Assembly (NCBI GenBank): GCA_029778615.1
Contig: JAKOPZ010000034.1
Span: 1-64,000 of the forward strand
Length of the DNA stretch: 64,000 nt
Direction: 5' to 3'
Origin: Chloroflexota bacterium
GTDB taxonomy: Bacteria; Chloroflexota; Anaerolineae; UBA4142; SHND01
Part shown: in pieces, positions 1 through 64,000 of the stretch
Layout of the letters: each line of letters opens with the position of its first letter
Position numbering within the stretch: position 1 is the first letter of the stretch
Program-made: the position numbers and the translations under genes
The notes under the pieces: model-generated
Seen by the model: the letters and a program-made list of their open reading frames with translations, nothing else
Database searches by the model: none
What the model was told of the DNA's origin: nothing

Positions 1-825
1 CCAAATATCGGTCGTGTCCACAAATCCTGCCGGAAAACCGTAATACACCATAAAGCCGCCGCGCGGCACGGTACGGCCCGCGCGTTTTACCGCCATCGCG
101 TGCCCGAGTTCGTGAATGATGAGCGTTACGAATTGAAAGATAAAAAACAAGCCGAACGCGGCGAGGTACGAATCGCCGAATTGCAGTACCGGATAACGCC
201 CGCGCGCAAACTCTTTAACATAAATCAGCGGTCCCAAAATAGAAAGCGTTACGCCGACCCAAAGCGCGGGAGGCGTAAAAAAGAACCATCCAACGGCGTG
301 ATACAAACGCGTTAGAAAGGCGTCAACATTGTTGATGGTAAATTCGGACGAAACAAAACCGCGCGCCACACGCGTCGCGCGTTCGGTCACGCCGGGTGCG
401 CGCATTTTGGCGCGCAGTTCGTCGTACACATTGCGCGGCGGTTCGTCGAGAAAGGAATTGCTCGCCAACAATTGTACGAGTCCCGTGACATGCCGCACCG
501 CCAGCACGCGATTGCGCGTAAAATATTCCACCACCAATTGCTGAACCGTGCGCGTGCCGTCCATCAAACCGACGAGTTCATATTCGCGCGGCTCTAATTT
601 GAGATATGTATTTTGCGCGGTGTTGCGTAACACAAAATAGGGTTTCCCGGTCGTCGTCGTTTGCGGCGAAACTTCGATCGTCTGTACCACGCGCGGACGC
701 GCATGAATGGGTGCGAGCGAATTCTGCAATGGATTCCAAACACTTGACGCCGAATGTTCCGGCTGTGTTTGCAGCGCAGCAGCAAGTTCCGTCCACACGG
801 TCGGACGTGTTTCTACGTTCGTCAT
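1..825 (-). CDS. PqqD-domain/M50-type zinc metallopeptidase, partial (C-terminus outside window)
   Basis: Reading the minus strand from the ATG at 825 gives 275 open codons running off the left edge. Residues about 58-125 look like a PqqD-type (RRE-like) peptide-binding domain, with the typical run YLKLEPREYELVGLMDG. Residues about 165-240 contain hydrophobic segments, and the second ends in HELGHA (His238, Glu239, His242), the HExxH zinc motif of M50 (site-2-protease-like) membrane peptidases. Proteins with this layout occur as 'putative peptide zinc metalloprotease' genes in peptide-maturation clusters. The ATG lies 3 nt after the stop of the upstream ATP-grasp gene and in the same frame, so the two are surely cotranscribed. 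Likely role (inferred): binding the leader of the nearby precursor and cleaving or exporting it at the membrane. The third zinc ligand lies outside the window. Confidence 0.85.
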   Translation of the reverse strand, partial: MTNVETRPTVWTELAAALQTQPEHSASSVWNPLQNSLAPIHARPRVVQTIEVSPQTTTTGKPYFVLRNTAQNTYLKLEPREYELVGLMDGTRTVQQLVVEYFTRNRVLAVRHVTGLVQLLASNSFLDEPPRNVYDELRAKMRAPGVTERATRVARGFVSSEFTINNVDAFLTRLYHAVGWFFFTPPALWVGVTLSILGPLIYVKEFARGRYPVLQFGDSYLAAFGLFFIFQFVTLIIHELGHAMAVKRAGRTVPRGGFMVYYGFPAGFVDTTDIW

Positions 826-828
826 GCG

Positions 829-1695
829 TCACGCGCTGCGCGCAGCTTTGGCAACCAGATGGTCAACCATCATGCCCGCGACATCTATGCCGCCATATTC
901 TTGCGCATGAACATAGTAGCAAGGAAAATTCGCTTCAAGTAAAAAAAATTGCCCATCGGCTTGCTCCAAAATATCTACCCCCGCAAATTCATAACCCAAC
1001 ACTTGCGCCGCCGTCACCGCAACCTTTTGCATCGCCGCGCCGGGCGGAATTTCAGAATGAGTTTCCCCCCGGACTGCCTGCGCGCGAAAATCATTCGCAA
1101 TCGGCGATTTGTGATAGGAAGCGATAACGCGTTCGCCCAACACAATCAAACGCCAATGCGCGGCGTCGGCGATATATTGCGCGAGCAGCGGATTGGCGCC
1201 CTGGCTCAATTCATAATCCAACAAGGAAAACAACGCGGGAAAAGAGTCCACGCGCATTACGCCAATGCCGTTGGCAAAGCCCAACATTTTTACAATCAAC
1301 GGAAAACCGCCGACATATTCCACATACTGCGCGATGCGTTTGCGATTCGTGGTCGAACAATACACGGTGCGCGGAATGGGCAGCCCCGCGCGTTCAAAGC
1401 GCAGCGGCGGCGTGTGCGGCACAAAAAAAACGCCGTCCGGGCGCGTGTGAAATGTGACGACGCCTCTATTCCACAAAAATTGTTCGACGCGCATTGCCAC
1501 CTGAGAAACCGCCGGGCGATACATCAAATCCCCCGCCTGCAATTGGCGCCCGGGCGCATAATCGAATGAACGCGCGTCCACATCCAAAAATTCAATCTCG
1601 CGCGCCCGACACGCCGTCTCCAACGACACGATAGTCGGCAGCGCTACGGCATCATTTACACAAAAGAACCTTAGGTTCTGAACGAATCGCATCAC
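829..1695 (-). CDS. RimK-like ATP-grasp ligase, putative peptide-modifying enzyme
   Basis: A 288-codon ATP-grasp protein. The central lysine-containing strand (PLIVKMLGFANGIGV) and the C-terminal Mg/ATP site (AGVDIL followed by FLLEANF, with the conserved D, E and N) match RimK-type ligases, which join a carboxylate to an amine or alcohol. The GTG at 1695 has GGAG 7 nt upstream; the ATG at 1692 is the alternative. It lies between a small leader-peptide-like gene and a PqqD/M50 peptidase. That context resembles clusters in which an ATP-grasp enzyme forms side-chain ester or amide links on a ribosomal peptide (graspetide-type chemistry). The chemistry here is inferred. A role in amino-acid ligation to another small molecule is possible. 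Confidence 0.8.
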   Translation of the reverse strand: MMRFVQNLRFFCVNDAVALPTIVSLETACRAREIEFLDVDARSFDYAPGRQLQAGDLMYRPAVSQVAMRVEQFLWNRGVVTFHTRPDGVFFVPHTPPLRFERAGLPIPRTVYCSTTNRKRIAQYVEYVGGFPLIVKMLGFANGIGVMRVDSFPALFSLLDYELSQGANPLLAQYIADAAHWRLIVLGERVIASYHKSPIANDFRAQAVRGETHSEIPPGAAMQKVAVTAAQVLGYEFAGVDILEQADGQFFLLEANFPCYYVHAQEYGGIDVAGMMVDHLVAKAARSA

Positions 1696-1733
1696 GGTTT
1701 CGCTCCACAGTTCGATTTGAACAAAAGCACAGC

Positions 1734-1771
1734 ACCCGATTCCGAATCGGGTACAGCCATTCGGAATCGGG
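1734..1771. repeat. Palindrome between precursor and ATP-grasp genes
   Basis: Positions 1734-1752 form a near-perfect palindrome (ACCCGATTC, one central base, GAATCGGGT). A half copy, ATTCGGAATCGGG, follows at 1759-1771. On the minus strand it sits between the precursor stop (1794) and the ATP-grasp start (1695). No U-run follows it, so it is more likely an mRNA-processing or stability hairpin, or a dispersed palindromic element, than a full terminator. Confidence 0.55.
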
Positions 1772-1793
1772 CGCGCTTGACAAGACTACCATT

Positions 1794-2030
1794 TCAACTG
1801 TGAAAGGGGAATCCTTCGCCATCCTCCACTTTCAACTTGGAGACGCGTTTGTCCAATTGTCCTGACATCGAGTCAAAGTCGTCAGGCGTGAGTCCGTACA
1901 GCATTGCCTTTTCGGCGTCGTCCAATTCGTATCCCGCCAACGCTTTGCCGGGGTCATTGAACAATTGATTCATGAATTCCGGTTCGGCAGCGGCGCGCCC
2001 AATAATTTCCGCAACCACTTTTTGTGACAT
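1794..2030 (-). CDS. NHLP/Os1348-like RiPP precursor peptide (candidate)
   Basis: A 78-aa acidic protein with a very strong Shine-Dalgarno (AAGGAGGTGA at about 2037-2046). Residues 5-50 (VVAEIIGRAAAEPEF, then a DPGKALAGYELDDAEKAML helix and GLTP) resemble the Nif11/NHLP-clan leader peptides I recall as the Os1348 or Franean1_4349 type: a short helical domain with a 'GRA..D/EPEF...L..DP..AL.GY.L...E' pattern. The tail (about 56-78) is a different, polar segment rich in Lys, Asp and Glu and ending GFPFHS. It is a plausible core for side-chain cross-linking by the ATP-grasp gene that follows. No Cys is present, which argues against lanthipeptide or thiazole chemistry. Family membership is from memory and unverified. 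Confidence 0.75.
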   Translation of the reverse strand: MSQKVVAEIIGRAAAEPEFMNQLFNDPGKALAGYELDDAEKAMLYGLTPDDFDSMSGQLDKRVSKLKVEDGEGFPFHS

Positions 2031-2061
2031 GTGAATTCACCTCCTTTCGCGTTTGATTTTG

Positions 2062-2283
2062 TCAATGCGAATCCGCGCGCAAAAAATCTACGTCCAGCGG
2101 CGTCTCGCGCACCTTGCATACACCGCACCACAACGCGTCTTCCAGCGCCAACGCGCGCAGGTGGCTCGCATCCTCCCACATTGCAAATAAAAACGGGCGC
2201 GTCCGCGCATGTTTTTTACAGACCGCCCGCCCACAAAAACGACACATTCCCTCTGCCTCTTCTCCGCCAACCCAGCAACGCAT
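2062..2283 (-). CDS. Small double zinc-finger-like protein, unknown function
   Basis: A 73-aa protein starting at ATG 2283, chosen because GGAGG (2292-2296) lies 8 nt upstream; a longer reading from TTG 2298 would include that Shine-Dalgarno. Cys and His are patterned: an N-terminal RCW, then CRFCGRAVCKKH, and a C-terminal CGVC. This suggests two zinc sites in a B-box-like or treble-clef-like fold. It ends 31 nt before the RiPP-like precursor and 34 nt after the M23 peptidase gene, so it is probably in the same transcript. I do not recognise a named family. It could be a regulator or scaffold. Confidence 0.6.
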   Translation of the reverse strand: MRCWVGGEEAEGMCRFCGRAVCKKHARTRPFLFAMWEDASHLRALALEDALWCGVCKVRETPLDVDFLRADSH

Positions 2284-2317
2284 CGCCTGTGCCTCCAATG
2301 AACCTTGTCACACTATT

Positions 2318-2998
2318 TTATTTTGGAATGAATTTGATGTTGCCCCAATCGCCGACCTTGACGTACACAATGCCTTTGTTAAACACTTGGGTAATGTATT
2401 GCTCGCCGTTAAAGGTAAAGGGAATCTCGTCGGTCTGTTGGTCTTGCAATCCGTTCGCCTGCGCGAATTTCCACAGCGCGGCGGTATTGTTGACCGGCAT
2501 CCACGGCTGCGCCGCGTTGGCGCGGTCCAGCACCGCCTGCTCCAGCCCGCTCAACTGTTTGACAATCGCGGCGGGGTCAACGAAACCTTTGAAACCGTTC
2601 GAGAGGTTGACGGGATTGCCGTTCGGGTCGGTGAGACGCAAGCCAAGATGCAAATGCGCGCCGCGTGTGTTGCCCGTATCGCCCATCAAACCAATCGGCT
2701 GCCCGCGCAAAACCTTGTCGCCTTTTTTGACATAGTTTTCCGCGAGATGCGCGTACGTCCACAAACGCCGATTCACCGGCACATAAATCACAACGTTGAT
2801 GCCGTATGCTTTGCCCTGCACCGGGTCGTCCACATCTTGCACGACCACGCCGCTTTCGACCGCGTATACTTTTTTATCGTCACCCTTGGGAATAAAATCG
2901 AGACCTTCGTGACCATTCAACCCAAACTGCGCGTAATCTTGCGGATTCGCGGCGAATGCCTGTGTGAGCGTCGAACCGGCGGCAAAAGGAATTTGCAT
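2318..2998 (-). CDS. M23 (LytM-type) peptidoglycan endopeptidase
   Basis: A 226-aa protein with the complete LytM zinc site: HEGLDF (HxxxD) near the N-terminus, then AHL, then GAHLHLG (HxH). These residues bind zinc in M23 peptidases, which cut peptide cross-bridges in cell walls. The rest (about 150-226) is a small C-terminal region without a recognised domain. There is no signal peptide. The protein begins almost at the catalytic domain, so export or an inactive or intracellular role is unclear. ATG 2998 follows GAGGTG closely; GTG 3004 is an alternative. It sits at the end of the glycosyltransferase block, consistent with an envelope role. Confidence 0.88.
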   Translation of the reverse strand: MQIPFAAGSTLTQAFAANPQDYAQFGLNGHEGLDFIPKGDDKKVYAVESGVVVQDVDDPVQGKAYGINVVIYVPVNRRLWTYAHLAENYVKKGDKVLRGQPIGLMGDTGNTRGAHLHLGLRLTDPNGNPVNLSNGFKGFVDPAAIVKQLSGLEQAVLDRANAAQPWMPVNNTAALWKFAQANGLQDQQTDEIPFTFNGEQYITQVFNKGIVYVKVGDWGNIKFIPK

Positions 2999-3040
2999 AC
3001 ACACCTCTGGGGATAAAAGACTGGAGCCTGGAGCTTTGCA

Positions 3041-3103
3041 AATTTCGAATTTCGAATTTCGATTTTCGATTTTCGATTTTCTAATTTTGAATTTCGATTT
3101 TGA
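3041..3103. repeat. Heptamer array (AATTTCG/ATTTTCG), 9 units
   Basis: Nine consecutive 7-nt units of AATTTCG and its variant ATTTTCG fill 3041-3103 exactly. The array includes the stop codon (3081-3083) and last codons of the GT2 gene, so the repeat supplies the protein's C-terminal residues. Three units of the complementary unit (GAAATTC/GAAAATC) lie at 4033-4053 just upstream of the same gene. Confidence 0.85.
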
Positions 3104-3992
3104 CTTGCCGCTTCGCCCACATCATTTTGCGCGCGCGCCAGGCATCAATCCGCCCGCGCCACGCAGATTGAAAATGTCCGCGTGCCGCAGCGCGCGCGAG
3201 GGAAATGGCATCCAGCAAAAAAAGGATTGGCAGCGCAAGATAAAACTGCGGCGTCGGAAAATTCTTGAACGTCGTCCACCAGCGATTGCGCGCCAGCAGA
3301 TACGTTTTGTACGGCGCTATTTTACCAAAGCTTGCGCCGTGCGCATGATATACGCGCGCGTCCGGCACAAACATCGTTTTCCACCCCGCATTGTGCGCGC
3401 GCCATGCCAAATCGGCATCTTCGTAAAATGCAAAATAGTCCGCGTCAAACAATCCAATTTCGTCCAACATTTTTTTTCGATACAACGCCGCGCCCGCGCA
3501 CGCCCCATACACCTCCCGCGTAGTGACGACTTGAGTCGTCTCCCTCCCCGCGCCGATGTTCCACGCGTACCCAAACGCGTCCACCCGAATCCCTGCCGCG
3601 TCCACAATGGCGGGACGTTCCATTTCGAGCATTAACGGCGCGCACGCGCCTACCCGCGCATCCGCCATCGGCGCGCACAGTTTTTCCAAATAATCCGGCT
3701 CGACGCGCGTATCCGTATTCAGCGTGGCAATCCCATCCCCCCGCGCGTGCTGCAAACCCAAATTGTTCCCTGCCGCAAACCCGACATTCGTTGCGCTGCG
3801 AATCAATTTTACGCGCGGAAAATGTTTCTCGACGAGCGCGCACGATTCATCCGTCGAAGCATTGTCCACCACAATCGTTTCAAACTGCGCGTAGCTTTGC
3901 GCGGCAAGCGACGCCAAACACGTTTCCAAAAATGACGCGCCGTTGTAGTTGACAATTACAACGGAAATGAAAAAAGGCGATGTTACGCTCAT
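3081..3992 (-). CDS. Glycosyltransferase family 2 (rhamnosyl/N-acetylglucosaminyl-type)
   Basis: A 303-aa GT-A-fold GT2 enzyme. It opens with SVVIVNYNG, then VVDNASTD, NVGFAAGNNLGL and LNTDT, which are the nucleotide-sugar and metal-binding motifs of the WbbL-like 'VVIVNYN' subgroup; acceptor-side motif FFAFYEDADLAWR is present. The start ATG 3992 (MSVTSP) is chosen over 4022 because the N-terminal strand begins at residue 7. The C-terminus (KIEIQN) is encoded by the heptamer array. A palindrome at 3525-3540 lies inside the coding sequence (residues about 151-158) where little conservation is expected. It probably adds a sugar to a lipid-linked or secreted glycan on the cytoplasmic side. Confidence 0.9.
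   Translation of the reverse strand: MSVTSPFFISVVIVNYNGASFLETCLASLAAQSYAQFETIVVDNASTDESCALVEKHFPRVKLIRSATNVGFAAGNNLGLQHARGDGIATLNTDTRVEPDYLEKLCAPMADARVGACAPLMLEMERPAIVDAAGIRVDAFGYAWNIGAGRETTQVVTTREVYGACAGAALYRKKMLDEIGLFDADYFAFYEDADLAWRAHNAGWKTMFVPDARVYHAHGASFGKIAPYKTYLLARNRWWTTFKNFPTPQFYLALPILFLLDAISLARAAARGHFQSAWRGRIDAWRARKMMWAKRQVKIEIQN
3525..3540. repeat. Palindromic element inside GT2 gene
   Basis: GACGAC-TTGA-GTCGTC, flanked by TAGT, lies inside the GT2 coding sequence and encodes an ETTQVVTT-like stretch. It has the look of short palindromic repeats that are dispersed in many Chloroflexota and cyanobacterial genomes; that comparison is from memory. Confidence 0.5.
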
Positions 3993-4055
3993 CGCCTCTC
4001 TTCCCTGTACTCGTTGCCACAAATCATAAACCGAAATTCGAAAATCGAAAATCCC

Positions 4056-4979
4056 TCACTGCCTCGCCCGCCGCACCACCAAATCCGCCAACAGCGCCAT
4101 CATTACGATATTCAACCCGACGACGACAAGCAGCACGTTGGAACTGTGAACGACAAGATTGCCAATCGCGAACCACCACACTTGACGCAAGATGCCTGCG
4201 AGCAAAAACAGTGCGCCAATGGGAAACAAAATTTTCATCGGGTTGAAATACATCACCGTTCGCAGTACCAGCATCAAATAATTGTACGTATCTTGCACGG
4301 GACGAAACTTGGACGTGCCCTTGCGCTCGTAATAATCAATCGGAATCCACTTTACATCAAGGTCATCGGACAAATGCGCGAGCGTAATCGTCGAGACCCA
4401 CGATTGTCCTTGCGGCAAAATGTGAATGTATTTGAGCGCGTTTTGTTTTTTGAACGCGCGCAAGCCGCTGTTCAAATCGGGAATTTTCGTATCGGTGAGA
4501 AACGACGCGAGCGAACGAATGAACCATTTTGCGGGCGTGCGTAACACTTTCATTGTTCCGGCTTCGCGCACGCGCGCGCCAATCACCATATCGTACTCGT
4601 TCATCTCTTCCAAGAGACGCGGAATATCTTGCACGGGATATGTGCCGTCGCCGTCAGTCATGACACAGATTTCGCCGCGCGCGTGTTTCACGCCCGTATT
4701 GGTGGACGCGCCGCTGCCGCGATTGCGCGTGTGATTCACCAATGTCGCGCGCGGAAATTTTTTCACTTCGTCGGCGGTGTGGTCGCTGGAACCGTCGTTG
4801 ACGACGATGACTTCATAATCATATTTCGCCGCGTCCATTGCCTCGAAAATTTTCACCAACGTTTCGCCAATGCCTTCTTGTTCGTTGTACGCGGGAATGA
4901 TAATGCTGATAAATTGGTCTTGGACGCGCAGCGGTGGTTCGTGCGCCGGAACAGCAATTGCTTGAGGTGGAGTAAGCAC
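4056..4979 (-). CDS. Polyprenyl-phosphate glycosyltransferase (DPM1/GtrB-like GT2) with C-terminal membrane segments
   Basis: About 307 aa. Motifs ISIIIPAYNEQEGI, VVNDGSSDHT, NRGSGASTNTG and MTDGDGTYP mark a polyprenol-phosphate mannosyl/glucosyltransferase-type GT2. Two hydrophobic segments (PMKILFPIGALFLLAGIL and a later one) anchor the C-terminus. Such enzymes load a sugar onto undecaprenyl phosphate for use by GT-C enzymes outside the membrane, and two GT-C genes lie in this cluster. The start is uncertain: TTG 5021 lies inside a heptamer repeat, so GTG 4979 is preferred; the first conserved strand begins soon after. Confidence 0.88.
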   Translation of the reverse strand: MLTPPQAIAVPAHEPPLRVQDQFISIIIPAYNEQEGIGETLVKIFEAMDAAKYDYEVIVVNDGSSDHTADEVKKFPRATLVNHTRNRGSGASTNTGVKHARGEICVMTDGDGTYPVQDIPRLLEEMNEYDMVIGARVREAGTMKVLRTPAKWFIRSLASFLTDTKIPDLNSGLRAFKKQNALKYIHILPQGQSWVSTITLAHLSDDLDVKWIPIDYYERKGTSKFRPVQDTYNYLMLVLRTVMYFNPMKILFPIGALFLLAGILRQVWWFAIGNLVVHSSNVLLVVVGLNIVMMALLADLVVRRARQ

Positions 4980-4995
4980 GCAAAAGATTATATCC

Positions 4996-5037
4996 GTAAA
5001 ACGTGAAACATGAAACGTCAATTGCGTCTTGCGTTTG
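4996..5037. repeat. Heptamer-like array upstream of DPM1-like gene
   Basis: Units GTAAAAC, GTGAAAC and ATGAAAC (4996-5016) are followed by related 7-nt blocks to 5037. The region lies between two cotranscribed minus-strand glycosyltransferase genes and contains a TATAAT on the minus strand, but with no properly spaced -35. Confidence 0.55.
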
Positions 5038-5042
5038 ACATT

Positions 5043-7829
5043 TTACTTTTGCCGTTCCACTCGCAGCGATTCCAATTCGGCGCCCAACGCGCGCCCTGCG
5101 CCATCAAGTGTGGCATCGCTCACCAATTCCAGCCAATACCCTTCGCTGCCCGCATCGAGTTTCACCGCTTTCAAAGCAATCGTGTAGGTACTCATGCTCT
5201 GCGAAAGCGTCACCTGTCCCAACACATGTTTGCCCTGACGAATTTGCAACTGTGCGCCATCGCGCGGCGCCCGCGCGCGCAGGGTCAGCACAAGGTTTGC
5301 GGAAGAATCATCCGCGACGGGCACGCGCACCACACCGCTCAACGTTTTCGCGTCAAGCAGTTTTTTATTTTCTGCGAGGATGCCGCCAATCCAACGCGTA
5401 TGGGCTTCCGGCGCGCGTTCCAGAAATCCGCTCACGAGATATGGAAAATCCGCGCCGCCAAAATTTAGCGCAAACGGATACGTGTCGGGTGCGCGGCGCG
5501 GCACGGCGCGATACAACGCGTAATTCAAATTGACGCGCCAGGTTGTGCGCGGCATGAATTCGTACGAAAACGCCAACTGCGGCACATCGAGCGACGCATC
5601 GCCGACGCGTTCCAATTCATAATTTGGCAATTGCAGTTTGCCGCCGTTCGTGCCAAAGGCGAGAATTACGTCACGTCCTTGCGCGCGCCACGCGTCGAGC
5701 ATCGCCGCCACTTTATCGCCCGGCGGATTGTTGAACACGGTCACAAACGCATCGCGTCCAAAAATATATTTCAACGGCGTCGCGAGCGCGGCGGGTTCAT
5801 CGCGTCCGGCGGAAAAAATGACAACCGCGTTCGGCGGAATCTGTTCCGCGAATTTTTCAAGCTGCGCGTACGCGCCGCCCAATTCGTTCATGCCGACGAT
5901 GGATTTTTCAAACGGCTCGATGCGTACGCCCGCCAACGAAACCGGCTGCACCACAAACGGCACGCGCAATGCGATTCCCTCCGCGCGACTTGCGTCCACG
6001 AGCCCCATCGCATACAAATTGTAAAGCATCCACAACGCGAACGCGCTCGCCGCCACATAGCGTAGGGGCGAAGCATTTGCGGAACGCGTCTCGCCTTCAA
6101 ACGGCGCGCGGGCAAATGCTTCGCCCCTCCCCCACAACCACATCAACGCGCGCGCCGCGCACAACACAAACAGCGGCAGCACCAACGGAATGTAATGCCG
6201 CGTAGTGTAAATGTAATGCGGATTGGAATAGAGTTCATCCAAATAGAACACGGCAAAGAGCGCCGCCGTGCCAAAAAAGACAAGATTGCGCGCGTTCAAA
6301 TCGCGCAGCACCACCAGCGCCGCGCCCAGCGTCGCGAGCGCGATGCCGATGGGCGAAAGATACCAACCCAGTTTGAGCAAATTCGCTTCACTGCGCGTCG
6401 GCGTCAAGCCGCCCACATACGCATACAACGTTTCGGCGCGCGGCAGGACAAGATAAAACGCTGCGATAAGAATGACGAGCAGTCCAGCCAAACCGGCGCG
6501 CAGAATTTTTTCCGAACACATAAAACGCGCGCCGAACGCGTGTCCCCACCGCGCGCGCGCATTTTGAAACAGGCGGTCGGCGACAAACAATGCCGCGAGC
6601 CCCAACAGCAGCGCGCCAAGGACGAAAATCCAATACTCGCCGCGCGCCAACACCGCTTGCGCGTCGGGAAAATCAAAGCGAAAAATTTTGTCAATGCTGT
6701 TGAGTTTGAGCGCGTGCGTGTATTGGTAATACAAATAATTCGGCGCAAACACGAGCATATGCGCGACCGCCTGCGCGAACACAATGCCAAACGCGCCAAA
6801 CAACATCCAATGTTCCCGCTGCCATTTCCGCCAAAAAATCGTTGCGACGAAATACAACCCCAACGGCACAAGAAACAAAATCGAGTCGGAACGCACCAGA
6901 AAGAGCTGCCCGAACGCAACGCCCGCGACGAGACCAAGACCTGCCAGGTTTTGCGATGCCCCCATTGAGGAACCTTTCAGGTCTTGGCGCATCAATTTGG
7001 TGAGCGCAAACATTCCCGTCAACACCAGGAATTGTGTGAACGCTTCGGCGACGGGATACCGCGCGAACCAAAACTGCGGCACCATGACGACGAGCAGAAA
7101 AAATGCGAGCCGCGCGACCTGTTGCCCGAACACTTCGCGCGCGAGGAAATATAACGCGATGCTGCCCAACAACGCAATCAACGGCGTCGCAAACAATCCG
7201 AGCGGTACGCCGAGCAGCGCGTCCCACAGCGCGAGCCACGCAGGATACAAATGCAAAAACTGCGGCAGCACCACACCGCGCGTTTGGTCGGCGATAAAAA
7301 AGCCGGGCAAGCGCACTTGCGTGTACAGCATGTACGGATTGGTCAATTGCCAGTAAAACGTTTTCGACGCGTCGGGGTCGAGCTGCGCGACCTGCGCGTC
7401 GTGAATGGCGATGCCGCCCGTTTGCGCGATGCTCGCGCCGGTGTTGATGTACGTGCCCGCGTCGCTGTTGCCCAAAATGTATTCTGCCGGATGGGCAAAG
7501 AGAAAAATCGCCAACGCGAGAATGGCGAAAAAGAACCCGTCCGGTTTCGCGCCGCGCAGGGACCACGCGGAAAATTTCCGTCGCGCGAGAATCCAAACCA
7601 ACGCGCACGCGCCAAGCACCCACGCTAAAAGATTCCATAGCGAGAATGCGCCAAATTCCGCGAGCGTCAGCGCCACTCCCGTCGTCAAGCACACACTCGC
7701 GGCAACGGCGACAAACAATCGTTCGCCCGCCGACAGCGCGTTAGGGTCATGCAAAAATGTGCGGCTGAATAAATAACCCGGAAGGAAAAAAAGGAGCGGA
7801 ACGAAAAAGGGGACGAGCAGTAACGACAT
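5043..7829 (-). CDS. Large GT-C membrane glycosyltransferase (GT39/ArnT-like)
   Basis: A 928-aa protein with about 12-14 hydrophobic segments in its N-terminal two thirds and a C-terminal soluble beta-rich domain (about 640-928). The first external loop carries the acidic GT-C signature GNSDAGTYINTG. GT-C enzymes use polyprenyl-phosphate sugars made by enzymes like the neighbouring DPM1-like protein. Two palindromic repeats lie inside the gene: at residues about 281-299 (6934-6987) and 568-589 (6062-6127), both in loops between membrane segments. The acceptor (glycan, protein or lipid) cannot be read from the sequence. The start ATG 7829 is followed directly by a signal-anchor-like segment. 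Confidence 0.85.
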   Translation of the reverse strand: MSLLLVPFFVPLLFFLPGYLFSRTFLHDPNALSAGERLFVAVAASVCLTTGVALTLAEFGAFSLWNLLAWVLGACALVWILARRKFSAWSLRGAKPDGFFFAILALAIFLFAHPAEYILGNSDAGTYINTGASIAQTGGIAIHDAQVAQLDPDASKTFYWQLTNPYMLYTQVRLPGFFIADQTRGVVLPQFLHLYPAWLALWDALLGVPLGLFATPLIALLGSIALYFLAREVFGQQVARLAFFLLVVMVPQFWFARYPVAEAFTQFLVLTGMFALTKLMRQDLKGSSMGASQNLAGLGLVAGVAFGQLFLVRSDSILFLVPLGLYFVATIFWRKWQREHWMLFGAFGIVFAQAVAHMLVFAPNYLYYQYTHALKLNSIDKIFRFDFPDAQAVLARGEYWIFVLGALLLGLAALFVADRLFQNARARWGHAFGARFMCSEKILRAGLAGLLVILIAAFYLVLPRAETLYAYVGGLTPTRSEANLLKLGWYLSPIGIALATLGAALVVLRDLNARNLVFFGTAALFAVFYLDELYSNPHYIYTTRHYIPLVLPLFVLCAARALMWLWGRGEAFARAPFEGETRSANASPLRYVAASAFALWMLYNLYAMGLVDASRAEGIALRVPFVVQPVSLAGVRIEPFEKSIVGMNELGGAYAQLEKFAEQIPPNAVVIFSAGRDEPAALATPLKYIFGRDAFVTVFNNPPGDKVAAMLDAWRAQGRDVILAFGTNGGKLQLPNYELERVGDASLDVPQLAFSYEFMPRTTWRVNLNYALYRAVPRRAPDTYPFALNFGGADFPYLVSGFLERAPEAHTRWIGGILAENKKLLDAKTLSGVVRVPVADDSSANLVLTLRARAPRDGAQLQIRQGKHVLGQVTLSQSMSTYTIALKAVKLDAGSEGYWLELVSDATLDGAGRALGAELESLRVERQK
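6062..6127. repeat. Palindromic element (GGGGCGAAGCAT family) inside GT-C gene
   Basis: A 16-bp inverted repeat (GGGGCGAAGCATTTGC and its complement) is separated by about 30 nt. A second copy of this family lies at 49377-49437. Inside the GT-C gene it encodes a polar stretch in frame. Confidence 0.75.
6934..6987. repeat. Palindromic element (CCAAGACCTG family) inside GT-C gene
   Basis: Inverted arms CCAAGACCTG (6934-6943) and CAGGTCTTGG (6978-6987), with an inner AGGTT/AACCT pair, form a long imperfect hairpin within the coding sequence. The reading frame stays open across it. Confidence 0.65.
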
Positions 7830-7835
7830 GGAAGA

Positions 7836-7894
7836 GGTAGCAAGTAAAAGCCAAGTGCCGCAAGCGCATTCCGTGCTACTTGCTACGTGCTACG
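7836..7894. repeat. Heptamer array and inverted repeat between glycosyltransferase genes
   Basis: Three 7-nt units (TGCTACT, TGCTACG, TGCTACG; 7874-7894) are preceded by GTAGCAAGTA (7836-7845), which pairs with TACTTGCTAC (7877-7886). The stretch fills the spacer between the GT-C gene and the upstream GT4 gene. Confidence 0.6.
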
Positions 7895-7902
7895 TTTACC
7901 TT

Positions 7903-9126
7903 TCAAACCGAAATCGGGGAGTCTACGTATTGCGGCTGTAGCGCGCTCGTTTGCGTCACGTATTCATACAGCGCAAGCGTTTGATGAATCACCACGCGCC
8001 AATCGAAACGTTCGCGCGCGATTTGGTACGATGCCGCGCCCATCGCGCGCAATTTGTTTTGGTCGCGCAGCGCGAGCAATAGTTTGTCCGCCAACGCTTG
8101 CACGTCACCCGGCGGAACGAGAAAACCGTTTTCCCCGCGCATAATTTTGTCGGGAATGCCGCCGACCATTGTGCCGATGAGCGGACGCGCGTGGCACATC
8201 GCTTCGAGCGTGACGAGCGACGAACCTTCAAACAGCGTGGGATGCACAAACAACGTGGCAAGTTCGTACAAATTGTGCAGAGTAATGTCGTCCACGTTGC
8301 CCAACAAGCGCACGTGATTTTGCAATTGATACTTGCGAATTTTTTCTTGCAGCGCGTGGCGTTCCGGTCCGTCGCCGATGAGCAGCCATTCCCATTTGGA
8401 CGGCAAATTCGCGCGAATAATTTTCAACGCATCGAGCATGAGGTCGAACCCTTTGTTTTGCTCCAAACGTCCGACGCTCAACACCAACGGCTGGCGCTGT
8501 GCCAACTGGAGACGCTGCACCAACACGCGCTGAACATCAATGCTCACGAAACTGCGCGCCGCATCCACATCAATTCCGTTCGGTATCAGCGCGACCTGTT
8601 CGAGCGGCACGCGCAGGAATTTTGGAATGTCATTCACAGTCAGCGTGTCGGCGGCAATCAACGCGCTCGCATGTTGCGCCGCATAACGCGCTGCCATGTG
8701 CAGCGGCGTGTACGCCGCCCGTTTTGCAAACGACGTTTTGAATTCTTCCATCCCCTGCGGATTGATGACGAGCGGCGCGTGCGCGACTCCACTTGCCAAT
8801 AACTGCGCGTACCCGAAACCTGCGACGCCCTGCGCGTGTACCAAATCCACCGGCAGTGCAGCAACCACACGCGCGGCAGCTTGCGACCAACGCGGATAAT
8901 TCAGTACGCGGTCGGCAATGCCGTTTACGGGCAAACGCGACGACTCGACAATTTTTAATTCAATGCCGGGTTCGTGCCATTGCGCGTCGCGCGTCGGAGG
9001 CATCGTCACAATGGTGACGCGGACGCCGGAGCGGGTGAGGTGACGCGCAAGTTCCAAAACATGGCGCTCCATGCCGCCATAGCCATGGAGCCCAAACACC
9101 GCGCGCGAGACAAGTGCAATGTGCAT
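7903..9126 (-). CDS. Glycosyltransferase family 4 (GT-B fold)
   Basis: A 407-aa GT-B enzyme. The N-terminal domain has the typical GYGGMERH segment; the C-terminal donor-binding domain has LSVGRLEQNKGFDLMLDAL and the ExxxxxxLE signature (FEGSSLVTLEAMCHARP) with GGIPD. Retaining GT4 enzymes transfer sugars from nucleotide donors in the cytoplasm. Its ATG overlaps the stop of the upstream GT4 gene by one base (TAATG), so the pair is translationally coupled. Donor and acceptor are not deducible. Confidence 0.92.
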   Translation of the reverse strand: MHIALVSRAVFGLHGYGGMERHVLELARHLTRSGVRVTIVTMPPTRDAQWHEPGIELKIVESSRLPVNGIADRVLNYPRWSQAAARVVAALPVDLVHAQGVAGFGYAQLLASGVAHAPLVINPQGMEEFKTSFAKRAAYTPLHMAARYAAQHASALIAADTLTVNDIPKFLRVPLEQVALIPNGIDVDAARSFVSIDVQRVLVQRLQLAQRQPLVLSVGRLEQNKGFDLMLDALKIIRANLPSKWEWLLIGDGPERHALQEKIRKYQLQNHVRLLGNVDDITLHNLYELATLFVHPTLFEGSSLVTLEAMCHARPLIGTMVGGIPDKIMRGENGFLVPPGDVQALADKLLLALRDQNKLRAMGAASYQIARERFDWRVVIHQTLALYEYVTQTSALQPQYVDSPISV

Positions 9127-10370
9127 TAGGACAAACGAGGGACCGATACCGTGTTGTGCTTTGGCGTTGACCGTTGAGACACGACATCGTTGTAAATTTT
9201 TTCCAGTTGGTTAACGACAATGTCAGGGCTGAATTTTGCGCGCGCCACGCGTTTTGCGTTTTCGCCCAAGTGCGCGCGCAGTTCTGCGTCGTTCACCACC
9301 CGACGGAGCTGCGCAGAAAATTCCGATACATCTTGCGCGAGCAGCCCGTTGAAATTGGTTTCTATAATATCACGAGTTCCGCCTGTGTTCAATGCGACGG
9401 TTGGCACGCCCAACGCTTGGGCTTCGAGCAGTGTACGCGCCAACGGTTCCGCCCAACGCGATGGAAAAACGAGCGCCATAGCGCCCTGCAAGAGACGCAG
9501 TGTCTCGCTGTTTGAGAGCCAGCCGCGCATTTCAATTCCCTTACAATTCGCCAACTGCGCGCGCAATTCGCCGTCGCCCGCCACAACCAGCGGAATGTTC
9601 ACACCGCTTGTTTCCAAAATTTCGGGCAGCAAGTCCGCGCCTTTCAACGCGTTCAATTTTCCGATAAACATTAAATACGGTCGTTCGCCGTCGGTTGTTT
9701 GTCCTGCGGCATTCTCTATCTCTATCAAGTTTGGCACGACGCGCAATTTTTTTTCGTCCACAATTCCGCGCAGAGTGCTGGCCACAAAACCGCTCACCGC
9801 AATCACCGCGTCGGATTGCTGCAAGGCGCGTTGGCGGCGCCGCACTTCGCGCTCGACCAATGGAATTGCGGGGAGCATGAATTTTGCCGCGCCGCCGTAC
9901 TTTTGGGCAAGACACTGTGTCAGTTCGCCGCCGCGACACACGGGACAAATCGCGTTGTCGCGCCATAACGTTCCGTACAAACAGACCGCCCAATAATCGC
10001 GCACGGTGCTGACGACGGGCACGCGCGCGATTTTTTTCGCGGCAGTTGCAGCAGAGATGGAAAGCACGTGCTGCGCGTGAATCACATCAAATTCGCGCGC
10101 GCGCGGCGCGAGATACGCGCCCAAGTTTTTTTCCAACGCGCGTGTTTTTTGCCAGGCGCGCAGCGCGGGAAGGTTCGACGCGGTATAGCCCACCTCGACG
10201 ACGTTCAATCCTTGATATTCGCGCGTTGAAATTTCGCGCGTGCCGAGTTTTGGCAAGACGATTTCGATGCGATGTCCGCGCGTTTGCAATGCGCGCGCAA
10301 GATGAAACGTGCTCCAGCCGCTGCCGCCACTTTTTGGGGGAAAGACATCGGTGGCGATAAGGATGTTCAC
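9126..10370 (-). CDS. Glycosyltransferase family 4 with Cys insert
   Basis: A 414-aa GT-B protein starting MNILIATDVFPPKSGGSGW, which is typical of GT4. The donor domain shows MFIGKLNALKGADLL and FPSRWAEPLARTLLEAQALGVP with the catalytic-site Glu. Residues about 130-165 contain a CxxC-type cluster (AICPVCRGGELTQC), seen in a GT4 subgroup and possibly a structural zinc site. Its start overlaps the upstream flippase-like gene by 4 nt and its end overlaps the next GT4 start, so three genes form a tight operon. Confidence 0.92.
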   Translation of the reverse strand: MNILIATDVFPPKSGGSGWSTFHLARALQTRGHRIEIVLPKLGTREISTREYQGLNVVEVGYTASNLPALRAWQKTRALEKNLGAYLAPRAREFDVIHAQHVLSISAATAAKKIARVPVVSTVRDYWAVCLYGTLWRDNAICPVCRGGELTQCLAQKYGGAAKFMLPAIPLVEREVRRRQRALQQSDAVIAVSGFVASTLRGIVDEKKLRVVPNLIEIENAAGQTTDGERPYLMFIGKLNALKGADLLPEILETSGVNIPLVVAGDGELRAQLANCKGIEMRGWLSNSETLRLLQGAMALVFPSRWAEPLARTLLEAQALGVPTVALNTGGTRDIIETNFNGLLAQDVSEFSAQLRRVVNDAELRAHLGENAKRVARAKFSPDIVVNQLEKIYNDVVSQRSTPKHNTVSVPRLS

Positions 10371-11401
10371 TTGGAGTCAGGTGACGGGTGACGGGTGACG
10401 GGCGCGGGAGAAAGCAAGTCATTCCGCTGTGGTCTGTCGGCTGCGGTCTGTCGTCGTTTAGAAAACCACACCAGCCCGCCGGGCAAACTGGTCAACACCA
10501 CAATGACGTGAAACAGCAGCGACATTGCGAGCGCGCGGTCGCCCGGCACGCCGACGAGTCCAAAAAAGAAAACGACGACGGCTTCTTTGGCGCCGAGTCC
10601 GTTGAACGAAATCGGAATGAGCAAAATGAACGCGATGAGGGGATTGAACAAGAGAAAGGTAAAGAAACTCACGTCGGTGATGCCCACCGCCTGCCCGACG
10701 AGAAACCAGACGAACGCGGTCAGTACCACAATCGTCATCGAAAGCAAAACGTTCAACGCGAGCGCGCCGTAGCGAAAGCGATACACCTGAAGCGCGCGGT
10801 ACACATTTTCAGCCGTTGGGCGAAAACGTTGCAGCGGACCGAGATTGAAAATAAATTTCAGACGCTGGGCAATCCGCCGACTGAACATCGCGGCGCACAA
10901 CGCAATGAACGCGCTGGCGGCAATCACGGTTGCGACTTCGATTTGTTCCAGTGCGTACGCTTGCGCCAACATCACTGTCGCCAACGCGGCGGTCACGACC
11001 GCAGCCGAGAAAAACGCAAAGAGCCCCATCAAGCGGTCCACCAATACCGAAATCGCCGCCGCTTCCGCGCGTCCGCGCGTCACGCGCGCGAGGTCGTACG
11101 CGCGCACCACATCGCCGCCAATGTTGGAGGGCAGCACATTGCCCAAGAATAAACCGAGCAGCGAAAACGAAACGAGCGCGCCAAAGGACGCTTGAATCTC
11201 TTGCGCTTTGACGAGAATTTCCCACTTGAGTACGCCCAAGAGAAGCGCGCCAAAATACAACGCGAGCGCGGCAAGCAGCAGCCACAGATTCGATTGGGCA
11301 ATAATGCCCCACACCAACTGCAAATCAATCCGCGAGAGCAGAAACGCAAACAGCGCGAGGGTGACGAGAATTTTTAGAACGTTAACGAGATTTTGTTTCA
11401 T
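10367..11401 (-). CDS. Flippase-like / lysylphosphatidylglycerol synthase TM-domain protein (UPF0104)
   Basis: A 344-aa polytopic membrane protein with about eight hydrophobic segments. The motif LGNVLPSNIGGDVVRAYDLAR and the later SFNGLGAKEAVVVFFFGLVG are typical of the LPG_synthase_TM / AglD-like family. Members occur beside glycosyltransferases and are thought to move lipid-linked intermediates or to modify lipids. It overlaps the downstream GT4 gene by 4 nt. The lysyl-transferase soluble domain of MprF is absent, so aminoacyl-lipid synthesis is unlikely. Three GTGACGG units (10381-10401) lie inside its 3' end. Confidence 0.88.
   Translation of the reverse strand: MKQNLVNVLKILVTLALFAFLLSRIDLQLVWGIIAQSNLWLLLAALALYFGALLLGVLKWEILVKAQEIQASFGALVSFSLLGLFLGNVLPSNIGGDVVRAYDLARVTRGRAEAAAISVLVDRLMGLFAFFSAAVVTAALATVMLAQAYALEQIEVATVIAASAFIALCAAMFSRRIAQRLKFIFNLGPLQRFRPTAENVYRALQVYRFRYGALALNVLLSMTIVVLTAFVWFLVGQAVGITDVSFFTFLLFNPLIAFILLIPISFNGLGAKEAVVVFFFGLVGVPGDRALAMSLLFHVIVVLTSLPGGLVWFSKRRQTAADRPQRNDLLSPAPVTRHPSPDSK
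10381..10401. repeat. Heptamer array GTGACGG x3 in 3' end of flippase-like gene
   Basis: Three exact 7-nt units sit in the last codons of the flippase-like gene. They encode part of its low-complexity C-terminus (APVTRHPSPDSK). Confidence 0.7.
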
Positions 11402-11469
11402 AAGCGAATGCGATACGACAATACTTGGCGCGCGAACCGGAGAATCACCGGCACTTTCTCACGCTTGCA

Positions 11470-12387
11470 TTATTTCGTTGGCGGCTTGACGGGTTCGGGT
11501 TGGCGTTCAACCTGTTTTGTCGTCCACGCGATATTCCACACTTCATGTTTGCGCCCGCGCACAAAATAATCGTACGTGCCGAGCAAGCGCGCAAACCATT
11601 CCACGAGCGCGAGCGTGACGAGTGTATAAATCAAACGCACCGCTTTCCACGCTTCTTCCCACGCGATGCGCGAGACGCGCAGATTGTCCATCGAAGAAAC
11701 TTTGTAGCCGTACTTGCGCACGAGATGCAAATGTCCCGCGTAATTGCGGCGGCGCTGCATGATAAATTCACGCAGCGTTTCGGGACCGGTGTTGTACACC
11801 ACCGCGTCGGGCGCGTATTTCACTTCCAGCCCGCGTCGAATGACCAGCGCTTCGACAAATGCTTCGTCCATTGCGACATCGGGCGGCAAATGCGTAAACA
11901 CTTTGCGGAACGCGATGAGTTCGCCGAGACGCGGAATTTCCAAACACAACTCGTGTTCCATCTGCAAACGCAGATGCGACATGTACCCGACAATGTGGTC
12001 CGGCACATTCGTCGGAATTTTTTGCGCGCCCGTCATGCCCACTTTCGGGTCGGCAAATAATTTCACAAGATTCTCGAGCGTGGTTTGTCCCGGAATGGTG
12101 TCGCCGCTTTCGACGACGCAAATATCTTGGCTCGCGTTTTGCAAAAACAAATTGATGGCGGATGTTTTGCCTTCGCGATTCACCTGCTCCAAAAGTTTTA
12201 CGCGCGGGTCGCGTTGTTCGTACCCGCGCACAATATCGCACGTGTCGTCGGTACAGCCGCTCGCGACGACAATGATTTCGCTAATTTCGACCTGCTCCAA
12301 TTCTTGCGCGAGCATCGCGTCGAGCAGCTTGCCGATATTTTTTGCTTCATTATGCGCCGTGATGCCGACGCTGCAAGGAATGGACAT
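11470..12387 (-). CDS. Glycosyltransferase family 2 with C-terminal membrane segment
   Basis: A 305-aa GT2 enzyme starting at ATG 12387 (MSIPCSVGITAHNEAKN). A longer open frame reaches 13056, but it only shadows the upstream GT-C gene. Motifs are IVVASGCTDDT, the VVESGDTIPG metal-site region and the acceptor-side RRRNYAGHLH. A hydrophobic segment near the C-terminus (AVRLIYTLVTLALVEWFARL) suggests membrane attachment, as in processive or lipid-linked GT2s. It begins 17 nt after the GT-C gene, and that spacer contains heptamer units. Confidence 0.88.
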   Translation of the reverse strand: MSIPCSVGITAHNEAKNIGKLLDAMLAQELEQVEISEIIVVASGCTDDTCDIVRGYEQRDPRVKLLEQVNREGKTSAINLFLQNASQDICVVESGDTIPGQTTLENLVKLFADPKVGMTGAQKIPTNVPDHIVGYMSHLRLQMEHELCLEIPRLGELIAFRKVFTHLPPDVAMDEAFVEALVIRRGLEVKYAPDAVVYNTGPETLREFIMQRRRNYAGHLHLVRKYGYKVSSMDNLRVSRIAWEEAWKAVRLIYTLVTLALVEWFARLLGTYDYFVRGRKHEVWNIAWTTKQVERQPEPVKPPTK

Positions 12388-12414
12388 GAGACTGGAATTG
12401 GAGACTAGAGATTG
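12388..12414. repeat. Heptamer units GAGACTG/GAGACTA/GAGATTG
   Basis: Four imperfect 7-nt units of the GAGAxTx family occupy the junction between the GT-C stop (12405) and the GT2 start. The repeat overlaps the last codons of the GT-C gene. Confidence 0.6.
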
Positions 12415-14045
12415 ATTGATTTCAAAAATAACTCGAACGCCGCCGTAGACTCTTTGGTCAAAGTGAAGGTCAAAAAATAAAGCGGCGCTAATAATACCAC
12501 GAGTGCGAATGCGCTCCACGAAACTGGCAACGCGCGCGCGATGGAACGCGAGAAAACAAGCGCGGCGAGGATTGCGCCAACGACGAGCAAAGCAAATCCA
12601 AAAAACACGCCGAGCGCGAATGGCTCGAACCCGGGCGCAATGAGCGGTGCGCGAATCGGGCTGGTCTGGCTGTTGATAAACGGCTGCAATAACGCGGCGG
12701 CGGCGGCGCCAAGAAACAGAGAGACGGAAACGAACGCGGTGACGCGCGCATTTTGCGCGAATTGTATCGCGCGCGGATGTTCGCGCCACAGCCAAACCAA
12801 CATGCCGAGCCATAACGCGCTGTTGAAAATTCCCAACGCGCCGTACCACCACACGTGCGCTTGATTTGCCCACGAAGCAAAATACGGCGAGAGCGAAATG
12901 AATGAAACCGCAACAACAATGAGCGAGAGCAGCCGAAAATGTTTTGTGGTCACGAGTGAGACAAGCGCAAAGGGCAGAACCATCACGTAATAATAGCCGA
13001 CCACTTTTTTGGAAAGGAGAAAAAACGCGAGCACAAGCAACAATGCCAACAGCCACACATCCATTTTGCGCCGCGCGCCAAAAAAGGCAAGCAGCGCGGC
13101 GGCAACAAAGGTAAGCAGCGACGACGCGCGCAGAAATAAATTATCTGTCCCAAATAAACCCGCCAGCGCGACGAGCCACGATTGCGTTTGCAGCGGCACA
13201 TCCGCCACATATTGGACGTTCATATACCAATAATCGTTCGAGTACAAGAGAAACGGCAGAGAGACCGCCAGAATCGGCAGCGCATACACGAGCAGAGAGG
13301 CGAGAATTGGCAGCGCGCGTCCAAGAAAACGTTTTTCGTCGCTTGCAAAAAACAGCGTCGCCCAAAACGGCAACGCGAACAACAGCGCGTTTTGTTTGAA
13401 CAAGAACGCGACGGACAGCGCGAGCGTCGGCAAGAGCCAACCGCGTTTTCGTTCAAACAAAAAATATCCGAGCCCGACAAAAAACAACCACTCGGCTTCA
13501 AAGTGTCCTTGCACCGCCGTATCGTACCACGTCACCGGATTCAACAGCCACACCAACATTCCCAAACGCGCCAGATTTTTATTGTGCGTCTTGTACGCGA
13601 TGAGGAGATACAACAAGATGCCGAGGGCGATATCACACAACACGGGCGGCACGCGCACGAGCAAAAAATCGGGAACACTGCCCGCGAGGGCGACGAACGG
13701 CGCGACGCTGAACGCGTGCAGCGGCGGATACGCATAGGGCCAATAGCGGTCCGCGCGGGACTGCGCGTAGAGCGCGCTCCATTCCGGCGACAAAATGGTT
13801 TTGCCTGCGCCGATGAACGTCACTGCGTCCCATGTTTGGGAGAAATAAGGATGAAGGGAAAGAACCGTGACGACGACGAGCGCGGCGTACAAACAGACGA
13901 TGCCAAGCATCCAACGCGCGTCGCGCGTGAAAACAATCGCCTGCGAGCCGGATTCCGCCGCAGGCGAGAGAAAGGTCACAACCGATTGTGAGAGCGTAGC
14001 GGACTGCGTCGGCTCGCGTTCTTCCGACGCGCGCGATAAAGCCAT
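12405..14045 (-). CDS. GT-C membrane glycosyltransferase (ALG6/ALG8 or DUF2029-like)
   Basis: A 546-aa protein with a cytoplasmic N-terminus, then about 11-12 membrane segments. The first external loop has WDAVTFIGAGKTIL, and later loops have RADRYWPYAYPPL and PVTWYDTAVQGHFEAEWLFF. These acidic and aromatic loop motifs fit the GT-C fold of ALG6/ALG8 or mannosyltransferase (DUF2029) type. It likely transfers a polyprenyl-phosphate sugar outside the membrane. It is the first glycosyltransferase after the nucleotidyltransferase and may be read through from it (31-nt gap). Confidence 0.85.
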   Translation of the reverse strand: MALSRASEEREPTQSATLSQSVVTFLSPAAESGSQAIVFTRDARWMLGIVCLYAALVVVTVLSLHPYFSQTWDAVTFIGAGKTILSPEWSALYAQSRADRYWPYAYPPLHAFSVAPFVALAGSVPDFLLVRVPPVLCDIALGILLYLLIAYKTHNKNLARLGMLVWLLNPVTWYDTAVQGHFEAEWLFFVGLGYFLFERKRGWLLPTLALSVAFLFKQNALLFALPFWATLFFASDEKRFLGRALPILASLLVYALPILAVSLPFLLYSNDYWYMNVQYVADVPLQTQSWLVALAGLFGTDNLFLRASSLLTFVAAALLAFFGARRKMDVWLLALLLVLAFFLLSKKVVGYYYVMVLPFALVSLVTTKHFRLLSLIVVAVSFISLSPYFASWANQAHVWWYGALGIFNSALWLGMLVWLWREHPRAIQFAQNARVTAFVSVSLFLGAAAAALLQPFINSQTSPIRAPLIAPGFEPFALGVFFGFALLVVGAILAALVFSRSIARALPVSWSAFALVVLLAPLYFLTFTLTKESTAAFELFLKSINL

Positions 14046-14076
14046 CGGGAGAGATTATACCGACGGAGGGCGATTT

Positions 14077-15171
14077 TCAAAAATGGTCGGACGAGAGGTT
14101 GCGGCGCGTAAATTTTCGAAAACGGTCCCAAAACGCGCGCACTTGATAGCGCGCGAGAAACGGTTCGTCCAACGCGGCATAGTAACCGAGCGCCGCTTCG
14201 AGCCGATTCGGCACGCGTGCGCGCAGTGCGTTTTGCCAGAGCGCGGGTTTGCGCCACACGTGGAGGACGGATTCTTGCAGCATCGGCAGCGAGCGTGCGC
14301 GCAAATTGCCCCACCGCCGCAACACATCTTCCACAATCCACGCGGGCAGACGCGCGGGCGCGGCGGCGAGCGGTGTCTGCGTGAGGTCGGCATCCAGCAG
14401 CCGCTGTGCCAACCACAGCGCGGTGGTGACCCACGAACGATACGGCGGATGCGACAAACAGCGCGCCCAATCAAAATCGGCAGGATAGGTTTCCACCAAC
14501 GCGGCAACATCGCACAGCCAAATCGGGCGCGCAAAAAAATGCCGCGCACAGTGGATGCTCACCACTTGCAGTTCCTCTTCGGGCGCCAGCACGCGCACGC
14601 GCAGTGCGCCAATCTGTTTGACCTGCGTGCGCGCATACACTTGCTCCCACGCGGAATCCGGAATGTACGCGGCGTGCGCGGGGTCATTGAGCCCCGGGTG
14701 TACGTCAATGTCCGTCGGGCGCGCACCGAGTGCGCGTAAAATTTCCAGCGCGCGCGGCGCATCCTGCGGCGCAATGGCTACATCCACGTCACCCGCCGGA
14801 CGCAAGCCGGGTTCCGCATAGTGCGAAAATAAACTCCAGCCCTTGAAAACAATTGGGTCAATCTTGTGCGCGTGCAGCGCGGAAACATATTGATACACGC
14901 GATGCGTCGCGGCGGCGGCGCGAATGGATTGGTTCACGTACTCTTGACGCAACGCCGCGCCGGTCGGCGTTTTGGCAAGCGCGCTGCGTCGAATCCTCCA
15001 CCACGCCAAACCGCCGAGGTTCTCGACCGCGAGGTCGGCTTGAATCTCTTGCAAATCGCTTTCCGCACACGTGACAGGGGGGGGGTGCGCGCGCCACGCG
15101 CCGCGCAGCATTTGCGCGACCTGCGCGCCTTTTCTTTCGCGCGCGCGCTTGTCCGGGAGTAAAGCAGCCAC
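14077..15171 (-). CDS. Uncharacterised nucleotidyltransferase family protein (PF14907-like)
   Basis: About 364 aa. The core FKGWSLFSHYAEPGLRPAGDVDVAI shows the GS..(D)xD pattern of the pol-beta-like fold. From memory, the segments 'FKG' and 'R..GDVDV' match the NTP_transf_5 family, which appears in lasso-peptide and other RiPP clusters. A longer frame starts at TTG 15219, but that lies in the loop of a terminator hairpin, so GTG 15171 is preferred. A run of nine G (15077-15085) lies in the N-terminal coding region. Its role here is unknown; nucleotidylation of the peptide encoded next door is one hypothesis. Confidence 0.8.
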   Translation of the reverse strand: MAALLPDKRARERKGAQVAQMLRGAWRAHPPPVTCAESDLQEIQADLAVENLGGLAWWRIRRSALAKTPTGAALRQEYVNQSIRAAAATHRVYQYVSALHAHKIDPIVFKGWSLFSHYAEPGLRPAGDVDVAIAPQDAPRALEILRALGARPTDIDVHPGLNDPAHAAYIPDSAWEQVYARTQVKQIGALRVRVLAPEEELQVVSIHCARHFFARPIWLCDVAALVETYPADFDWARCLSHPPYRSWVTTALWLAQRLLDADLTQTPLAAAPARLPAWIVEDVLRRWGNLRARSLPMLQESVLHVWRKPALWQNALRARVPNRLEAALGYYAALDEPFLARYQVRAFWDRFRKFTRRNLSSDHF

Positions 15172-15202
15172 GCGATGGTTATACCCCAACTCGCAGAAAA
15201 TA

Positions 15203-15230
15203 AAAATCCTGCAAAGCAATGCTTTGCAGG
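15203..15230 (-). terminator. Rho-independent terminator/attenuator after the PqqD-Cys peptide gene
   Basis: A 10-bp perfect stem (CCTGCAAAGC and GCTTTGCAGG) with loop AAT spans 15208-15230. On the minus strand it is followed by ATTTTTATTTTC. It lies between the Cys-rich peptide gene and the nucleotidyltransferase gene. That position would give high expression of the peptide and leaky expression of the enzymes below. Confidence 0.85.
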
Positions 15231-15256
15231 AAGTAACACTCGTTCAACAGCTTGCG

Positions 15257-15712
15257 TCAAACTCCCACACAACAGCCGGAAATACAAACATCAGGTGGTG
15301 TGCAATCCGGGGTTACAACGCACGATTGCCCGGGGCATGCGCCGCTAACAGGAACATTCGGGTCAGGCAAATGAATTGTCTTGATGACCGGAATCGCGGC
15401 AGCTGCGATGGCGCCCTTTTTCAAAAATTCGCGCCGCGTCATGGGACGCGCGTCTGCGGTGCGTGAGGGAATTGTCTGTAACAAATGCTTTTGCGACAGT
15501 TGTGCGAGCGCATACGTGATAGTCATCTCGTCAAGCGCGAGTTCGCGCGCAATATCTGCGATGCTGTGATGCCCGTCGCATTTCTGCCACACCGACGCTG
15601 CGGTCTCGTTCAACAAACGCGTCACCTCGCCGTCTTGCAAAATCAATTCACCGTCCATCGGTTGAACGATGAAACCTTCACGTCGCGCTTGCGGATAAAA
15701 TGGCGATGCCAT
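15257..15712 (-). CDS. PqqD-domain / Tat-like signal / six-Cys tail small protein (candidate modified peptide)
   Basis: A 151-aa protein with three parts. Residues 5-80 are a PqqD-like domain (GELILQDGEVTRLLNETAASVW, then helices), a peptide-binding RRE-type fold. Residues 93-110 are TRREFLKKGAIAAAAIPVI, which looks like a Tat twin-arginine signal placed internally. Residues 121-151 are a short tail with Cys126, 131, 137, 143, 147 and 148 (C-x4-C-x5-C-x5-C-x3-CC) and several Pro. ATG 15712 is preferred over 15775 because AAAAGGGGGGAC precedes it. It follows the HprK-like gene by 31 nt and is followed by a terminator. Carrying a recognition domain and the probable core on one chain is unusual. 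It may be a self-presenting precursor or a small exported Cys protein. Confidence 0.8.
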   Translation of the reverse strand: MASPFYPQARREGFIVQPMDGELILQDGEVTRLLNETAASVWQKCDGHHSIADIARELALDEMTITYALAQLSQKHLLQTIPSRTADARPMTRREFLKKGAIAAAAIPVIKTIHLPDPNVPVSGACPGQSCVVTPDCTPPDVCISGCCVGV

Positions 15713-15743
15713 ATGTCCCCCCTTTTGAGGATGAGTTGGAGTT

Positions 15744-16559
15744 TTAGGCGAGCTGTTGAAGCAACTGTGTGGCAAACGATTTTGCTTCGCCGCGCGCGCT
15801 TTTCAGGATTCTCGCATTTTTTGCGACGCGTGTCAACACCTCCAGTACGAGCGGCTGTCCTGAACGCGCAGTGACAGTATTTGCCAAAAGTTCCAACGCG
15901 CCGAGTCCGGGCGTCAAAATTTTTGGTCGCCATTTCGCGCCGGCGCGAAATTTTGTAACCAAAACCGTTCCCACCGGAATTGCGCGCACGCCAATTTTTC
16001 CTTCCAACTCGTCAAAGCCCAATTTTGCATTGCGCTTCATCTCATCGCGCAAGGAAAGCTGCCGCGCGAACGGATGCACGCGTCCTTGTTGGTCCAGCAC
16101 GGCAAATTCATCGGAATAGTACGTCGCGCCCGCGCGCACCAATTCGTGCACAAGGGTACTTTTACCCGCGTACGACTTGGCGGGAATCAGAATCGCGCGC
16201 CCCCGCCAACCGACGACGCCCGCGTGCACAAACACTTTGCGCCGCGCCTTTTGCGCGACGGCGAGCTGAGCGTCGCGTTCGAACGCGTCTACCAACTGTT
16301 CGATTTCGCGCAAGCGCGCGTATTGTTTTTCGTTGCTGTACAACACATGATAGGGTCGGCGTCCGGAACGCGTGCGCGGGGCAACCCACAACGAGTACAT
16401 CCAATCCACCTTTTGCGTCGCCATCACTTTGGAATGCGGCGGCAGCGAGTCAAACATCCGGCGAAACACCGCGGCGTCGTTCGTGCGCACACCGATGCGC
16501 GCGTCGTAACAGGTGAACGCGCCGAATTGCGTCCAGTGAAGCAAGTCGGGATTTTCCAT
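15744..16559 (-). CDS. HprK-like serine kinase / P-loop protein
   Basis: A 271-aa protein. Residues 124-135 (LIPAKSYAGKST) form a P-loop like that of HPr kinase. It is followed by HELVRAGATYYSDEFAVLD, matching the HprK C-terminal fold where the Asp/Glu residues bind Mg. The N-terminal HprK domain is absent or replaced. Such short HprK homologues accompany PqqD-like proteins and nucleotidyltransferases in peptide clusters, and in some lasso clusters they phosphorylate a Ser of the precursor (established for PadeK-type kinases). Here Ser/Thr residues in the neighbouring Cys-rich protein are possible targets; this is inference. Confidence 0.82.
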   Translation of the reverse strand: MENPDLLHWTQFGAFTCYDARIGVRTNDAAVFRRMFDSLPPHSKVMATQKVDWMYSLWVAPRTRSGRRPYHVLYSNEKQYARLREIEQLVDAFERDAQLAVAQKARRKVFVHAGVVGWRGRAILIPAKSYAGKSTLVHELVRAGATYYSDEFAVLDQQGRVHPFARQLSLRDEMKRNAKLGFDELEGKIGVRAIPVGTVLVTKFRAGAKWRPKILTPGLGALELLANTVTARSGQPLVLEVLTRVAKNARILKSARGEAKSFATQLLQQLA

Positions 16560-16614
16560 TGGGCGAGAGTATAGAAATTAAGCGCGAAATGTCAATGCGG
16601 TGGGATGGGACGCG

Positions 16615-16962
16615 TTAGTCTTCACCCGCACGCGGGAGAAAGAATTCGCGCAGCGCGCGCGGGTCGTTCAATTCCATTTTCGTGAGAATGTGCCGCAGAT
16701 GCTGGCGCACCGTTTGAAAATTCATACCGAGCGCGTCGGCAATTTCTTGAATCGAAAAGCCGAGCGCGGCGAGGTACGCGATTTCCCGTTCGCGCGGCGT
16801 GAGATAGTAATCGGCGATTTGCTGCTGCGTCGGCGTGTACGGTTTTTCGGTGAACAGTCCGTCAATGAGCGAACGCAGGGAAGCGGAAAGCGACGCGGCG
16901 CGGACTGCGCGCGGCGCCATCGGCGCGACGGATTGATTTAATTGTTTTTTCTTGCGTGCCAT
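16615..16962 (-). CDS. LuxR-type helix-turn-helix regulator, short
   Basis: A 115-aa protein whose C-terminal half (LTPREREIAYLAALGFSIQE, then a helix ending TVRQHLRHILTKM) is a GerE/LuxR DNA-binding domain. The N-terminal about 45 residues are basic and then polar, with no receiver or ligand domain. It is the first gene of the block and is followed by the HprK-like gene 55 nt later. It may control the peptide and glycan genes below it. The stand-alone HTH suggests control by level or by partner protein rather than by phosphorylation. Confidence 0.88.
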   Translation of the reverse strand: MARKKKQLNQSVAPMAPRAVRAASLSASLRSLIDGLFTEKPYTPTQQQIADYYLTPREREIAYLAALGFSIQEIADALGMNFQTVRQHLRHILTKMELNDPRALREFFLPRAGED

Positions 16963-17074
16963 GTCTCTTGTGCCACAAGGAGGATTGCCCGAACGCGGGA
17001 GGCAGGGGAAACACAGTTTCGCGCCAATTTTGAAAAACGCGCGTTACAAAAAGATGACGAATCGTCAGACGTGG

Positions 17075-18340
17075 TTACAAGCGCAGGCGCTGCACAAATT
17101 TGCCTTCGCTCTTGAACGGACCGACGACCGCGAGATTCAGCCATTCGTTGCGGAAAATATCCCGCGCCACGCGCGTAATATCGTCAGTGGTCACGCGGTC
17201 AATCTGCGCGGTCACATCGTCCACCGTCAAAATTTCCAGACGCGCGGCTTCTTGTCTGCCATACCACGCGGCAATCGAATGGGTGTCTTCCATCGAAAGC
17301 AAGATGCCGCCCTTGACCAACTCTTTGGCTTTGGTCAGTTCGTCTTCGGGAATCGGCTCGGACGCGAGGCGTGCCCATTCGTGCAAAATGGCTTCGAGCG
17401 TGGCGGGCGCGGTCTTGGGGTCCACCGCCGCATAGCTGCCAAAATAACCACAGTCGTCGAGCGAACTGCCGAACGCGGACACCGCATACGCGAGTCCGCG
17501 CTTTTCGCGAATTTCTTGAAAGAGCCGCGAACTCATGCCATCGCCCAAAATCGTATTGAGCAAACCGACGGCGTAACGGTCCGGATGATTGCGGTCATAC
17601 GCCCAAGTTGAAACGGCAACGTGCGCCTGTTCGGTTTTTTTGTAGCGCACGTTCCAACGCGCGTCCGCCTGTGCGCTCACAAAGGGCGCGTACGTTTCGC
17701 GCGGGGCAAGTCGCAGCGGCGAAAATTTTTCTGCGATTTGTGGAACAATCTCATTCGCTTGTACAAAGCCCGCGACGCTGACGACAATGTTTTCCGCGTG
17801 ATAATGCTGCGCGAGATAGCTCAGCATGTCCTCGCGCGAAATCGCGCTCACGGTTTCTTCACTGCCCGCCACATCGCGCCCCAACGGGTGCGGCAGCCAC
17901 ATCAACGCGTCCAAATCGAAAAAGACCAAATCATCCGGCGTGTCAAACGTCTCGCGCAATTCTTGAATAATCACGCGGCGTTCTTTTTCAATTTCAAGCG
18001 GGTCGAACAACGGCGCAGCAAGCATGTCACTCAACACATCGAGCCCGATGTCAAAATGTTGGTACGGGACTTTGACCCAATAGTTGGTAATTTCATGTCC
18101 GGTGGACGCGTTGAAAAATCCGCCGATGCCTTCAATCGCCACCGCGACCTCTTGCGCGGTCGGACGCTTGGACGTACCTTTGAACAGCATGTGTTCGATA
18201 AAATGCGAAATCCCGCTGACGCGTTCGGCTTCGTACCGCGCGCCGGTGCTGACATAGATGGTCGTGGTCACGGAACGCGTATGCGGCAGTTCGTTGACAA
18301 TGAGGCGAATGTTGTTGGGCAGAATAAATTTTTGGTGCAT
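17075..18340 (-). CDS. M16 family zinc metallopeptidase (processing-protease-like)
   Basis: A 421-aa peptidase with the inverted zinc motif HFIEH (HxxEH, residues 46-50) followed by MLFKGT, as in mitochondrial-processing-peptidase beta and bacterial PqqL/YmxG-type enzymes. The downstream Glu-containing helix (RRVIIQELRETFD) fits the third ligand region. The C-terminal M16_C domain has the typical GDGMSSRLFQEIREKRGLAY. It is complete and active-looking. It begins 9 nt downstream of folP and probably shares its transcript. M16 enzymes degrade or process peptides; a link to the peptide modules upstream is possible but not shown. Confidence 0.93.
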   Translation of the reverse strand: MHQKFILPNNIRLIVNELPHTRSVTTTIYVSTGARYEAERVSGISHFIEHMLFKGTSKRPTAQEVAVAIEGIGGFFNASTGHEITNYWVKVPYQHFDIGLDVLSDMLAAPLFDPLEIEKERRVIIQELRETFDTPDDLVFFDLDALMWLPHPLGRDVAGSEETVSAISREDMLSYLAQHYHAENIVVSVAGFVQANEIVPQIAEKFSPLRLAPRETYAPFVSAQADARWNVRYKKTEQAHVAVSTWAYDRNHPDRYAVGLLNTILGDGMSSRLFQEIREKRGLAYAVSAFGSSLDDCGYFGSYAAVDPKTAPATLEAILHEWARLASEPIPEDELTKAKELVKGGILLSMEDTHSIAAWYGRQEAARLEILTVDDVTAQIDRVTTDDITRVARDIFRNEWLNLAVVGPFKSEGKFVQRLRL

Positions 18341-18349
18341 GGAACAAGC

Positions 18350-19696
18350 TTAGAGATTGGAGAGTAGAGATTGAGATTCGATTGCGTCCGTCATGCGTGC
18401 GACGCGCGTCATCATTTTCACATCGTGCACGCGCACCATGTTCGCGCCCCGCAAAATCGCGACAGAAATCGCGGCGGCGGTGCCTTCGACGCGTTCCGCC
18501 TCGCGCACGTCAATCGTCTTGCTGATAAAGCCCTTGCGCGACGGACCGACCAGAATCGGAAATCCGAGCGCCCGCAATTCGCCGACGCGATTCAAGATTT
18601 CCAAATTTTCGTTCGGCGTTTTGCCAAAACCGATGCCCGGGTCGAGCAAAATATTTTTTTCGGGAATGCCCGCGCCGAGCGCCATATCTATTTGTGCGCG
18701 CAATTCGTCAATGATTACGCCCATCACATCGCGCACATTTTCGGGACGCGCGCGGTGGAGCCAATTGTGCACAAGGACCACCGGCGCGTTGTGCGCGGCG
18801 ACGACGCGTTTCATCTCGGCATCGCCGCGCAGGCCCGTCACGTCATTAACGAGCTGCGCGCCGGCGTTCAACGCGGCGTCGGCGACGCGCGCTTTGGACG
18901 TGTCAATCGAAAGCGGCACGGCGAGTTCGCTTTTTAACGCGCGCACCGCAGGCAGAACGCGCTGCATTTCGATTTCGACCGGAACAGGCGGCGCGTTGGG
19001 ATGCGTGGATTCGCCCCCCAGGTCCAAGATAGCCGCGCCGTCCGCGCGGTGTGTGTGCGCGCGTTGGAGCACGCGCCCCAGTGTTTCCGTTTCGCTCGCG
19101 TGCGCGTCCTGCAATCCGTCGCCGCTAAATGAATCGGGCGTGAGGTTGAGGATGCCCATGATGATGGTGCGCGACCAATCGAAACGCGTCGCGCCGAGTT
19201 CGAGCGCGGGGGGGGGTGAAACAAACGCGTCGAGTGCGCGTTCGATTTCGCCCGCGAGCCACTGCAATTCATCACTCGGCTGCCAGCGCAAGCGCACCAC
19301 CAAATGATTGAATTGATAACGCGTCGCGCACAACAACGCATCCGTTTCGCCCGCGCCGACATGTTCCAAACGCGGCGCAGTCACGACCTGCCCGCCTTCC
19401 ATCACGAGTTCTTGGTACAACAAACGCGCGAGGGATAACGACACGTGTTCCATTTTCAAATAAAAAAATTGCGCGCGCGCGAGGTGTTCTGACGCAGCGG
19501 CACGTACGCTGCTCGGGTTACGCGAGGTTTGTTCGCTCGTCATTGCCGCGTCTGTGACAGAGGCACGATGACTCGCGAGTGCCGATGCACTGGGCGCGGC
19601 GGACGCCACAGACGAATCCGCGCCGACCCGTTCGAGTTCGGCGCGGATTTGCTTGGGAGAATACAGTTGCAAAACGCGGACGCGCGGTTCGTTCAT
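18350..19696 (-). CDS. folP: Dihydropteroate synthase with N-terminal extension
   Basis: A 448-aa protein. The C-terminal about 275 residues are a complete DHPS TIM barrel (IIMGILNLTPDSFSGDG, LDLGGESTHP, INDVTGLRGD-like, LDPGIGFGK, VGPSRKGFI), which joins p-aminobenzoate to the pterin diphosphate in folate synthesis. Residues 1-150 form an extension with FYLKMEHVSLSLARLLYQEL, which I associate with Chloroflexota DHPS. Within it, residues about 26-78 are an Ala/Ser-rich stretch that looks inserted. A G9 run lies at 19208-19216. The last codons (QSLLSNL) come from GAGATTG-type repeat units. It overlaps the upstream MBL gene by 4 nt. Confidence 0.93.
   Translation of the reverse strand: MNEPRVRVLQLYSPKQIRAELERVGADSSVASAAPSASALASHRASVTDAAMTSEQTSRNPSSVRAAASEHLARAQFFYLKMEHVSLSLARLLYQELVMEGGQVVTAPRLEHVGAGETDALLCATRYQFNHLVVRLRWQPSDELQWLAGEIERALDAFVSPPPALELGATRFDWSRTIIMGILNLTPDSFSGDGLQDAHASETETLGRVLQRAHTHRADGAAILDLGGESTHPNAPPVPVEIEMQRVLPAVRALKSELAVPLSIDTSKARVADAALNAGAQLVNDVTGLRGDAEMKRVVAAHNAPVVLVHNWLHRARPENVRDVMGVIIDELRAQIDMALGAGIPEKNILLDPGIGFGKTPNENLEILNRVGELRALGFPILVGPSRKGFISKTIDVREAERVEGTAAAISVAILRGANMVRVHDVKMMTRVARMTDAIESQSLLSNL
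18351..18374. repeat. GAGATTG-type heptamer units at folP 3' end
   Basis: Units GAGATTG, GAGAGTA and GAGATTG occur in series and cover the stop region of folP. This is the same unit family as at 37380, 50693, 52209, 52373 and 52828. Confidence 0.6.
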
Positions 19697-20337
19697 TCCT
19701 TTTGTTTCATTTCGAGCAGCACGATTTGCATTTCTTTGGGCAGCCCATCGCGTTTGAGATTAAGCGCTTCGATGGGCGCGGGCGCTTTCATCCCCATCTC
19801 TTTGATGAATTTTTCTACGGGGTCGAGTTTCACGGTCAAATCAGGCGCGCGATAGTGCATGGGAATCACAATCATCGGTTCAAAGAGCGAGACGACCTCT
19901 GCCGCATCCGATGCGTTCAACGCGTTGCCGCCGCCGACAGGCACGAGCAAAATATCTACATCGCCGATGGTGTCCGCTTGCGCTTGCGTCGGGACGTGCC
20001 CGATGTCGCCGAGATGACAAATGTTGATGCTCTCGATATTGATGACGTACACGGTATTCTTGCCGCGGTCTTTGCCGCCGCGCTTGTCGTGAAACGTTTG
20101 CACGCCCGTCACAAACACATTGCTGACTTCGTACTCGCCCGGTCCGTTAATGACTTGAGGATTGCCTGCCACACCGTCCGCGTTGTCGTGCCCCTTGTGA
20201 TTGTGGCTAATGGTGACAATATCGCCGCGCGGGCGCGGTAATTTGAGACCGATGCTTTTCTCGTACGGGTCGGTAATCACTGTTGCTTCACGCGTACGCA
20301 AACGAAAACAGGACAGTCCGAACCAATCAATTTCCAT
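19693..20337 (-). CDS. Metallo-beta-lactamase-fold hydrolase (UPF0173-like)
   Basis: A 214-aa protein beginning MEIDWFGLSCFRL. The metal motif is SHNHKGHDN, then GPGEYEV and HLGDIGH, as in the UPF0173/L-ascorbate-lactonase-like MBL group. ATG 20337 is chosen because the conserved fold begins there; the longer frame to 20433 runs through a terminator. It overlaps folP by 4 nt (ATGA), so the two are coupled. The substrate is unknown. Confidence 0.88.
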   Translation of the reverse strand: MEIDWFGLSCFRLRTREATVITDPYEKSIGLKLPRPRGDIVTISHNHKGHDNADGVAGNPQVINGPGEYEVSNVFVTGVQTFHDKRGGKDRGKNTVYVINIESINICHLGDIGHVPTQAQADTIGDVDILLVPVGGGNALNASDAAEVVSLFEPMIVIPMHYRAPDLTVKLDPVEKFIKEMGMKAPAPIEALNLKRDGLPKEMQIVLLEMKQKE

Positions 20338-20395
20338 GAGTTCCTCACAACAGAATTCTTGTTCTACAGAGACAAAGCGATTATATCCGCTCACG

Positions 20396-20430
20396 CGAAA
20401 AAAGAAAAACCCGTTCTGTGCGGAACGGGT
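20396..20430 (-). terminator. Rho-independent terminator after HTH-like gene
   Basis: Stem ACCCGTTC/GAACGGGT (20409-20416 and 20423-20430) is followed on the minus strand by TTTTTCTTTTTT. It separates the 120-aa gene from the MBL-folP-M16 operon. Confidence 0.88.
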
Positions 20431-20453
20431 CAAGAGTCATGCAATCTGTTTTG

Positions 20454-20816
20454 TCACGCGGGCTGAGGCGCGGCGGGCGGACGCTCGAAATTTGCGAGCC
20501 GCACCGCGCTCCGCCGCAAGTTCGCGCGTTTCGTCAAGCGATACGTGGTGCGTTCGGGCGTATAGCGGCGCACCAACAAGCGCAGGTACGTCAAATCGTC
20601 CAGCTCTTTGGTCGTGGCAAACACCGTGCGGCGCAATTTGGCGGCAATCTCTTGTGAAGTCAATTCACTGTCGGGCTGGTCGCCAAACATCAAAATCAAG
20701 TCCCATCGCAAGTTATTGATGGCGTAGCGTTCCACGAACGTAAAAAGTTCAAGGTCAATTTCTGCCGCACCGCGCGAAGGGAGAGGTACAGTGGTTTCAG
20801 TAATCGGCATAAACAT
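20454..20816 (-). CDS. Small putative winged-helix protein
   Basis: A 120-aa protein. Residues 20-95 look helical with a winged-helix-like arrangement: FVERYAINNLRWDLILMF, then LTSQEIAAKLRRTVFATTKE and LDDLTYLRLLVRRYT. This resembles small MarR/ArsR-like DNA-binding domains, but no family is recognised. The start ATG 20816 has GGGAG 7 nt upstream. It is a single-gene transcript: its own promoter carries a palindrome over the -10, and a terminator follows. That layout suggests an autoregulated regulator. Confidence 0.7.
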   Translation of the reverse strand: MFMPITETTVPLPSRGAAEIDLELFTFVERYAINNLRWDLILMFGDQPDSELTSQEIAAKLRRTVFATTKELDDLTYLRLLVRRYTPERTTYRLTKRANLRRSAVRLANFERPPAAPQPA

Positions 20817-20889
20817 ATTCTCGCTCCCAGCGTGAGCTCACCCTGCTACATGATTCAAAATGTCTCGAACCAATGCCGGGAAATGAATC

Positions 20890-20924
20890 GGTGTTACTGT
20901 AACACCCCCGCGCACGCGGGTCAA
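20890..20924 (-). promoter_or_regulatory. Promoter with operator-like palindrome over -10
   Basis: On the minus strand, TTGACC (20919-20924) and TACAGT (20896-20901) are separated by 17 nt. A perfect palindrome (GGTGTTAC, central T, GTAACACC; 20890-20906) covers the -10. It is a good candidate for repressor binding, perhaps by the encoded small protein itself. Confidence 0.7.
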
Positions 20925-20962
20925 TAGTACCAAAACGGCATTCGCGCGTCGGATAAACGCCG

Positions 20963-21002
20963 ACACAAAAAAATCGTGGGTTCGGATGAAACCCACGATT
21001 TC
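20963..21002 (-). terminator. Rho-independent terminator after Thr/Pro-stalk gene
   Basis: A 12-bp stem (AAATCGTGGGTT and its complement, 20972-20983 and 20991-21002) with a 7-nt loop is followed on the minus strand by a U-rich tract (TTTTTTTGTG). Confidence 0.88.
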
Positions 21003-21013
21003 GCGTGCCCGCG

Positions 21014-21775
21014 TTATTGATGCACAAAGTCTATCAAGTTCTGTTGAATCGCGCCGTTCGCATTACAGTCAGAAGTAAGTTGGAACGGCACTTTGGGGGA
21101 ACGTTGGCTTCCGTCGGGATTGACAATCGCGACTTCGCCTTGTGTGGCAGTGCCGCGTCCAAAAATCCATTCCCAATAACCGGGACGATTGCTGTGCGAG
21201 CCGGTGACATCCGTGCCTTGTTCGATGCCGCTCGCCCACACGCGCACCAGAATTCCATTCAAGCGACTGCTGCCCGCCTGGTCGCTGTAGACGGTGCCGG
21301 CGATATACCACGTGCCGCAATTCGGCGCTGCTTCCACCGGGCGTCCCAGCCGAAATTCAAATTGCGGCGCGGGCGGCTGCGTCGGCAAGGGCGCCGGTGC
21401 GAGCGTTCGCGGTGGACGCGTCGGCGGGCGACGCGTTGGCACGCCCGTGATGACAATGTAAAAAATTGTCGGCGTTGGGAGAAACGTTGGGGTTGCCGTA
21501 TCGAGCGGCGTTGGCGTATATGTGGAGGTCGGCGTATACGTTGGCGTGAACGTCGGTGTGCTCGTCGAAGTGGATGTAAAAGTCGGCGTCCACGTCGCGG
21601 GAAGTTCCGCCACGCTCAAATTGGGCGTGGGCGTCTCGGGACGCAGCGCCGCAATCAGGTTGGCACGCGGATTCAAGAACAACAGCGCGAAACACGCGCA
21701 GACCACTGCCGTCAATCCGAGCATGACGAAAGTTGCATATTGAAAGAAACGGTCCCGGTCCGGTTCAAAACCCAC
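21014..21775 (-). CDS. Membrane-anchored Thr/Pro-stalk protein with C-terminal beta domain
   Basis: A 253-aa protein. Residues 13-34 are a single membrane anchor (YATFVMLGLTAVVCACFALLFL). Residues 50-130 are a Thr/Pro/Ser-rich stalk of TPTxTxT repeats. Residues 140-253 are a globular beta-rich domain with two Cys (NCGTWYIAGTVYS and TSDCNANG). The layout, anchor-stalk-domain facing outwards, is common in Chloroflexota surface proteins and suggests O-glycosylation of the stalk. The domain resembles small repetitive 'GTWYIAGTV..G..L.G..V.V' modules of unknown function. It has its own terminator. Confidence 0.75.
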   Translation of the reverse strand: MGFEPDRDRFFQYATFVMLGLTAVVCACFALLFLNPRANLIAALRPETPTPNLSVAELPATWTPTFTSTSTSTPTFTPTYTPTSTYTPTPLDTATPTFLPTPTIFYIVITGVPTRRPPTRPPRTLAPAPLPTQPPAPQFEFRLGRPVEAAPNCGTWYIAGTVYSDQAGSSRLNGILVRVWASGIEQGTDVTGSHSNRPGYWEWIFGRGTATQGEVAIVNPDGSQRSPKVPFQLTSDCNANGAIQQNLIDFVHQ

Positions 21776-21893
21776 AATTGTCCTCTAACTTTTTTGACGG
21801 GCGACCACGCGGGTGCGCCCCGGCATTCGCGTCCCAATCTATTTTTGTGTAACACAATGCGCGCGCCGCGTAAATAGGATTCTTGGTTGTTAG

Positions 21894-23240
21894 TCAACGC
21901 GGCAGCGCGCGCTCGCCGATGCCATACAATTCGTCCGGCACCAACAGATATACATTTTCGTTCCCGCGCAAAAAGGAATCCAGACGCAGAGTGGGCACCT
22001 GGTCATCGCGCAGCTGCTGCGCTACATCGTCGAGGCGTGCGCGCAAATCTTTTTCGTCCAACTGCGGATACAAACCCCAACGCCCGGCGACGAGCTCGCT
22101 CCGCAGCACATCTTCGGTACTGCGACTCGCTTCGTCTGCCTTTTCGAGTCCGCTCGCTTGCTGTTCGGTGATGGCAAAATAATCGGCGTATGCGTCGTTC
22201 AAATCTTGGCGAATTTGGTCCGCGCTCTGTTCCCATTCCGGCACGATGGAAATGCCAAAGCCCAAACGCGCGACGCGATACTTGAGCGCGAGCCAACGTA
22301 ATTTATCACGCAAGACGCCGAGCTGCGTGGAAGCGTCCGCCGCCGAATCGTACGCAGAAGTATAAAAATCCCCGCGCACGCCGTCCTCGTTGTACAACGC
22401 ATCGCCAAGCGCGCGAATCAATTCGTCGGGCATTTCGGATTCATCTTTCGGCGGGTTGAGATTCAACGCGTCATACAATTCACGCGCGGCGCGCACCCGC
22501 GCGTCCACTTTGTCCTTGAGGTCGGGATTTTCGCCGGGCGAAGTGACAGTGATGCGAAATGGACGCCGCGAGACATTGACCGCGTCTTCGTTGGTCAGCA
22601 TTGCAGTTTCCGCCGCTTTGGAGCGCGCTTCGTCTGCCAATTTCGTTACATTAAACGCGCGATAGATGCGGCTGATTTGGTCATATAAATCGGCGCGCGT
22701 ATCGCGCGGGAGAGAAAAACTGTATTCGGTGATGAGATACGCCTGGTCGAGCGCGGCGCGCGCATTCGGCTCCATGCCCAATGTGCGCAACCCTTGGGCG
22801 GCTTCGAGCAGCGTTTGCACGCGCGAAAGGTCGGAAGGCAGCGGGCTGGCTGTCGCGAGAAACACCGCGTATTGGTACATCCAAACGGCTTTGGGGGTCT
22901 GTTTCGCCGCCGCATAGCGATTCCCCAGCAGTAGCAGCGTGCCCACACGTTCGGCATCGGAAAAATCCGCGCCGTATGCGACTTGAGCCAGTGCGCCTTC
23001 AAAGTCTCCCGCTGCGAGCGCATCGTCAACCGAATTGGTATTCGTGGTCTGCGCGAGAACGCCCAAGGCAATTTGCGGTTTGATTTTTTTCGTTTCGACT
23101 AACGAATCTGGCGTTACCCATTTCGATGTGTCAACCGCCGTCGTGCGCGGTCCCCAAAAGTTCAGCGCGAGCGCGCCAACGCCAAAACAAAACAGCAGCG
23201 CCGCCGCGCCGAGCAGAATAAACGGTAGTGCTTTTTTCAA
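21894..23240 (-). CDS. Membrane-anchored helical protein, unknown function
   Basis: A 448-aa protein with one N-terminal membrane segment (PFILLGAAALLFCFGVGALALNF) and a long mostly helical outside portion. Residues about 80-230 look TPR-like (DFEGALAQVAYGADF, LLLGNRYAAAKQTPKAVWMY, and so on). No enzyme motif is visible. The start is a TTG (23240) with GGAG 5 nt upstream; that Shine-Dalgarno overlaps the stop of the parvulin gene, so translation is coupled. The coupling suggests work together with the parvulin foldase outside the membrane. Confidence 0.7.
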   Translation of the reverse strand: MKKALPFILLGAAALLFCFGVGALALNFWGPRTTAVDTSKWVTPDSLVETKKIKPQIALGVLAQTTNTNSVDDALAAGDFEGALAQVAYGADFSDAERVGTLLLLGNRYAAAKQTPKAVWMYQYAVFLATASPLPSDLSRVQTLLEAAQGLRTLGMEPNARAALDQAYLITEYSFSLPRDTRADLYDQISRIYRAFNVTKLADEARSKAAETAMLTNEDAVNVSRRPFRITVTSPGENPDLKDKVDARVRAARELYDALNLNPPKDESEMPDELIRALGDALYNEDGVRGDFYTSAYDSAADASTQLGVLRDKLRWLALKYRVARLGFGISIVPEWEQSADQIRQDLNDAYADYFAITEQQASGLEKADEASRSTEDVLRSELVAGRWGLYPQLDEKDLRARLDDVAQQLRDDQVPTLRLDSFLRGNENVYLLVPDELYGIGERALPR

Positions 23241-23242
23241 AA

Positions 23243-24217
23243 TTACTCCTGTACTAGTCTTTCAATCTTTGCATTCGCTCTCAACCCGTCGAGCCAGTTG
23301 CTGAACGCGGCGAGCCGCTGGTTCTGCAGCAGTTCGGGCGAAAGCGCGCGCGCGGAATCGCGTTCCAATACTTTGATGATGTGCAAGCCGAGCTGCGTCG
23401 AAACGACTCCGCTGATTTGTCCCGGCTGGAGCGCAAAAGCCGCCTGTTCAAATTCGGGCGGCATCACATCGCGCGGGAACCATCCCAAATCGCCGCCGTT
23501 GTCGCGCGTCGCTTCGTCTTGCGAAACTTGTTTAGCGAGCGTGGCGAAATCGGTGCCGCTTTTTAATTTTGCCAACGCGGCGTCGGCATCTTGTTTTTTG
23601 GCAAAGAGAATGTGCGCGACATGCACTTGTTCCACTTTGTCGGGCAGATTTTGCGTCACGCGTGCCATCATTGCTTCGCCAAAAAGATTGGCGCGAATTT
23701 GTTGACACAAGTCTTGCACGGTCAGTTGATTGTTTTTGAGATACTGGTCAAATTTTTGCGGACTGCCCGCGTCGTTCATCACTTGCTGGACGCGGTCGTT
23801 CACATCGTTCGCGCTGACGTTGATATTTTCTTTTTGCGCGGCTTGCTCTACCAACGCGTCGTCAATCAATTGCCCCAATACTTGGGCGCGCAATCCTTTG
23901 ACTGCTTCCTTCCCTTGGTCGCTGTTCGGGTCAACGCCCTGCTGGACGAGCGCGAGTTCGGACTGTGCCGCCTGACGTTGATATTGCGCGAGCGAAATAC
24001 CCTGCCCGTTTACGCGCGCGGCGAGTGCTTCTCCTTGCGCGAGCGTGACGGCTCCGCCATTTTCGCAATAGCCCGATTGCGCTTGCGGAACACCCGCAAG
24101 AGTCGGCGCGGAATTGGGCTGCGCGGGCGCGGATGTCGCGGACGGCGGCGTTTCACTGCACGCGGCGAGGACGGGGAGCGCAAGGAAAAGGACAAGAATG
24201 GAACGAAAATGCGGCAT
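23243..24217 (-). CDS. Lipoprotein peptidyl-prolyl isomerase (PrsA/SurA-like)
   Basis: A 324-aa protein starting at ATG 24217 with a signal peptide ending in the lipobox LPVLAAC, so a lipoprotein. A SurA_N-like helical region (about 70-190) precedes a parvulin domain at about 200-300 (HVAHILFAKKQDADAALAKL, FATLAKQVSQDEATRDNGGD, GLHIIKVLER). Such proteins help fold exported proteins. An upstream in-frame extension to 24307 is rejected because it would hide the signal peptide. The gene starts a two-gene operon with the helical membrane protein and is divergent from the receiver gene at 24481. Confidence 0.9.
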   Translation of the reverse strand: MPHFRSILVLFLALPVLAACSETPPSATSAPAQPNSAPTLAGVPQAQSGYCENGGAVTLAQGEALAARVNGQGISLAQYQRQAAQSELALVQQGVDPNSDQGKEAVKGLRAQVLGQLIDDALVEQAAQKENINVSANDVNDRVQQVMNDAGSPQKFDQYLKNNQLTVQDLCQQIRANLFGEAMMARVTQNLPDKVEQVHVAHILFAKKQDADAALAKLKSGTDFATLAKQVSQDEATRDNGGDLGWFPRDVMPPEFEQAAFALQPGQISGVVSTQLGLHIIKVLERDSARALSPELLQNQRLAAFSNWLDGLRANAKIERLVQE

Positions 24218-24334
24218 GAAGGGTTCCCAAGAATTTTTTGCAGCGGAAGCGGCAAGATTATAAGGCAAGAAATCAGATACGCAAGTTGACCTCACGCGCA
24301 CGTCCAACAGTTATCAAAATGTAATGGTGTTTCC

Positions 24335-24363
24335 TTGTTGCGCGCCGCGCCGTTTGCTATAAT
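24335..24363 (+). promoter_or_regulatory. Sigma-70-type promoter for orphan receiver gene
   Basis: TTGTTG (24335-24340), a 17-nt spacer and TATAAT (24358-24363). The leader to the ATG at 24481 is about 110 nt. Confidence 0.7.
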
Positions 24364-24480
24364 GCGCGCACGTCGTCGGCAGTTTTTCCCCGATTCCTCT
24401 TCCGCACAAGTTCACGCGTCCACTCTTTGTGCATCCACACGACGTTTGCGCCCCGTCGTCCGCGACAATTGGCTCTCGAT

Positions 24481-24858
24481 ATGAATTGGCATCACTATCT
24501 CTTGATTTCGCCTCAAGATTCTTTGACGCGTTCGCTCTTGCCGAATGTGCTGCCGCGTGATGACCGCTTGAGCGTTGCGACGAACCCGTTCGACGCGTTG
24601 ACGCTGCTGCGCGATTCCAAAATGGACGCGGTGCTGTTGGCAATTGACGAAGGCGACCAGGACGCGGTGGTCGCGTGCAAAACCCTGCGCCGCCAATCGA
24701 ACGTGCCAATTGTGATGTTGGTGAACAGCGCGACGCGGCAAGAAGTGGTGCGCGGGTACCGTCTCGGCGCGGACGCGCACATTGAAATTCCGTGCGACCC
24801 GCGCATATTTCGCGCGCGCGTGGCGGCAGTCCTGCGCCAGCTCGCACCCGCGAACTGA
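24481..24858 (+). CDS. Orphan degenerate response-regulator receiver domain
   Basis: A 125-aa single-domain protein with the CheY-like pattern: strand YLLISPQD, strand MDAVLLAIDEGDQD, strand VPIVMLVNSATRQE and the end helix FRARVAAVLRQL. The phospho-acceptor Asp after LL is Ala54; Asp56 is shifted by two. The N-terminal acidic pair is reduced to PQD, and the conserved Lys is not evident. It is therefore probably a pseudo-receiver that works by binding, not by phosphorylation. ATG 24481 is preferred to 24427 because the fold begins there. No kinase gene is adjacent. Confidence 0.78.
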   Translation: MNWHHYLLISPQDSLTRSLLPNVLPRDDRLSVATNPFDALTLLRDSKMDAVLLAIDEGDQDAVVACKTLRRQSNVPIVMLVNSATRQEVVRGYRLGADAHIEIPCDPRIFRARVAAVLRQLAPAN

Positions 24859-24910
24859 GAACACCGCAAGCGAAATTCTCACGCCAACACGCAAAGGATG
24901 CGGAGCAATA

Positions 24911-24953
24911 CAAGACCCGTTGTTTCTCTCTCGAAACAACGGGTCTTGATTTT
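24911..24953 (+). terminator. Strong hairpin terminator between convergent genes
   Basis: A perfect 15-bp stem (24911-24925 with 24934-24948, 8-nt loop) is followed by ATTTTTG on the plus strand. It ends the receiver transcript and may also slow the giant gene arriving from the other side. Confidence 0.9.
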
Positions 24954-24987
24954 TGCCAGCGCGATAATGCTTGCAAAACGAAACGCG

Positions 24988-27900
24988 TTATTTGTGGGTT
25001 CGCCGCGCTTGTCTCACCAAACGATAACGACGCAGCGCGATGGTCGCCGAAATGCCCGACGCGCCGACAAGCAAGAACGACGCGAGCGCGAGCGAATCGT
25101 TCGGGAATGCGGGAGAAGCGGTTTGCGCGGCAGCAGCGGAATTCGGTTTGCGCGCGTTCGGTTTCAATGACTGAATCACGCGCGCCGCCGCGTGTGCGCG
25201 CAGCGTGCGCGTCAGTTCTAACGCTTCGCCGACGCGCCCGCGCGCGCCCAATTTGTACAGGAACGAATTGTCCACACCGCCCGCGACGGGAAGGAGTGTG
25301 ACGCCAAACAGCACATCGCTTTGATAGCGCGGGAGAATTTCCGGCTCACCGCGAAAACGCGAAACGACGCCGACAATGCGCGCGGGGTCGCCCACGTGCA
25401 GGCGTTGCCAGCGAATTTTGGTGCTCGCATCAATAAACACGAGCACCTCGCCCGAACCGTCGTTGATGTAAATCTCGCGTCCGTCGTCCCGCGCGACAAA
25501 GCCCGCAATTTCGACCAACATCCCTTCGGTTGAAAAATCAATTTGCCCCGTCCTGAACACGCGCGGTTGAATTTCCGCGCCCGCGCCGTGCACGCCAATC
25601 GCATCCGGCAGTTCCACGCGAACTTCGCGCGCGCCGAACGACGACACCACGCGCCCGCGCACGCTCACGTTATCATTCAATTTCATCGGCGGCACATCGC
25701 CCGCGCTCGCCGAAACGAAAATGCGCGCGCCGTTGCCATTGGCATCTTGAATCCAAAAATCGCGGTCGCTCAGTACGCCCGGCGGAACGGTGACGGTGCC
25801 GCCAATCGTGACATAGTTTTGCGTTTTCGTATTCAACGCCTGCTCAATCGAGACCGCGCCGAGGTCGAGTCCGCCGCGACCACCGGGCGCATTCGGCAAT
25901 TTCTCTGCGAGTTCGAGCACGAGAAAATCGTCGGGGGCGCGCGGGCGAATGTAATATCCTTCCGTCGGCAATTTATTTTGGTTGTATTGATGCACCACGC
26001 CGAACACGCGCACCAATGAACCGCGCGTTAATCCTTCAAACCCAACGCGGCTGATGGGGTCGGCATACACCTCGACCATGCCCGTTCCATCATTCACCCA
26101 AATCGTATCGCCATGTTCGCCATTTGATACGCGCCCCTGAATCATCACGAGCAACGATTCCAGATTTTCACCCACCGCACCCGTATGCACCTCGCGCGCG
26201 GCAATTTCGCGCGGCAGCTCATAATGCCGCGCCACATCGCGCGCGTTGCGCGGGTACAATGTGCGCAAGCCAAAGTGGTCGCCGAGAATGCCGGTGACGA
26301 CGATTTGTTCGTCACGCGGCAGTTTGCAGCTAAAGCGGTCAGGGAAATTGAGATACACATCAATTCCCGCAACGCCATCGCTCAAGGTCAGCTCGTGACC
26401 AAATTCATCCAATTCGCAAGGATGCGCGACGACACTGCCAAGCACCGAAACGAGTGTGCCATCCGGCAGATTGTGCGCGTCCGCAATATCGGTCAGCGAA
26501 AATACGCGCGTCGGTGTGGGCGGAATGTGGAACGAACAATTTTCGGCGCCGGGCGTGGGAATACACGTCGTCACCCACACACTGCTGCCGTCGGGATGGC
26601 GCGCGTACGACGCGTTCGTTTCGATGGGGTCATATTTTTTCACATCGGCGACGGTGTCGTCGGGATGCAGCAGGCGCACCGCATCGCCGCCGTTGTTCAA
26701 GCCGATTTTGGTTTCAGCGGCAAAGTAAAGCAAAAAGCCCTTGGGTTTGATAAAGGTGCCTTGCGGAAGCTGGAACGGCGCGGAACCGCTTTTTGCATCG
26801 TCCAATTGCCAGCCGCTCAAGTCAATTCGATGATTTGCGGAATTGTACAGTTCAATCCATTCGTCGCCCGAATCAATTTTGTTATCGCCATTCCAATCTT
26901 TGTACGGCGCGGGTACGAATTCATTGACGAAAACTTGTTGCGCGTACGGCGTCGGCGTAATCGTCGGCGTCGCGGCGATACTGCAATTCGATGCGTTGGG
27001 CGTGGGCGGACAATAGAGCGTAAAGTACGGCGAACCGTCGGGTTCGCGCGACCATGACGCGTTGGTCTTGGAAGTCTTGTACGAAATGCTGTCGGCGACG
27101 GACGCGTCACGTTTCAGCAAACGCACGTCGTCGTTCGAGTTGTTGAGCGCGATGTTTGTATCCGCGCGATAAAAGACGCGGAACCCTTGCGCGTCAAGCA
27201 GCGTTCCGTTTGGAATCACATACGGATTGCTGCCGCCGCCTTCCACATCGTCGAGCATCCAACCGCTCAAATCTACGGCGAACGCATTCGCATTGTAAAT
27301 TTCAATCCACTCGTCGTCGTCGTTTGCCGCGCCGTCATTGTTCCAATCCGTGTCGGGGTCGGGCATGAATTCGTTGACGAACAATCCGCCCGGCGCAGGA
27401 GTGCCCGTCTGCGTTGGCGTCGCGGTAAGCGTGGGCGTGCGCGTCGGTCCAACGACAATCGTTGAATTTTGATTTTTCGGTGTGCCGCAAATTGGGTTGC
27501 CGTTCGCATCCACACCATTTTGCGTCACGCCGTCGTTCGTTTGCCAATTCGCATCACTGTCCGCAAGCGTCGCATCCATCCGTTCCATCGAACACGGCGG
27601 CGACAAGGTGCCTGCCGACCACGCACCACCATCTCCGTTCGCCGTGTCTATCACATTCGACGCGGGGTCGCGCAGGGTGAGCGTTTCGCCCGTGTTAGTC
27701 AATGAGCCCGAGTATGTCTGGTCGGCAAGAATATCGCTGACCGTTGTGTCGTCCGTGCGTTCCAGCAAATAGTAACCGTGCGCGGGAATGCTGCCGTTCA
27801 ACGCAATGTTCGGCGTGCCGTCGTCGGCTTGCAGCGTCCATCCGTTCAAATCAATCGCATTCGATGTGTTGTTGTACAACTCTATCCATTCGTCGTTCGC

Positions 27901-30900
27901 ACTCGCCTGCGTGCCTGCCCACGCCACTTCGTTAATCACTACATCCAATGGCGCATATCTCGCACCCGGTGTGCGCGTCGCCGTCGGTGTTTCGGTACTT
28001 GTCGGCGTTTGCGTCGCGCCGGGAGAACCGCCGACTGAATTCTGATTTTTCGGTGTGCCGCAAATTGGGTTGCCGTTCGCATCCACACCATTTTGCGTCA
28101 CGCCGTCGTTCGTTTGCCAATTCGCATCACTGTCCGCAAGCGTCGCATCCATCCGTTCCATCGAACACGGCGGCGACAAGGTGCCTGCCGACCACGCACC
28201 ACCATCTCCGTTCGCCGTGTCTATCACATTCGCTGCCACATCGCGCAAGGTCAACGGTTCGTTCGTGTTCTCTAACGCACCCGTGTAGATTTGGTCGGCA
28301 GGAATGTCGTTGACTGTGGTGTCGTCCGTGCGTTCCAGCAAATAGTAACCGTGCGCGGGAATGCTGCCGTTCAACGCAATGTTCGGCGTGCCGTCGTCGG
28401 CTTGCAGCGTCCATCCGTTCAAATCAATCGCATTCGATGTGTTGTTGTACAACTCTATCCATTCGTCGTTCGCACTCGCCTGCGTGCCTGCCCACGCCAC
28501 TTCGTTGATGACCACATCACGCGGTGAATAACTCGCGGCTGTCGTTTGGGTTGGTGTCGGCGTTACGGTACTTGTCGGCGTACTCGTCGGACTTGCGCAG
28601 TTTGGCGCGTTCGGCGTCGGCACGCATTCAGTCGTAAAGCCGCCTGTCCCATCGGGATTGCGCGCGTACGCTTCGTCTGTGTGCGTAGTCGTGTAATGGA
28701 AACTGTCGGCAACCGTTTCATCAGGATAGAGCAAGCGCGCGTCATCACCACCCGAATCGTTGAGCGCAATGTTTGTTTCCGCGCGATAGAAAACGGCAAA
28801 GCCATTCGCCGAAATAATTGTTCCCGCAGGAATGGTGTACGCCGCCGAACCGCCGCTGTCCACATCGTCCAATTCCCAGCCGCTCACATCCACATCAAAT
28901 GCGTTACCGTTGTACAACTCTATCCATTCGTCATTCGCATTGCTCGTGTTGTCGCCGTTCCAATCCGACGCGGGATGCGGCAAAAATTCATTGACGACCA
29001 CACCGGTGGGGAAAGGCGTCGGCGTAGTCGTTTGCGTCGGCGAGGCGGACGGCGTCGCGGTGGGCACGCCCGCGCAATATGTGAATGGCGACGCGAGATT
29101 TTGCGGATTGCTGGCATTCTCGTTCCACAAGAAATCGCTCGCGTTGTCGTCGGTGTCAATGCAGCTGCCGAACGCGCCGCCAAGTTTGCGTTCATAACTT
29201 GTGTCGTTCGTCCCACTCAATGCCGCTAACGCGCTGCCTTCGACAAACGTCGTCGTCGCGCACATGCCCGCCGCGTCAACGATAGTGTTGTCGGAAAGCG
29301 TGAGCGCCACGCCGCCGCTGTCGGCGATGCCCGCGCTGTATGTTTTATCCGCGCTGCCATCGTTTGTTGAGCCGATTCCCGCTGCGAGGAAATGCTGTCC
29401 GGGCGCGAGCATAACGCCATCGTCGAATGTGAACATGGTCGTCAATGTCGCGCCGCAGCTGCTCGAACGCCGCAGTTTCCATCCCGAAAGGTCAACGGTG
29501 GAATTGGTCGGATTGAAAATTTCTACAAATTCATCGCCGCCGCCGAGCGGTCCGCGCGAACGCAATTCGCTAATCACGAGGTGCGACGCGGGAAACGGCG
29601 TTTGTGTGGGTGTGAAGGTTTGGGTCGCGCTCGGTGTTTGCGTCGGCGTACCGAGCGTTGGCGTGACAGTGGACGTTGCGGTGGGCTGACAAGAATTCAA
29701 GGGCGACGCGCTGTTGCGCGGGTCCGGCGTCAGTTCCACAAAATCGGCGGAATTGTCATCCGTATCCTGACACCCGTCACTCTGGCGGAATGCGGCGCTG
29801 GTGTTGCTCAACGTGTTGCCCGTCGGCGCCGTCTCTGAACAATTGGGCGTTGTCCCGTAACCCACAAAATCCGCGACGCTTGCATCAAGCGGACAACCGC
29901 TGCCGCTCAAAAGTGTGGTGCTCGCGACGAGCGCGATTTTTCCCGCAGAGCCGGAAAGATTGATGTCCGCGCTCGCGTCCACATTTGGCAGTGGTGCGCC
30001 ATTTGCGCCGCCCGAATGTTCGCCGATTAAAAAGTATTGTCCCGGCGCGAGTGTGAATGCGGGCAAATCGGTTTTGTTACTCCAGCTTGTTCCCGTTGCG
30101 CCCGCGTACTGCACCGACCATCCGTTCAAGTTCACCGCGACAGTGCCGGGATTGAAAATTTCGACGAAATCATTTTGATACGTCGCGCCGCTGTTTCCGC
30201 CGCCGCCATAGATTTGGGAAATCACGAGATGCGCGGACTGCGTGGTTGATGTTGTCGTCGCGGTTGGCGTTGGCGTTGTCGAAACGGTTGGCGTGCGCGT
30301 CGCCGTTAACGTTCCTGTTTGCGTCGGGGTCGGCGTTCCCATCGAGAGCGACGCGGAATTTTGATTTTTCGGTGTGCCGCAAATCGGGTCGCCGTTCGCA
30401 TCCAAACCATTTTGCGTGATGCCGTCATTCGTTTGCCAATTCGCATCGCTGTCCGCAAGCGTCGCATCCGTCCGTTCCATCGAACATGGCGGCGACAAGG
30501 TGCCCGCCAACCACGCGCCGCCATCCCCATTCGCCGTGTCTATCACATTCGCTGCCGCATCGCGGAGCGTCAACGGTTCGTTCGTGTTCTCTAACGCACC
30601 CGTGTAGATTTGGTCGGCAGGAATGTCGTTGACTGTGGTGTCGTCCGTGCGTTCCAGCAAATAGTAACCGTGCGCGGGAATTGTTCCGTTCAACGCAATG
30701 TTCGGCGTGCCGTCGTCGGCTTGCAGCGTCCATCCGTTCAAGTCAATCGCGGAATTTGTATTGTTGTAAAGTTCAATCCATTCGTCGTTCGCACTCGCCT
30801 GCGTGCCTGCCCACGCCACTTCGTTGATGACCACATCACGCGGTGAATAACTCGCGGCTGTCGTTTGGGTTGGTGTCGCGGTTGCGCTCGTGGTCGCGGA

Positions 30901-32625
30901 GGGAGTGTCGGTGATGGTTGACGTCGGTGTTTCGGTTGATGAATCGGTTGTCGTCGCGGTGCCGGTTGGCGTAACCGTTTCAACACCCGCGCAAAATGTC
31001 GCGTCGGATAAAAGGTTTTGCGGATTGCTTGTGCCGCTATTCAAAAAGAAATCGTTCGCGTTGTCGTTCGTGTCAAAACAGCTGCCTGACAGTCCACCGA
31101 GTTTGCGCTCGTAGCTTTGCTCGCTTGTGCCGCTCATGGCAGTGAGAGTAGTTCCTTCTTTGTATGCGGAACCACTGCTCATGCCTACTTGGTCAACAAC
31201 AGTTGTTCCGTCCGCTAACACAAGCGCGATTCCGCCGTTGTCAGCAAACCCGGTTCCATATGTTTCATCCCCACTTACGGAGCCGCTATATGAATTGCTG
31301 GCGTTGTCATTTGTCAACAAAAAATGTTGACCGGGATTGAGGATAACCGTCCCAAGAGTCTCGCCGATGGTGTGATGCGCGCTGGTTGCGCCAGTGCTAC
31401 TTGAACGACGAATCTTCCAACCTGTAATGTCTATAGAGTGGTCGGTTGGATTAAAGAGTTCAATGAACTCGTCATTTGCACCCGTGCCATTCGGTCCTCG
31501 CGAACGAAATTCACTAATCACAATATGCGTTGGCGCAGTTGGTGTACTGGTCGCGGTATTTGTCGCCGTCTCTGTGCTTGTCAGAGTTGGCGTACTGCTC
31601 GGCGTATCGGTTTGCGTACTCGTCGGCGTATCCGTCGGCGTTTGCGTTTCCGTCTCGGTCGCGGTATTGGTGGGCGTATTTGTTTCGGTGGGCGTATCGG
31701 TCGGCGTGCTTGTCGCCGTGTCCGTCGGCGTTTGAGTTTCTGTCGGAGTATTGGTTGGCGTATCGGTCACCGTCGCAGTAGGCGTGTCCGAAGGCGTCGG
31801 CGTATCCGTTGCGGTTGCGGTTGGAGTTTCCGTCGCGGTCTCTGTGGGAGTATCGGTGGCAGTGGCAGTGTCCGTTACCGTTGGCGTATCGGTAGCGGTT
31901 GCGGTATCGGTTGGAGTTTCTGTGTCGGTGGCAGTTTCAGTTGGAGTGTTTGTTGCTGTCGAGCAAGGGCTCACAGTTGATCTATTACGCGGATTCGGTG
32001 AGCCTGTGGCAAAATCGGAATTGTTATTATCGCTGTCTGTGCAGCCGTCTAGCGCGCGCTTGATTGAATATATGTTGCTTGGCGCTGGTGCGGCAGCACT
32101 CTCATTGCAATTGGTTCCTGAACCGTATCCAACGAAATCAATTACGCTTGCCGACAAAGGACACCCACTACTACTCAAAAGTGTTGTGCTGTTAACCAAA
32201 GCCACCTTTCCTGCGCCCAAAGCCATACCAACATTCTGACTTGCATCGGGAGAAGGTAAACTGATACCGTTAGTCCCCTCATTGCTCATCTGAATTAGAA
32301 AATATTGACCGGGCGCAAGCGAGGCAGCAGGCAGGTCAACCTTGTTTGCAGCTGTCCAGCTTGTTCCTCCCGCCGCTGCATATTGGACAGACCAGCCAGA
32401 AAGAGATTGCGGTGTGTCGCTTAGGTTGAAAAGTTCAACAAAATCCGCTTTGTACGGCGCGCCGGAATTTCCACCGCCGCCATATACTTGACTGATTACG
32501 ACGGATGCAGAACCCGCTTGCGCGGTTTGCGGAGAAGAGGCAAAGGGAATAGACAACAAAACACAGACGCCCACAAAGAGCGTCAGCGCGATGACGAGGC
32601 GTGAGAGGCGGGAAGCGGAGGTCAC
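24988..32625 (-). CDS. Giant lamin-tail-domain (LTD) surface protein
   Basis: A 2545-codon gene with GTG start at 32625. A signal peptide (RLVIALTLFVGVCVLLSIPFA) is followed by about ten LTD domains: near residues 38-200, 360-520, 590-750, 797-960, 1012-1180, 1205-1345, 1365-1525, 1555-1720, 1748-1880 and 1895-2040. Each has the NEVAWAG/ISQVYGGG start and a DEWIELYN..DL.GW core. Thr/Pro/Thr-Asp linkers separate them; the longest is about 220-357. Residues about 2040-2480 hold four OB-fold-like domains (LVSVLGSVVAH, VMIQGRVSNG, VTIGGTVTVP, VEIAGFVARD), as in extracellular nuclease-associated LTD proteins. A C-terminal membrane helix (about 2515-2535) with basic tail anchors it. No nuclease catalytic domain is visible. 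The likely role is adhesion or matrix structure. Confidence 0.9.
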   Translation of the reverse strand: MTSASRLSRLVIALTLFVGVCVLLSIPFASSPQTAQAGSASVVISQVYGGGGNSGAPYKADFVELFNLSDTPQSLSGWSVQYAAAGGTSWTAANKVDLPAASLAPGQYFLIQMSNEGTNGISLPSPDASQNVGMALGAGKVALVNSTTLLSSSGCPLSASVIDFVGYGSGTNCNESAAAPAPSNIYSIKRALDGCTDSDNNNSDFATGSPNPRNRSTVSPCSTATNTPTETATDTETPTDTATATDTPTVTDTATATDTPTETATETPTATATDTPTPSDTPTATVTDTPTNTPTETQTPTDTATSTPTDTPTETNTPTNTATETETQTPTDTPTSTQTDTPSSTPTLTSTETATNTATSTPTAPTHIVISEFRSRGPNGTGANDEFIELFNPTDHSIDITGWKIRRSSSTGATSAHHTIGETLGTVILNPGQHFLLTNDNASNSYSGSVSGDETYGTGFADNGGIALVLADGTTVVDQVGMSSGSAYKEGTTLTAMSGTSEQSYERKLGGLSGSCFDTNDNANDFFLNSGTSNPQNLLSDATFCAGVETVTPTGTATTTDSSTETPTSTITDTPSATTSATATPTQTTAASYSPRDVVINEVAWAGTQASANDEWIELYNNTNSAIDLNGWTLQADDGTPNIALNGTIPAHGYYLLERTDDTTVNDIPADQIYTGALENTNEPLTLRDAAANVIDTANGDGGAWLAGTLSPPCSMERTDATLADSDANWQTNDGITQNGLDANGDPICGTPKNQNSASLSMGTPTPTQTGTLTATRTPTVSTTPTPTATTTSTTQSAHLVISQIYGGGGNSGATYQNDFVEIFNPGTVAVNLNGWSVQYAGATGTSWSNKTDLPAFTLAPGQYFLIGEHSGGANGAPLPNVDASADINLSGSAGKIALVASTTLLSGSGCPLDASVADFVGYGTTPNCSETAPTGNTLSNTSAAFRQSDGCQDTDDNSADFVELTPDPRNSASPLNSCQPTATSTVTPTLGTPTQTPSATQTFTPTQTPFPASHLVISELRSRGPLGGGDEFVEIFNPTNSTVDLSGWKLRRSSSCGATLTTMFTFDDGVMLAPGQHFLAAGIGSTNDGSADKTYSAGIADSGGVALTLSDNTIVDAAGMCATTTFVEGSALAALSGTNDTSYERKLGGAFGSCIDTDDNASDFLWNENASNPQNLASPFTYCAGVPTATPSASPTQTTTPTPFPTGVVVNEFLPHPASDWNGDNTSNANDEWIELYNGNAFDVDVSGWELDDVDSGGSAAYTIPAGTIISANGFAVFYRAETNIALNDSGGDDARLLYPDETVADSFHYTTTHTDEAYARNPDGTGGFTTECVPTPNAPNCASPTSTPTSTVTPTPTQTTAASYSPRDVVINEVAWAGTQASANDEWIELYNNTSNAIDLNGWTLQADDGTPNIALNGSIPAHGYYLLERTDDTTVNDIPADQIYTGALENTNEPLTLRDVAANVIDTANGDGGAWSAGTLSPPCSMERMDATLADSDANWQTNDGVTQNGVDANGNPICGTPKNQNSVGGSPGATQTPTSTETPTATRTPGARYAPLDVVINEVAWAGTQASANDEWIELYNNTSNAIDLNGWTLQADDGTPNIALNGSIPAHGYYLLERTDDTTVSDILADQTYSGSLTNTGETLTLRDPASNVIDTANGDGGAWSAGTLSPPCSMERMDATLADSDANWQTNDGVTQNGVDANGNPICGTPKNQNSTIVVGPTRTPTLTATPTQTGTPAPGGLFVNEFMPDPDTDWNNDGAANDDDEWIEIYNANAFAVDLSGWMLDDVEGGGSNPYVIPNGTLLDAQGFRVFYRADTNIALNNSNDDVRLLKRDASVADSISYKTSKTNASWSREPDGSPYFTLYCPPTPNASNCSIAATPTITPTPYAQQVFVNEFVPAPYKDWNGDNKIDSGDEWIELYNSANHRIDLSGWQLDDAKSGSAPFQLPQGTFIKPKGFLLYFAAETKIGLNNGGDAVRLLHPDDTVADVKKYDPIETNASYARHPDGSSVWVTTCIPTPGAENCSFHIPPTPTRVFSLTDIADAHNLPDGTLVSVLGSVVAHPCELDEFGHELTLSDGVAGIDVYLNFPDRFSCKLPRDEQIVVTGILGDHFGLRTLYPRNARDVARHYELPREIAAREVHTGAVGENLESLLVMIQGRVSNGEHGDTIWVNDGTGMVEVYADPISRVGFEGLTRGSLVRVFGVVHQYNQNKLPTEGYYIRPRAPDDFLVLELAEKLPNAPGGRGGLDLGAVSIEQALNTKTQNYVTIGGTVTVPPGVLSDRDFWIQDANGNGARIFVSASAGDVPPMKLNDNVSVRGRVVSSFGAREVRVELPDAIGVHGAGAEIQPRVFRTGQIDFSTEGMLVEIAGFVARDDGREIYINDGSGEVLVFIDASTKIRWQRLHVGDPARIVGVVSRFRGEPEILPRYQSDVLFGVTLLPVAGGVDNSFLYKLGARGRVGEALELTRTLRAHAAARVIQSLKPNARKPNSAAAAQTASPAFPNDSLALASFLLVGASGISATIALRRYRLVRQARRTHK
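27466..27935. repeat. Internal DNA repeat copy A of LTD gene
   Basis: About 470 bp encode LTD domain 8 and the linker-side segment. It is nearly identical over long stretches to 28038-28530 and highly similar to 30354-30845, including at synonymous positions. Confidence 0.85.
28038..28530. repeat. Internal DNA repeat copy B of LTD gene
   Basis: This copy encodes LTD domain 7. Its identity with copy A extends over the segment starting at the NQNSVG/NPICGTPK coding part and through the VVINEVAWAG core, with few third-position changes. The duplication is therefore recent or maintained by gene conversion. Confidence 0.85.
30354..30845. repeat. Internal DNA repeat copy C of LTD gene
   Basis: This copy encodes LTD domain 3 and is separated from A and B by three unrelated LTD domains. 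It shares the end segment (SPRDVVINEVAWAG) almost exactly with copy B. Confidence 0.8.
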
Positions 32626-32726
32626 GTCTGGAACGTAAGCGGAAGGGTGGTTCAGACGAACGGTTGGTGAACGCGTTCTAGTTTACGCGGTTGAATGAAA
32701 TCGTCAAGGGGGTTTTGAAAATTTTT

Positions 32727-32755
32727 TTGCGGCGCGTGTACGTTTCGATTATAAT
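32727..32755 (+). promoter_or_regulatory. Sigma-70-type promoter for the three-gene signalling operon
   Basis: TTGCGG (32727-32732), a 17-nt spacer and TATAAT (32750-32755). It lies in the divergent 182-bp gap between the LTD gene and the HATPase gene. Confidence 0.72.
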
Positions 32756-32807
32756 GGCAATGTTGGCTGCTGATTGCAATTGATTCCTTGCCCCTCCCGA
32801 ATTACAC

Positions 32808-33956
32808 ATGCCACCGCGCGCTCCTCGCGAACAGAATTCTTCCTCGTCGGTTACCACTGCTGAGATTGACCCGCGCGCCCAAGAACTGCTCACCGATATC
32901 GGGCGCGTCCTGCACGCCAACACCAACTTGCTCATCATGACCGAGCATTCGCTCAACGGCGTCGTCGAACTGCTTGGCGACAACGCCAAGACAGCCACGT
33001 TGCCTGACCCCGACGACGCGGATGAGCAATTGTACGCGCTCGCGCTCCGCCTCGCAGCGGCAATGGAACATTTTTTTCAGACAACAGACCCTGAACGCCG
33101 CGCCGAAGCGCTGCCCGCCGCCGAATGGGAATTGATGAATGAACAACCCGCGCGTCTGCGCGAAATCCGCGACGCGATTCCCATTCCCGAAATGCGCGCG
33201 CCGACGCTTCGTGTGACCGCGCATGAAATCGCGGCGCGCTACCACAACATCGCGCCCGGACAATTGGCGCGCGAACCGGTACGCCATGTTTTAACCGAAG
33301 CCGAAGCATTAGAGCGCGCCGCCGTGCGCCTGGATGTATTGAAAACGCTCAACGCAATCATTCAGATGGAATACACCTTGCGTTCACTGCGCGAATACAT
33401 TTCATCAGGCGTGCGGCAAGATACGCCGCCCAAACGCGTGCTGGTGCGCGAATTGGTCGAACGCGCCATCCGGCAATTGTCCGAATACGCACGCAATTCA
33501 CGCGTCGAGATTCGCTGGCGCGAGCACGATTTTGAGGACGCGGTGTTGGGCGACGAACGCGAGTTGGTGCGCGCGTTTTCAAACGTGTTGCACAACGCCA
33601 TCAAGTACTCGTGGCGGCGCGACCGCGCGCAAGCGCCGTGGGTGCGCATTGTGACGCGCGCGGAAAATTCGCACGTGCTGGTCGAGTTTGAAAATTGGGG
33701 CGTGCCGATTGAACGCGACGAAATCGAGACCGGGCAAATTTTTCATTTCGGTTATCGCGGGCGGCGCGCAACTGACCGCGGGCGGCTTGGCACCGGTATC
33801 GGCTTGACCGATGCAAAACGCGTGGCAGAAGCACATGGGGGCGTTTTGCGCGTGGACAGCCATCCATCATTGGGGGGCATGCGTCCTGACGACCCGGATT
33901 ATTACGAGCATCCATTTCTTACAACGGTGACTTTTGAATTGCCCTTGACCGATTGA
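32808..33956 (+). CDS. GHKL-type histidine-kinase-like ATPase, soluble
   Basis: A 382-aa protein without membrane segments. Residues about 200-380 form a HATPase_c domain: N box RAFSNVLHNAIKYS, G1-like VEFENWGVPI and G2 GRLGTGIGLTDAKRVAEAHGG. The middle region (about 100-190) is helical (LDVLKTLNAIIQMEYTLRSL) and may be the dimerisation part, but no clear H-box His is seen. It may be a diverged kinase or an ATPase switch. It is the first gene of a tight operon with a receiver protein (18-nt gap) and a membrane protein. Confidence 0.85.
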   Translation: MPPRAPREQNSSSSVTTAEIDPRAQELLTDIGRVLHANTNLLIMTEHSLNGVVELLGDNAKTATLPDPDDADEQLYALALRLAAAMEHFFQTTDPERRAEALPAAEWELMNEQPARLREIRDAIPIPEMRAPTLRVTAHEIAARYHNIAPGQLAREPVRHVLTEAEALERAAVRLDVLKTLNAIIQMEYTLRSLREYISSGVRQDTPPKRVLVRELVERAIRQLSEYARNSRVEIRWREHDFEDAVLGDERELVRAFSNVLHNAIKYSWRRDRAQAPWVRIVTRAENSHVLVEFENWGVPIERDEIETGQIFHFGYRGRRATDRGRLGTGIGLTDAKRVAEAHGGVLRVDSHPSLGGMRPDDPDYYEHPFLTTVTFELPLTD

Positions 33957-33974
33957 TTTTTTGCGGAGACAGAT

Positions 33975-34469
33975 ATGAAGCCACGAATTCTTTGGGTAGA
34001 AGACAGTGCGCGTTCAGAGTTATCCAGTTTGGTTGGTCCGATTTATTTCAGCGGCAAGTACGATTTCAATCTCGCCGAAGATGTGACACGCGCCGTGCGT
34101 TTTGTAGAGACAAAACAATTCGAGGTCATGGTGATTGACCTGCGGCTGCCACCGGGGTCGGACGATTACTGGGTCAATTTGTACAAACAAAACGGTTCCA
34201 ACCGCGCGCAGGCGCATCTCGGCTTGAATTTTATTTCATGGCTGGTCGGGATAGACAACAAGGCGTATGGACGCGTCGCGCCCGCGTGGGTCGAACCGGA
34301 ACGCATTGGAGTTTTTACGGTTGAGAGTTGGAGCGAGGTCGGCGAACAAATCCAAAATCTGCGCGTCAAAAAATATGTTCAAAAAACCGCCGGACATTCG
34401 GACACGATTCTCCTCGAACTCATTGAAGAGTTGTTGAATGGGCATAACGGAGCAGGGAACGGAACGTGA
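33975..34469 (+). CDS. Response-regulator receiver protein, single domain with extension
   Basis: A 164-aa protein with the receiver motifs intact: WVED (acidic Glu9, Asp10), VIDLRLPP (phospho-acceptor Asp55), VFTVES and VKKYVQK (conserved Lys). An insertion of about 45 residues (DDYWVNLYKQNGSNRAQ and following) separates the Asp strand from the Thr/Ser strand, longer than in CheY. There is no DNA-binding output domain. Its stop overlaps the GTG of the next gene (GTGA), so the membrane protein downstream is the likely output partner. Confidence 0.88.
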   Translation: MKPRILWVEDSARSELSSLVGPIYFSGKYDFNLAEDVTRAVRFVETKQFEVMVIDLRLPPGSDDYWVNLYKQNGSNRAQAHLGLNFISWLVGIDNKAYGRVAPAWVEPERIGVFTVESWSEVGEQIQNLRVKKYVQKTAGHSDTILLELIEELLNGHNGAGNGT

Positions 34470-35692
34470 ACATTTCGTACGACGGGCTTGCCACGTTTTT
34501 TATTTTCTTGATTGGTGTTCCCGCACTGGTCATCGAAAATCAAAAATCCGAGTTGCGGCGCATCGTCTTGCAACCCGCGCGCCGAAGGACCCTTTTCGTC
34601 CGAGCCGGTCAATGGATTGCGCTGACGTTAGCCATTATGTTTGTCGGCGTGGCAACCGACGCGCTCCATTACGCCGATTGTGCCAACATGCTCTTGGCGC
34701 CACATGCAATATGTTGGTTTTTTCATGGGGTGCCTGAAGACCTGATTTGGCTCTGCGTTTTTGCAGCGCTGGTCGGCATTTCCATTCTCGCCACAATTCG
34801 CTTTTTGCACCGTTACGGCGGGTATCGCGGCATTTTGGAAGATTTGCACCGCGAGATTATCAAACCGATTCGTGACCATCCGGAAAATGTTCCGTATCTC
34901 CAGCCCGAGTCGCTCGAAGACCTTGTCGAACTCGGACGCCAAAGCGACCCGGGGCAGGACAAGCAGCAAGTTCTTGGCGAACTGTTCGAACTGGTGCGAG
35001 TTGTATGCACCCAACCCAAGTATCGCGGCGACAGTTTGGAGCGTTTGATACTTGGACTCGTCCAAGTCGTCGGAGCCGACCCAAAAGTTGGCAGCTCGCA
35101 AAATTTCGAGACCGCTTCCAAAATTATGGAGTATGTGTTGACTTGCGAACGGCAGTGCGCCGAGACCCACCGCGATGACGATGCGCGCTATGCGATTCAT
35201 GTGACAGGTCGGTTAGGACAGCGCGCGGCGCGACATCTCAAAGCACAAATCGAAATTGTAGCGACGCTCAATGTGTATCTGGAAACCTTGGACTTGGCAG
35301 CCGACACCTATCCGCAAACGCAGAGTCATGTCAGCGGGGCGCTGTTGGAACTGGGGAGTACGGCGCTCGAGGAAGGACATATCCTTGCGGCAATGGGCGC
35401 GCTGAATAAATTGATTGTGTTGTACGAGAATCCTGCCGAGCCGCCACAAAAAGAATTGACGACAGACACATTGGGGCTGGTCGCGCATTTTTGGGATGCC
35501 GGCGAAACTGCGCGCAGCTATGTGGCGCGGCGTTTGGATGAAATTCAGGTGCGCTTGACACAACCGTTGGCAGCCGAGCTGCACCAAGCCCAACATCACT
35601 GCGCCCGTACCAGTCGTTTCAAGACTGCCGACTGTCTTGGAAAAATGATTCGCGAGTACAGTGCCTCAGCGGTTGCGGAAGCGCCCATGTAA
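34466..35692 (+). CDS. Membrane protein with long cytoplasmic helical domain, unknown function
   Basis: A 408-aa protein starting at GTG 34466. Three hydrophobic segments lie at about 8-25 (LATFFIFLIGVPALVI), 47-65 and 90-112. The rest (about 125-408) is soluble and helical, with TPR/HEAT-like repeats (VLGELFELVRVVCTQPKY, ALLELGSTALEEGHILAAMG). No enzyme or ion-channel signature is visible. Being coupled to a receiver gene, it may be an effector switched by the phospho-receiver or a sensor feeding the kinase. I do not recognise the family. Confidence 0.75.
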   Translation: MNISYDGLATFFIFLIGVPALVIENQKSELRRIVLQPARRRTLFVRAGQWIALTLAIMFVGVATDALHYADCANMLLAPHAICWFFHGVPEDLIWLCVFAALVGISILATIRFLHRYGGYRGILEDLHREIIKPIRDHPENVPYLQPESLEDLVELGRQSDPGQDKQQVLGELFELVRVVCTQPKYRGDSLERLILGLVQVVGADPKVGSSQNFETASKIMEYVLTCERQCAETHRDDDARYAIHVTGRLGQRAARHLKAQIEIVATLNVYLETLDLAADTYPQTQSHVSGALLELGSTALEEGHILAAMGALNKLIVLYENPAEPPQKELTTDTLGLVAHFWDAGETARSYVARRLDEIQVRLTQPLAAELHQAQHHCARTSRFKTADCLGKMIREYSASAVAEAPM

Positions 35693-35722
35693 AAGCAAGA
35701 GTCGCCGCATCAAGGCGCATCC

Positions 35723-37375
35723 TCATTCCATCATCGGCACGCGCACATTTTCTTTTTTTGCAAACTCGAGCGCTTCTTTATACCCCGCGTCCGCGTGACG
35801 AAGTACGCCCATCGCCGGGTCACTCGTCAACACGCGTTCCAAACGTTTTGCCGCTTCCGGCGTGCCGTCCGCCACAATCACTTGTCCCGCGTGCTGTGAA
35901 AAACCGATGCCGACGCCCCCGCCGTGATGTACCGAAACCCACGTCGCGCCGTTCACCGCATTAATCAACGCGTTCAAAAAAACCCAATCCGAAATCGCAT
36001 CGCTTCCATCGCGCATCGCTTCCGTTTCGCGGCGCGGCGACGCCACACTGCCCGAATCCAAATGGTCGCGTCCAATCACAATCGGCGCCGAGACGATGCC
36101 TTGCGCGACGAGTTCGTTAAAACGCAATCCCGCGCGCGCGCGTTCGCCGTAACCGAGCCAGCAAATGCGCGCGGGCAGTCCTTGAAACGCAACGCGTTCT
36201 TGCGCCATGCGAATCCACCGCGCGAGCTGTTGATTTTCGGGAAAGAGTTCCAGAATCGCTTCATCCGTTTTGTAAATATCTTGCGCGTCGCCCGAAAGCG
36301 CAACCCATCGAAACGGACCCTTGCCCTCACAAAACAACGGACGAATGTATGCGGGTACAAAGCCCGGATAATCGAACGCGTTCGTCACGCCCGCGTCATA
36401 CGCGCGTTGGCGCAAATTATTCCCGTAATCAAAAACAATCGCGCCGCGTTTTTGAAATTCCAACATCGCCTCAACGTGGCGCGCCATCGCGTGCATAGAT
36501 TTTTCTTGATACGCGACAGCATCGGAAACGCGTAATTGGTTCGCTTCTTCGAGCGGCATTTCGGGAACGTACGATAACGGGTCATGCGCGGGCGTTTGGT
36601 CGGTGACGACATCGGGAATTACTCCGCGCGCGACGAGTTCGGGAAAAACATCCGCCGCATTCCCAATTAACCCAATCGAAATTGACGTTTGACGTTTGAC
36701 GTTTTCTTCCACCCACGTCATCGCCTCTTCCAAATTATCCGTAAGCACATCCACATAACGCGTCTGCAACCGTTTTTCCGCGCGCGCGCGGTCCACTTCG
36801 ACAATCAAGCCCATGCCCTCGTTCATCGTAATCGCCAACGGCTGCGCGCCGCCCATCCCACCCAGTCCCGCCGTCAACACAAATTTTCCTTTGAGCGACG
36901 GAACACCAAAATGTTTTTGCGCGAGCGCGGCGAACGTCTCGTACGTGCCCTGCAAAATTCCTTGCGTGCCAATGTAAATCCAACTGCCCGCCGTCATCTG
37001 TCCGTACATGATGAGCCCTTCGCGTTCCCAGCGGTCAAAGTTTTCTTGCGTCGCCCAATGCGGCACCATGTTGGAATTCGCAATGAGCACGCGCGGCGCG
37101 TCGGGATGCGATTTCAAAACGCCGACGGGCTTGCCCGATTGAATCAAAAGTGTTTCATCATTTTCCAATTCGCGCAGCGATTTCACAATCGCGTCGAACG
37201 ATTCCCAATTGCGCGCGGCGCGTCCGCGTCCGCCGTACACAATCAAATCTTGCGGACGCTCCGCGACATCGGGGTCGAGGTTGTTCATCAACATTCGCAA
37301 GGCGGCTTCTTGTAACCAACCTTTGCAAGAAATCTGTGTGCCGCGCGGCGCGCGGACGACGCGAGAGTTTGACAT
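35723..37375 (-). CDS. hutU: Urocanate hydratase
   Basis: A 550-aa enzyme matching urocanase along its length. The NAD-binding [10 protein letters not shown], the active-site region [16 protein letters not shown] and the C-terminal [19 protein letters not shown] are all present. It converts urocanate to imidazolone propionate in histidine breakdown. ATG 37375 ([12 protein letters not shown]) is preferred to 37423, which lies in heptamer repeats. No hutH, hutI or hutG gene is nearby. Residues about 225-232 are encoded by three exact TTGACGT units (36682-36702), probably a repeat expansion in a surface loop. It converges on the signalling operon with a 30-nt gap and no clear terminator. Confidence 0.96.
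36682..36702. repeat. Heptamer TTGACGT x3 inside hutU
   Basis: Three exact 7-nt units (21 nt, so frame is kept) lie inside a conserved enzyme gene and encode NVKRQTS in place of the usual variable loop. Confidence 0.8.
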
Positions 37376-37379
37376 GGGG

Positions 37380-37440
37380 GAGATTGGAGATTGGAGACTA
37401 GAGATTGAATGGTGAATCTCCAATCTCTAGTCTCGAGTCT
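37380..37440. repeat. Inverted heptamer array between hutU and thioredoxin genes
   Basis: Units GATTGGA/GACTAGA run one way up to about 37408. Their complements (TCTCCAA, TCTCTAG, TCTCGAG) run from about 37416 to 37440, so the spacer can fold into a long imperfect hairpin. Confidence 0.75.
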
Positions 37441-38141
37441 CACACCTTGAGCAATCGTTCCACCTGCATCCGCAACTGTCCTTCGGGCAGCGCGCCGACG
37501 ATGCGGTCAACCACTTTGCCATTCTTCACGAGCAGCAGTGTTGGAATGCCTTGGACCTGATACTGGGCTTGCGTGCGCGGATTTTCATCCACATTCAATT
37601 TCGCAATGCGCACGCGTCCCGCGTATTCGCGCGCGAGTTTTTCCAACGCGGGCGCAATCATCCGACACGGTCCACACCACTCTGCCCAAAAGTCAACCAT
37701 GACCGGCAATGGTGCGCTCAAGACATCGCGCCCAAACGTCGCGTCGGTGACATGCAGCGGCACGCCCTGCGCGTGTTCCACGCGTTCCGCGCGTTTGGGC
37801 GGCGCGGCATTGGGTTTGGGAGCGCGACCGAGCGCATACGCCGCGTACGCGCGCACATCATTCGGCGTGGGCATTTCGGCGCGACTCTGCTCACTTTCGT
37901 TTTGAAAGGTGATGAGCGTTGGCGCGCGAATCGCAAAGCGCTGTACGAGATTCAGATTTTCATCCGCGCGAATTTTTACGACAATCAGCTTGCCTGCCTC
38001 AGCTTTCGCGATTTGTTTCAACGCGTCTTCCATCGCTGCCTCGGGTGCGCCCGCGCTAAACAGCGCGAGCACGGGCAGCCCCGCGCGCAGGACACGTTCA
38101 AATGACTGGTCATTGCTGTTGAGCGGAGTATCAAATGCCAT
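37440..38141 (-). CDS. Double-thioredoxin-domain protein (N-terminal domain degenerate)
   Basis: A 233-aa protein. The C-terminal thioredoxin domain (about 125-233) has the active-site WCGPC (Cys156, Cys159) and the cis-Pro segment [11 protein letters not shown]. The N-terminal about 105 residues repeat the fold ([19 protein letters not shown], then RAPTLITF) but lack CxxC, so this half is a non-catalytic thioredoxin-like domain, similar to tandem-thioredoxin chaperone-like proteins. No signal peptide, so cytoplasmic. GAGGTG precedes the ATG. Confidence 0.92.
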
Positions 38142-38202
38142 TTTTCACCTCGATTTCTATTATATCCCTGCTTGCCCATTTTTCGCTTGCGCGACGCTTG
38201 GT

Positions 38203-38230
38203 TTGGCGCATTCAGTTTCCATAGTATAAT
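38203..38230 (+). promoter_or_regulatory. Probable promoter of TPR/propeller gene
   Basis: TTGGCG (38203-38208), a 16-nt spacer and TATAAT (38225-38230), about 100 nt before the ATG. Confidence 0.55.
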
Positions 38231-38330
38231 TTCGCTCCCTCTCGTTTCGTCCGTGAAACGGGGCGGCAACGACGCGTCCATGCGAGTACCCCGAGTCCGT
38301 TGCAAGACGCGTTGAATTGGAGGAATGTGC

Positions 38331-41114
38331 ATGACCCTGGCGCAGATGCAAGCGCGCTTTTTTGAACTCAAGGGCAAACTTGCCGTCGGACAAATTACTG
38401 AACAAGAATTCAAGCACGCGTTAGAACAGCTGCGTTTTCAAGACCCGCATGGGCGCTGGTGGATGATTGGCGCGCAAAGCGGGCGTTGGTATTACTATGA
38501 TGGCGCGCGCTGGTTGTTGGGCGACCCGCCCGACCCCGGAGCGCCCGGGCTCGATGCCGGCATGACGACGCCGGTAATTCCGCCTACGACACAGCAGCCC
38601 GCGTATTCTGCAAATCCCGCTTCCGCTTCTCGCGCTCCCGCGCCGCAAACGATTTCTGTTCCCTACTCGTACGCTGCACCACAAGCTGCTGCCGCGCAAC
38701 CGGCGGCACAGCCCGCGCCACCCGCGCGTCCCGCGACCGGAAATGGTAACCGCCCGCGCTACGTTGCGCCCGCGCCTTTTTCGCGTACCACAGAGACTGA
38801 AGCCGCGCCGCACGGAGAGACGACGACTGCACCCGCGACATCAAACGCCGCGCCGCAGCCCGTCGCGCAAGCGGTGCCCCAAGCAGCACCCGCGCAGCCA
38901 AAACAGACTCTGCGCGAAAATCTTTCGCAAGTGCATTTACCGCATGTGCAAATGCCGCACGTGCAGATGCCCCATGTGCAGCGTCCCAATTTGCACGCGC
39001 CAAATATTCAGGTGCCGCCGCAGATTGTCGCGCACACGCCCGCGCCGCTCAAAAAATATCAACCGCCGTTTGTCTTGCTCGGCGCGGCAGTGGTCGGCAT
39101 CGTATTGTGCGCGCTCGTCTTTTTTGTTGCCGACAATATCATTCCCAACAAACCCGTCAGCGCATTTCTCGCGACGACGTTGGGACAAAACAACGTGCGT
39201 TCCACGCCCATTCGCTCCGCGCCGCAAATTGTGCCCGGACAAAATGTGGACAGCGTTCTGCAAGTGGCGGACGACCTGGCAACCAAGAGCCAATATGAAC
39301 CCGCGCTCAAGGCATATCAGGATGCTGCCAAGCTCGCGCCTAACAAGTCCGAAGTGTATTGGCATTGGGCGCGCGCCCTCGCACTCACCGGACGCATCGG
39401 CGAAGCAATCACTCAAGCGCTCAAAGCCACCAAACTCGACCCGACCTCCGCCAACGCGTTTGCGGAATTGGCGCGCGCGTACGCGTGGGCAGGGCAAAAC
39501 AGCGACGCCATTAGTGCGGGACAAAAAGCAGTCGAGTTGGATAGCGAAAACGCGACGGCACAAGCGTTTCTTGCCGAAGCGTACTTGCGCGCCGGACGCA
39601 ACGCCGACGCACAGGCAACGGTGGACAAGGCGCTCGAACTCGACGACCTCAATCCCGAAACGCATCGCGTCGCGGGCTGGGTCGCCATTCTTTCCAACCG
39701 CAAAGATGAAGGTGTCGGCGAATGGAACCGCGTCATCGAACTCGCGCCGAATGTGTTTTTGTATCACTATGAATTTGGTCTCGTCTACGCAAACCACCTA
39801 AAAGATTTTGAAATGGCGATTCCGTCATTCCAAAAAGCAATCGAACTTTATCCGCCATACATTCCTTCGTACGTCGCGCTCGGACGCGCGTATCTCGCGG
39901 CGAACCAACCGGGACCCGCAATTCTGCAATTTCAAAAGGCATTGACCCTCGACCCCAAATCAAGTGATGCGTTTGTAGGTCTGGGACAAGCATTTCAAGC
40001 GCAGCAAAAATGTCCGCAAGCCATTCCTTATTTCCAAAAAGCGCTCGAACTTGATGCCAAGCTCGCGCTCGCGTCCAAAGGTTTGGAAGACTGCGGCGCG
40101 TTGACCAAAGGCAGCGTGCCTGCGGTCGCGCCAACGCAAGCCGCCATTGTTCCGCTCGCGACGGCAATTCCACAAGCCACCGTTGCGCCCGCCGCAAACA
40201 ATTCTACATCGCCCAAGCCAACCCCGGCAGCAAATCCCTCCGGCACCGGCACGGTGAATTCCGGAGCAGGACGCATTTACTTTCCGGTGTACGACGGACA
40301 ATACCGCATCTATTCCGCGAATCCGGATGGCAGTGACCGCCAACTGGTGGTCGAACTCGCGTCCAGTCCTGCGTTGAATCAAGCGGGCAATCAAATGCTC
40401 TTTTACTCGTGGGTGAGCGACCAGCGCGGCATTCATCGCATCCGCTCGAACGGCGCGGACGATACGTATATTTCGTTGCGCGCAGAAGACACACTTCCTT
40501 CGTGGTCACCCGACGGAACAAAATACGCGTACTCGACGCGCGCGGGACAGGGCGGCGACATTACCAAACGCGCGTACACCATTCGCATTGGCAGCACCGC
40601 GAGCCGTCCGCGTCAAGACCCCGCGCCGTTAATTGAACAGGCGCAATATCCCGCGTGGGGACCGAACGGCAAAATCGCTTTTCGCGATTGTGGATTTCCC
40701 GATGACCAATGCGGCATTGCCATTGTGAATGAAGACGGCTCGGATAAAAAAGTGTTGACGCCGAATTTGAATGCCACCGCGCCTGCATGGTCACCCGACG
40801 GTTCGCGCATTTTGTTTATGAGCAACGCGGCAGGCAATTGGGACTTGTGGGCAATCAGCGTGAACGGTGGTTCGCCGCAGCGCCTGACGGACGATTTTGG
40901 AAACGATGGCTTGCCCGTCTATTCGCCCGATGGGAGTCACATCGCCTTTGTTGCGTTCCGCGATAACAAATGGAGCGTGTGGCAAATGGACCCGGACGGC
41001 GAAAACGAAACGCGCCTGTTTGACATTGGCGGAGAAATCGCGGGACTTGTGCCCGGCAATTCTCCGGCACAGCCCGGGCAGAGTTGGCTCGAGCAGCGGA
41101 TTGCATGGCGATAA
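38331..41114 (+). CDS. Membrane protein with TPR array and TolB-like beta-propeller
   Basis: A 927-aa protein. Residues 1-60 form a short N-terminal module (FELKGKLAVGQITEQEFKHA, GRWWMIGAQSGRWYYYDGARW), SHOCT-like then a small aromatic repeat. A Pro/Ala/Gln-rich linker with HVQMP repeats reaches about 230. One membrane helix follows (FVLLGAAVVGIVLCALVFFV). Outside it lie about eight TPRs (300-590), a Pro/Thr linker, and a PD40/TolB propeller (650-910) with repeated PSWSPDGTKYAYS / PAWSPDGSRILFM blades. The layout suggests a cell-surface scaffold or sensor. ATG 38331 has GGAGG at good spacing. Confidence 0.85.
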   Translation: MTLAQMQARFFELKGKLAVGQITEQEFKHALEQLRFQDPHGRWWMIGAQSGRWYYYDGARWLLGDPPDPGAPGLDAGMTTPVIPPTTQQPAYSANPASASRAPAPQTISVPYSYAAPQAAAAQPAAQPAPPARPATGNGNRPRYVAPAPFSRTTETEAAPHGETTTAPATSNAAPQPVAQAVPQAAPAQPKQTLRENLSQVHLPHVQMPHVQMPHVQRPNLHAPNIQVPPQIVAHTPAPLKKYQPPFVLLGAAVVGIVLCALVFFVADNIIPNKPVSAFLATTLGQNNVRSTPIRSAPQIVPGQNVDSVLQVADDLATKSQYEPALKAYQDAAKLAPNKSEVYWHWARALALTGRIGEAITQALKATKLDPTSANAFAELARAYAWAGQNSDAISAGQKAVELDSENATAQAFLAEAYLRAGRNADAQATVDKALELDDLNPETHRVAGWVAILSNRKDEGVGEWNRVIELAPNVFLYHYEFGLVYANHLKDFEMAIPSFQKAIELYPPYIPSYVALGRAYLAANQPGPAILQFQKALTLDPKSSDAFVGLGQAFQAQQKCPQAIPYFQKALELDAKLALASKGLEDCGALTKGSVPAVAPTQAAIVPLATAIPQATVAPAANNSTSPKPTPAANPSGTGTVNSGAGRIYFPVYDGQYRIYSANPDGSDRQLVVELASSPALNQAGNQMLFYSWVSDQRGIHRIRSNGADDTYISLRAEDTLPSWSPDGTKYAYSTRAGQGGDITKRAYTIRIGSTASRPRQDPAPLIEQAQYPAWGPNGKIAFRDCGFPDDQCGIAIVNEDGSDKKVLTPNLNATAPAWSPDGSRILFMSNAAGNWDLWAISVNGGSPQRLTDDFGNDGLPVYSPDGSHIAFVAFRDNKWSVWQMDPDGENETRLFDIGGEIAGLVPGNSPAQPGQSWLEQRIAWR

Positions 41115-41125
41115 ACCCTCACCTT

Positions 41126-41153
41126 ACCTCTCCCAATGGGAGAGGTTTTTTTT
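41126..41153 (+). terminator. Rho-independent terminator after TPR/propeller gene
   Basis: Stem ACCTCTCCC/GGGAGAGGT with AAT loop is followed by eight T. The alpha/beta-hydrolase gene starts 18 nt later, so it needs readthrough or its own promoter. Confidence 0.9.
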
Positions 41154-41170
41154 GATGGAGCGTAACGCGG

Positions 41171-41971
41171 TTGCCATACTTGGAATTTAACGACGGAAAA
41201 ATTTATTACGAGGTCAGCGGCAGTGGCAAGCCGTTGGTGTTGATTCATGCCGGAATTGCTCACAGCGCGATGTGGGACCCGCAAGTGGAATATTTTTCGC
41301 GCGCGTACCAAGTGATTCGGTTCGACCAGCGCGGCTTTGGCAAGACGACGACGGCAACGCAAACCATCAATCGCCGCGCGGACTTGGGCGCGCTGCTCGA
41401 CCATCTCGCTATCGAGCGCGCGATTTTGATTGGGTGTTCGATGGGCGGTTCGCTTGCGCTCGATTTCACGCTGGAATATCCCGAACGCGTGGCAGCATTG
41501 ATTTTGATTTCGGCAGGCATTAACGGCGTGGACGCGCCGACGGAAATGCGCGAACTGTGGAACGAACAAGATGCCGCGTACGAGGCGGGCGATATTGAAC
41601 GCGTAGTGGATTTGGAATTAAAGATGTGGGTGGACGGTCCGAACCGTTCGCCCGAACAAGTGCCCGCCGCCGTGCGCGAAAAGGTGCGCGCGATGGAATT
41701 GGAAAATCTAAAAATCCCCAACACCGACTATGATGCCGCGCCGCTCGAATCGCCTGCGCCGGGACGCTTGCATCACATCCACGCGCCGACGCTCGTTATC
41801 TATGGTACCGGCGACCAACCACTCATCATCGCCAGCGGCGAACAACTCGCGCGCGAAATTCCAAACGCGCAAGTGGTAATTTTTGAAAAGGTTGGTCATG
41901 TGCCAAGCATGGAAATTCCGCGCGAGGTGAATCGCGCAATGGAAAATTTTTTACAGGCGCGCGTGAAATAG
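41171..41971 (+). CDS. Alpha/beta-hydrolase
   Basis: A 266-aa hydrolase with a TTG start (41171, TGGAG upstream). The oxyanion-hole loop is LIHAGIA, the nucleophile elbow is GCSMGGS (Ser90), and the late His is in KVGHVPSME (His243); a catalytic Asp is likely in LVIYGTGDQP. It belongs to the broad family of esterases, lactonases and C-C hydrolases. The substrate is unknown. Confidence 0.9.
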   Translation: MPYLEFNDGKIYYEVSGSGKPLVLIHAGIAHSAMWDPQVEYFSRAYQVIRFDQRGFGKTTTATQTINRRADLGALLDHLAIERAILIGCSMGGSLALDFTLEYPERVAALILISAGINGVDAPTEMRELWNEQDAAYEAGDIERVVDLELKMWVDGPNRSPEQVPAAVREKVRAMELENLKIPNTDYDAAPLESPAPGRLHHIHAPTLVIYGTGDQPLIIASGEQLAREIPNAQVVIFEKVGHVPSMEIPREVNRAMENFLQARVK

Positions 41972-42052
41972 TTGGAGCGAATGTGTTACAATCGTTCGCG
42001 CGTTGGCAAAAGGACGCGCCGACGCGAACATACGAATCAAAGGAGGACGCGT

Positions 42053-42247
42053 ATGATGCCTTTTACCCCGATGGATGATAACATTGAACGCGTGGTCGAA
42101 AGTTTGGAAAGAGGACTTCCCGAAGCGGGCGCGCCCGCCGCACAAGGCGGCATCGGCGCCGACACGCCCGACCTGAATACTACCCAAGAGGCGCTGGAAC
42201 AAGAAGGCGTGCTGGACGAAGCGCAAGACCAAGAATCAAAACAATAG
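42053..42247 (+). CDS. Small acidic protein, unknown function
   Basis: A 64-aa protein with an excellent Shine-Dalgarno (AAAGGAGGA, 42039-42046) before ATG 42053. It is acidic and rich in Glu, Ala and Gln (VVESLERGLPEAGAPA, QEALEQEGVLDEAQDQESK), with no Cys, no membrane segment and no recognised domain. An extended -10 (TGTTACAAT, to 41992) and a terminator right after it make it a single-gene transcript. It may be a disordered or stress-type protein. Confidence 0.65.
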   Translation: MMPFTPMDDNIERVVESLERGLPEAGAPAAQGGIGADTPDLNTTQEALEQEGVLDEAQDQESKQ

Positions 42248-42282
42248 TGCAATGATATTGCAACCGGTCCAACTGTAAACAG

Positions 42283-42316
42283 TCGGGGCAGTGATAAACT
42301 GCCCCGATTTTTTTTT
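42283..42316 (+). terminator. Rho-independent terminator after small acidic protein gene
   Basis: A 10-bp stem TCGGGGCAGT/ACTGCCCCGA (42283-42292, 42298-42307) is followed by nine T. Confidence 0.92.
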
Positions 42317-42575
42317 GCATCAACCGCTCAGGTTGAACAAAAAGTGAACAGTTTTTGGTCTGGCACACGCGGCGGCATTTTCATATAGTGGTTGCGCTCA
42401 CAAGCAATGTGAGTGAAGCAAACATGCGTAATAGCAAACACAAGGCACTCGCACTGTAGACGCACGGCGCGTTCAGGGGCCCATGCAACGCCCGCGCGGC
42501 ACAGCAGAGCATCATCAGAACATCATCGCTCGCCTTTACCAAATCACGCATGAACAACCCAAGAGAGGAAACTGT
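42317..42575 (+). other. Untranslated stretch upstream of first DUF4331 gene
   Basis: No supported gene lies between the terminator and the DUF4331 start. The region includes a TATAGT-like hexamer near 42393 without a good -35. An open frame running into the DUF4331 gene from 42483 lacks a signal peptide at the right place. It is probably the promoter and leader of the DUF4331 gene. Confidence 0.5.
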
Positions 42576-44114
42576 ATGAAAGCGTTATTGCATCACAGCG
42601 CCGCGCGCGCAATCTTTTTGATTGCGGTGGCGTTTCTCGTTCTCACCGCCGTCGCGTTGGGCTGGCAGACCACTGCCAACGGTTCCAGCCATCGCGAAGC
42701 GCCGCTCATTTCGCGTGACCCGAGCGTGGACGTGACCGACGTGTATGCGTTTGTCAGCCCCGATGATACGTCCACCGTCACACTCATCGCCAACTGGATT
42801 CCATTTGAAGAACCGGCGGGCGGTCCCAATTTCTATCACTTTGACGAAGCCGACCTCGCGCGCTATTGGCTCAAAATTGATAACAATGGCGACGCGGTCT
42901 GCGACATCGGTTTCTTGTTCACGTTCCACAGCGATGTACAAAATCCCAACACCTTTTTGTATAACGTGGGACCCATCGCCCATCTCGGCGATGCGAATTA
43001 CAACTATCGCATGACGTACGACGTCACGCGCTATGACGGTTCGCCCTGCGACAGCGGTGCGACCACCACGTTGGCGTCCAACAAAATTATGCCGCCGGAT
43101 AATGTGGGCAAGCGTTCGGAAAAACCATACGGCAATCTGCGGATTGAAGGCACGTATGATTTGACGGGCGGCGGCAAAGTGTTTGTGGGACAACGCGATG
43201 ACCCGTTCTTTGTGGACATCGGTTCAATTTTCGATTTGCTCGGTCTGCGTCCGTTCAATCAAGCGCACTTGCTGAAACTGAAAACGCAAACGGGCAAAGA
43301 CAATGTGGCAGGTTACAACATTCACACCACTGCGCTTCAATTGCCCAAATCCGCGTTGGTCAACAGCAATTGTGACGGCACGGCGAGCGATACGGATTGT
43401 GTCATTGGCGTATGGTCAACCGCCGAACGCGCGGCAACGACGACACGTTCCTTTGGCGCGACGAGTGGTTCGGGCGGTTGGGTGCAGGTTGCGCGTCTTG
43501 GCAATCCGCTCGTGAACGAAGCAGTGATTCCGCTCGCGCTCAAAGATGCATTCAATGGTTTGGACCCTTCAGCCGATTTCGGACTGTATACGAGCGGCAC
43601 GCCCGCGGGCGATTTGCTCAAAGAGTCCGTGTTGAATCCCGAACTCGGCAGATTGATTCCTGTGTTGTATCCCGGCGTCACGGTTCCCGCCGCGCCGCGT
43701 AACGACATTCAACAAGTGTTTTTGCAAGGTCTGCCCGGTTTGAATGAAATGACTGCGGGCTACACGCCTGCCGAATACCTGCGTCTGAACACGGGCATCG
43801 CGCCAACCGCCGGAGTTTGTCAAGGCAAACGCATGGGCGTTTTGGAAGGCGATGTCGCGGGTTGGCCCAATGGTCGTCGTCTTGAAGATGACGTGACCGA
43901 TGCGGCTCTGCGCGCCGTAGCAGGCGGTTACGTGCTCACGCCCGATTTCAATCATGCGCCCAACAACAAATTGGCGGATGGCGTATCGCATAATGACCGC
44001 GAATGTCTCTCGGCGTTTCCGTACATGGCAGACCCATGGAGCGGCTATCGCAGCAGCCACGCCACCAAAGGCAATGTAAAACCTATCAAAGCCGAAGGCG
44101 CGGACGAAGAATAA
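42576..44114 (+). CDS. DUF4331 family exported protein (first copy)
   Basis: A 512-aa protein starting at ATG 42576 (GAGAGGAAACTGT upstream), with an N-terminal signal/anchor (AIFLIAVAFLVLTAVALGW). DUF4331 motifs follow: SSHREAPLISRDPSVDVTD, YAFVSPDDTSTVTLIAN, FLYNVGPIAHL, VGQRDDPFFVD and a C-terminal GRRLEDDVTD. Members are exported proteins of unknown function that bind or handle an undefined substrate. A related gene lies at 45790-47229, and each copy is followed by a TPR protein, so this is one half of a duplicated cassette. Confidence 0.92.
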   Translation: MKALLHHSAARAIFLIAVAFLVLTAVALGWQTTANGSSHREAPLISRDPSVDVTDVYAFVSPDDTSTVTLIANWIPFEEPAGGPNFYHFDEADLARYWLKIDNNGDAVCDIGFLFTFHSDVQNPNTFLYNVGPIAHLGDANYNYRMTYDVTRYDGSPCDSGATTTLASNKIMPPDNVGKRSEKPYGNLRIEGTYDLTGGGKVFVGQRDDPFFVDIGSIFDLLGLRPFNQAHLLKLKTQTGKDNVAGYNIHTTALQLPKSALVNSNCDGTASDTDCVIGVWSTAERAATTTRSFGATSGSGGWVQVARLGNPLVNEAVIPLALKDAFNGLDPSADFGLYTSGTPAGDLLKESVLNPELGRLIPVLYPGVTVPAAPRNDIQQVFLQGLPGLNEMTAGYTPAEYLRLNTGIAPTAGVCQGKRMGVLEGDVAGWPNGRRLEDDVTDAALRAVAGGYVLTPDFNHAPNNKLADGVSHNDRECLSAFPYMADPWSGYRSSHATKGNVKPIKAEGADEE

Positions 44115-44121
44115 CAAAATT

Positions 44122-44221
44122 AGGACTTTCGCTTGTCATTTCGAACGGAGTGAGAAATCTCGGTTTTTCCACTGAGGTTTCTCGCAAAGACGGCTCGAAA
44201 TGACAACTGAGCGAAAGTCCT
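44122..44221. repeat. MITE/REP-like element with covarying outer arms, copy 1
   Basis: Core arms TGTCATTTCGA (44134-44144) and TCGAAATGACA (44195-44205) are nested inside outer arms AGGACTTTCGCT (44122-44133) and AGCGAAAGTCCT (44210-44221). The core is shared with 52237-52361; the outer arms are not, but are self-complementary in each copy. Confidence 0.8.
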
Positions 44222-44232
44222 GAAAATAAAAA

Positions 44233-44265
44233 AAGAGGTGATGGATGAATCATCCATCACCTCTT
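44233..44265 (+). promoter_or_regulatory. Hairpin enclosing the RBS and start codon of the first TPR gene
   Basis: A perfect 16-bp inverted repeat (44233-44248 with 44250-44265) contains GAGGTG (44235-44240) and the ATG at 44245. It would hide the ribosome site unless melted. Preceded by an A-run, it would also look like a terminator if read from the other strand. Confidence 0.6.
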
Positions 44266-45603
44266 GACCATTTTATGACACGCACGCAAATTCGTTTTCC
44301 GTTTGGTCGGTTTACAAGCTATCTCATTCAAGCCGCCGTCGTACTCGCGGTGCTCGGCGCGTTGTGGTACATTGACCCGGTCGGTTGGCGCAAAAGCAAT
44401 GTTGTGGAATCAACGCAAGACGTTTCCGCGTATTCCACGCTCACGCAAATTGAAAATCTGCAAGGACGCCTGTCCCAAGATTCACAGAACGCGCAGTTAC
44501 AAGTGGAACTCGCCTCGCTGTATTTGCAGTATGTGCGCGAAACAGGTGACCCTTCGTACTATACCAAAGCCGATGGACTTTTGAAACAAGCGCTCGCGAC
44601 AAATCAAAACGATTTGTATGCGTTGGTGCAAAGGGGCAATCTCGCGCTCGCGCGCCACGAATTCAAGGACGCGCTCGCGTGGGGACAAAAAGCGGTGGCG
44701 GTCAATGACGGACATTGGCTCGCCTATGGCATCGTCGGCGATGCGAATGTCGAGTTGGGCAATTACGACGCCGCGCAGCAAGCATTCGACAAAATGATTT
44801 CACTGCGTCCCGATACCAGTTCGTACGCGCGCATTTCGTACATGCGCGAACTGTTGGGCAACATGGACGGCGCGATTCAGGCAATGACGCTCGCCACACG
44901 CGCGGGGCTGCAAAACTCGGAAAGTTCCAACTGGGCGCGCGTGCAGTTGGGACATTTGTATTTCAATATCGGAAAAATAGACCAGGCGGAATTGTTGTAT
45001 CAATCTTCGCTCGACCTATATCCGAATTACATTCACGCCCTCGCGGGCATGGGACGCGCCCGCGCGGCGCGCGGCGATTACGACCGCGCGATTTATTATT
45101 ACAAGCAAGCGCTGCGCCAAATTCCGATTCCCGAATACATTATCGCGCTCGGCGACGTGTATCAGGCAGCCGGCAACACAACAGAGGCACAAAAACAGTA
45201 CGACCTCGTGGGCGCAATTCAACAGCTCTATATTGCGAACGGCGTTGACACGGACATGGAGCTCGCGCTCTTTAACGCCGACCATCACATCGCGCCCGCG
45301 CAAACTGCCGCGCAAGCGCGCGCCGCATACGAACGACGTCCGAGCATTTACGGCGCAGACGTGTTGGCATGGGCGTTGTATCAAAACGGCGACTATGCGG
45401 AAGCGGAAAAATTTTCCGAACGCGCGTTAGCGCTCGGCACGCAAGACGCGCTCAAGTTTTTTCACGCGGGCATGATTGCGCTCAAACGGGATGACCCACC
45501 CCGCGCGCGCGAATTTCTCCAAAAGGCGCTCGCACTCAATCCGCATTTTTCTTTGCTCTATGCGCCCGTCGCTCAGCAAACCCTCGCGCAGCTCGCGCGC
45601 TAA
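44245..45603 (+). CDS. Membrane-anchored TPR protein (first copy)
   Basis: A 452-aa protein with one membrane helix (SYLIQAAVVLAVLGALWYI) and then about nine TPRs over 65-440, each about 34 residues (LYALVQRGNLALARHEFKDA, HALAGMGRARAARGDYDRA). A protein-interaction scaffold outside the membrane is the likely role. The start is uncertain: ATG 44245 has GAGGTG 4 nt upstream but lies inside a hairpin; ATG 44275 has no Shine-Dalgarno. Similar in order and content to 47232-48536, including YYTKADGLLKQAL against YTRAEQAFQKSL. Confidence 0.88.
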   Translation: MNHPSPLDHFMTRTQIRFPFGRFTSYLIQAAVVLAVLGALWYIDPVGWRKSNVVESTQDVSAYSTLTQIENLQGRLSQDSQNAQLQVELASLYLQYVRETGDPSYYTKADGLLKQALATNQNDLYALVQRGNLALARHEFKDALAWGQKAVAVNDGHWLAYGIVGDANVELGNYDAAQQAFDKMISLRPDTSSYARISYMRELLGNMDGAIQAMTLATRAGLQNSESSNWARVQLGHLYFNIGKIDQAELLYQSSLDLYPNYIHALAGMGRARAARGDYDRAIYYYKQALRQIPIPEYIIALGDVYQAAGNTTEAQKQYDLVGAIQQLYIANGVDTDMELALFNADHHIAPAQTAAQARAAYERRPSIYGADVLAWALYQNGDYAEAEKFSERALALGTQDALKFFHAGMIALKRDDPPRAREFLQKALALNPHFSLLYAPVAQQTLAQLAR

Positions 45604-45693
45604 TGGGAATGCCAAAATATTGATTTTTGTTTTGCCGCGTTCCCGCGCGCATCCGCGCCCAACGCTGTCACACTCGCTGCGGAGCATTTCCGA

Positions 45694-45727
45694 AACGAAA
45701 GGTGTTTTGCCCCTTTCGTTTTTTTTT
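45694..45727 (+). terminator. Rho-independent terminator after first DUF4331-TPR cassette
   Basis: Stem AACGAAAGG/CCTTTCGTT (45694-45702, 45712-45720) is followed by T9. It makes the two cassettes separate transcripts. Confidence 0.9.
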
Positions 45728-45789
45728 GCGCGCAAGAATCAAAAAAGTGTGTACAATTCCCGCACAGTGAACGAAAAAAGGAGCAGAGG

Positions 45790-47229
45790 ATGCGCAAGCT
45801 TTTCATGTGTGGAGTTGTTGTATTCTTGGCACTCGCGCTGGGTGCAGGTAACGAATGGCGCGTACGCGACGCGGGCGCGTCGAGCCATCGCGAAGCGCCG
45901 CTCATCAGTCAAGACCCCGCCGTAGACAACACGGACGTGTACATGTTTCGGAGTCCCGAAGACCCGACCACCGTCACGCTTATCGCCAATTTTTATCCGT
46001 ATCAAGTTCCGTCGGGCGGTCCGAATTTTTATCGCTTTGCCGACGATGCGCGTTACGAATTCAACATTGACAATAACGGCGACGCGAAATCGGATGTGCG
46101 CTATTTCTTGCGGTTCAACACGCGCATTCTGAAAAACGACACGTTTTTGTATAACGTCGGTCCTCTCACAAATTTGGACGACCCGAATTTGACGGTGCAG
46201 CAGCGCTACACCGTTTGGAAAAAAGAGGGCAAGACGCTCACTGTGTTGTTGACGGGCGCCATCGTCCCGCCGTCGAACGTCGGTTGTCACTCGTTCGCGA
46301 CGAACGGACAGCTCGGACAAATTCCCGCGCAGCCGTGTTCACAAAACAACGGCGTCGAAAATTATCGCGCGTTGGCGCAAACGGCGGTGTACCCTCTTGC
46401 GAACGGCGAAGGCAAAGTGTTTGCGGGTCAGCGGCGCGATTCGTTTTTCGCCGATGTCGGAGCGATTTTTGATTTGCTTTCCATTCGCGGCAGTTTCGAC
46501 AGCGGCGGACGCGACGTGTTTGGCGATTACAACGTGCAAACCATCGCCCTGCAAATTCCAATTTCAAAACTCGCGACTGCCGACGACCCCGTAATTGGTT
46601 TCTGGGCATCCGCCTCGCGCAAAGCCACGCGCGTACTGCCAAAAACCGAGAACGCCGACGCCAACGACGCCAAAATTTTGTCGCGCACTTGGAAACAAGT
46701 TTCGCGTCTCGGCTTGCCGCTCATCAACGAGGTCATCATTCCGATGGCGCTCAAAAACAAATACAACGGCACCAAACCGAAAAACGACGCCATCAATTTT
46801 TCCGCGCCCATTCTGGACCCCGAACTCGCGGGTCTGCTCAAGACGCTGTACGGAATTTCCGTTCCTGCCGCGCCGCGCCAAGATTTGGTGGACGCGCTCC
46901 TGCTCGGCATTCCCGGCTTGAATCGTCCATCCAAATATTCTGTCCCCGCCGACATTCTGCGCTTGAATACCTCAACCCCTGTGTGCGCGTCCAACTGCTC
47001 CACATTCGGCGTCATTGGCGGCGACGCACAGGGCTATCCCAACGGACGCCGTTTGACCGACGACGTGGTAGATATTTCCGAGCGCGTGATTGCGGGCGTG
47101 TTGGTGAATGGGTATAACGTTGCGCCCAATAACGCGCTCGGCGATGGCGTGAACGCGCCGCCGTATGCGTTTGACGACGCGTTCCCCTATCTCGCCGCGC
47201 CGATTGACGGATTCAGTTACGGGAATTGA
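45790..47229 (+). CDS. DUF4331 family exported protein (second copy)
   Basis: A 479-aa protein with a signal peptide (LFMCGVVVFLALALGAG). The same motif order as the first copy is present: SSHREAPLISQDPAVDNTD, FLYNVGPL, VFAGQRRDSFFADVG, GRRLTDDVVDIS and a final PYLAAP. Overall similarity to 42576-44114 is clear but diverged, so the duplication is old. ATG 45790 follows GGAGCAGAGG. The downstream TPR gene starts 2 nt after its stop, indicating that the two proteins are made together. Confidence 0.92.
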   Translation: MRKLFMCGVVVFLALALGAGNEWRVRDAGASSHREAPLISQDPAVDNTDVYMFRSPEDPTTVTLIANFYPYQVPSGGPNFYRFADDARYEFNIDNNGDAKSDVRYFLRFNTRILKNDTFLYNVGPLTNLDDPNLTVQQRYTVWKKEGKTLTVLLTGAIVPPSNVGCHSFATNGQLGQIPAQPCSQNNGVENYRALAQTAVYPLANGEGKVFAGQRRDSFFADVGAIFDLLSIRGSFDSGGRDVFGDYNVQTIALQIPISKLATADDPVIGFWASASRKATRVLPKTENADANDAKILSRTWKQVSRLGLPLINEVIIPMALKNKYNGTKPKNDAINFSAPILDPELAGLLKTLYGISVPAAPRQDLVDALLLGIPGLNRPSKYSVPADILRLNTSTPVCASNCSTFGVIGGDAQGYPNGRRLTDDVVDISERVIAGVLVNGYNVAPNNALGDGVNAPPYAFDDAFPYLAAPIDGFSYGN

Positions 47230-47231
47230 GA

Positions 47232-48536
47232 ATGCGCGTCCTAAAATTTTGCGCGCTGATACTTGTTGTCCTCGTCGCCCTCGCGCTCGGCGCGTTTTCC
47301 ACGCGCGCGTATCTCGATACGAATTCCAACGCGCGCGTCAAACCAGAGAGCTCGCGCGAATCGCTAACGGAACGCGCCATCCTCGATTTACAAAACGCGC
47401 TCGCGCAAAATCCGTACCGCGCAGACGCGTGGGCGCGGCTTGGCGCGGCATTTTTGCAGCGCGTGCGCGAAAACGGCGACCCCGCCAACTATACGCGCGC
47501 CGAACAAGCATTTCAGAAATCCCTCGCGCGCGACGAAAAAAATTTTGACGCCATCAGCGGCATGGGCACACTCGCGCTGGCGCGCCACCAATTCCGCGAC
47601 GCGCGCGCGTGGGGCGAACGCGCGCGCGCGTTAAATCCCGACAGCGCGGCGGTGTACGGGATTCTCGGCGACGCGCATTTAGAATTGGGCGAGTATACCG
47701 CCGCGTTTGAAAATTTTCAGACGATGGTCAACACGCGTCCCGATTTGGCTTCGTACGCGCGGGTTGCCTACGCGCGCGAAATTGTCGGCGACCGCGCGGG
47801 CGCCATCGAAAACATGCAGCGCGCCGTGAACGCGGGCGCGCCGCAAACCGAAGCGCGCGCGTGGGCGCTGACGCAGCTGGGCAATTTGTATTTCGGCGGC
47901 GGAAATTTTTCCGACGCGCGCGCGGCGTACCAAGCCGCGTTGGAAAATTGGAGCGCGTACCCGTATGCGCGCGCGGGACTCGCCCAGGGGTACGCCGCGC
48001 AAAAAAATTACGCCGACGCGATTGAAACCTACACGCGCGTGCTCGAAACGTTTCCCCTGCCGGAATTTGTCATTGCGCTCGGCGACGTATATGAGGCGAG
48101 CGGCGACACTGCGAACGCGCAAAAACAATACGCGCTCGTCGGCGCGATGCAGCAGTTGTTTCAGGCGAACGGCGTGGACACGGACGCGGAACTCGCCTTG
48201 TTCAACGCCGACCACCAAATTGATTTGAACAACACGCTGGAACTCGCCAAACGCGCGTACGAAAAACGCCCGAACCTTTTCGTCGCCGATACGTTGGCGT
48301 GGACGTACTATCAAACCGGCGATTACGAAAACGCGCGTACATACATCGAGCAGGCGCTGAAACTCAGTACACAAAACGCGCTGCTCTTTTTTCACGCAGG
48401 CATGATTTACGAACAAGCAGGCGACACGCCGCGCGCAAAACATTTTTTGGATGCGGCGTTGAAATTGAACCCGCGCTTTTCGGTGCGCTACGCCGATGCT
48501 GCCGCAAAAGAATTGACGGCGTTAAACAGAGAATGA
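47232..48536 (+). CDS. Membrane-anchored TPR protein (second copy)
   Basis: A 434-aa protein with an N-terminal membrane helix (LKFCALILVVLVALALGAF) and about nine TPRs. It matches the first TPR copy in architecture and in repeat sequences (ISGMGTLALARHQFRDARAW, ANAQKQYALVGAMQQLFQANG). ATG 47232 is preferred; a TTG at 47226 overlaps the preceding stop. It is the partner of the second DUF4331 protein. Confidence 0.9.
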   Translation: MRVLKFCALILVVLVALALGAFSTRAYLDTNSNARVKPESSRESLTERAILDLQNALAQNPYRADAWARLGAAFLQRVRENGDPANYTRAEQAFQKSLARDEKNFDAISGMGTLALARHQFRDARAWGERARALNPDSAAVYGILGDAHLELGEYTAAFENFQTMVNTRPDLASYARVAYAREIVGDRAGAIENMQRAVNAGAPQTEARAWALTQLGNLYFGGGNFSDARAAYQAALENWSAYPYARAGLAQGYAAQKNYADAIETYTRVLETFPLPEFVIALGDVYEASGDTANAQKQYALVGAMQQLFQANGVDTDAELALFNADHQIDLNNTLELAKRAYEKRPNLFVADTLAWTYYQTGDYENARTYIEQALKLSTQNALLFFHAGMIYEQAGDTPRAKHFLDAALKLNPRFSVRYADAAAKELTALNRE

Positions 48537-48545
48537 GGAATCCGT

Positions 48546-49376
48546 GTGAGGAGATTTTTGATTCTGGTCGCGGCGTTGGGTTTGGTTGTCGCGTGCGGTC
48601 CGTCCGTTGAAACGCGCACGACGCCTGCCGATGACAAAGTGCTCGTGCGCGTGCCCGCCGGCGAATTCACAATGGGCTTGACCGCAGAGCAAGAGAAAAC
48701 GCTGATTGAAAAAGAAGGCGGGTCGGCAGACGGATTCAATATCGAAAAACCCGCGCATACGGTGAACGTCGCGGATTTTTGGATTGACCGTTATCTGGTC
48801 ACGAACGCGGAATACAAAAAATTCATTGACGCAAATTCCGATTATCCTGTGCCCGATACGGAGATTGAACAATTGAAATCGCTCGCGTGGGATGGCGTGG
48901 CGCGGACGTTTCCAAGCGGACGCGATTTTTATCCCGTCGTGCTTGTCTCGTGGTTCGACGCGCGCGCGTACTGTCAATGGGCGGGCAAGCGTTTGCCCAC
49001 CGAAGCGGAATGGGAAAAAGCCGCGCGCGGAACGGACGCGCGATTGTATCCGTGGGGCAATGAATGGGGCAGTGACAAGAGCGCGGCAGGACAGCGCGGC
49101 GCGCTCGACGCGTCAGCCGTCGGAAAATTTCCGTCCGACGCGAGTCCATACACCGCGCACGATATGGTGGGCAATGTATGGCAGTGGACGAATTCGCTCT
49201 GGAAGCCGTATCCGTACGATGCGAACGATGGGCGCGAGGACCAAAACGCGCAGGGCGAGCGCGTTGTGCGGGGGGGGATGTTTGCGTTCGGCGCGGCGAT
49301 TTCTCGCGTGAACGTGCGGAACAAGCTTGCGCCGACTGATAAATCGTTGAGCGTGGGGTTTCGGTGCGCGCAATAA
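48546..49376 (+). CDS. FGE-sulfatase/SUMF1-domain lipoprotein
   Basis: A 276-aa protein with a GTG start (48546). The signal ends in LVVAC, a lipobox with Cys17, so it is a lipoprotein. The rest is a formylglycine-generating-enzyme-like domain: VRVPAGEFTMG, WIDRYLVTNAEYKKF, VSWFDARAYCQWAGKRLPTE, ARLYPWGNEWG, VGNVWQWTNSLW and a VVRGGMF end. The fold is often catalytically inactive and used for binding; the copper-site Cys pair of true FGE is not evident. It begins 10 nt after the TPR gene, so it is the third member of the second cassette. A G8 run at 49270-49277 lies in the coding sequence. Confidence 0.92.
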   Translation: MRRFLILVAALGLVVACGPSVETRTTPADDKVLVRVPAGEFTMGLTAEQEKTLIEKEGGSADGFNIEKPAHTVNVADFWIDRYLVTNAEYKKFIDANSDYPVPDTEIEQLKSLAWDGVARTFPSGRDFYPVVLVSWFDARAYCQWAGKRLPTEAEWEKAARGTDARLYPWGNEWGSDKSAAGQRGALDASAVGKFPSDASPYTAHDMVGNVWQWTNSLWKPYPYDANDGREDQNAQGERVVRGGMFAFGAAISRVNVRNKLAPTDKSLSVGFRCAQ

Positions 49377-49440
49377 GGGCAAAGCATTGGCATTCGCGGC
49401 TGTGATTCGATTTGCGTTCATGTCTGCCGATGCTTCGCCC
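49377..49440. repeat. Palindromic element (GGGGCGAAGCAT family), second copy
   Basis: Imperfect inverted arms GGGCAAAGCATTGGC and GCCGATGCTTCGCCC flank about 30 nt and end in CTACATTTTTTTT. It belongs to the same family as the element inside the GT-C gene at 6062-6127. It fills the gap between two convergent genes and may act as their terminator. Confidence 0.7.
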
Positions 49441-50169
49441 CTACATTTTTTTCCACACCAAAAAATGTGATAGTCCAAAATTTCTTAGCGGCGTATTTTC
49501 CAGCGCGTACGTTACATTGCGGAAAATGCCCGCGAGTTCTTGGCGTTGCGCGGCAATTTTGTCATAGCCGGGATAAATTTGCGTATGCGCGATGAATTCG
49601 CCGTCCAGTCCGGCGAACAGCGCGCGAATTTCGTTTGAACGATACGCGCGCACGTGCGGCGCGAATTTGTTGCGTAACGCGTCGGGCAAATAACCAATCA
49701 ACGGGATATTTCCAAACACATATTTTTTCCCGAAATATGCGCCGTGCGTTTCAAACGGATATAAACGATTCGGCGCAAACACAATCACCACGCCGCCGCG
49801 TTTTGTGACACGCTGCGCTTCGCAAATCGTTTCGCGGTCATTCGTCACGTGTTCAATCACTTCGTGCAGTAATACGCCGTCAAACACATTGCTCGCAAAC
49901 GGTAACGCTTCGGACACACTCAACGCGAGCGTGTCCAATTTTTTTTCGCGCGCCCCGCGTTCCAATTTTTCCGCGTCCACATCTACGCCGCATGCGTGCG
50001 CGTGCAACGCGCGAAATTTTTCCACATACGTTCCGATGCCGCAGCCAATGTCCAACACGCGCGCGTTCTCCATTTCCAAATACGCGCGAATCATGTTGAG
50101 CCGTCGGTCTTGTCCAAAGCGCCAGACGTACGAGGGATGACCGAGTGTAATTGCTTTGTTGTCAGTCAT
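49441..50169 (-). CDS. Class I SAM-dependent methyltransferase
   Basis: A 242-aa methyltransferase with motif I (VLDIGCGIGTYVEKFR), motif II acidic residue (ACGVDVDAEKLE) and motif IV (FDGVLLHEVIEHV), followed by a C-terminal region typical of sugar or lipid-linked Methyltransf_11 proteins (APNRLYPFETHGAYFGKKYV). ATG 50169 is chosen; the longer frame runs into octamer repeats. It is next to a cupin epimerase gene on the same strand, so nucleotide-sugar or glycan modification is plausible. Confidence 0.92.
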   Translation of the reverse strand: MTDNKAITLGHPSYVWRFGQDRRLNMIRAYLEMENARVLDIGCGIGTYVEKFRALHAHACGVDVDAEKLERGAREKKLDTLALSVSEALPFASNVFDGVLLHEVIEHVTNDRETICEAQRVTKRGGVVIVFAPNRLYPFETHGAYFGKKYVFGNIPLIGYLPDALRNKFAPHVRAYRSNEIRALFAGLDGEFIAHTQIYPGYDKIAAQRQELAGIFRNVTYALENTPLRNFGLSHFLVWKKM

Positions 50170-50178
50170 TGCAAGCGA

Positions 50179-50228
50179 CAGGGTGACAAGGTGACAGGGT
50201 GACAAGGCGGATTGTCACCCTGTCACCT
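50179..50228. repeat. Octamer array GGGTGACA/AGGTGACA with inverted copies
   Basis: Three 8-nt units (50181-50204) are followed by their complements TGTCACCC and TGTCACCT (to about 50228), forming a hairpin-like spacer between the methyltransferase and epimerase genes. Confidence 0.8.
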
Positions 50229-50230
50229 TG

Positions 50231-50689
50231 TCACTTTATCTCCGGTCCCTTGTTCCAATCGTACCCAATCTTGGGGTCGTCGTGGGGGATGCGTCCTTCG
50301 TCGGCGGGGTTGTAAATGTTGGAGGTGATGTAAAAGAGGTGCATCGGTCCTTGAATCACTTTGTAACCGTGCGCGACGCCGGGGGGAACCTTCAAAATTT
50401 GCGCGGGATAATTTTCGCCCATAAAAATTTCTTGCAGCTCGCCGCGCGTGGGCGAATTTTCGCGCGTGTCGTACAGCACGGCTTTGATTGCGCCGATGGC
50501 AACATACCACCAATCAATTTGCTTTTGATGAATGTGCCACGCCTTTGCCGCGCCTTGATGCGTGAGCGTATGGCTCCACTGCCCAAAACCTTCGGCAAAA
50601 AATGGGTCGTTCACACGAATGAGTTCGCGAAAAAAACCGCGCTCGTCGGAATGAGTGGTAAGGGATTTAAGTTCAACGTCGTGAATCAT
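50231..50689 (-). CDS. dTDP-4-dehydrorhamnose 3,5-epimerase-like cupin
   Basis: A 152-aa RmlC-like protein: SDERGFFRELIRVNDP, WSHTLTHQGAAKAWHIHQKQ (with metal- or substrate-facing His), VPPGVAHGYKVIQGPMHLFY and an ending NPADEGRIPHDDPKIGYDW. This matches the RmlC family, though the catalytic His/Asp pair is not exactly standard. It is shorter than classic RmlC (about 180 aa), so it may be a sugar isomerase or binding protein. ATG 50689 lies just downstream of a long repeat array. Confidence 0.88.
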   Translation of the reverse strand: MIHDVELKSLTTHSDERGFFRELIRVNDPFFAEGFGQWSHTLTHQGAAKAWHIHQKQIDWWYVAIGAIKAVLYDTRENSPTRGELQEIFMGENYPAQILKVPPGVAHGYKVIQGPMHLFYITSNIYNPADEGRIPHDDPKIGYDWNKGPEIK

Positions 50690-50692
50690 AGG

Positions 50693-50808
50693 TTGGAGAT
50701 TGGAGATTAGAGATTGGAGATTAGAGATTGGAGATTGGGTGATTAGGTGATTGGGTGATTGGGTGATTGTGCATTGTGCATTCTTCATTGTGCATTCTTC
50801 ACTGTCCA
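50693..50808. repeat. Composite heptamer/octamer array, 16 units
   Basis: Contiguous units: six 7-mers of TTGGAGA/TTAGAGA (50693-50734), four 8-mers of TTGGGTGA/TTAGGTGA (50735-50766), then six 7-mers of TTGTGCA/TTCTTCA/CTGTCCA (50767-50808). The unit changes along the array while keeping a TT start and 7-8 nt length. Confidence 0.92.
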
Positions 50809-50854
50809 CTGATTTACGATTCTAGCATATCGCATCGGAAAGGGAAAATAAATT

Positions 50855-50885
50855 CAATATGCGGCATATTGCAATATGCTATAAT
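50855..50885 (+). promoter_or_regulatory. glyA promoter with operator-like palindrome
   Basis: A perfect palindrome CAATATGC-G-GCATATTG (50855-50871) is followed at once by another CAATATGC and a TATAAT (50880-50885). No normal -35 is seen, which suggests activator control or repressor binding at the -35 position. Confidence 0.65.
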
Positions 50886-50933
50886 CCTCGTACCCCAACA
50901 TTTCCCCTCAATGTCGCGGGAAGGAGCATTGAC

Positions 50934-52214
50934 ATGTTACGAGAATTGGACCCCTTGACGCGTTTTGGCAACTTGCCACTCGAAAAAGTTGACCCCGAAA
51001 TTTTTGAAATTGTCGAACGCGAACAAGAACGCCAACGCGAAGGATTGGAACTCATCGCTTCGGAAAATTATACAAGCCGCGCGGTGCTGCAAGCGGTCGG
51101 CAGTGTGTTGACCAACAAGTATGCGGAAGGCTATCCGGGCAAACGCTATTACAACGGCTGCGACAATGTGGACTCGTCCGAATCGCTCGCCATCGAACGC
51201 GCGAAAAAATTATTCGGCGCGTTTCACGCGAACGTGCAGCCACATTCCGGTTCGCAAGCCAATTTCGCCGCGTACGTGGCGTTGATTCAACCGGGCGATA
51301 CCGTCTTGGCAATGTCGCTCGCCCAAGGCGGACATCTCACGCACGGCGCGCCCGTGAACATTACGGGACAATTGTACAAATTCGTCGGCTATGGCGTGAA
51401 TCAACAGACCGAACAGATTGATTACGACGAATTGGAAAATCTCGCGCGCGAACACAAACCAAAATTGATTGTGAGCGGCGCAACGGCGTACCCGCGTAAA
51501 TTTGATTTTGAACGCATCCGCGCGATTTGTGATGCAGTGGGCGCGAAAATGCTTGTAGACATGGCGCACATTGCGGGTTTGATTGCAGCAAAAGTACATC
51601 CCGACCCGGTTCCCTTCGCGGATGTGGTTACGAGTACGACACACAAAACCTTGCGCGGTCCACGCGGCGGTCTGATTCTTTCTCAAGAAGCGGACGCCAA
51701 AGCGATTGACAAGGCGATTTTTCCCGGCACGCAAGGTGGTCCGCTGGAACATGTCATTGCAGGCAAAGCGGTCGCGTTCCACGAAGCGCTCCGCCCCGAA
51801 TTCACGGAATACGCGCGGCGCATTGTCGAAAACGCGCAAGCACTCGGCGCGCGTTTGCAAGAACGCGGCTTGCGCGTGGTCAGCGGCGGCACGGACAATC
51901 ATCTCTTGCTCGTAGATGTGAGCGTGCGCGGCGTCACGGGCAAAGACGCGGCAAATCGTTTGCAGGACGCGGGCATCACCGCGAACAAAAATTTGATTCC
52001 GTTCGATACCGCCAAGGCGACGGTTACGAGCGGCATTCGTCTTGGCACTCCTGCTTTAACCACACGCGGCATGGGCGTCGAAGAAATGCTCCAGGTCGGC
52101 GATTGGATTGCGGATGTCATTGACAACATCGGCGACGACGAAAAAATCGCCCAAGTCCGCGCACAAGTGCGCGAATTTGCGTGGCAATTTCCCGTGCCGG
52201 GAATTCAAGACTAG
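50934..52214 (+). CDS. glyA: Serine hydroxymethyltransferase
   Basis: A 426-aa PLP enzyme starting at ATG 50934 (GGAAGGAGC upstream). It has the canonical [10 protein letters not shown] start, the H..GA/MSLxxGGHLTHG region, and the PLP lysine in [13 protein letters not shown] (Lys238). It interconverts serine and glycine with tetrahydrofolate, the main source of one-carbon units; folP for folate synthesis is elsewhere in the window. The stop codon falls inside a GACTAGA/GACTGGA repeat (52209-52236). Confidence 0.98.
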
Positions 52215-52236
52215 AGACTGGAGACTGGAGACTAAT
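52209..52236. repeat. Heptamer array GACTAGA/GACTGGA over glyA stop
   Basis: Four 7-nt units begin inside the last codons of glyA. The TAG stop (52212-52214) is part of the first unit. Confidence 0.85.
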
Positions 52237-52361
52237 TCACTCATGCTACGCATGTCATTTCGAGCGGTTCGCTGATTACAGCGAGCGAGAAATCTCGATT
52301 TTGCCGTCTGAGGTTTCCCGCACCAGTGACACGAAATGACAATAGTGCGTAAGGTGAGTGA
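52237..52361. repeat. MITE/REP-like element with covarying outer arms, copy 2
   Basis: Core arms TGTCATTTCG (52253-52262) and CGAAATGACA (52332-52341) match copy 1 at 44122-44221. The outer arms (52237-52252 and 52346-52361) are different from copy 1 but complementary to each other. An extra hairpin is inserted in the core. Confidence 0.78.
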
Positions 52362-52372
52362 CCCATTTGCGG

Positions 52373-52414
52373 CAATCTCCAATCTCTAATCTCCAGTCTA
52401 CAATCTCCAATCTC
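52373..52414. repeat. Heptamer array CAATCTC, 6 units, abutting JAMM gene start
   Basis: Six 7-nt units (CAATCTC, TAATCTC, CAGTCTA) run to 2 nt before the ATG at 52417, leaving no room for a Shine-Dalgarno. Confidence 0.88.
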
Positions 52415-52416
52415 CA

Positions 52417-52842
52417 ATGATTCTCTCGCGTTCCCAACTCGAACAGCTCTATGACCAAATGCGCCGCGACGCGCCGTATGAAACGTGCGGGATGATTGGC
52501 GGCAAAGATGGACGCGCGCTAAAAATTTATCCCATTAAAAATGTCGCGGAAAATCGCGTGAAAAATTATTTCATGGACGGCGCAGAACAAATTCGCGCAA
52601 TGCAGGACATGGACGATAACGGTTATGACATTCTCGCCATCTATCATTCGCATCCTGTCACGCGCGCGTATCCTTCGCCAACCGATGTGCGCGATGCGTA
52701 TGACCCCGATTTACAAGAACCGCGTTATCCGGGCGCGGTGTATCTCATCATGTCGTTAATGAATCCCGACGCGCCCGAAGCGCACGGATATTTTTTGGAA
52801 GGCGACACAATAACGGAAACGCAAATCGAGATTAGAGACTAG
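52417..52842 (+). CDS. JAMM/Mov34 (M67) metallopeptidase
   Basis: A 141-aa single-domain JAB/JAMM protein. The zinc site is Glu22 (ETCGMIGG), His77 and His79 (YHSHP), Ser87 and Asp90 (SPTD), all in the standard HxHx7SxxD spacing. Bacterial members remove C-terminal residues from sulfur carriers (Mec-type) or cut ubiquitin-like or peptide bonds. No ubiquitin-like or ThiF gene is nearby, so the substrate is open. Its C-terminal EIRD and stop are encoded by heptamer units, and its start abuts another array. Confidence 0.93.
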   Translation: MILSRSQLEQLYDQMRRDAPYETCGMIGGKDGRALKIYPIKNVAENRVKNYFMDGAEQIRAMQDMDDNGYDILAIYHSHPVTRAYPSPTDVRDAYDPDLQEPRYPGAVYLIMSLMNPDAPEAHGYFLEGDTITETQIEIRD

Positions 52843-52890
52843 GAATTGGAGACTCCTCCAATCTCTAGTCTCTAGTCTCCAATCTCTTTC
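52828..52890. repeat. Inverted heptamer array between JAMM and UroD-like genes, 9 units
   Basis: Four GAGAxTx units are followed by five CTCxAxT units, giving a palindromic spacer. The array starts in the JAMM coding region, includes its TAG stop and ends one base before the next ATG. Confidence 0.88.
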
Positions 52891-52891
52891 C

Positions 52892-53866
52892 ATGCACAAA
52901 CGCGAACGTTTACACGCAGCCATACATCAACAAAAAGTTGACCGCCCGCCGATTGCATTGTGGCGGCATTTTCCCGGCGACGACCTCGACCCCGAAAAAC
53001 ACGCGCGCCGCGCGATTGAATTTCAAAAACAGTACGATTTCGATTTCGTCAAAGTGACGCCTGCTGCGAGCTATGTTGCGGAAATGTACGGCGGCGAATT
53101 AACTGACGCGGGCAATCGCGAAGGCACGCGTAATCACGCGCGCCGCGTCATCAACGATTGGCGCGATTGGAAAAAAATCGAACCCATTCCGAACGACCAT
53201 CCGGTCATTCAACGCGAACGGGAAACGATTCGCCGCATTCGCGCGGAACTCGGCAAAGACGTTCCAATTTTGCAGACGTTGTTTTCGCCGCTCTCATGTG
53301 CGCGCACGCTCGCGGGGGACCGTCTCATCCAAGACATGCGCGAACATCCGGGCGAAGTGATGCACGCGTTACAGCATCTCGGCACGACCATGGAACGTTT
53401 CGCGCACGCTTCCATTGACGCGGGCGCGGATGCGCTGTTTCTCGCGTCGCAAGTGGCGAGCCGCGATGTGTTAACCGCCGAAGAATCGCGCGCGTTCGGA
53501 CAACAATACAATCTCGCGCTCATTAACGAATTGCGCGGACATGTAGATTTTGTGTTGCTGCACATTCACGGCGAAAACATTTATTACGAACACCTTTTCA
53601 AATATCCCGTTCAAATCATCAATTGGCATGACCGCAAAACCGCGCCGACCCTGCGCCAAGGCAAAGCATTGTTTCACGGCGCCGTCGCGGGCGGGATTGA
53701 CGAATGGGGCGTTTTGCAAACCACGCCGGAGGCGATTCGCGCGCAGGTGCAAGACGCGATTCAACAAACGGACGGAATTGGATTGCTCGTCGCGGCGGGT
53801 TGTGTGATTCCGCTTGATACATCGGATGAAAACATTCGCGCCGCGCGGCAAGCGGTGGAAGAATAG
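52892..53866 (+). CDS. Uroporphyrinogen decarboxylase family protein
   Basis: A 324-aa UroD-fold protein (HKRERLHAAIHQQKVDRPPI near the start, then TLFSPLSCARTLAGD, LHIHGENIYYE, and LVAAGCVIP at the end). The catalytic N-terminal RQAGR motif of HemE is absent, so it is not the heme enzyme. It is more like the methyltransferase/decarboxylase-like relatives (MtaA/CmuA type) of unknown substrate. It starts directly after a heptamer array, and the zinc-ribbon gene begins 3 nt after it. Confidence 0.88.
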   Translation: MHKRERLHAAIHQQKVDRPPIALWRHFPGDDLDPEKHARRAIEFQKQYDFDFVKVTPAASYVAEMYGGELTDAGNREGTRNHARRVINDWRDWKKIEPIPNDHPVIQRERETIRRIRAELGKDVPILQTLFSPLSCARTLAGDRLIQDMREHPGEVMHALQHLGTTMERFAHASIDAGADALFLASQVASRDVLTAEESRAFGQQYNLALINELRGHVDFVLLHIHGENIYYEHLFKYPVQIINWHDRKTAPTLRQGKALFHGAVAGGIDEWGVLQTTPEAIRAQVQDAIQQTDGIGLLVAAGCVIPLDTSDENIRAARQAVEE

Positions 53867-53868
53867 GT

Positions 53869-54942
53869 ATGCCCCAAGAAGAACTCGGTTATGTAGAATT
53901 AGAGTGGACGTGTCCAAACTGCGGCACGCGCAATCCCGGCTCGCGCAAAAATTGCGCGTCGTGCGGCGCGGCGATGCCCAAGGACGCCAAGTTTGAATTG
54001 CCCGCGCAACAGGAACTCATCAAGGACGCGCAAAAAATTCAAGCCGCACAAGCGGGTCCCGATATTACGTGTCCGTACTGCGGCACGCGCAATCCCGCCA
54101 AGGCTATAAGCTGCAAGCAATGCGGCGGCGACTTGACCGACGCGCAAGCGCGCGCAAAACTCGGCGTGCTCGGCGCATTCGACGACACCAAGCAGCCGGA
54201 TGTGAAATGTCCGAACTGCGGAACGCTCAATCCCGCGACCGCGTTGAAATGCTCCAACTGCGGCGCATCGCTCAAGCGTCCCACGCCCGCGCCCGCGCCA
54301 ACGCAAACCCTCGCGCCGACGCGCGGGATGAATCCCTTAATGATTGGCGGAATCGTCGCCGTCATTCTGCTTTGTCTCGTCGGCGCGTATTTTCTTTTTT
54401 TCCGTACGTCCGATACGGTTGGCACCGTGACCGGCGTGACGTGGCAGCGCACGATTGCGATTCTGGCGCAAACGCCCGTGCGCGACGCGAATTGGCAAGA
54501 CCAAATTCCGGCGGGCGCAACGGTGCTGAGCTGTGAACTCAAGCCGCGCCGTTTTTCTGATGTGCAAGAAGCGAATTCCGTCAAAGTGTGCGGGACGCCA
54601 TACGTGATTGACCAGGCGAACGGCACGGGCCAAGTCGTACAAGATTGTCAGTATCAGGTTTCGGAACAATATTGTTCGTTTACGCGTTTGCAGTGGACCG
54701 TCATCAATACCGTCGCCGCGCGCGGCACCGATTTGCAGCCGAACTGGCCCGCCCTCGCGTTGAAAACCGGGGAACGCGAAGGCAATCGCGCGGAAGAGTA
54801 TCGCGTGATTTTTGATGCGGGAGGCAAACAGTACACGTATCAACCGCCTGCGAGCGAGTTTGCGCGTTTTCAACGCGGCTCGCGGTGGAATTTGAAAATC
54901 AACGGCTTGGGCGCAATCACATCCGTTCTCCCCGCGCCCTAA
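53869..54942 (+). CDS. Triple zinc-ribbon membrane protein
   Basis: A 357-aa protein. Three CxxC-x9-11-CxxC ribbons occur (CPNCGTRNPGSRKNCASCG, CPYCGTRNPAKAISCKQCG, CPNCGTLNPATALKCSNCG) at about residues 15-35, 65-85 and 110-130. They are separated by polar linkers and followed by a membrane helix (MIGGIVAVILLCLVGAYFLFF, about 155-178). A soluble outer domain of about 180 residues with several Cys and no recognised family forms the C-terminus. The layout, cytoplasmic ribbons and outer sensor, suggests an envelope signalling or scaffold protein. Confidence 0.88.
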   Translation: MPQEELGYVELEWTCPNCGTRNPGSRKNCASCGAAMPKDAKFELPAQQELIKDAQKIQAAQAGPDITCPYCGTRNPAKAISCKQCGGDLTDAQARAKLGVLGAFDDTKQPDVKCPNCGTLNPATALKCSNCGASLKRPTPAPAPTQTLAPTRGMNPLMIGGIVAVILLCLVGAYFLFFRTSDTVGTVTGVTWQRTIAILAQTPVRDANWQDQIPAGATVLSCELKPRRFSDVQEANSVKVCGTPYVIDQANGTGQVVQDCQYQVSEQYCSFTRLQWTVINTVAARGTDLQPNWPALALKTGEREGNRAEEYRVIFDAGGKQYTYQPPASEFARFQRGSRWNLKINGLGAITSVLPAP

Positions 54943-54990
54943 CTCGCGCGAACGTCGGGAGAACCTACGCGGCTGCAATGGGAGGAAGCT

Positions 54991-56682
54991 ATGTCATTCC
55001 GTTTTTCCAAAACACGCGCAGCGTTTCTCCTTGTGCTCGGATTGGGTTTACTGACGCTTGTTGGCGTGAGCAGTCCACCCGTCCATGCGGCGACGCTTCC
55101 TTCCGGCTTTGCGGAAACACTGATAACCGATTCACTCACGCGCCCGACGGCGATGGCACTCGCCCCCGACGGTCGCATCTTTGTCGCGGAACTTGACGGG
55201 ACTGTCCGCGTCATCAAAAACAACGCGCTGCTCCCAACACCGTTTGTTTCGATTTCCGTTGACCGTCGCGGCGAGCACGGCTTGCTCGGCATCACCCTCG
55301 ACCCCAATTTTTCCACGAACGGGTTTGTGTATTTGTACTATACCGTCCCCCCGACCACGACGAATCAAGACCGCGTTCAACGTTTTACTGCTGATGGCGA
55401 TGTGGCGGCGCCGAATAGCGCGACGACTATTTTCGAACTCGACCCGTTGAACCAAACCGATTTTCGACATGATGGCGGCGCGATTCATTTTGGAACGGAC
55501 AACAAGCTGTACATCGCCACCGGCGACAACACGAACGCCGCCAATGCTCAATCGCTCAACAGCTTGCACGGCAAAATTTTGCGAATCAATGCGGACGGTT
55601 CCATTCCGACAGACAATCCATTCTACCAAAGCGCGACGGGCAACCATCGCGCAATTTGGGCGCTGGGGCTGCGCAACCCGTACACGTTCGCCATTCAGCC
55701 GGGCACCAATCAAATTTTCATCAACGACGTTGGCGAAAATTTGTACGAAGAAATCAATCGAGGCAGCGCGGGGGCGAATTACGGATGGAATTTTTGTGAA
55801 GGACCTTGCACTCCCGCCAATCCAAATTATCGAGACCCGATTTTTTATTACGACCATCAAAATCCGTACACCACATCCAGCGGCTGCTCCCTCGCCGGCG
55901 GTGCGTTTTACAATCCTGCGGTGAGCACGTTTCCCGCTGCCTATGTCGGCGATTATTTTTTTGCGGACTGGTGCAGCGGCTGGATTCGCAAACTCGAACC
56001 GAGCGATGCCTCCGTCACTCTTTTTGCCACCGGAATTCCATCGCCCATTGACCTTGTCGTCGCACCGGATGGAGCACTCTATTATCTCTATTACGGCGCG
56101 GAATATGGCAACCAGCCGGGCGGCGTCTACAAAATTGAATACTCGAGTACGGCAGCGACTGCGACGCTCACCCTCACACCGACGCAGATGGCGACGCGGA
56201 CTGCCACCCGCACCGCAACGCGCACGGCGACGCGCACCAACACAGCCGTGACTGCACCAACACACGCACCCACGCGCACCAACACGCGCGCCAACACACC
56301 CACGCGCACTTTGACGCGCGCCAACACGCCCACGCGTACCAACACGCGCGTCAACACGCCCGCGCGTACCAACACGCGCGTCAACACGCCCACGCGCACC
56401 ATGACGCGTACCAACACGCCCACGCGCACCAATACGCGCGTCAAGACCGCTACCGCCACGCGCACCGCGACGCGGACACCGAGCCCAACTTTTACGCCCG
56501 ATGGCGTTTGGAAATTTTGCGCGTGGAGCGGACAGACGTGCAAATTCAACGGCACCCATCGTGTTCGCTTTGGCATTCCCGGCAAGTACGTTATCAAAAC
56601 GCTGACCGGCGGGACGCTTTGTTCTGCCCAAGTGTTTGGCGACCCCGCACCGGGTGTGCGCAAGACGTGTCATTTTGAATGA
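54991..56682 (+). CDS. PQQ-dependent sugar dehydrogenase-like (GSDH) exported protein with Thr-rich tail
   Basis: A 563-aa protein with signal peptide (FLLVLGLGLLTLVGVSSP). Residues about 40-375 are a six-bladed glucose/sorbosone-dehydrogenase-like propeller (ALAPDGRIFVAELDGTVRVI, GLLGITLDPNF, NKLYIATGDNTNAANAQ, IWALGLRNPYTFAIQP, EINRGSAGANYGWNF). The true PQQ and calcium residues cannot be confirmed. Residues 385-500 are Thr/Arg/Asn-rich tandem repeats (TRTNTRVNTP). The last about 60 residues have four Cys and form a small separate domain. SD GGGAGG precedes the ATG. It is exported and probably works on sugars or surface glycans. Confidence 0.88.
   Translation: MSFRFSKTRAAFLLVLGLGLLTLVGVSSPPVHAATLPSGFAETLITDSLTRPTAMALAPDGRIFVAELDGTVRVIKNNALLPTPFVSISVDRRGEHGLLGITLDPNFSTNGFVYLYYTVPPTTTNQDRVQRFTADGDVAAPNSATTIFELDPLNQTDFRHDGGAIHFGTDNKLYIATGDNTNAANAQSLNSLHGKILRINADGSIPTDNPFYQSATGNHRAIWALGLRNPYTFAIQPGTNQIFINDVGENLYEEINRGSAGANYGWNFCEGPCTPANPNYRDPIFYYDHQNPYTTSSGCSLAGGAFYNPAVSTFPAAYVGDYFFADWCSGWIRKLEPSDASVTLFATGIPSPIDLVVAPDGALYYLYYGAEYGNQPGGVYKIEYSSTAATATLTLTPTQMATRTATRTATRTATRTNTAVTAPTHAPTRTNTRANTPTRTLTRANTPTRTNTRVNTPARTNTRVNTPTRTMTRTNTPTRTNTRVKTATATRTATRTPSPTFTPDGVWKFCAWSGQTCKFNGTHRVRFGIPGKYVIKTLTGGTLCSAQVFGDPAPGVRKTCHFE
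56160..56490. repeat. Tandem repeat coding for Thr/Arg/Asn tail
   Basis: Short imperfect repeats of about 15 and 30 nt built on ACCAACACGCGCGTC and ACGCCCACGCGC encode TNTRVNTPTR-like units. Confidence 0.8.
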
Positions 56683-56685
56683 GCG

Positions 56686-56719
56686 AACGGGCGAGAGAGA
56701 TTTTTCTCGCCCGTTTTCT
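56686..56719 (+). terminator. Rho-independent terminator after sugar dehydrogenase gene
   Basis: A 10-bp stem AACGGGCGAG/CTCGCCCGTT (56686-56695, 56706-56715) runs into a TTTTC tract. Confidence 0.88.
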
Positions 56720-56761
56720 TGTGCGCGCGGAATACATTCAGCGCTCCAAATCCAAACGCGT

Positions 56762-56767
56762 TATAAT
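56762..56767 (+). promoter_or_regulatory. -10 box with very short leader
   Basis: TATAAT lies 15 nt before the ATG at 56783. A start site about 7 nt downstream of it would leave a leader of under 10 nt and no Shine-Dalgarno. Confidence 0.55.
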
Positions 56768-56782
56768 AGCGCACGCATTTCG

Positions 56783-58069
56783 ATGAATAGCGCGCCGCTT
56801 GCCTCCACCTCTCTGATTCCCGAAAGTTTTACGCGCGTCGAATCCAAACTCGACGGCATCACCGTCTACGCGCCGCCGCCGCGCGTGGAGCAAATTCCCC
56901 AAGCGCAAAATTTCAAATGTCCCAACTGCGGCGCGACGACCGCGTTTGACCCGCGCGCAGGCAGCGTCACCTGCACGAATTGCGGCTCGCATTATGCCAT
57001 CCACGCGCAGCGCGTGGGACAGAACGCGAATCAATTTGAATTCACGCTCGATGTTGTCAACAGCACGCCGCGCGGTTGGGGTTCCACGCGGCGCGATTTG
57101 CATTGCGAAAATTGTGGGGCAACCACTTCCGTTGCGCCGACAGAACTCGCCACGACGTGTCCGTTTTGCGGTTCGAATCGCGTCGCGGCGCGCACTGCCG
57201 TGCCCGAGGCGTTCCAGCCGCGTTATATCATTCCGTTCAAAATCGAACGCGCGGAATGCGCCGCCCGCGCGCGCGCGTGGTTACAGCGCGGCTGGTTCTA
57301 TCCGCGCGATTTGGTGAACGTCGCGTACAGCGCGCAATTCACGGGCATCTATCTGTCGTTTTGGACGTTTCACGCCGTCGTCAATACACAGTGGCGCGCG
57401 CAAGTGGGCTATGAACGCCGCGAGAATTATTTTGACGTGCATGACATGAAATTCAAAACGCGCACGGTGATTGATTGGCGGTGGGAGCAAGGAACAATCG
57501 CGGTTCCGTTCGAGAATCAATTGGACACGGCAACCTCGCACATTCCCGCGCCGTTGTTGGAACGGCTCGAACCGTTTGACCTTGACGCGTTGGTGACGTA
57601 CAACCCTGCGTATCTCGCGGGTTGGCGCGCGCAGACATACGAAATATCATTGAACGACGCGTGGGATGCCGCACGCGCGCGGATGCGCGAACACGCGCGC
57701 ACGCAAGCGTTCAATCAAATTGATTCCAAGCATGTACGAAATTTTTCCGTCAACGCCGCGTTCGACGATGAAGCGTGGCGCTTGCTTTTGCTTCCCGTGT
57801 TTCTCACCACGTATCGCTATCGCGACAAAATCTATCAACTCGTCATCAATGGACAAACAGGCAAAGTCGCGGGCGATAAACCGATTGCGTGGCTCCAAGT
57901 GTGGCTGCTCGTCGCCGCGCTCGTCGTTCCCGGCATTTTGGTCGCGGGTGTGGGCTTGATATTTGCGCGGAATGGCGCGCTGTTTTTGGCGGGCGGAATT
58001 CTTGTGGTGCTGGGTGCGCTCATCGCAGTGGCAATTTTGCAGCGCGTAATGAAAGCGAGTGCGGCGTGA
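56783..58069 (+). CDS. Zinc-ribbon membrane protein, paralogue 1
   Basis: A 428-aa protein. Two zinc-ribbon pairs (KCPNCGATTAFDPRAGSVTC, LHCENCGATTSVAPTELATTC with CPFCGS) precede a soluble region (about 150-360) with YIIPFKIERAECAARARAWL and TFHAVVNTQWRAQVGYER. Two membrane helices lie at the C-terminus (LLVAALVVPGILVAGVGLIF, FLAGGILVVLGALIAVAIL). Its end overlaps the next gene's GTG by 4 nt. Both share the segments PVFLTTYRYRDK / PMFVTSYLDDDGKW and VINGQTGKVAGD / VNGQTGFVSG, so they are paralogues. A membrane complex with cytosolic zinc ribbons is suggested. Confidence 0.85.
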   Translation: MNSAPLASTSLIPESFTRVESKLDGITVYAPPPRVEQIPQAQNFKCPNCGATTAFDPRAGSVTCTNCGSHYAIHAQRVGQNANQFEFTLDVVNSTPRGWGSTRRDLHCENCGATTSVAPTELATTCPFCGSNRVAARTAVPEAFQPRYIIPFKIERAECAARARAWLQRGWFYPRDLVNVAYSAQFTGIYLSFWTFHAVVNTQWRAQVGYERRENYFDVHDMKFKTRTVIDWRWEQGTIAVPFENQLDTATSHIPAPLLERLEPFDLDALVTYNPAYLAGWRAQTYEISLNDAWDAARARMREHARTQAFNQIDSKHVRNFSVNAAFDDEAWRLLLLPVFLTTYRYRDKIYQLVINGQTGKVAGDKPIAWLQVWLLVAALVVPGILVAGVGLIFARNGALFLAGGILVVLGALIAVAILQRVMKASAA

Positions 58070-59154
58070 GCGAGTGGCGCGCGAACTTGCATCCCGCGCG
58101 CTGCGCGCAGTGTCACGCAGAATATCTCGTGACGCCCAACGCGGGCGCGCCATTGTGTCCAAATTGTTTCGGCGCGCGGCTCGAACCAATGCCCACGCTC
58201 GCGCACGATATTCCGCCCGAATTGTTTGTGCCGTTCAGCGCGGCAGACGCGACCTTGAACGCGAATCTGACGCGCTGGCTGCGCGAGATTCCTTTTCGCG
58301 CGCCGAGTTTGAACGAACGGGATTTACGCGCACGACTCACGCGCGTTTTCTTGCCCATGTATCTTGCCGACACGCGCGTGGCAGGAACGTGGCAAGCGCA
58401 ATTGGGTTTTGATTATTTGGTCGCGAGCAGTCAAGAGCGCTACAACGCGGGGCAATGGATGACACAGCGTTTGAACGAAACGCGCATACGGTGGGAACCG
58501 CGCGCGGGGGAAATTTCTCGCGCGTACGAAAATGTGGACGCGCCCGCGTTGGAACAACACGCGCGCATCATGTCCGCGCTCGGCGATGCCGAGAGACGTT
58601 CTAGTGAAACGTCTCTACAATTGCCGTTTGATACAACGCGCGCGATTCCGTTTTCAACGGACGCGTTGAAGGGGGCGCTGATGCGCGCGGCGGAAATGAA
58701 TCCGGAAGCGGCATGGAATTTTGCGCGCGCGCAAGTGGAACGCCGCGCGGCAAAGGATTGCACGAACGCGGCGAGCGCGCAGCATTACGAGCAATTTGAA
58801 ATGCGCGTAACCTATGCCGAACCGCGTTGGACGTTGCTGCTGCTGCCCATGTTCGTCACAAGTTATCTCGACGATGACGGGAAATGGATTCCCGTGCGCG
58901 TGAATGGGCAGACCGGTTTCGTCAGCGGCACCCAACGCGCGTCGCTCAAGCAAGCGCGGCGTTGGACAATTATCATTGGCGCGCTGACGCTGCTCGTTTT
59001 CTTGTTCACCGCGCTCGTCGCGTTCGCAACACTGCGCGTTTCGGGTCTCGCGCCGTTCGCGGGAATTTTCTTGGTCATTACGTTTTTGCTGCTCCTCGCC
59101 GCATTCGTGCCGATGATTGTGGTGTGGCAGTTCAATCGTTCGCCAAAAAAATAG
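58066..59154 (+). CDS. Zinc-ribbon membrane protein, paralogue 2
   Basis: A 362-aa protein starting at GTG 58066 (GTGA overlap). It begins with one CxxC pair (ARCAQCHAEY, CPNCFG) and then has a soluble region homologous to paralogue 1 and two C-terminal membrane helices (IGALTLLVFLFTALVAF, FLVITFLLLLAAFVPMIVV). A palindromic repeat at 58592-58616 lies inside the coding sequence and encodes RRSSETSL in a variable loop. The pair may form a heteromer. Confidence 0.85.
   Translation: MSEWRANLHPARCAQCHAEYLVTPNAGAPLCPNCFGARLEPMPTLAHDIPPELFVPFSAADATLNANLTRWLREIPFRAPSLNERDLRARLTRVFLPMYLADTRVAGTWQAQLGFDYLVASSQERYNAGQWMTQRLNETRIRWEPRAGEISRAYENVDAPALEQHARIMSALGDAERRSSETSLQLPFDTTRAIPFSTDALKGALMRAAEMNPEAAWNFARAQVERRAAKDCTNAASAQHYEQFEMRVTYAEPRWTLLLLPMFVTSYLDDDGKWIPVRVNGQTGFVSGTQRASLKQARRWTIIIGALTLLVFLFTALVAFATLRVSGLAPFAGIFLVITFLLLLAAFVPMIVVWQFNRSPKK
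58592..58616. repeat. Palindromic element (AGAGACGTT family) inside zinc-ribbon gene
   Basis: Inverted arms AGAGACGTT (58592-58600) and AACGTCTCT (58608-58616) lie inside the coding sequence of paralogue 2 without breaking the frame. Confidence 0.6.
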
Positions 59155-59187
59155 AAACGCGCGCGTTCAACATGACTGTACACAAAA

Positions 59188-59225
59188 AAACCTCAAAGGT
59201 CTCAGAGACCTTTGAGGTTTTTCAT
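59188..59225. terminator. Bidirectional terminator between convergent genes
   Basis: A 16-bp perfect stem (59188-59203 with 59205-59220; the central bases must open to form the loop) is flanked by A-rich and T-rich tracts on both sides. It ends the zinc-ribbon pair and the protease gene. Confidence 0.9.
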
Positions 59226-60133
59226 TACCGCACTCCCACCGTAATCGGCAGCTCTTTGAGTTCACCGCCGCGAATGATGCGCGCGTTCACTTGGCGTCCG
59301 CCGCTTTCGCCGGCTAACCAGCGGTTGAGTTCGCGCACGCGCGCGATGGTCGAACCGTTCAAGCCGACGAGCATGTCGCCGGGGAGCAAGCCCGCTTTTT
59401 CGGCAGGCGTTCCCGCTTCCACTTGCAGAATCATCAAGCCGGTTTCTTGCGACAAATTTAATTTTTGCGCGAGCGATGCCTGAAGTGGAATTTTTTGGAC
59501 GCCGATGCCGAGATAGCCGCGCTCGATGCGTCCTTTGGTCAGCAATTGTTCCGCAATGCGCGCGACGGTCTCGCTCGGAATCGCGAGCGACAAATCGCGT
59601 CCCAGTACGCTGCTGTTCATTCCCACAACGCGTCCGCTGGCATCGGCGAGCGGTCCGCCGGAAAAACCGGGATACAGCGTGACGTCGCTGTGAATCAACC
59701 CTTCTTTGAATTGACTGCCCCAACCATTGTGGCGTCCGAAATTGCCGAGCGCGCTCACAATCCCGCCGCTCACAATTGCTTCTTCACCCCACGGACGTCC
59801 GACGGCAAAAACCAAATTGCCTTGCTTGAGTGATTTGCTGTCCGCCACTTGCGCGGGAATCAAATTGGGCGCGCTGATTTTCAATACCGCCAAATCGGTT
59901 GTCGGGTCGCGTCCGACCAATTCCGCGTCGTACTGCGCGCCATCCAATGCCACGCGAATATTCTCTTCGCGTTCGACTACATGGTCGGCGGTGACAATCG
60001 CGCCTTCGCTTGTCCACACAATGCCGGTGCCGGCAACGCGCTGTCGCGCTTCGACACGCACAACGGAACGTGTCACATGCGCGACCATCGCGGCGAGTTG
60101 GTCTGAATATGCCTGTAGATTTTCGAGAGCCAT
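59225..60133 (-). CDS. HtrA/DegP-type serine protease with PDZ domain, no signal peptide
   Basis: A 302-aa protein with the full triad: His51 (TADHVV), Asp80 (DPTTDLAVLK) and Ser158 (YPGFSGGPL). A C-terminal PDZ domain (about 200-300) contains YLGIGVQKIPL and GLLPGDMLVGLNG. ATG 60133 (MALENL) is chosen; the longer frame to 60208 gives no signal peptide either. Most bacterial HtrA proteins are exported or anchored, so this one seems cytoplasmic or lacks a recognisable signal. It probably acts in protein quality control. Confidence 0.92.
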   Translation of the reverse strand: MALENLQAYSDQLAAMVAHVTRSVVRVEARQRVAGTGIVWTSEGAIVTADHVVEREENIRVALDGAQYDAELVGRDPTTDLAVLKISAPNLIPAQVADSKSLKQGNLVFAVGRPWGEEAIVSGGIVSALGNFGRHNGWGSQFKEGLIHSDVTLYPGFSGGPLADASGRVVGMNSSVLGRDLSLAIPSETVARIAEQLLTKGRIERGYLGIGVQKIPLQASLAQKLNLSQETGLMILQVEAGTPAEKAGLLPGDMLVGLNGSTIARVRELNRWLAGESGGRQVNARIIRGGELKELPITVGVR

Positions 60134-60281
60134 AGTTCCTCCATCGTTATCTTGTTGTTGTCTTGCGGCAAGTGTGGACAGTGTAAAAGAAATGTTGGCG
60201 GCTCGCATCCCCCTGATGGATAGGTTTCGGTGCGCGGGCGGCTAGCCGGACGGATAGGTGGCTTGACTGCCAAATTACTCA

Positions 60282-60309
60282 TTTTCACTCTGCCTGTCTG
60301 TGCTACAAT
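60282..60309 (+). promoter_or_regulatory. Promoter of HD-GYP gene, probably leaderless
   Basis: TTTTCA (60282-60287), a 16-nt spacer and TACAAT (60304-60309). The ATG at 60317 lies only 7 nt after the -10, so transcription would start at or just before the start codon. Confidence 0.55.
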
Positions 60310-60316
60310 TTCAATA

Positions 60317-63300
60317 ATGGCAAAAGTTTTACAGGTACTGTTGGTGCAGCCCGACGCAAAATCCGCCGAAAGTATTTGCGCGCAGTTTTCGGCGGACGCG
60401 ACCTACACTCTGCAAGTGTTGACTGCCGCGTCTCTGCAAACTGCGGTCGCGCGGCTGCAAGAACAATCCTTTGATGCGGTCCTGCTGGATTTGGATTTGC
60501 CCGACGCGGACGCATTGGACGCGTTCATTACACTCCACCTCCGCGCGCCCGCCGTGCCCATTCTGGTCTTTGCGGAACAGTACGCCGAAGAACGCGCGCT
60601 GGCGGCGCTGCGCGCGGGCGCGGAAGATTTCTTGACGCGCGCGCAAATTGAAACGGCGCTGCGCGCGCCGCTGTTGTTTGCGCTGGAACGCAGTGCCCTG
60701 CAACGCGCCAGCCACACGCACACGGCGCAGCTGCAATTTAGCGAAGCGCGCTTTCGTTTGTTGATTAACGAAAACGCGGACGCCATCGTCGTCGTGAACA
60801 GCACCGGCATCGTACGCTTTGCCAACCCGGCTGCCGCGCGTTTGTTTCGCACGCCGCGCGAAAAATTGGTCGGGACTCTTTTTGCAACCTCGTTGGAGGA
60901 TGACGGCAAAACATTGCAGCTCACGCAAGGCGACAACGCGGTTACGGTGCAGCTGCGCGTGACGGAAACATTGTGGAATGGCGAGAATGTTTTTTTGGCG
61001 ACCCTGCGCGATGTGACGGAACAACAGCGCATCGCCGACGCGCTGCGCGCCAGTCAGGAACGCTATCGCGAATTTATTACGGCGAGTTCCGAAGGAATTT
61101 GGTGGGATGAACTGCGCCCGCCGCTCGATTTGAACTTGCCCGAAGAACGACAATTGGATGCGATTTTTTATGACTGCTTTCTTGCGGAATGTAACGATGC
61201 CATGGCGCAAATGTATGGTTTCGAATCCGCGTCAGAAATCGTTGGGCGCGCGACCGATGTGACGGTTCCGCCCGAAGACCCGATAAATCGCGAACTCTAT
61301 CTCCATTTCATTCGCAACGGTTATCGCCTGACGAATGGCATTTCGCACGAGCGCGACCGCTTGGGCAATCCGAAAATTTTTCAAAATAATATGTATGGGA
61401 TTGTGCGCGACCATTTTTTGGTGGGGATGTGGGGCACCCAACGCGATGTCACTGCTCAGGAGCACGCCCGCGAAGGATTGTTGCGCGCGCAGCAAGCTGA
61501 ACAGCACCAACGCGAATTGGCAGAGGCATTGGCGGACTGCGCGGCGGTGTTGAACAGCACCCTGCATTTTGACGCGGTGTTGGACCGCATTTTGGAAAAT
61601 GTGGGGCGCGTGGTGCCGCACGACGCGGCAAGCATATTTCTCTTGCAGCAAGGCATTGCGCGTTTTGTGCGCGGCAAAGGATTCACCGAACGCGGTTTGC
61701 AGCAGGGCATGGAACAATTGCTTTTGCGCGTGCAAGAAATTCCGGGTTACCAAAAAATGGTAGACACGGGAGAGCCCCTGCTTATCTCTAATACTGCAAC
61801 GAATGAGATGTGGATGGACCTCACCGGCGGCTGGATTCAATCGTACGTCGGTGTGCCGTTGCGCGTGCAAAACAAGACGATTGGCTTTTTGAATTTGGAC
61901 AGCGCGACGCCCGACTTTTTTGATGCGCGCAGTGCGGCGGACTTGACTGCCTTTGCTGCGCACGCCGCGACGGCATTGGAAAACGCGCGCCTGCACACTG
62001 CCGAACAAACGCGCGCGGACGATTTTGCCGCGTTGTACGAATTGACGCGCGAATTGGCAATCCAGCGCGACCTGGATACGTTATTGGAAACGGTGGTGGA
62101 ACGCGCGATGCGTTTGTTGAACGCGAGCTGCGGTAACCTCGCGTTGTTCGTGACCGAGACGCAAACGTTGGAACCGCGCGTGATGAAAGGCACGCCGCAC
62201 CGCAGCGACCTCGACCCTATCAAACTTGGCGAAGGACTCGTCGGGCGCGTGGGCTTGACCCGCGCGCCAATTATTTTGCAGGATTATCGAGAATGGGAAT
62301 TTCGTTCCGCGCAGTTCGCCCACAGTCAGGTGTCTGCCGCGCTGAGCGCGCCGATGCTGTTTAGCGGCGAGTTGGTCGGCGTGCTGACCGTGCACGAATG
62401 GGGTGACACCACGCGGCATTTCACCGCAGAGGATGCGCAGCTGCTCTTGTTGTTGGCGACGCAGGCTGCGGCATTTGTGTACAACGCGCGTTTGCATGCC
62501 GAAACCGAAAAGCGCGTGCAACAATTGGGCTTGCTGTACGACGCGGGACTGGCACTGAACAGCGTTTTGGAGCCGAAGGCGCAGCTTGATTTTTTGACAC
62601 AGATTGCAATGCGTTCGGTCCACGCGGACCTCGCCGTTTTCTTTCGCCACAATGAGGCGAAACGCGAACTCGTGGTGGAATTTAGTTTGGGATTTGGCAA
62701 AGAGAAACCGTATGTTTATTTGGAGCAGGTGCCGCTGGATGCAGAACAAGGCATCGAAGCGTGGGTCGCGCGCACACGCGTTCCCGTGACGCTGAATGAC
62801 GCCCACCGCGACCCGCGCTTTTTTCCGAGCGGCGATGCGTTGTTGTCAGGAATCTGGGTGCCCATCGAACATGACAATCAATTGCTCGGCGTGCTCGCGG
62901 TGGGCGCGTCGCAGCGCAATGCGTTTACGCCGCAGGACGAACGCTTGCTCTTGCTCTTTGCGAGTCAGGCAGCCGTCGCGATGGAAAACACGCGTTTGTA
63001 TCAGAACGCGTTGCAGGCGAATGAACGACGCGCGGTGCTGCATTGGGCAAGTCAAGAAATTATCGCCGCGGGGTTGGACGCGGAACGCGTGTATGCAGCC
63101 ATTCATCAAGCCGCCTCGCGCTTGATGGCGTGCGAAGCATTCGTTATCGCGGTGCTCGACGAGACGGAAGAATGGATTGAACTGCCCTACTTGTATGACC
63201 GCGGCGGACGACAACCGGCGGGGAAAATTCCCAAGACGCTCGGCTTGAGCGGGCATATGCTTGCGAACGGGACAGCGTTGTTGGTCAACAATCTTGCCGC

Positions 63301-64000
63301 AAGCGATTTAGAAGTCATCAACTTTGGTCATCCGGTGCAGGTGGTCTCGGTATTGGCTGTTCCGCTGAGACATGGGGGACGCGTATTCGGGATGTTGTCT
63401 GCGCAAGCGTACAGTGAAGGCGCGTATACGCCCGATGACCGCGTGATGTTGGAAATGCTCGCGGCGCACGCGGCGGCAGCGTTGATGAATGTGCGCGGCG
63501 CGGAAACGATGCTGCAAGAATTGGACAAGGCGTATTTGGAAACCGCGCTCGCATTGGCAAAAACGATTGACATGCGCGATGCCTATACGGGCGCACACAG
63601 TGACCGCATCGCGGAAATGACGGATGCGCTCGCGCGCAAAATGGATTTGAGCGACGAAGACATTGCGGCGCTGCGGCTCGGGGCGCGCTTGCACGATATT
63701 GGCAAAATCGGCGTGCCCGATGAAATTTTACGCAAGCCCGGTCCGTTGACGGAAACGGAATGGGTGCTGATGAAACGGCATCCCGAAATCGGCGCGGAGA
63801 TTTTGGCATTGGTGCGTCCGCTGCATAAAGTAATTCCGGTGGTCAAGCATCATCAAGAATGGTATGACGGCACGGGCTATCCGGATGGCTTGAGCGGCGA
63901 CGCGATTCCGCTGGGGGCGCGCATTCTCGCGGTGGTGGATGCGTTCAGCGCGATGACGGATGACCGCGCGTATCGAAAAGGACGTTCGGTCAAAGAAGCG
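60317..64000 (+). CDS. REC-PAS-PAS-GAF4-HD-GYP signalling protein, partial
   Basis: 1228 open codons from ATG 60317 to the right edge. An N-terminal receiver (1-125; LLDLDLPD with intact Asp, no clear Lys) is followed by two PAS-like domains (about 137-255 and 250-400) and four GAF domains beginning near 401, 571, 736 and 900. An HD-GYP domain starts at about 1068: AYTGAHSDRIAEM, LHDIGKIGVP, HHQEWYDGTGYPDGL, VVDAFSAMTDDRAYR. HD-GYP proteins hydrolyse cyclic di-GMP, and the key His/Asp residues are present. It is a multi-input sensor tied to second-messenger output. The C-terminus lies outside the window. Confidence 0.93.
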   Translation, partial: MAKVLQVLLVQPDAKSAESICAQFSADATYTLQVLTAASLQTAVARLQEQSFDAVLLDLDLPDADALDAFITLHLRAPAVPILVFAEQYAEERALAALRAGAEDFLTRAQIETALRAPLLFALERSALQRASHTHTAQLQFSEARFRLLINENADAIVVVNSTGIVRFANPAAARLFRTPREKLVGTLFATSLEDDGKTLQLTQGDNAVTVQLRVTETLWNGENVFLATLRDVTEQQRIADALRASQERYREFITASSEGIWWDELRPPLDLNLPEERQLDAIFYDCFLAECNDAMAQMYGFESASEIVGRATDVTVPPEDPINRELYLHFIRNGYRLTNGISHERDRLGNPKIFQNNMYGIVRDHFLVGMWGTQRDVTAQEHAREGLLRAQQAEQHQRELAEALADCAAVLNSTLHFDAVLDRILENVGRVVPHDAASIFLLQQGIARFVRGKGFTERGLQQGMEQLLLRVQEIPGYQKMVDTGEPLLISNTATNEMWMDLTGGWIQSYVGVPLRVQNKTIGFLNLDSATPDFFDARSAADLTAFAAHAATALENARLHTAEQTRADDFAALYELTRELAIQRDLDTLLETVVERAMRLLNASCGNLALFVTETQTLEPRVMKGTPHRSDLDPIKLGEGLVGRVGLTRAPIILQDYREWEFRSAQFAHSQVSAALSAPMLFSGELVGVLTVHEWGDTTRHFTAEDAQLLLLLATQAAAFVYNARLHAETEKRVQQLGLLYDAGLALNSVLEPKAQLDFLTQIAMRSVHADLAVFFRHNEAKRELVVEFSLGFGKEKPYVYLEQVPLDAEQGIEAWVARTRVPVTLNDAHRDPRFFPSGDALLSGIWVPIEHDNQLLGVLAVGASQRNAFTPQDERLLLLFASQAAVAMENTRLYQNALQANERRAVLHWASQEIIAAGLDAERVYAAIHQAASRLMACEAFVIAVLDETEEWIELPYLYDRGGRQPAGKIPKTLGLSGHMLANGTALLVNNLAASDLEVINFGHPVQVVSVLAVPLRHGGRVFGMLSAQAYSEGAYTPDDRVMLEMLAAHAAAALMNVRGAETMLQELDKAYLETALALAKTIDMRDAYTGAHSDRIAEMTDALARKMDLSDEDIAALRLGARLHDIGKIGVPDEILRKPGPLTETEWVLMKRHPEIGAEILALVRPLHKVIPVVKHHQEWYDGTGYPDGLSGDAIPLGARILAVVDAFSAMTDDRAYRKGRSVKEA

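Follow-up and report, generated by a model that had tools for sequence, protein, structure and literature searches.

The most useful result of this analysis, and the one that is new here, is an association between a short motif in precursor peptides, LxxRx[STQ][KR], and a protease that combines a PqqD-like domain with an M50 peptidase. Overall, the motif is found in 21 of the 23 genomes that contain both Os1348 precursors and the protease, compared with none of the 81 Os1348 genomes that lack the protease (p=5e-20, a value that ignores kinship). Precursor, motif and protease are all present, together with a RimK-like ATP-grasp ligase, at one end of the window, that is, the whole 64,000-nucleotide stretch analysed, taken from the start of contig C5 in a genome of 6 Mb. 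We are confident that this locus is a RiPP operon, and its product is very probably a peptide that carries a chemical modification. The best explanation overall, which we favour with modest confidence, is that the ATP-grasp enzyme would close a ring within a short core peptide and the protease would then release it.

The precursor, ATP-grasp and protease genes all lie on the minus strand, at the positions given in the original prediction. In order of transcription the cluster comprises a small zinc-ribbon protein (2283-2062), the precursor (2030-1794), an RNA hairpin (1769-1737), the ATP-grasp enzyme (1692-829), the protease, which begins at 825 and runs on into contig C271, and a translin-like gene that also adjoins the cluster in two relatives (L017 and L019). 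Base 1 of the window is the contig end and cuts through the protease gene midway. C271 terminates in 201 bases identical to window 1-201, an assembly overlap, and the leftward extension that had been suggested, made by joining C5 to C271, completes the protease as an open reading frame of 731 residues, the N-terminal 275 of which are encoded in the window (1-825, minus strand). The zinc-ribbon gene, the hairpin and the cyclic-nucleotide (cNMP)-binding domains of the protease were not part of the original prediction. The first of these, on the minus strand 31 bp upstream of the precursor, is kept in that place in L017 and L018, and in L121 it adjoins an Os1348/PqqD-M50 pair. At one point the genes are less tightly spaced than first described: precursor and ATP-grasp genes lie about 100 bp apart, with the hairpin in between. 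This minus-strand element folds strongly (z about -4) in the window species and in both sister species, with one compensated base pair (C-G to U-A), and it may serve to keep transcripts of the precursor more abundant than those of the enzymes. It is present in a single copy in the 6-Mb genome, which rules out a dispersed repeat. Beyond the zinc-ribbon gene, an M23 peptidase gene (window 2318-3004) has similar DNA at three other genomic places (C122, and C232 twice), and such a gene also lies beside the cluster in three relatives.

The 78-residue precursor (1794-2030, minus strand) passes the NF038399 profile of the Os1348 family, NHLP clan, with 55.5 bits against a curated cut-off of 40, bearing out the NHLP/Os1348-like leader originally proposed. 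Against the Frankia_peptide profile PF14407 it scores 35.7 bits (E 1.1e-8), under the gathering cut-off of 48. Pairwise dS in the leader is about 0.9-1.0 among three species and dN is 0.01-0.06; since dN lies far below dS, the precursor is a real gene under purifying selection. The strong ribosome-binding site that had been claimed for it is there as well, in the form of a Shine-Dalgarno sequence AAAGGAGGTGA (2037-2047, minus strand) that is conserved in two sister species. At the junction of leader and core stands LDKRVSK (residues 59-65; 1836-1856, minus strand), an instance of the LxxRx[STQ][KR] signature, followed by the predicted core, LKVEDGEGFPFHS (residues 66-78; 1797-1835, minus strand).

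The joined protease contains HELGHA and FNFNPLLELDG, with the HELGH and NPLLELDG motifs intact. A sister protease of 729 residues has two C-terminal cNMP-binding domains (PF00027, E 3e-43) and a weak M50 match. When the N-terminal region was aligned with 25 relatives, PqqD (PF05402) was detected in 12 of the 26 sequences, with a best E of 5e-7, and the profile gave no direct match in the window's own protease fragment. The PqqD-fused HELGHA peptidase of the original prediction is thus confirmed as to HELGHA, but its PqqD domain is seen in homologues and not directly in the window protein.

How general is the link between motif and protease? NF038399 matches occur in 110 of 298 genomes of the class, and the PqqD-M50 protease in 26 of the 298, distributed over about a dozen families; Os1348 precursors are present in 23 of these 26 genomes, compared with 87 of the 272 others (Fisher p=2e-8). 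The motif was first noticed where the Os1348 domain ends in genomes with the protease, and was then counted. In the set of genomes that defined it, 20 of the 21 with protease and Os1348 carry the motif and none of the 29 without the protease do so; in a held-out set of 54 genomes it is found in one of the two with the protease and in none of the 52 others. There are two exceptions. The Os1348 genes adjacent to the protease in G148 lack the motif, and in G076, the held-out protease genome whose Os1348 genes have no such motif, the protease lies beside a curated NHLP-leader precursor (TIGR03793, 62.1 bits, cut-off 50.9) that ends LEARATK. Besides this NHLP leader, the motif follows a second additional leader type next to PqqD-M50, the short acidic leaders of G237, a genome in which all four precursors carry LDxRV[ST]K or VDERVSK directly before the core.

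We read LxxRx[STQ][KR] as a candidate recognition or cleavage element of the PqqD-M50 protease, and one that probably marks the precursors this protease handles. The association could also reflect a single Os1348 subfamily inherited with the protease. As a tentative extension, possible rather than probable, LxxRx[ST]K may act as a portable signal for processing that stands behind three or more unrelated kinds of leader and is recognised by a single, cyclic-nucleotide-gated PqqD-M50-cNMP protease; a common release module yielding very short peptides would then be combined with different tailoring enzymes in different genomes (ATP-grasp, ATP-grasp with 2OG oxygenase, B12 radical SAM, or none seen).

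Os1348 genes were also seen in other arrangements. About 8 kb from the ATP-grasp cluster of G217, a further PqqD-M50 protease lies in a second set (L031; contig C22, 28000-38000), where it accompanies an Os1348 precursor and a methyltransferase of the B12 radical SAM type (TIGR03975, 650 bits). In G184, which is without the ATP-grasp gene, four tandem Os1348 precursors with differing cores precede a radical SAM gene (L030:873-4335). Directly upstream of a PqqD-M50 protease, L078:8330-9574 encodes an Os1348 domain with a tail of more than 300 residues in Gly/Ala/Asp-rich repeats. Os1348 proteins with tandem-repeat tails, possibly multi-core precursors, were found at L209:418-846 (PAGGPNGPWGWQFMSE) and in L182 near 600-900 (HASGPNGPWDWQFGSRDV), both in genomes without PqqD-M50.

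The ATP-grasp ligase (829-1692, minus strand) has 287 residues from the ATG at 1692, with a GTG at 1695 as a possible alternative start. It matches RimK (PF08443) with 64.9 bits, and its best curated model is TIGR00768 (rimK_fam), with 79.2 bits against a cut-off of 143.4. Against the graspetide maturase model TIGR04187 it reaches 32.4 bits, where the cut-off is 350, and it exceeds the cut-off of none of the curated graspetide-maturase models searched. Among solved structures, residues 100-284 match RimK-type ligases (PDB 7qyr, 5zct), with PDB 7DRM, which we take to be the graspetide synthetase PsnB, well below these in score; the first 100 residues gave no match in this single-sequence search. 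A PHROGs search returned the S6 ligase domain only, and a plasmid search gave only RimK-like matches of <35% identity for the ATP-grasp enzyme and no match for the protease. AlphaFold2 models, with a mean pLDDT of 35 for the ATP-grasp enzyme (four-row alignment) and 52 for the protease, were too poor for fold searches.

From the alignment, the ATP-binding and metal-site residues of the enzyme look intact. On the substrate side, the orthologues of four species have HWR, QWR or NWR at the position of the RimK DIR and NFPCYYVHAQE at that of NASPGLEG, and both loops are fixed or nearly so in all four. Because these loops are altered and yet conserved, the substrate probably differs from that of RimK. 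We rejected a plain housekeeping RimK in view of the conserved linkage of the genes together with the altered substrate loops. Might the enzyme still act in a RimK-like manner, adding free amino acids such as Glu to the core or its C-terminus without forming a ring? The RimK-type ligases are, after all, its best matches. The ATP-grasp domain is common to many enzyme families, however, and the unmatched N-terminal region, the score under the TIGR00768 cut-off and the altered loops all speak against this proposal, as does the lack of a shared C-terminal pattern among the cores, which end in S, G, F, D or E. We consider it unlikely.

Precursor, ATP-grasp and protease genes occur together in four of the six genomes of the genus, the relatives being deposited Anaerolineae MAGs. 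The ATP-grasp enzymes of L017 and L018 share 87% and 79% identity with that of the window, and these loci have the same gene order and near-identical cores (LKMEDGEGFPFHS and LKSEDGEVFPFHS). In the fourth species (L019, from G237; 69-70% identity) the locus is rearranged: the ATP-grasp gene has a 2OG-Fe(II) oxygenase gene as its partner (PF13640, 41.6 bits), and the two are convergent with the protease and four precursors. Two of the four have Os1348 leaders and two have unrelated short acidic leaders, with the cores GVVWGNRASSIASDGIIWGD and LAVQPSGFQSVNADVQPTGFPPVNAEVQPSGFGE. Among the genes beside the L019 protease, two precursor-like ones without a database match (5716-5907 and 5438-5674, minus strand) have repetitive cores, with VVWGN/IIWGD and VQPSGF/VNAD repeats. 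Outside the genus, no ATP-grasp orthologue was found among 298 genomes sampled from the class, 400 from the phylum and 20 from the order, these being drafts in which the locus may be missed, and a phylum-wide search gave generic ATP-grasp domains only.

The cores vary in a way that answers only half-way the earlier concern that the tail might be conserved like a normal domain: it is nearly fixed in three close species and completely different in the fourth. The window core has three acids and two nucleophiles; one G237 core has triple repeats and another, LCICDF, has no nucleophile in the form of Ser, Thr or Lys. Every one of the seven cores found at ATP-grasp loci has Asp or Glu, and the 12 shortest cores (4-8 residues) of protease genomes without this ATP-grasp enzyme have neither, a comparison that is not statistically fair given unequal core lengths, three near-identical cores and acids in longer cores elsewhere. 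The acid-bearing cores at ATP-grasp loci would fit carboxylate activation.

The ATP-grasp gene is missing from most PqqD-M50/Os1348 genomes, where cores may be as short as 4-8 residues (for example GMWPGIG and RAWRG). The protease has two cNMP-binding domains, and cNMP-binding or cyclase-like proteins lie near several loci. All of this would suit a signalling peptide freed by the M50 protease under cyclic-nucleotide control, with the ATP-grasp modification as a species-specific addition. We doubt this explanation, however, since no receptor was identified, cNMP binding by the protease is a prediction and NHLP-clan precursors usually serve RiPPs. That a housekeeping ATP-grasp gene lies beside an unrelated RiPP gene by chance is very improbable, for although ATP-grasp genes are common and the window type occurs in one genus only, the trio is kept in four species, even where rearrangement has moved the ATP-grasp gene and paired it with an oxygenase, and the ATP-grasp residues are strongly conserved.

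We return, then, to ring closure, the likeliest chemistry for the ATP-grasp enzyme on the sequence evidence. The Os1348-type leader of the 78-residue precursor would bring the substrate to the enzymes, and the ATP-grasp enzyme would phosphorylate a core carboxylate, that of E69, D70 or E72. The activated carboxylate could then form an amide or ester within the peptide by joining a nucleophile, K67, S78 or K65 (the last within the motif). LDKRVSK would be recognised or cut by the membrane protease, PqqD-M50-cNMP, and the product would be a peptide some 13 residues long, with cyclic nucleotides perhaps controlling its release.

To our knowledge, many RiPPs, most graspetides among them, have no known leader-removing protease, and few have been characterised from the Anaerolineae, to which ATP-grasp loci would add a further peptide group. 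Since precursor, protease and candidate motif co-occur in many families of one class, short synthetic peptides could serve to test the protease. With the motif, genomes could also be searched for precursors that escape leader profiles, such as the two non-Os1348 precursors of G237.

How does the operon compare with known systems? According to a passage in Makarova et al. 2022 (PMC8939145), Frankia_peptide (PF14407) is among the RiPP families of a 2009 ATP-grasp survey. A homologous precursor adjoining an ATP-grasp gene elsewhere, which the original prediction called for, thus has a parallel in that passage besides those found within the genus. The window resembles these systems in placing a member of this precursor superfamily beside an ATP-grasp enzyme, but its precursor scores under the Pfam cut-off and it has the PqqD-M50-cNMP protease and the zinc ribbon in addition; one relative also has an oxygenase. 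With graspetides such as microviridin, plesiocin and corallotide it shares a precursor with an ATP-grasp enzyme, a core with Asp/Glu and Lys/Ser and, as expected of that class, a conserved ATP-grasp gene adjoining the precursor, here in four species. The oxygenase beside the G237 ATP-grasp gene belongs to the same family, PF13640, as that paired with the synthetase in the corallotide cluster (PMC13097080). Unlike graspetides, the window has an enzyme under the graspetide cut-offs, and the cores show no clear donor/acceptor pattern that recurs, one G237 precursor being a possible exception. The leader motif Phhx(1,2)h, common to about half of graspetide precursors (PMC8939145), was not found in the first 30 residues of the leader, where P17 and P27 precede EF and GK, and M50 is not listed among common graspetide partners in the same source. 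The label "graspetide-like" is plausible, given a precursor, ATP-grasp enzyme and RRE-like protease conserved in four species, but the enzyme scores as a RimK type and we would not file the locus as a graspetide yet.

Daptide clusters have an RRE fused to the N-terminus of an intramembrane M50 site-2 protease (PMC10036551), and the window system has the same fusion, seen in PF05402 among the homologues and in HELGH and LDG. A relative of the window protease scores 142.6 bits against the daptide model NF041824 (cut-off 300), however, and the window type differs in its two cNMP domains and in the absence of daptide partner enzymes and of the daptide C-terminal Thr, which none of the cores compared possesses. 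M50 proteases also have roles in epipeptide and pearlin maturation (PMC10885120). The Os1348/PosA cluster of Pseudomonas (pfl/pos) has the NF038399 precursor family in common with the window; there the changes to the core come from HEXXH oxidative cleavage and a nitroreductase domain, without ATP-grasp (PMC12636437). Clusters of the rSAM_ocin_1 type (TIGR03975), exemplified in G217, with its second PqqD-M50, and in G184, pair Os1348 precursors bearing the window's motif with a different tailoring enzyme, a B12 radical SAM methyltransferase. The open-access literature, to which our survey was confined, yielded no system uniting the precursor, ATP-grasp and PqqD-M50 elements. The parts of this operon are known, and it is their combination that is rare.

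What the first reader, a model, noticed from the sequence alone, without database searches (positions are those of the whole stretch)
14077..16559. PqqD-Tat-six-Cys protein with an HprK-like kinase and a PF14907-type nucleotidyltransferase
A 151-aa protein joins a PqqD (RRE-type) domain, an internal RREFLKKG Tat-like motif and a tail with six Cys (C-x4-C-x5-C-x5-C-x3-CC). Its gene is between a short HprK-like kinase and a nucleotidyltransferase of a family I associate with RiPP clusters. RRE domains normally sit on enzymes or stand alone, so fusion to a likely substrate would make a self-presenting precursor. The usual lasso or thiopeptide enzymes are missing, so known classes do not fit.
Basis: partly seen in the sequence, partly recalled or inferred. 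Interest (0 to 1): 0.85.

Follow-up and report, generated by a model that had tools for sequence, protein, structure and literature searches.

The report
Secreted Cys-rich peptides with built-in leader-binder
A small bacterial protein carries, in one chain, a peptide-modification recognition domain, an export signal and a fast-evolving cysteine-rich mini-peptide; together with one dedicated kinase it forms an apparently undescribed secreted-peptide system found across Acidobacteriota, Gemmatimonadota and Chloroflexota.

Summary
The 151-aa protein has a PqqD/RRE fold (residues 5-84; best structural matches are lasso-peptide B1 proteins bound to leaders), an internal Tat signal and a six-Cys tail. 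Its neighbours are an HprK/PEPCK-fold kinase and a PF14907 nucleotidyltransferase.

The architecture recurs in Anaerolineae, Blastocatellia and Gemmatimonadetes. The order kinase, RRE-Tat-tail, nucleotidyltransferase is kept on one strand in 29 of 31 stringent three-gene loci. PqqD and Tat parts are under strong purifying selection. Tails are hypervariable, keep their Cys and nearly always have an even Cys number, so disulfides are likely. The kinase is usually single-copy and co-occurs with the tail genes genome-wide (87 of 91 Blastocatellia carriers, 13 of 14 Anaerolineae), even when not adjacent; carriers hold 1 to at least 24 tail genes.

Best reading: a RiPP-like system with the RRE fused to its substrate; a kinase (in many loci also a nucleotidyltransferase) modifies the precursor, and Tat plus signal peptidase release a small peptide. 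Architecture, conservation and co-occurrence are shown; phosphorylation, nucleotidyl or sugar transfer, cleavage and function are inferred. It is not a lasso cluster.

The parts
15744..16559 (-). HprK/PEPCK-fold peptide kinase (271 aa): Walker A AKSYAGKST (G132-K133), H112, S149-D150-E151, R256
   Evidence: only copy found in this genome
16568..16595 (-). sigma-70-like promoter TTGACA-16-TATACT (11 of 12) just before the kinase start
   Evidence: consensus match only
15461..15712 (-). PqqD/RRE domain, residues 1-84 of the precursor; [quoted passage not shown]
15338..15442 (-). internal Tat signal, residues 91-125: twin-Arg, hydrophobic region, putative SPase I site V-S-G-A|C
   Evidence: cleavage site inferred by eye
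15257..15337 (-). six-Cys tail, residues 126-151 (CPGQSCVVTPDCTPPDVCISGCCVGV) and stop; proposed mature peptide
15207..15231 (-). 11-bp hairpin followed by T-run: intrinsic terminator or attenuator between precursor and NTase
14077..15189 (-). PF14907 nucleotidyltransferase; invariant K116-G117 and D134-x-D136 (start codon uncertain, up to 15219)
7903..14045 (-). flanking glycan genes: glycosyltransferases, LPG_synthase_TM flippase, PMT-type transferase; neighbourhood, not part of the minimal system

Best explanation
The 151-aa protein is a RiPP-like precursor that carries its own RRE in cis. Proposed steps: (1) the N-terminal PqqD/RRE domain docks the precursor on the HprK-like kinase, which phosphorylates a Ser/Thr of the linker or tail (candidate: the Ser/Thr that usually precedes the first tail Cys; this position is Ala in the window protein, so another Ser/Thr would have to serve there); (2) where present, the PF14907 enzyme extends the phosphate with a nucleotide or sugar; (3) the internal Tat signal exports the tail while the RRE stays inside; (4) signal peptidase cuts after the A-x-A-like site and frees a peptide of about 25-60 aa (longer in some paralogs) whose Cys pair as disulfides outside the cytoplasm. 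One kinase serves all RRE-Tat-tail paralogs of a genome. Shown: gene order, predicted RRE and kinase folds, twin-Arg invariance, conserved head and variable tail, even Cys numbers, kinase co-occurrence. Inferred: every catalytic and export step and the final role (most likely a secreted effector in competition or at the cell surface).
For: RRE: PF05402 in 55/55; AF2 model with RRE topology; VIA-align best hits are lasso B1 proteins with bound leader, 6jx3 Z 8.6 over 75 residues and 28% identity, TbiB1 Z 8.5, then TruD, TigE and MccB. Export: RR invariant in 55/55, TatC in this genome, A-x-A-like site found automatically in 70 of 85. Precursor-like evolution: dN/dS about 0.05-0.14 in PqqD and mostly 0.02-0.16 in Tat, with tail dN up to tenfold higher; tail Cys columns 80% identical against 45% for other tail positions; Cys count even in 63 of 68 tails. 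Partner: kinase in 13/14 Anaerolineae genomes with the full protein against 3/284 without, and in 87/91 Blastocatellia-class genomes against 4/56; kinase present in all 17 tested carrier genomes, including those whose tail locus lacks it. Order kinase-RRE-NTase in 29/31. Published precedent: the PqqD-type protein BsfB1 speeds phosphorylation of a lasso precursor by the HprK-like kinase BsfK at Ser3 of the core (PMC10368454); PsmN adds hexoses to the phospho-Ser made by PsmK (PMC9266682).
Against: No modification, export or activity has been observed. Tails without Cys exist (GAT-repeat in L025, TPTNTPTDT-repeat in L035, TTT-rich tails), so no single core chemistry fits all. One Anaerolineae (G211) and four Blastocatellia-class genomes have the protein without a detected kinase. 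The NTase is missing beside many tail genes and its family is common anyway. S/T before the first Cys (48/68) could reflect signal-peptidase preference rather than phosphorylation, and the window protein lacks it. Co-occurrence statistics ignore shared ancestry.
Confidence: 0.55

Rival explanations
1. Built-in Tat chaperone: the RRE domain binds its own Tat signal or linker, as dedicated Tat chaperones do in trans, and holds export until the kinase phosphorylates the head. The tail itself is an unmodified disulfide-rich secreted peptide.
For: Head and Tat signal are conserved together while the tail is free to vary; tails of quite different chemistry (Cys-rich, GAT-repeat, TPT-repeat) share one head; kinase tracks the head.
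Against: Does not explain the NTase; RREs are not known to bind Tat signals; no intramolecular contact could be measured (coordinates not available).
Confidence: 0.22
2. The tails are exported inhibitors or regulators of the C25/gingipain-like peptidases encoded next to some of them.
For: C25 peptidase genes beside tail genes in Chloroflexota and Acidobacteriota (13 of 89 fetched stretches, some of them overlapping the same genomic locus); some tails have knottin spacing, a fold known for protease inhibitors (established knowledge).
Against: Most loci, including this window's cassette, lack a C25 gene nearby; no test of binding.
Confidence: 0.1
3. Membrane-anchored regulator: the Tat-like segment is an uncleaved anchor, the winged-helix-like PqqD domain a cytoplasmic reader and the tail an outside sensor feeding the kinase, linked to surface glycan production.
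For: Glycan biosynthesis genes flank the cassette in the window and in Acidobacteriota.
Against: A-x-A-like sites, hypervariable tails and up to at least 24 paralogs per kinase do not suit a sensor; closest folds are RREs rather than DNA-binding proteins.
Confidence: 0.08

Closest known systems
Kinase/B1/nucleotidyltransferase tailoring module of phosphorylated lasso peptides (paeninodin, pseudomycoidin, bsf)
   Same: HprK-like kinase, PqqD-type RRE and a nucleotidyltransferase gene together; the RRE aids precursor phosphorylation in bsf (PMC10368454); RRE domain structurally closest to lasso B1
   Different: No lasso cyclase or B2 peptidase seen in the cassette; RRE is fused to the exported tail; Tat signal; even Cys counts; four of nine tested carrier genomes have no PF13471 match at all
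HPr-rel-A system (NCBIfam TIGR04352 kinase, TIGR04353 PqqD)
   Same: HprK-related kinase paired with a PqqD-family protein
   Different: Scores far below the curated cut-offs (59 of 200 bits for the window kinase; the two PqqD members that matched TIGR04353 scored 14.5 and 17.5 of 35 bits); the TIGR04353 model has 74 positions, too short for a Tat signal and tail
SynChlorMet cassette (ScmC kinase, ScmD PqqD)
   Same: HprK-like and PqqD-like pair
   Different: Scores below cut-off; no radical SAM gene in the cassette here
Knottins (inhibitor cystine knot peptides)
   Same: Some tails have C-x6-C-x5-CC-x3-C-x(4-8)-C spacing (L027, L081, L100, L110); weak Pfam matches to knottin-type families
   Different: The window tail has spacing 4-5-5-3-0; relation by spacing only

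Membership tests
RRE / PqqD-like domain | PF05402 match and beta3-alpha3 winged fold | tested here: met
RRE / PqqD-like domain | binds a leader peptide | not testable with these tools
   no complex prediction available
Tat substrate | twin-Arg motif followed by hydrophobic stretch, Tat translocase in genome | tested here: met
Tat substrate | signal cleaved and tail exported | not testable with these tools
   needs expression
HprK/PEPCK kinase superfamily | fold and Walker A plus catalytic acidic pair | tested here: met
   second acid is Glu151 where lasso kinases have Asp (PMC10368454)
HPr-rel-A system | scores above TIGR04352 / TIGR04353 cut-offs | tested here: not met
PF14907 nucleotidyltransferase | above gathering score, GDxD active-site motif | tested here: met
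Lasso peptide cluster | B2 leader peptidase (PF13471) near the precursor | tested here: not met
   hits in this genome only on contigs C60 and C103, none on the window contig; none in G182, G310, G311, G300
Lasso peptide cluster | asparagine-synthetase-like cyclase | tested here: inconclusive
   not seen among neighbours scanned, but no dedicated search was made and one search lists only the 25 commonest families
RiPP | ribosomal precursor, conserved leader with variable core | tested here: met
RiPP | enzymatic post-translational modification of the core | not testable with these tools
   needs mass spectrometry
Knottin | ICK spacing C-C-CC-C-C | tested here: not met
   window tail spacing 4-5-5-3-0; met by spacing in some relatives only

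The most novel reading that the evidence does not exclude
A new, widespread class of RiPP-like secreted peptides: the recognition element is fused in cis to a Tat signal and a hypervariable, disulfide-rich core, and a single HprK-like kinase (with or without a nucleotidyltransferase) licenses or decorates a whole family of such precursors, up to 24 or more per genome.
Probability: 0.45. Interest if true: 0.88.

Novelty: new variant of a known kind. Interest (0 to 1): 0.76.

Why it matters
Here a recognition domain that normally sits on an enzyme or stands alone is built into the substrate and joined to a Tat signal, in 91 of 147 sampled genomes of the Blastocatellia-type class. That gives a genome-mining handle for a large, apparently undescribed set of small disulfide-rich secreted peptides, and a simple test of what HprK-like kinases and PF14907 enzymes paired with PqqD proteins do. 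If the kinase gates Tat export, it would be a new form of export control.

Tried and rejected
Lasso or other known RiPP class: rejected as membership because no B2 peptidase lies nearby. Thioether, lanthionine or azole core: disfavoured by even Cys counts and no such enzyme seen nearby. Tat-tail genes without PqqD (hits G003:C439 and C203): contig-edge truncations, not stand-alone genes. Defence system: PADLOC gave only weak HTH-like matches to the precursor. NTase as phyletic marker: family too broad. Sequence search of PDB with kinase, NTase and precursor profiles: no significant hits, hence structure prediction. First genome-contig query (A2) was too diverse; A3 worked. Papers: no description of an RRE-Tat-precursor fusion found in the open-access library; most subscription papers and preprints are not covered. 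Pair dS was often saturated, so only some dN/dS values are usable.

Full report
Check of the observation. The 151-aa protein passes the PqqD and Tat models. The kinase is only weakly matched by sequence (TIGR04352 E=3e-16, below its cut-off), but its predicted structure (pLDDT 93.5) matches HprK/P and PEPCK with Foldseek probability 1.00. The third protein is a clear PF14907 nucleotidyltransferase. The kinase has a near-consensus promoter directly upstream, and a strong hairpin plus T-run lies between the precursor gene and the NTase, so kinase and precursor look like a two-gene unit with the NTase set apart or reached by read-through.

RRE fold. AlphaFold2 with 55 relatives gives strands 15-19, 22-27, 30-34 and helices 36-44, 51-58, 62-74, then a separate helix over the Tat region and a small hairpin in the tail. 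Foldseek ranks RRE-bearing RiPP enzymes first (TruD, TigE). VIA-align ranks lasso B1 proteins bound to leader peptides first: 6jx3 chain B, Z 8.6, rmsd 2.3, 75 aligned, 28% identity; TbiB1 Z 8.5. These Z values are only just above the level the tool calls common, but the first eight rows are all RRE proteins and the HMM result agrees.

Family. This genome has three further RRE-Tat-tail paralogs and genus relatives have one to five each. Beyond the genus, full-length relatives occur in other Anaerolineae families (the class name rests on the record titles of loci that overlap these genomes). A scan of named genomes found 55 loci, mostly Acidobacteriota (Pyrinomonadaceae, Blastocatellia), plus Gemmatimonadetes, Anaerolineae and one MAG labelled Betaproteobacteria. 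In the class of locus L102, 91 of 147 sampled genomes carry the family; two reach 24 copies, which equals the number of candidates scored, so 24 is a lower bound. In those genomes many tails are longer (about 80-110 aa) and still Cys-rich.

Anatomy. The twin-Arg pair is invariant in 55 of 55 aligned members and is usually preceded by Ser or Thr. An A-x-A-like site was found automatically in 70 of 85. Median tail length is 34 residues, with Cys 16% of short tails against 1.9% of the head. Cys number is even in 63 of 68 tails; at least three of the exceptions come from where the script cut the tail. Ser or Thr precedes the first tail Cys in 48 of 68 (background 22%); in the window protein this residue is Ala. 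Some tails have no Cys: GAT-repeat (L025), TPTNTPTDT-repeat (L035), TTT-rich. Among close pairs with usable dS, dN/dS is about 0.05-0.14 in the PqqD part and mostly 0.02-0.16 in Tat, while tail dN is several-fold to tenfold higher with dN/dS about 0.13-0.6. Tail Cys columns are 80% identical against 45% for other tail positions.

Partners. With length filters, 31 loci have all three genes together; 29 have the order kinase, RRE-Tat-tail, NTase on one strand, and gene distances correlate (Mantel P about 0.002 for each pair, which also reflects common descent). Catalytic residues are conserved: kinase G132-K133, D150, E151, R256 (H112 nearly so); NTase K116-G117, D134, D136. In 298 genomes of the window's class the full-length kinase occurs in 16 and the full-length RRE-Tat-tail in 14, with 13 shared; in 147 genomes of the Acidobacteriota class both occur in 87, one alone in four each, neither in 52. 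The Fisher values ignore phylogeny; with the window genus counted once, eight genomes remain shared against one and three discordant. All 17 carrier genomes of named loci that were tested have the kinase, usually one copy, including those whose tail gene has none beside it. In the window's genus the kinase stays beside the same glycosyltransferase cluster while the tail gene and NTase come and go. So the kinase is the fixed partner and most likely acts in trans. The NTase family is common in this class irrespective of tail genes.

Mechanism. Literature gives a direct precedent for the pairing: in the bsf lasso cluster the PqqD-type BsfB1 accelerates phosphorylation of the precursor by the HprK-like BsfK at Ser3 of the core, and an NTase gene is present (PMC10368454); in pseudomycoidin PsmK phosphorylates and PsmN, annotated as nucleotidyltransferase, is needed for adding hexoses to the phospho-Ser (PMC9266682). 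I propose the same logic with the RRE fused to the substrate. Shown here: predicted folds, order, conservation, co-occurrence. Inferred: kinase action on this protein, the site, NTase chemistry, Tat export, cleavage, disulfides, function. The main rival is that the RRE is a built-in Tat chaperone and the kinase licenses export; both predict kinase dependence but differ in where the phosphate sits.

Membership and novelty. It is an RRE-containing, RiPP-like system, but not a lasso cluster (no PF13471 gene near; four of nine tested carriers have none at all) and not the HPr-rel-A equivalog by score. The two RRE surveys that were consulted describe RREs as discrete proteins or fused to enzymes; term searches for kinase, Tat and Acidobacteri in the 2025 survey, and for kinase, signal peptide and Acidobacteri in the 2020 survey, gave no hits (PMC12710340, PMC7470986). 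The 2025 survey notes that 21% of PF05402 proteins are longer than a discrete RRE yet have no other Pfam annotation, where this family would fall. The open-access library is incomplete, so novelty is provisional.

Noticed in passing
L024, L026, L027, L028, L029, L032, L173, L081, L091: C25/gingipain-like peptidase genes (PF01364 confirmed in L024, L026, L081, L091) lie next to RRE-Tat-tail or kinase genes in both Chloroflexota and Acidobacteriota; relation to the tails unknown.
   Followed up: partly
G388 (L181-L185) and G399 (L186-L188): Genomes with at least 24 RRE-Tat-tail genes but one kinase; many tails there are about 80-110 aa with many Cys.
   Followed up: partly
L025:8090-8614, L035:8043-8738: The same RRE-Tat head carries a collagen-like GAT-repeat tail and a TPTNTPTDT-repeat tail instead of a Cys-rich one.
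   Followed up: no
G000:C60:20060-25787 and G000:C103:3570-11510: Same genome has two loci with PF13471 and PF14907-type genes close together, possibly true lasso clusters.
   Followed up: no
L073:3309-10890: One contig holds an RRE-Tat-tail gene, the kinase, and a second small PqqD with an ScmC-like kinase and a radical-SAM-like gene.
   Followed up: no
L102, L105, L113, L114, L115, L122: In Acidobacteriota the cassette sits after glycan genes (UDP-GlcNAc 2-epimerase, glycosyltransferases, WecA-like) and before TsaB-like and RimI-like genes; the window cassette is also beside glycan genes.
   Followed up: partly
L067:7107-7850, L075:8745-11198, L076:3103-4644: Proteins that look related to each other sit next to Thr-rich-tail versions; family not identified (DUF6065 suspected from memory).
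   Followed up: no
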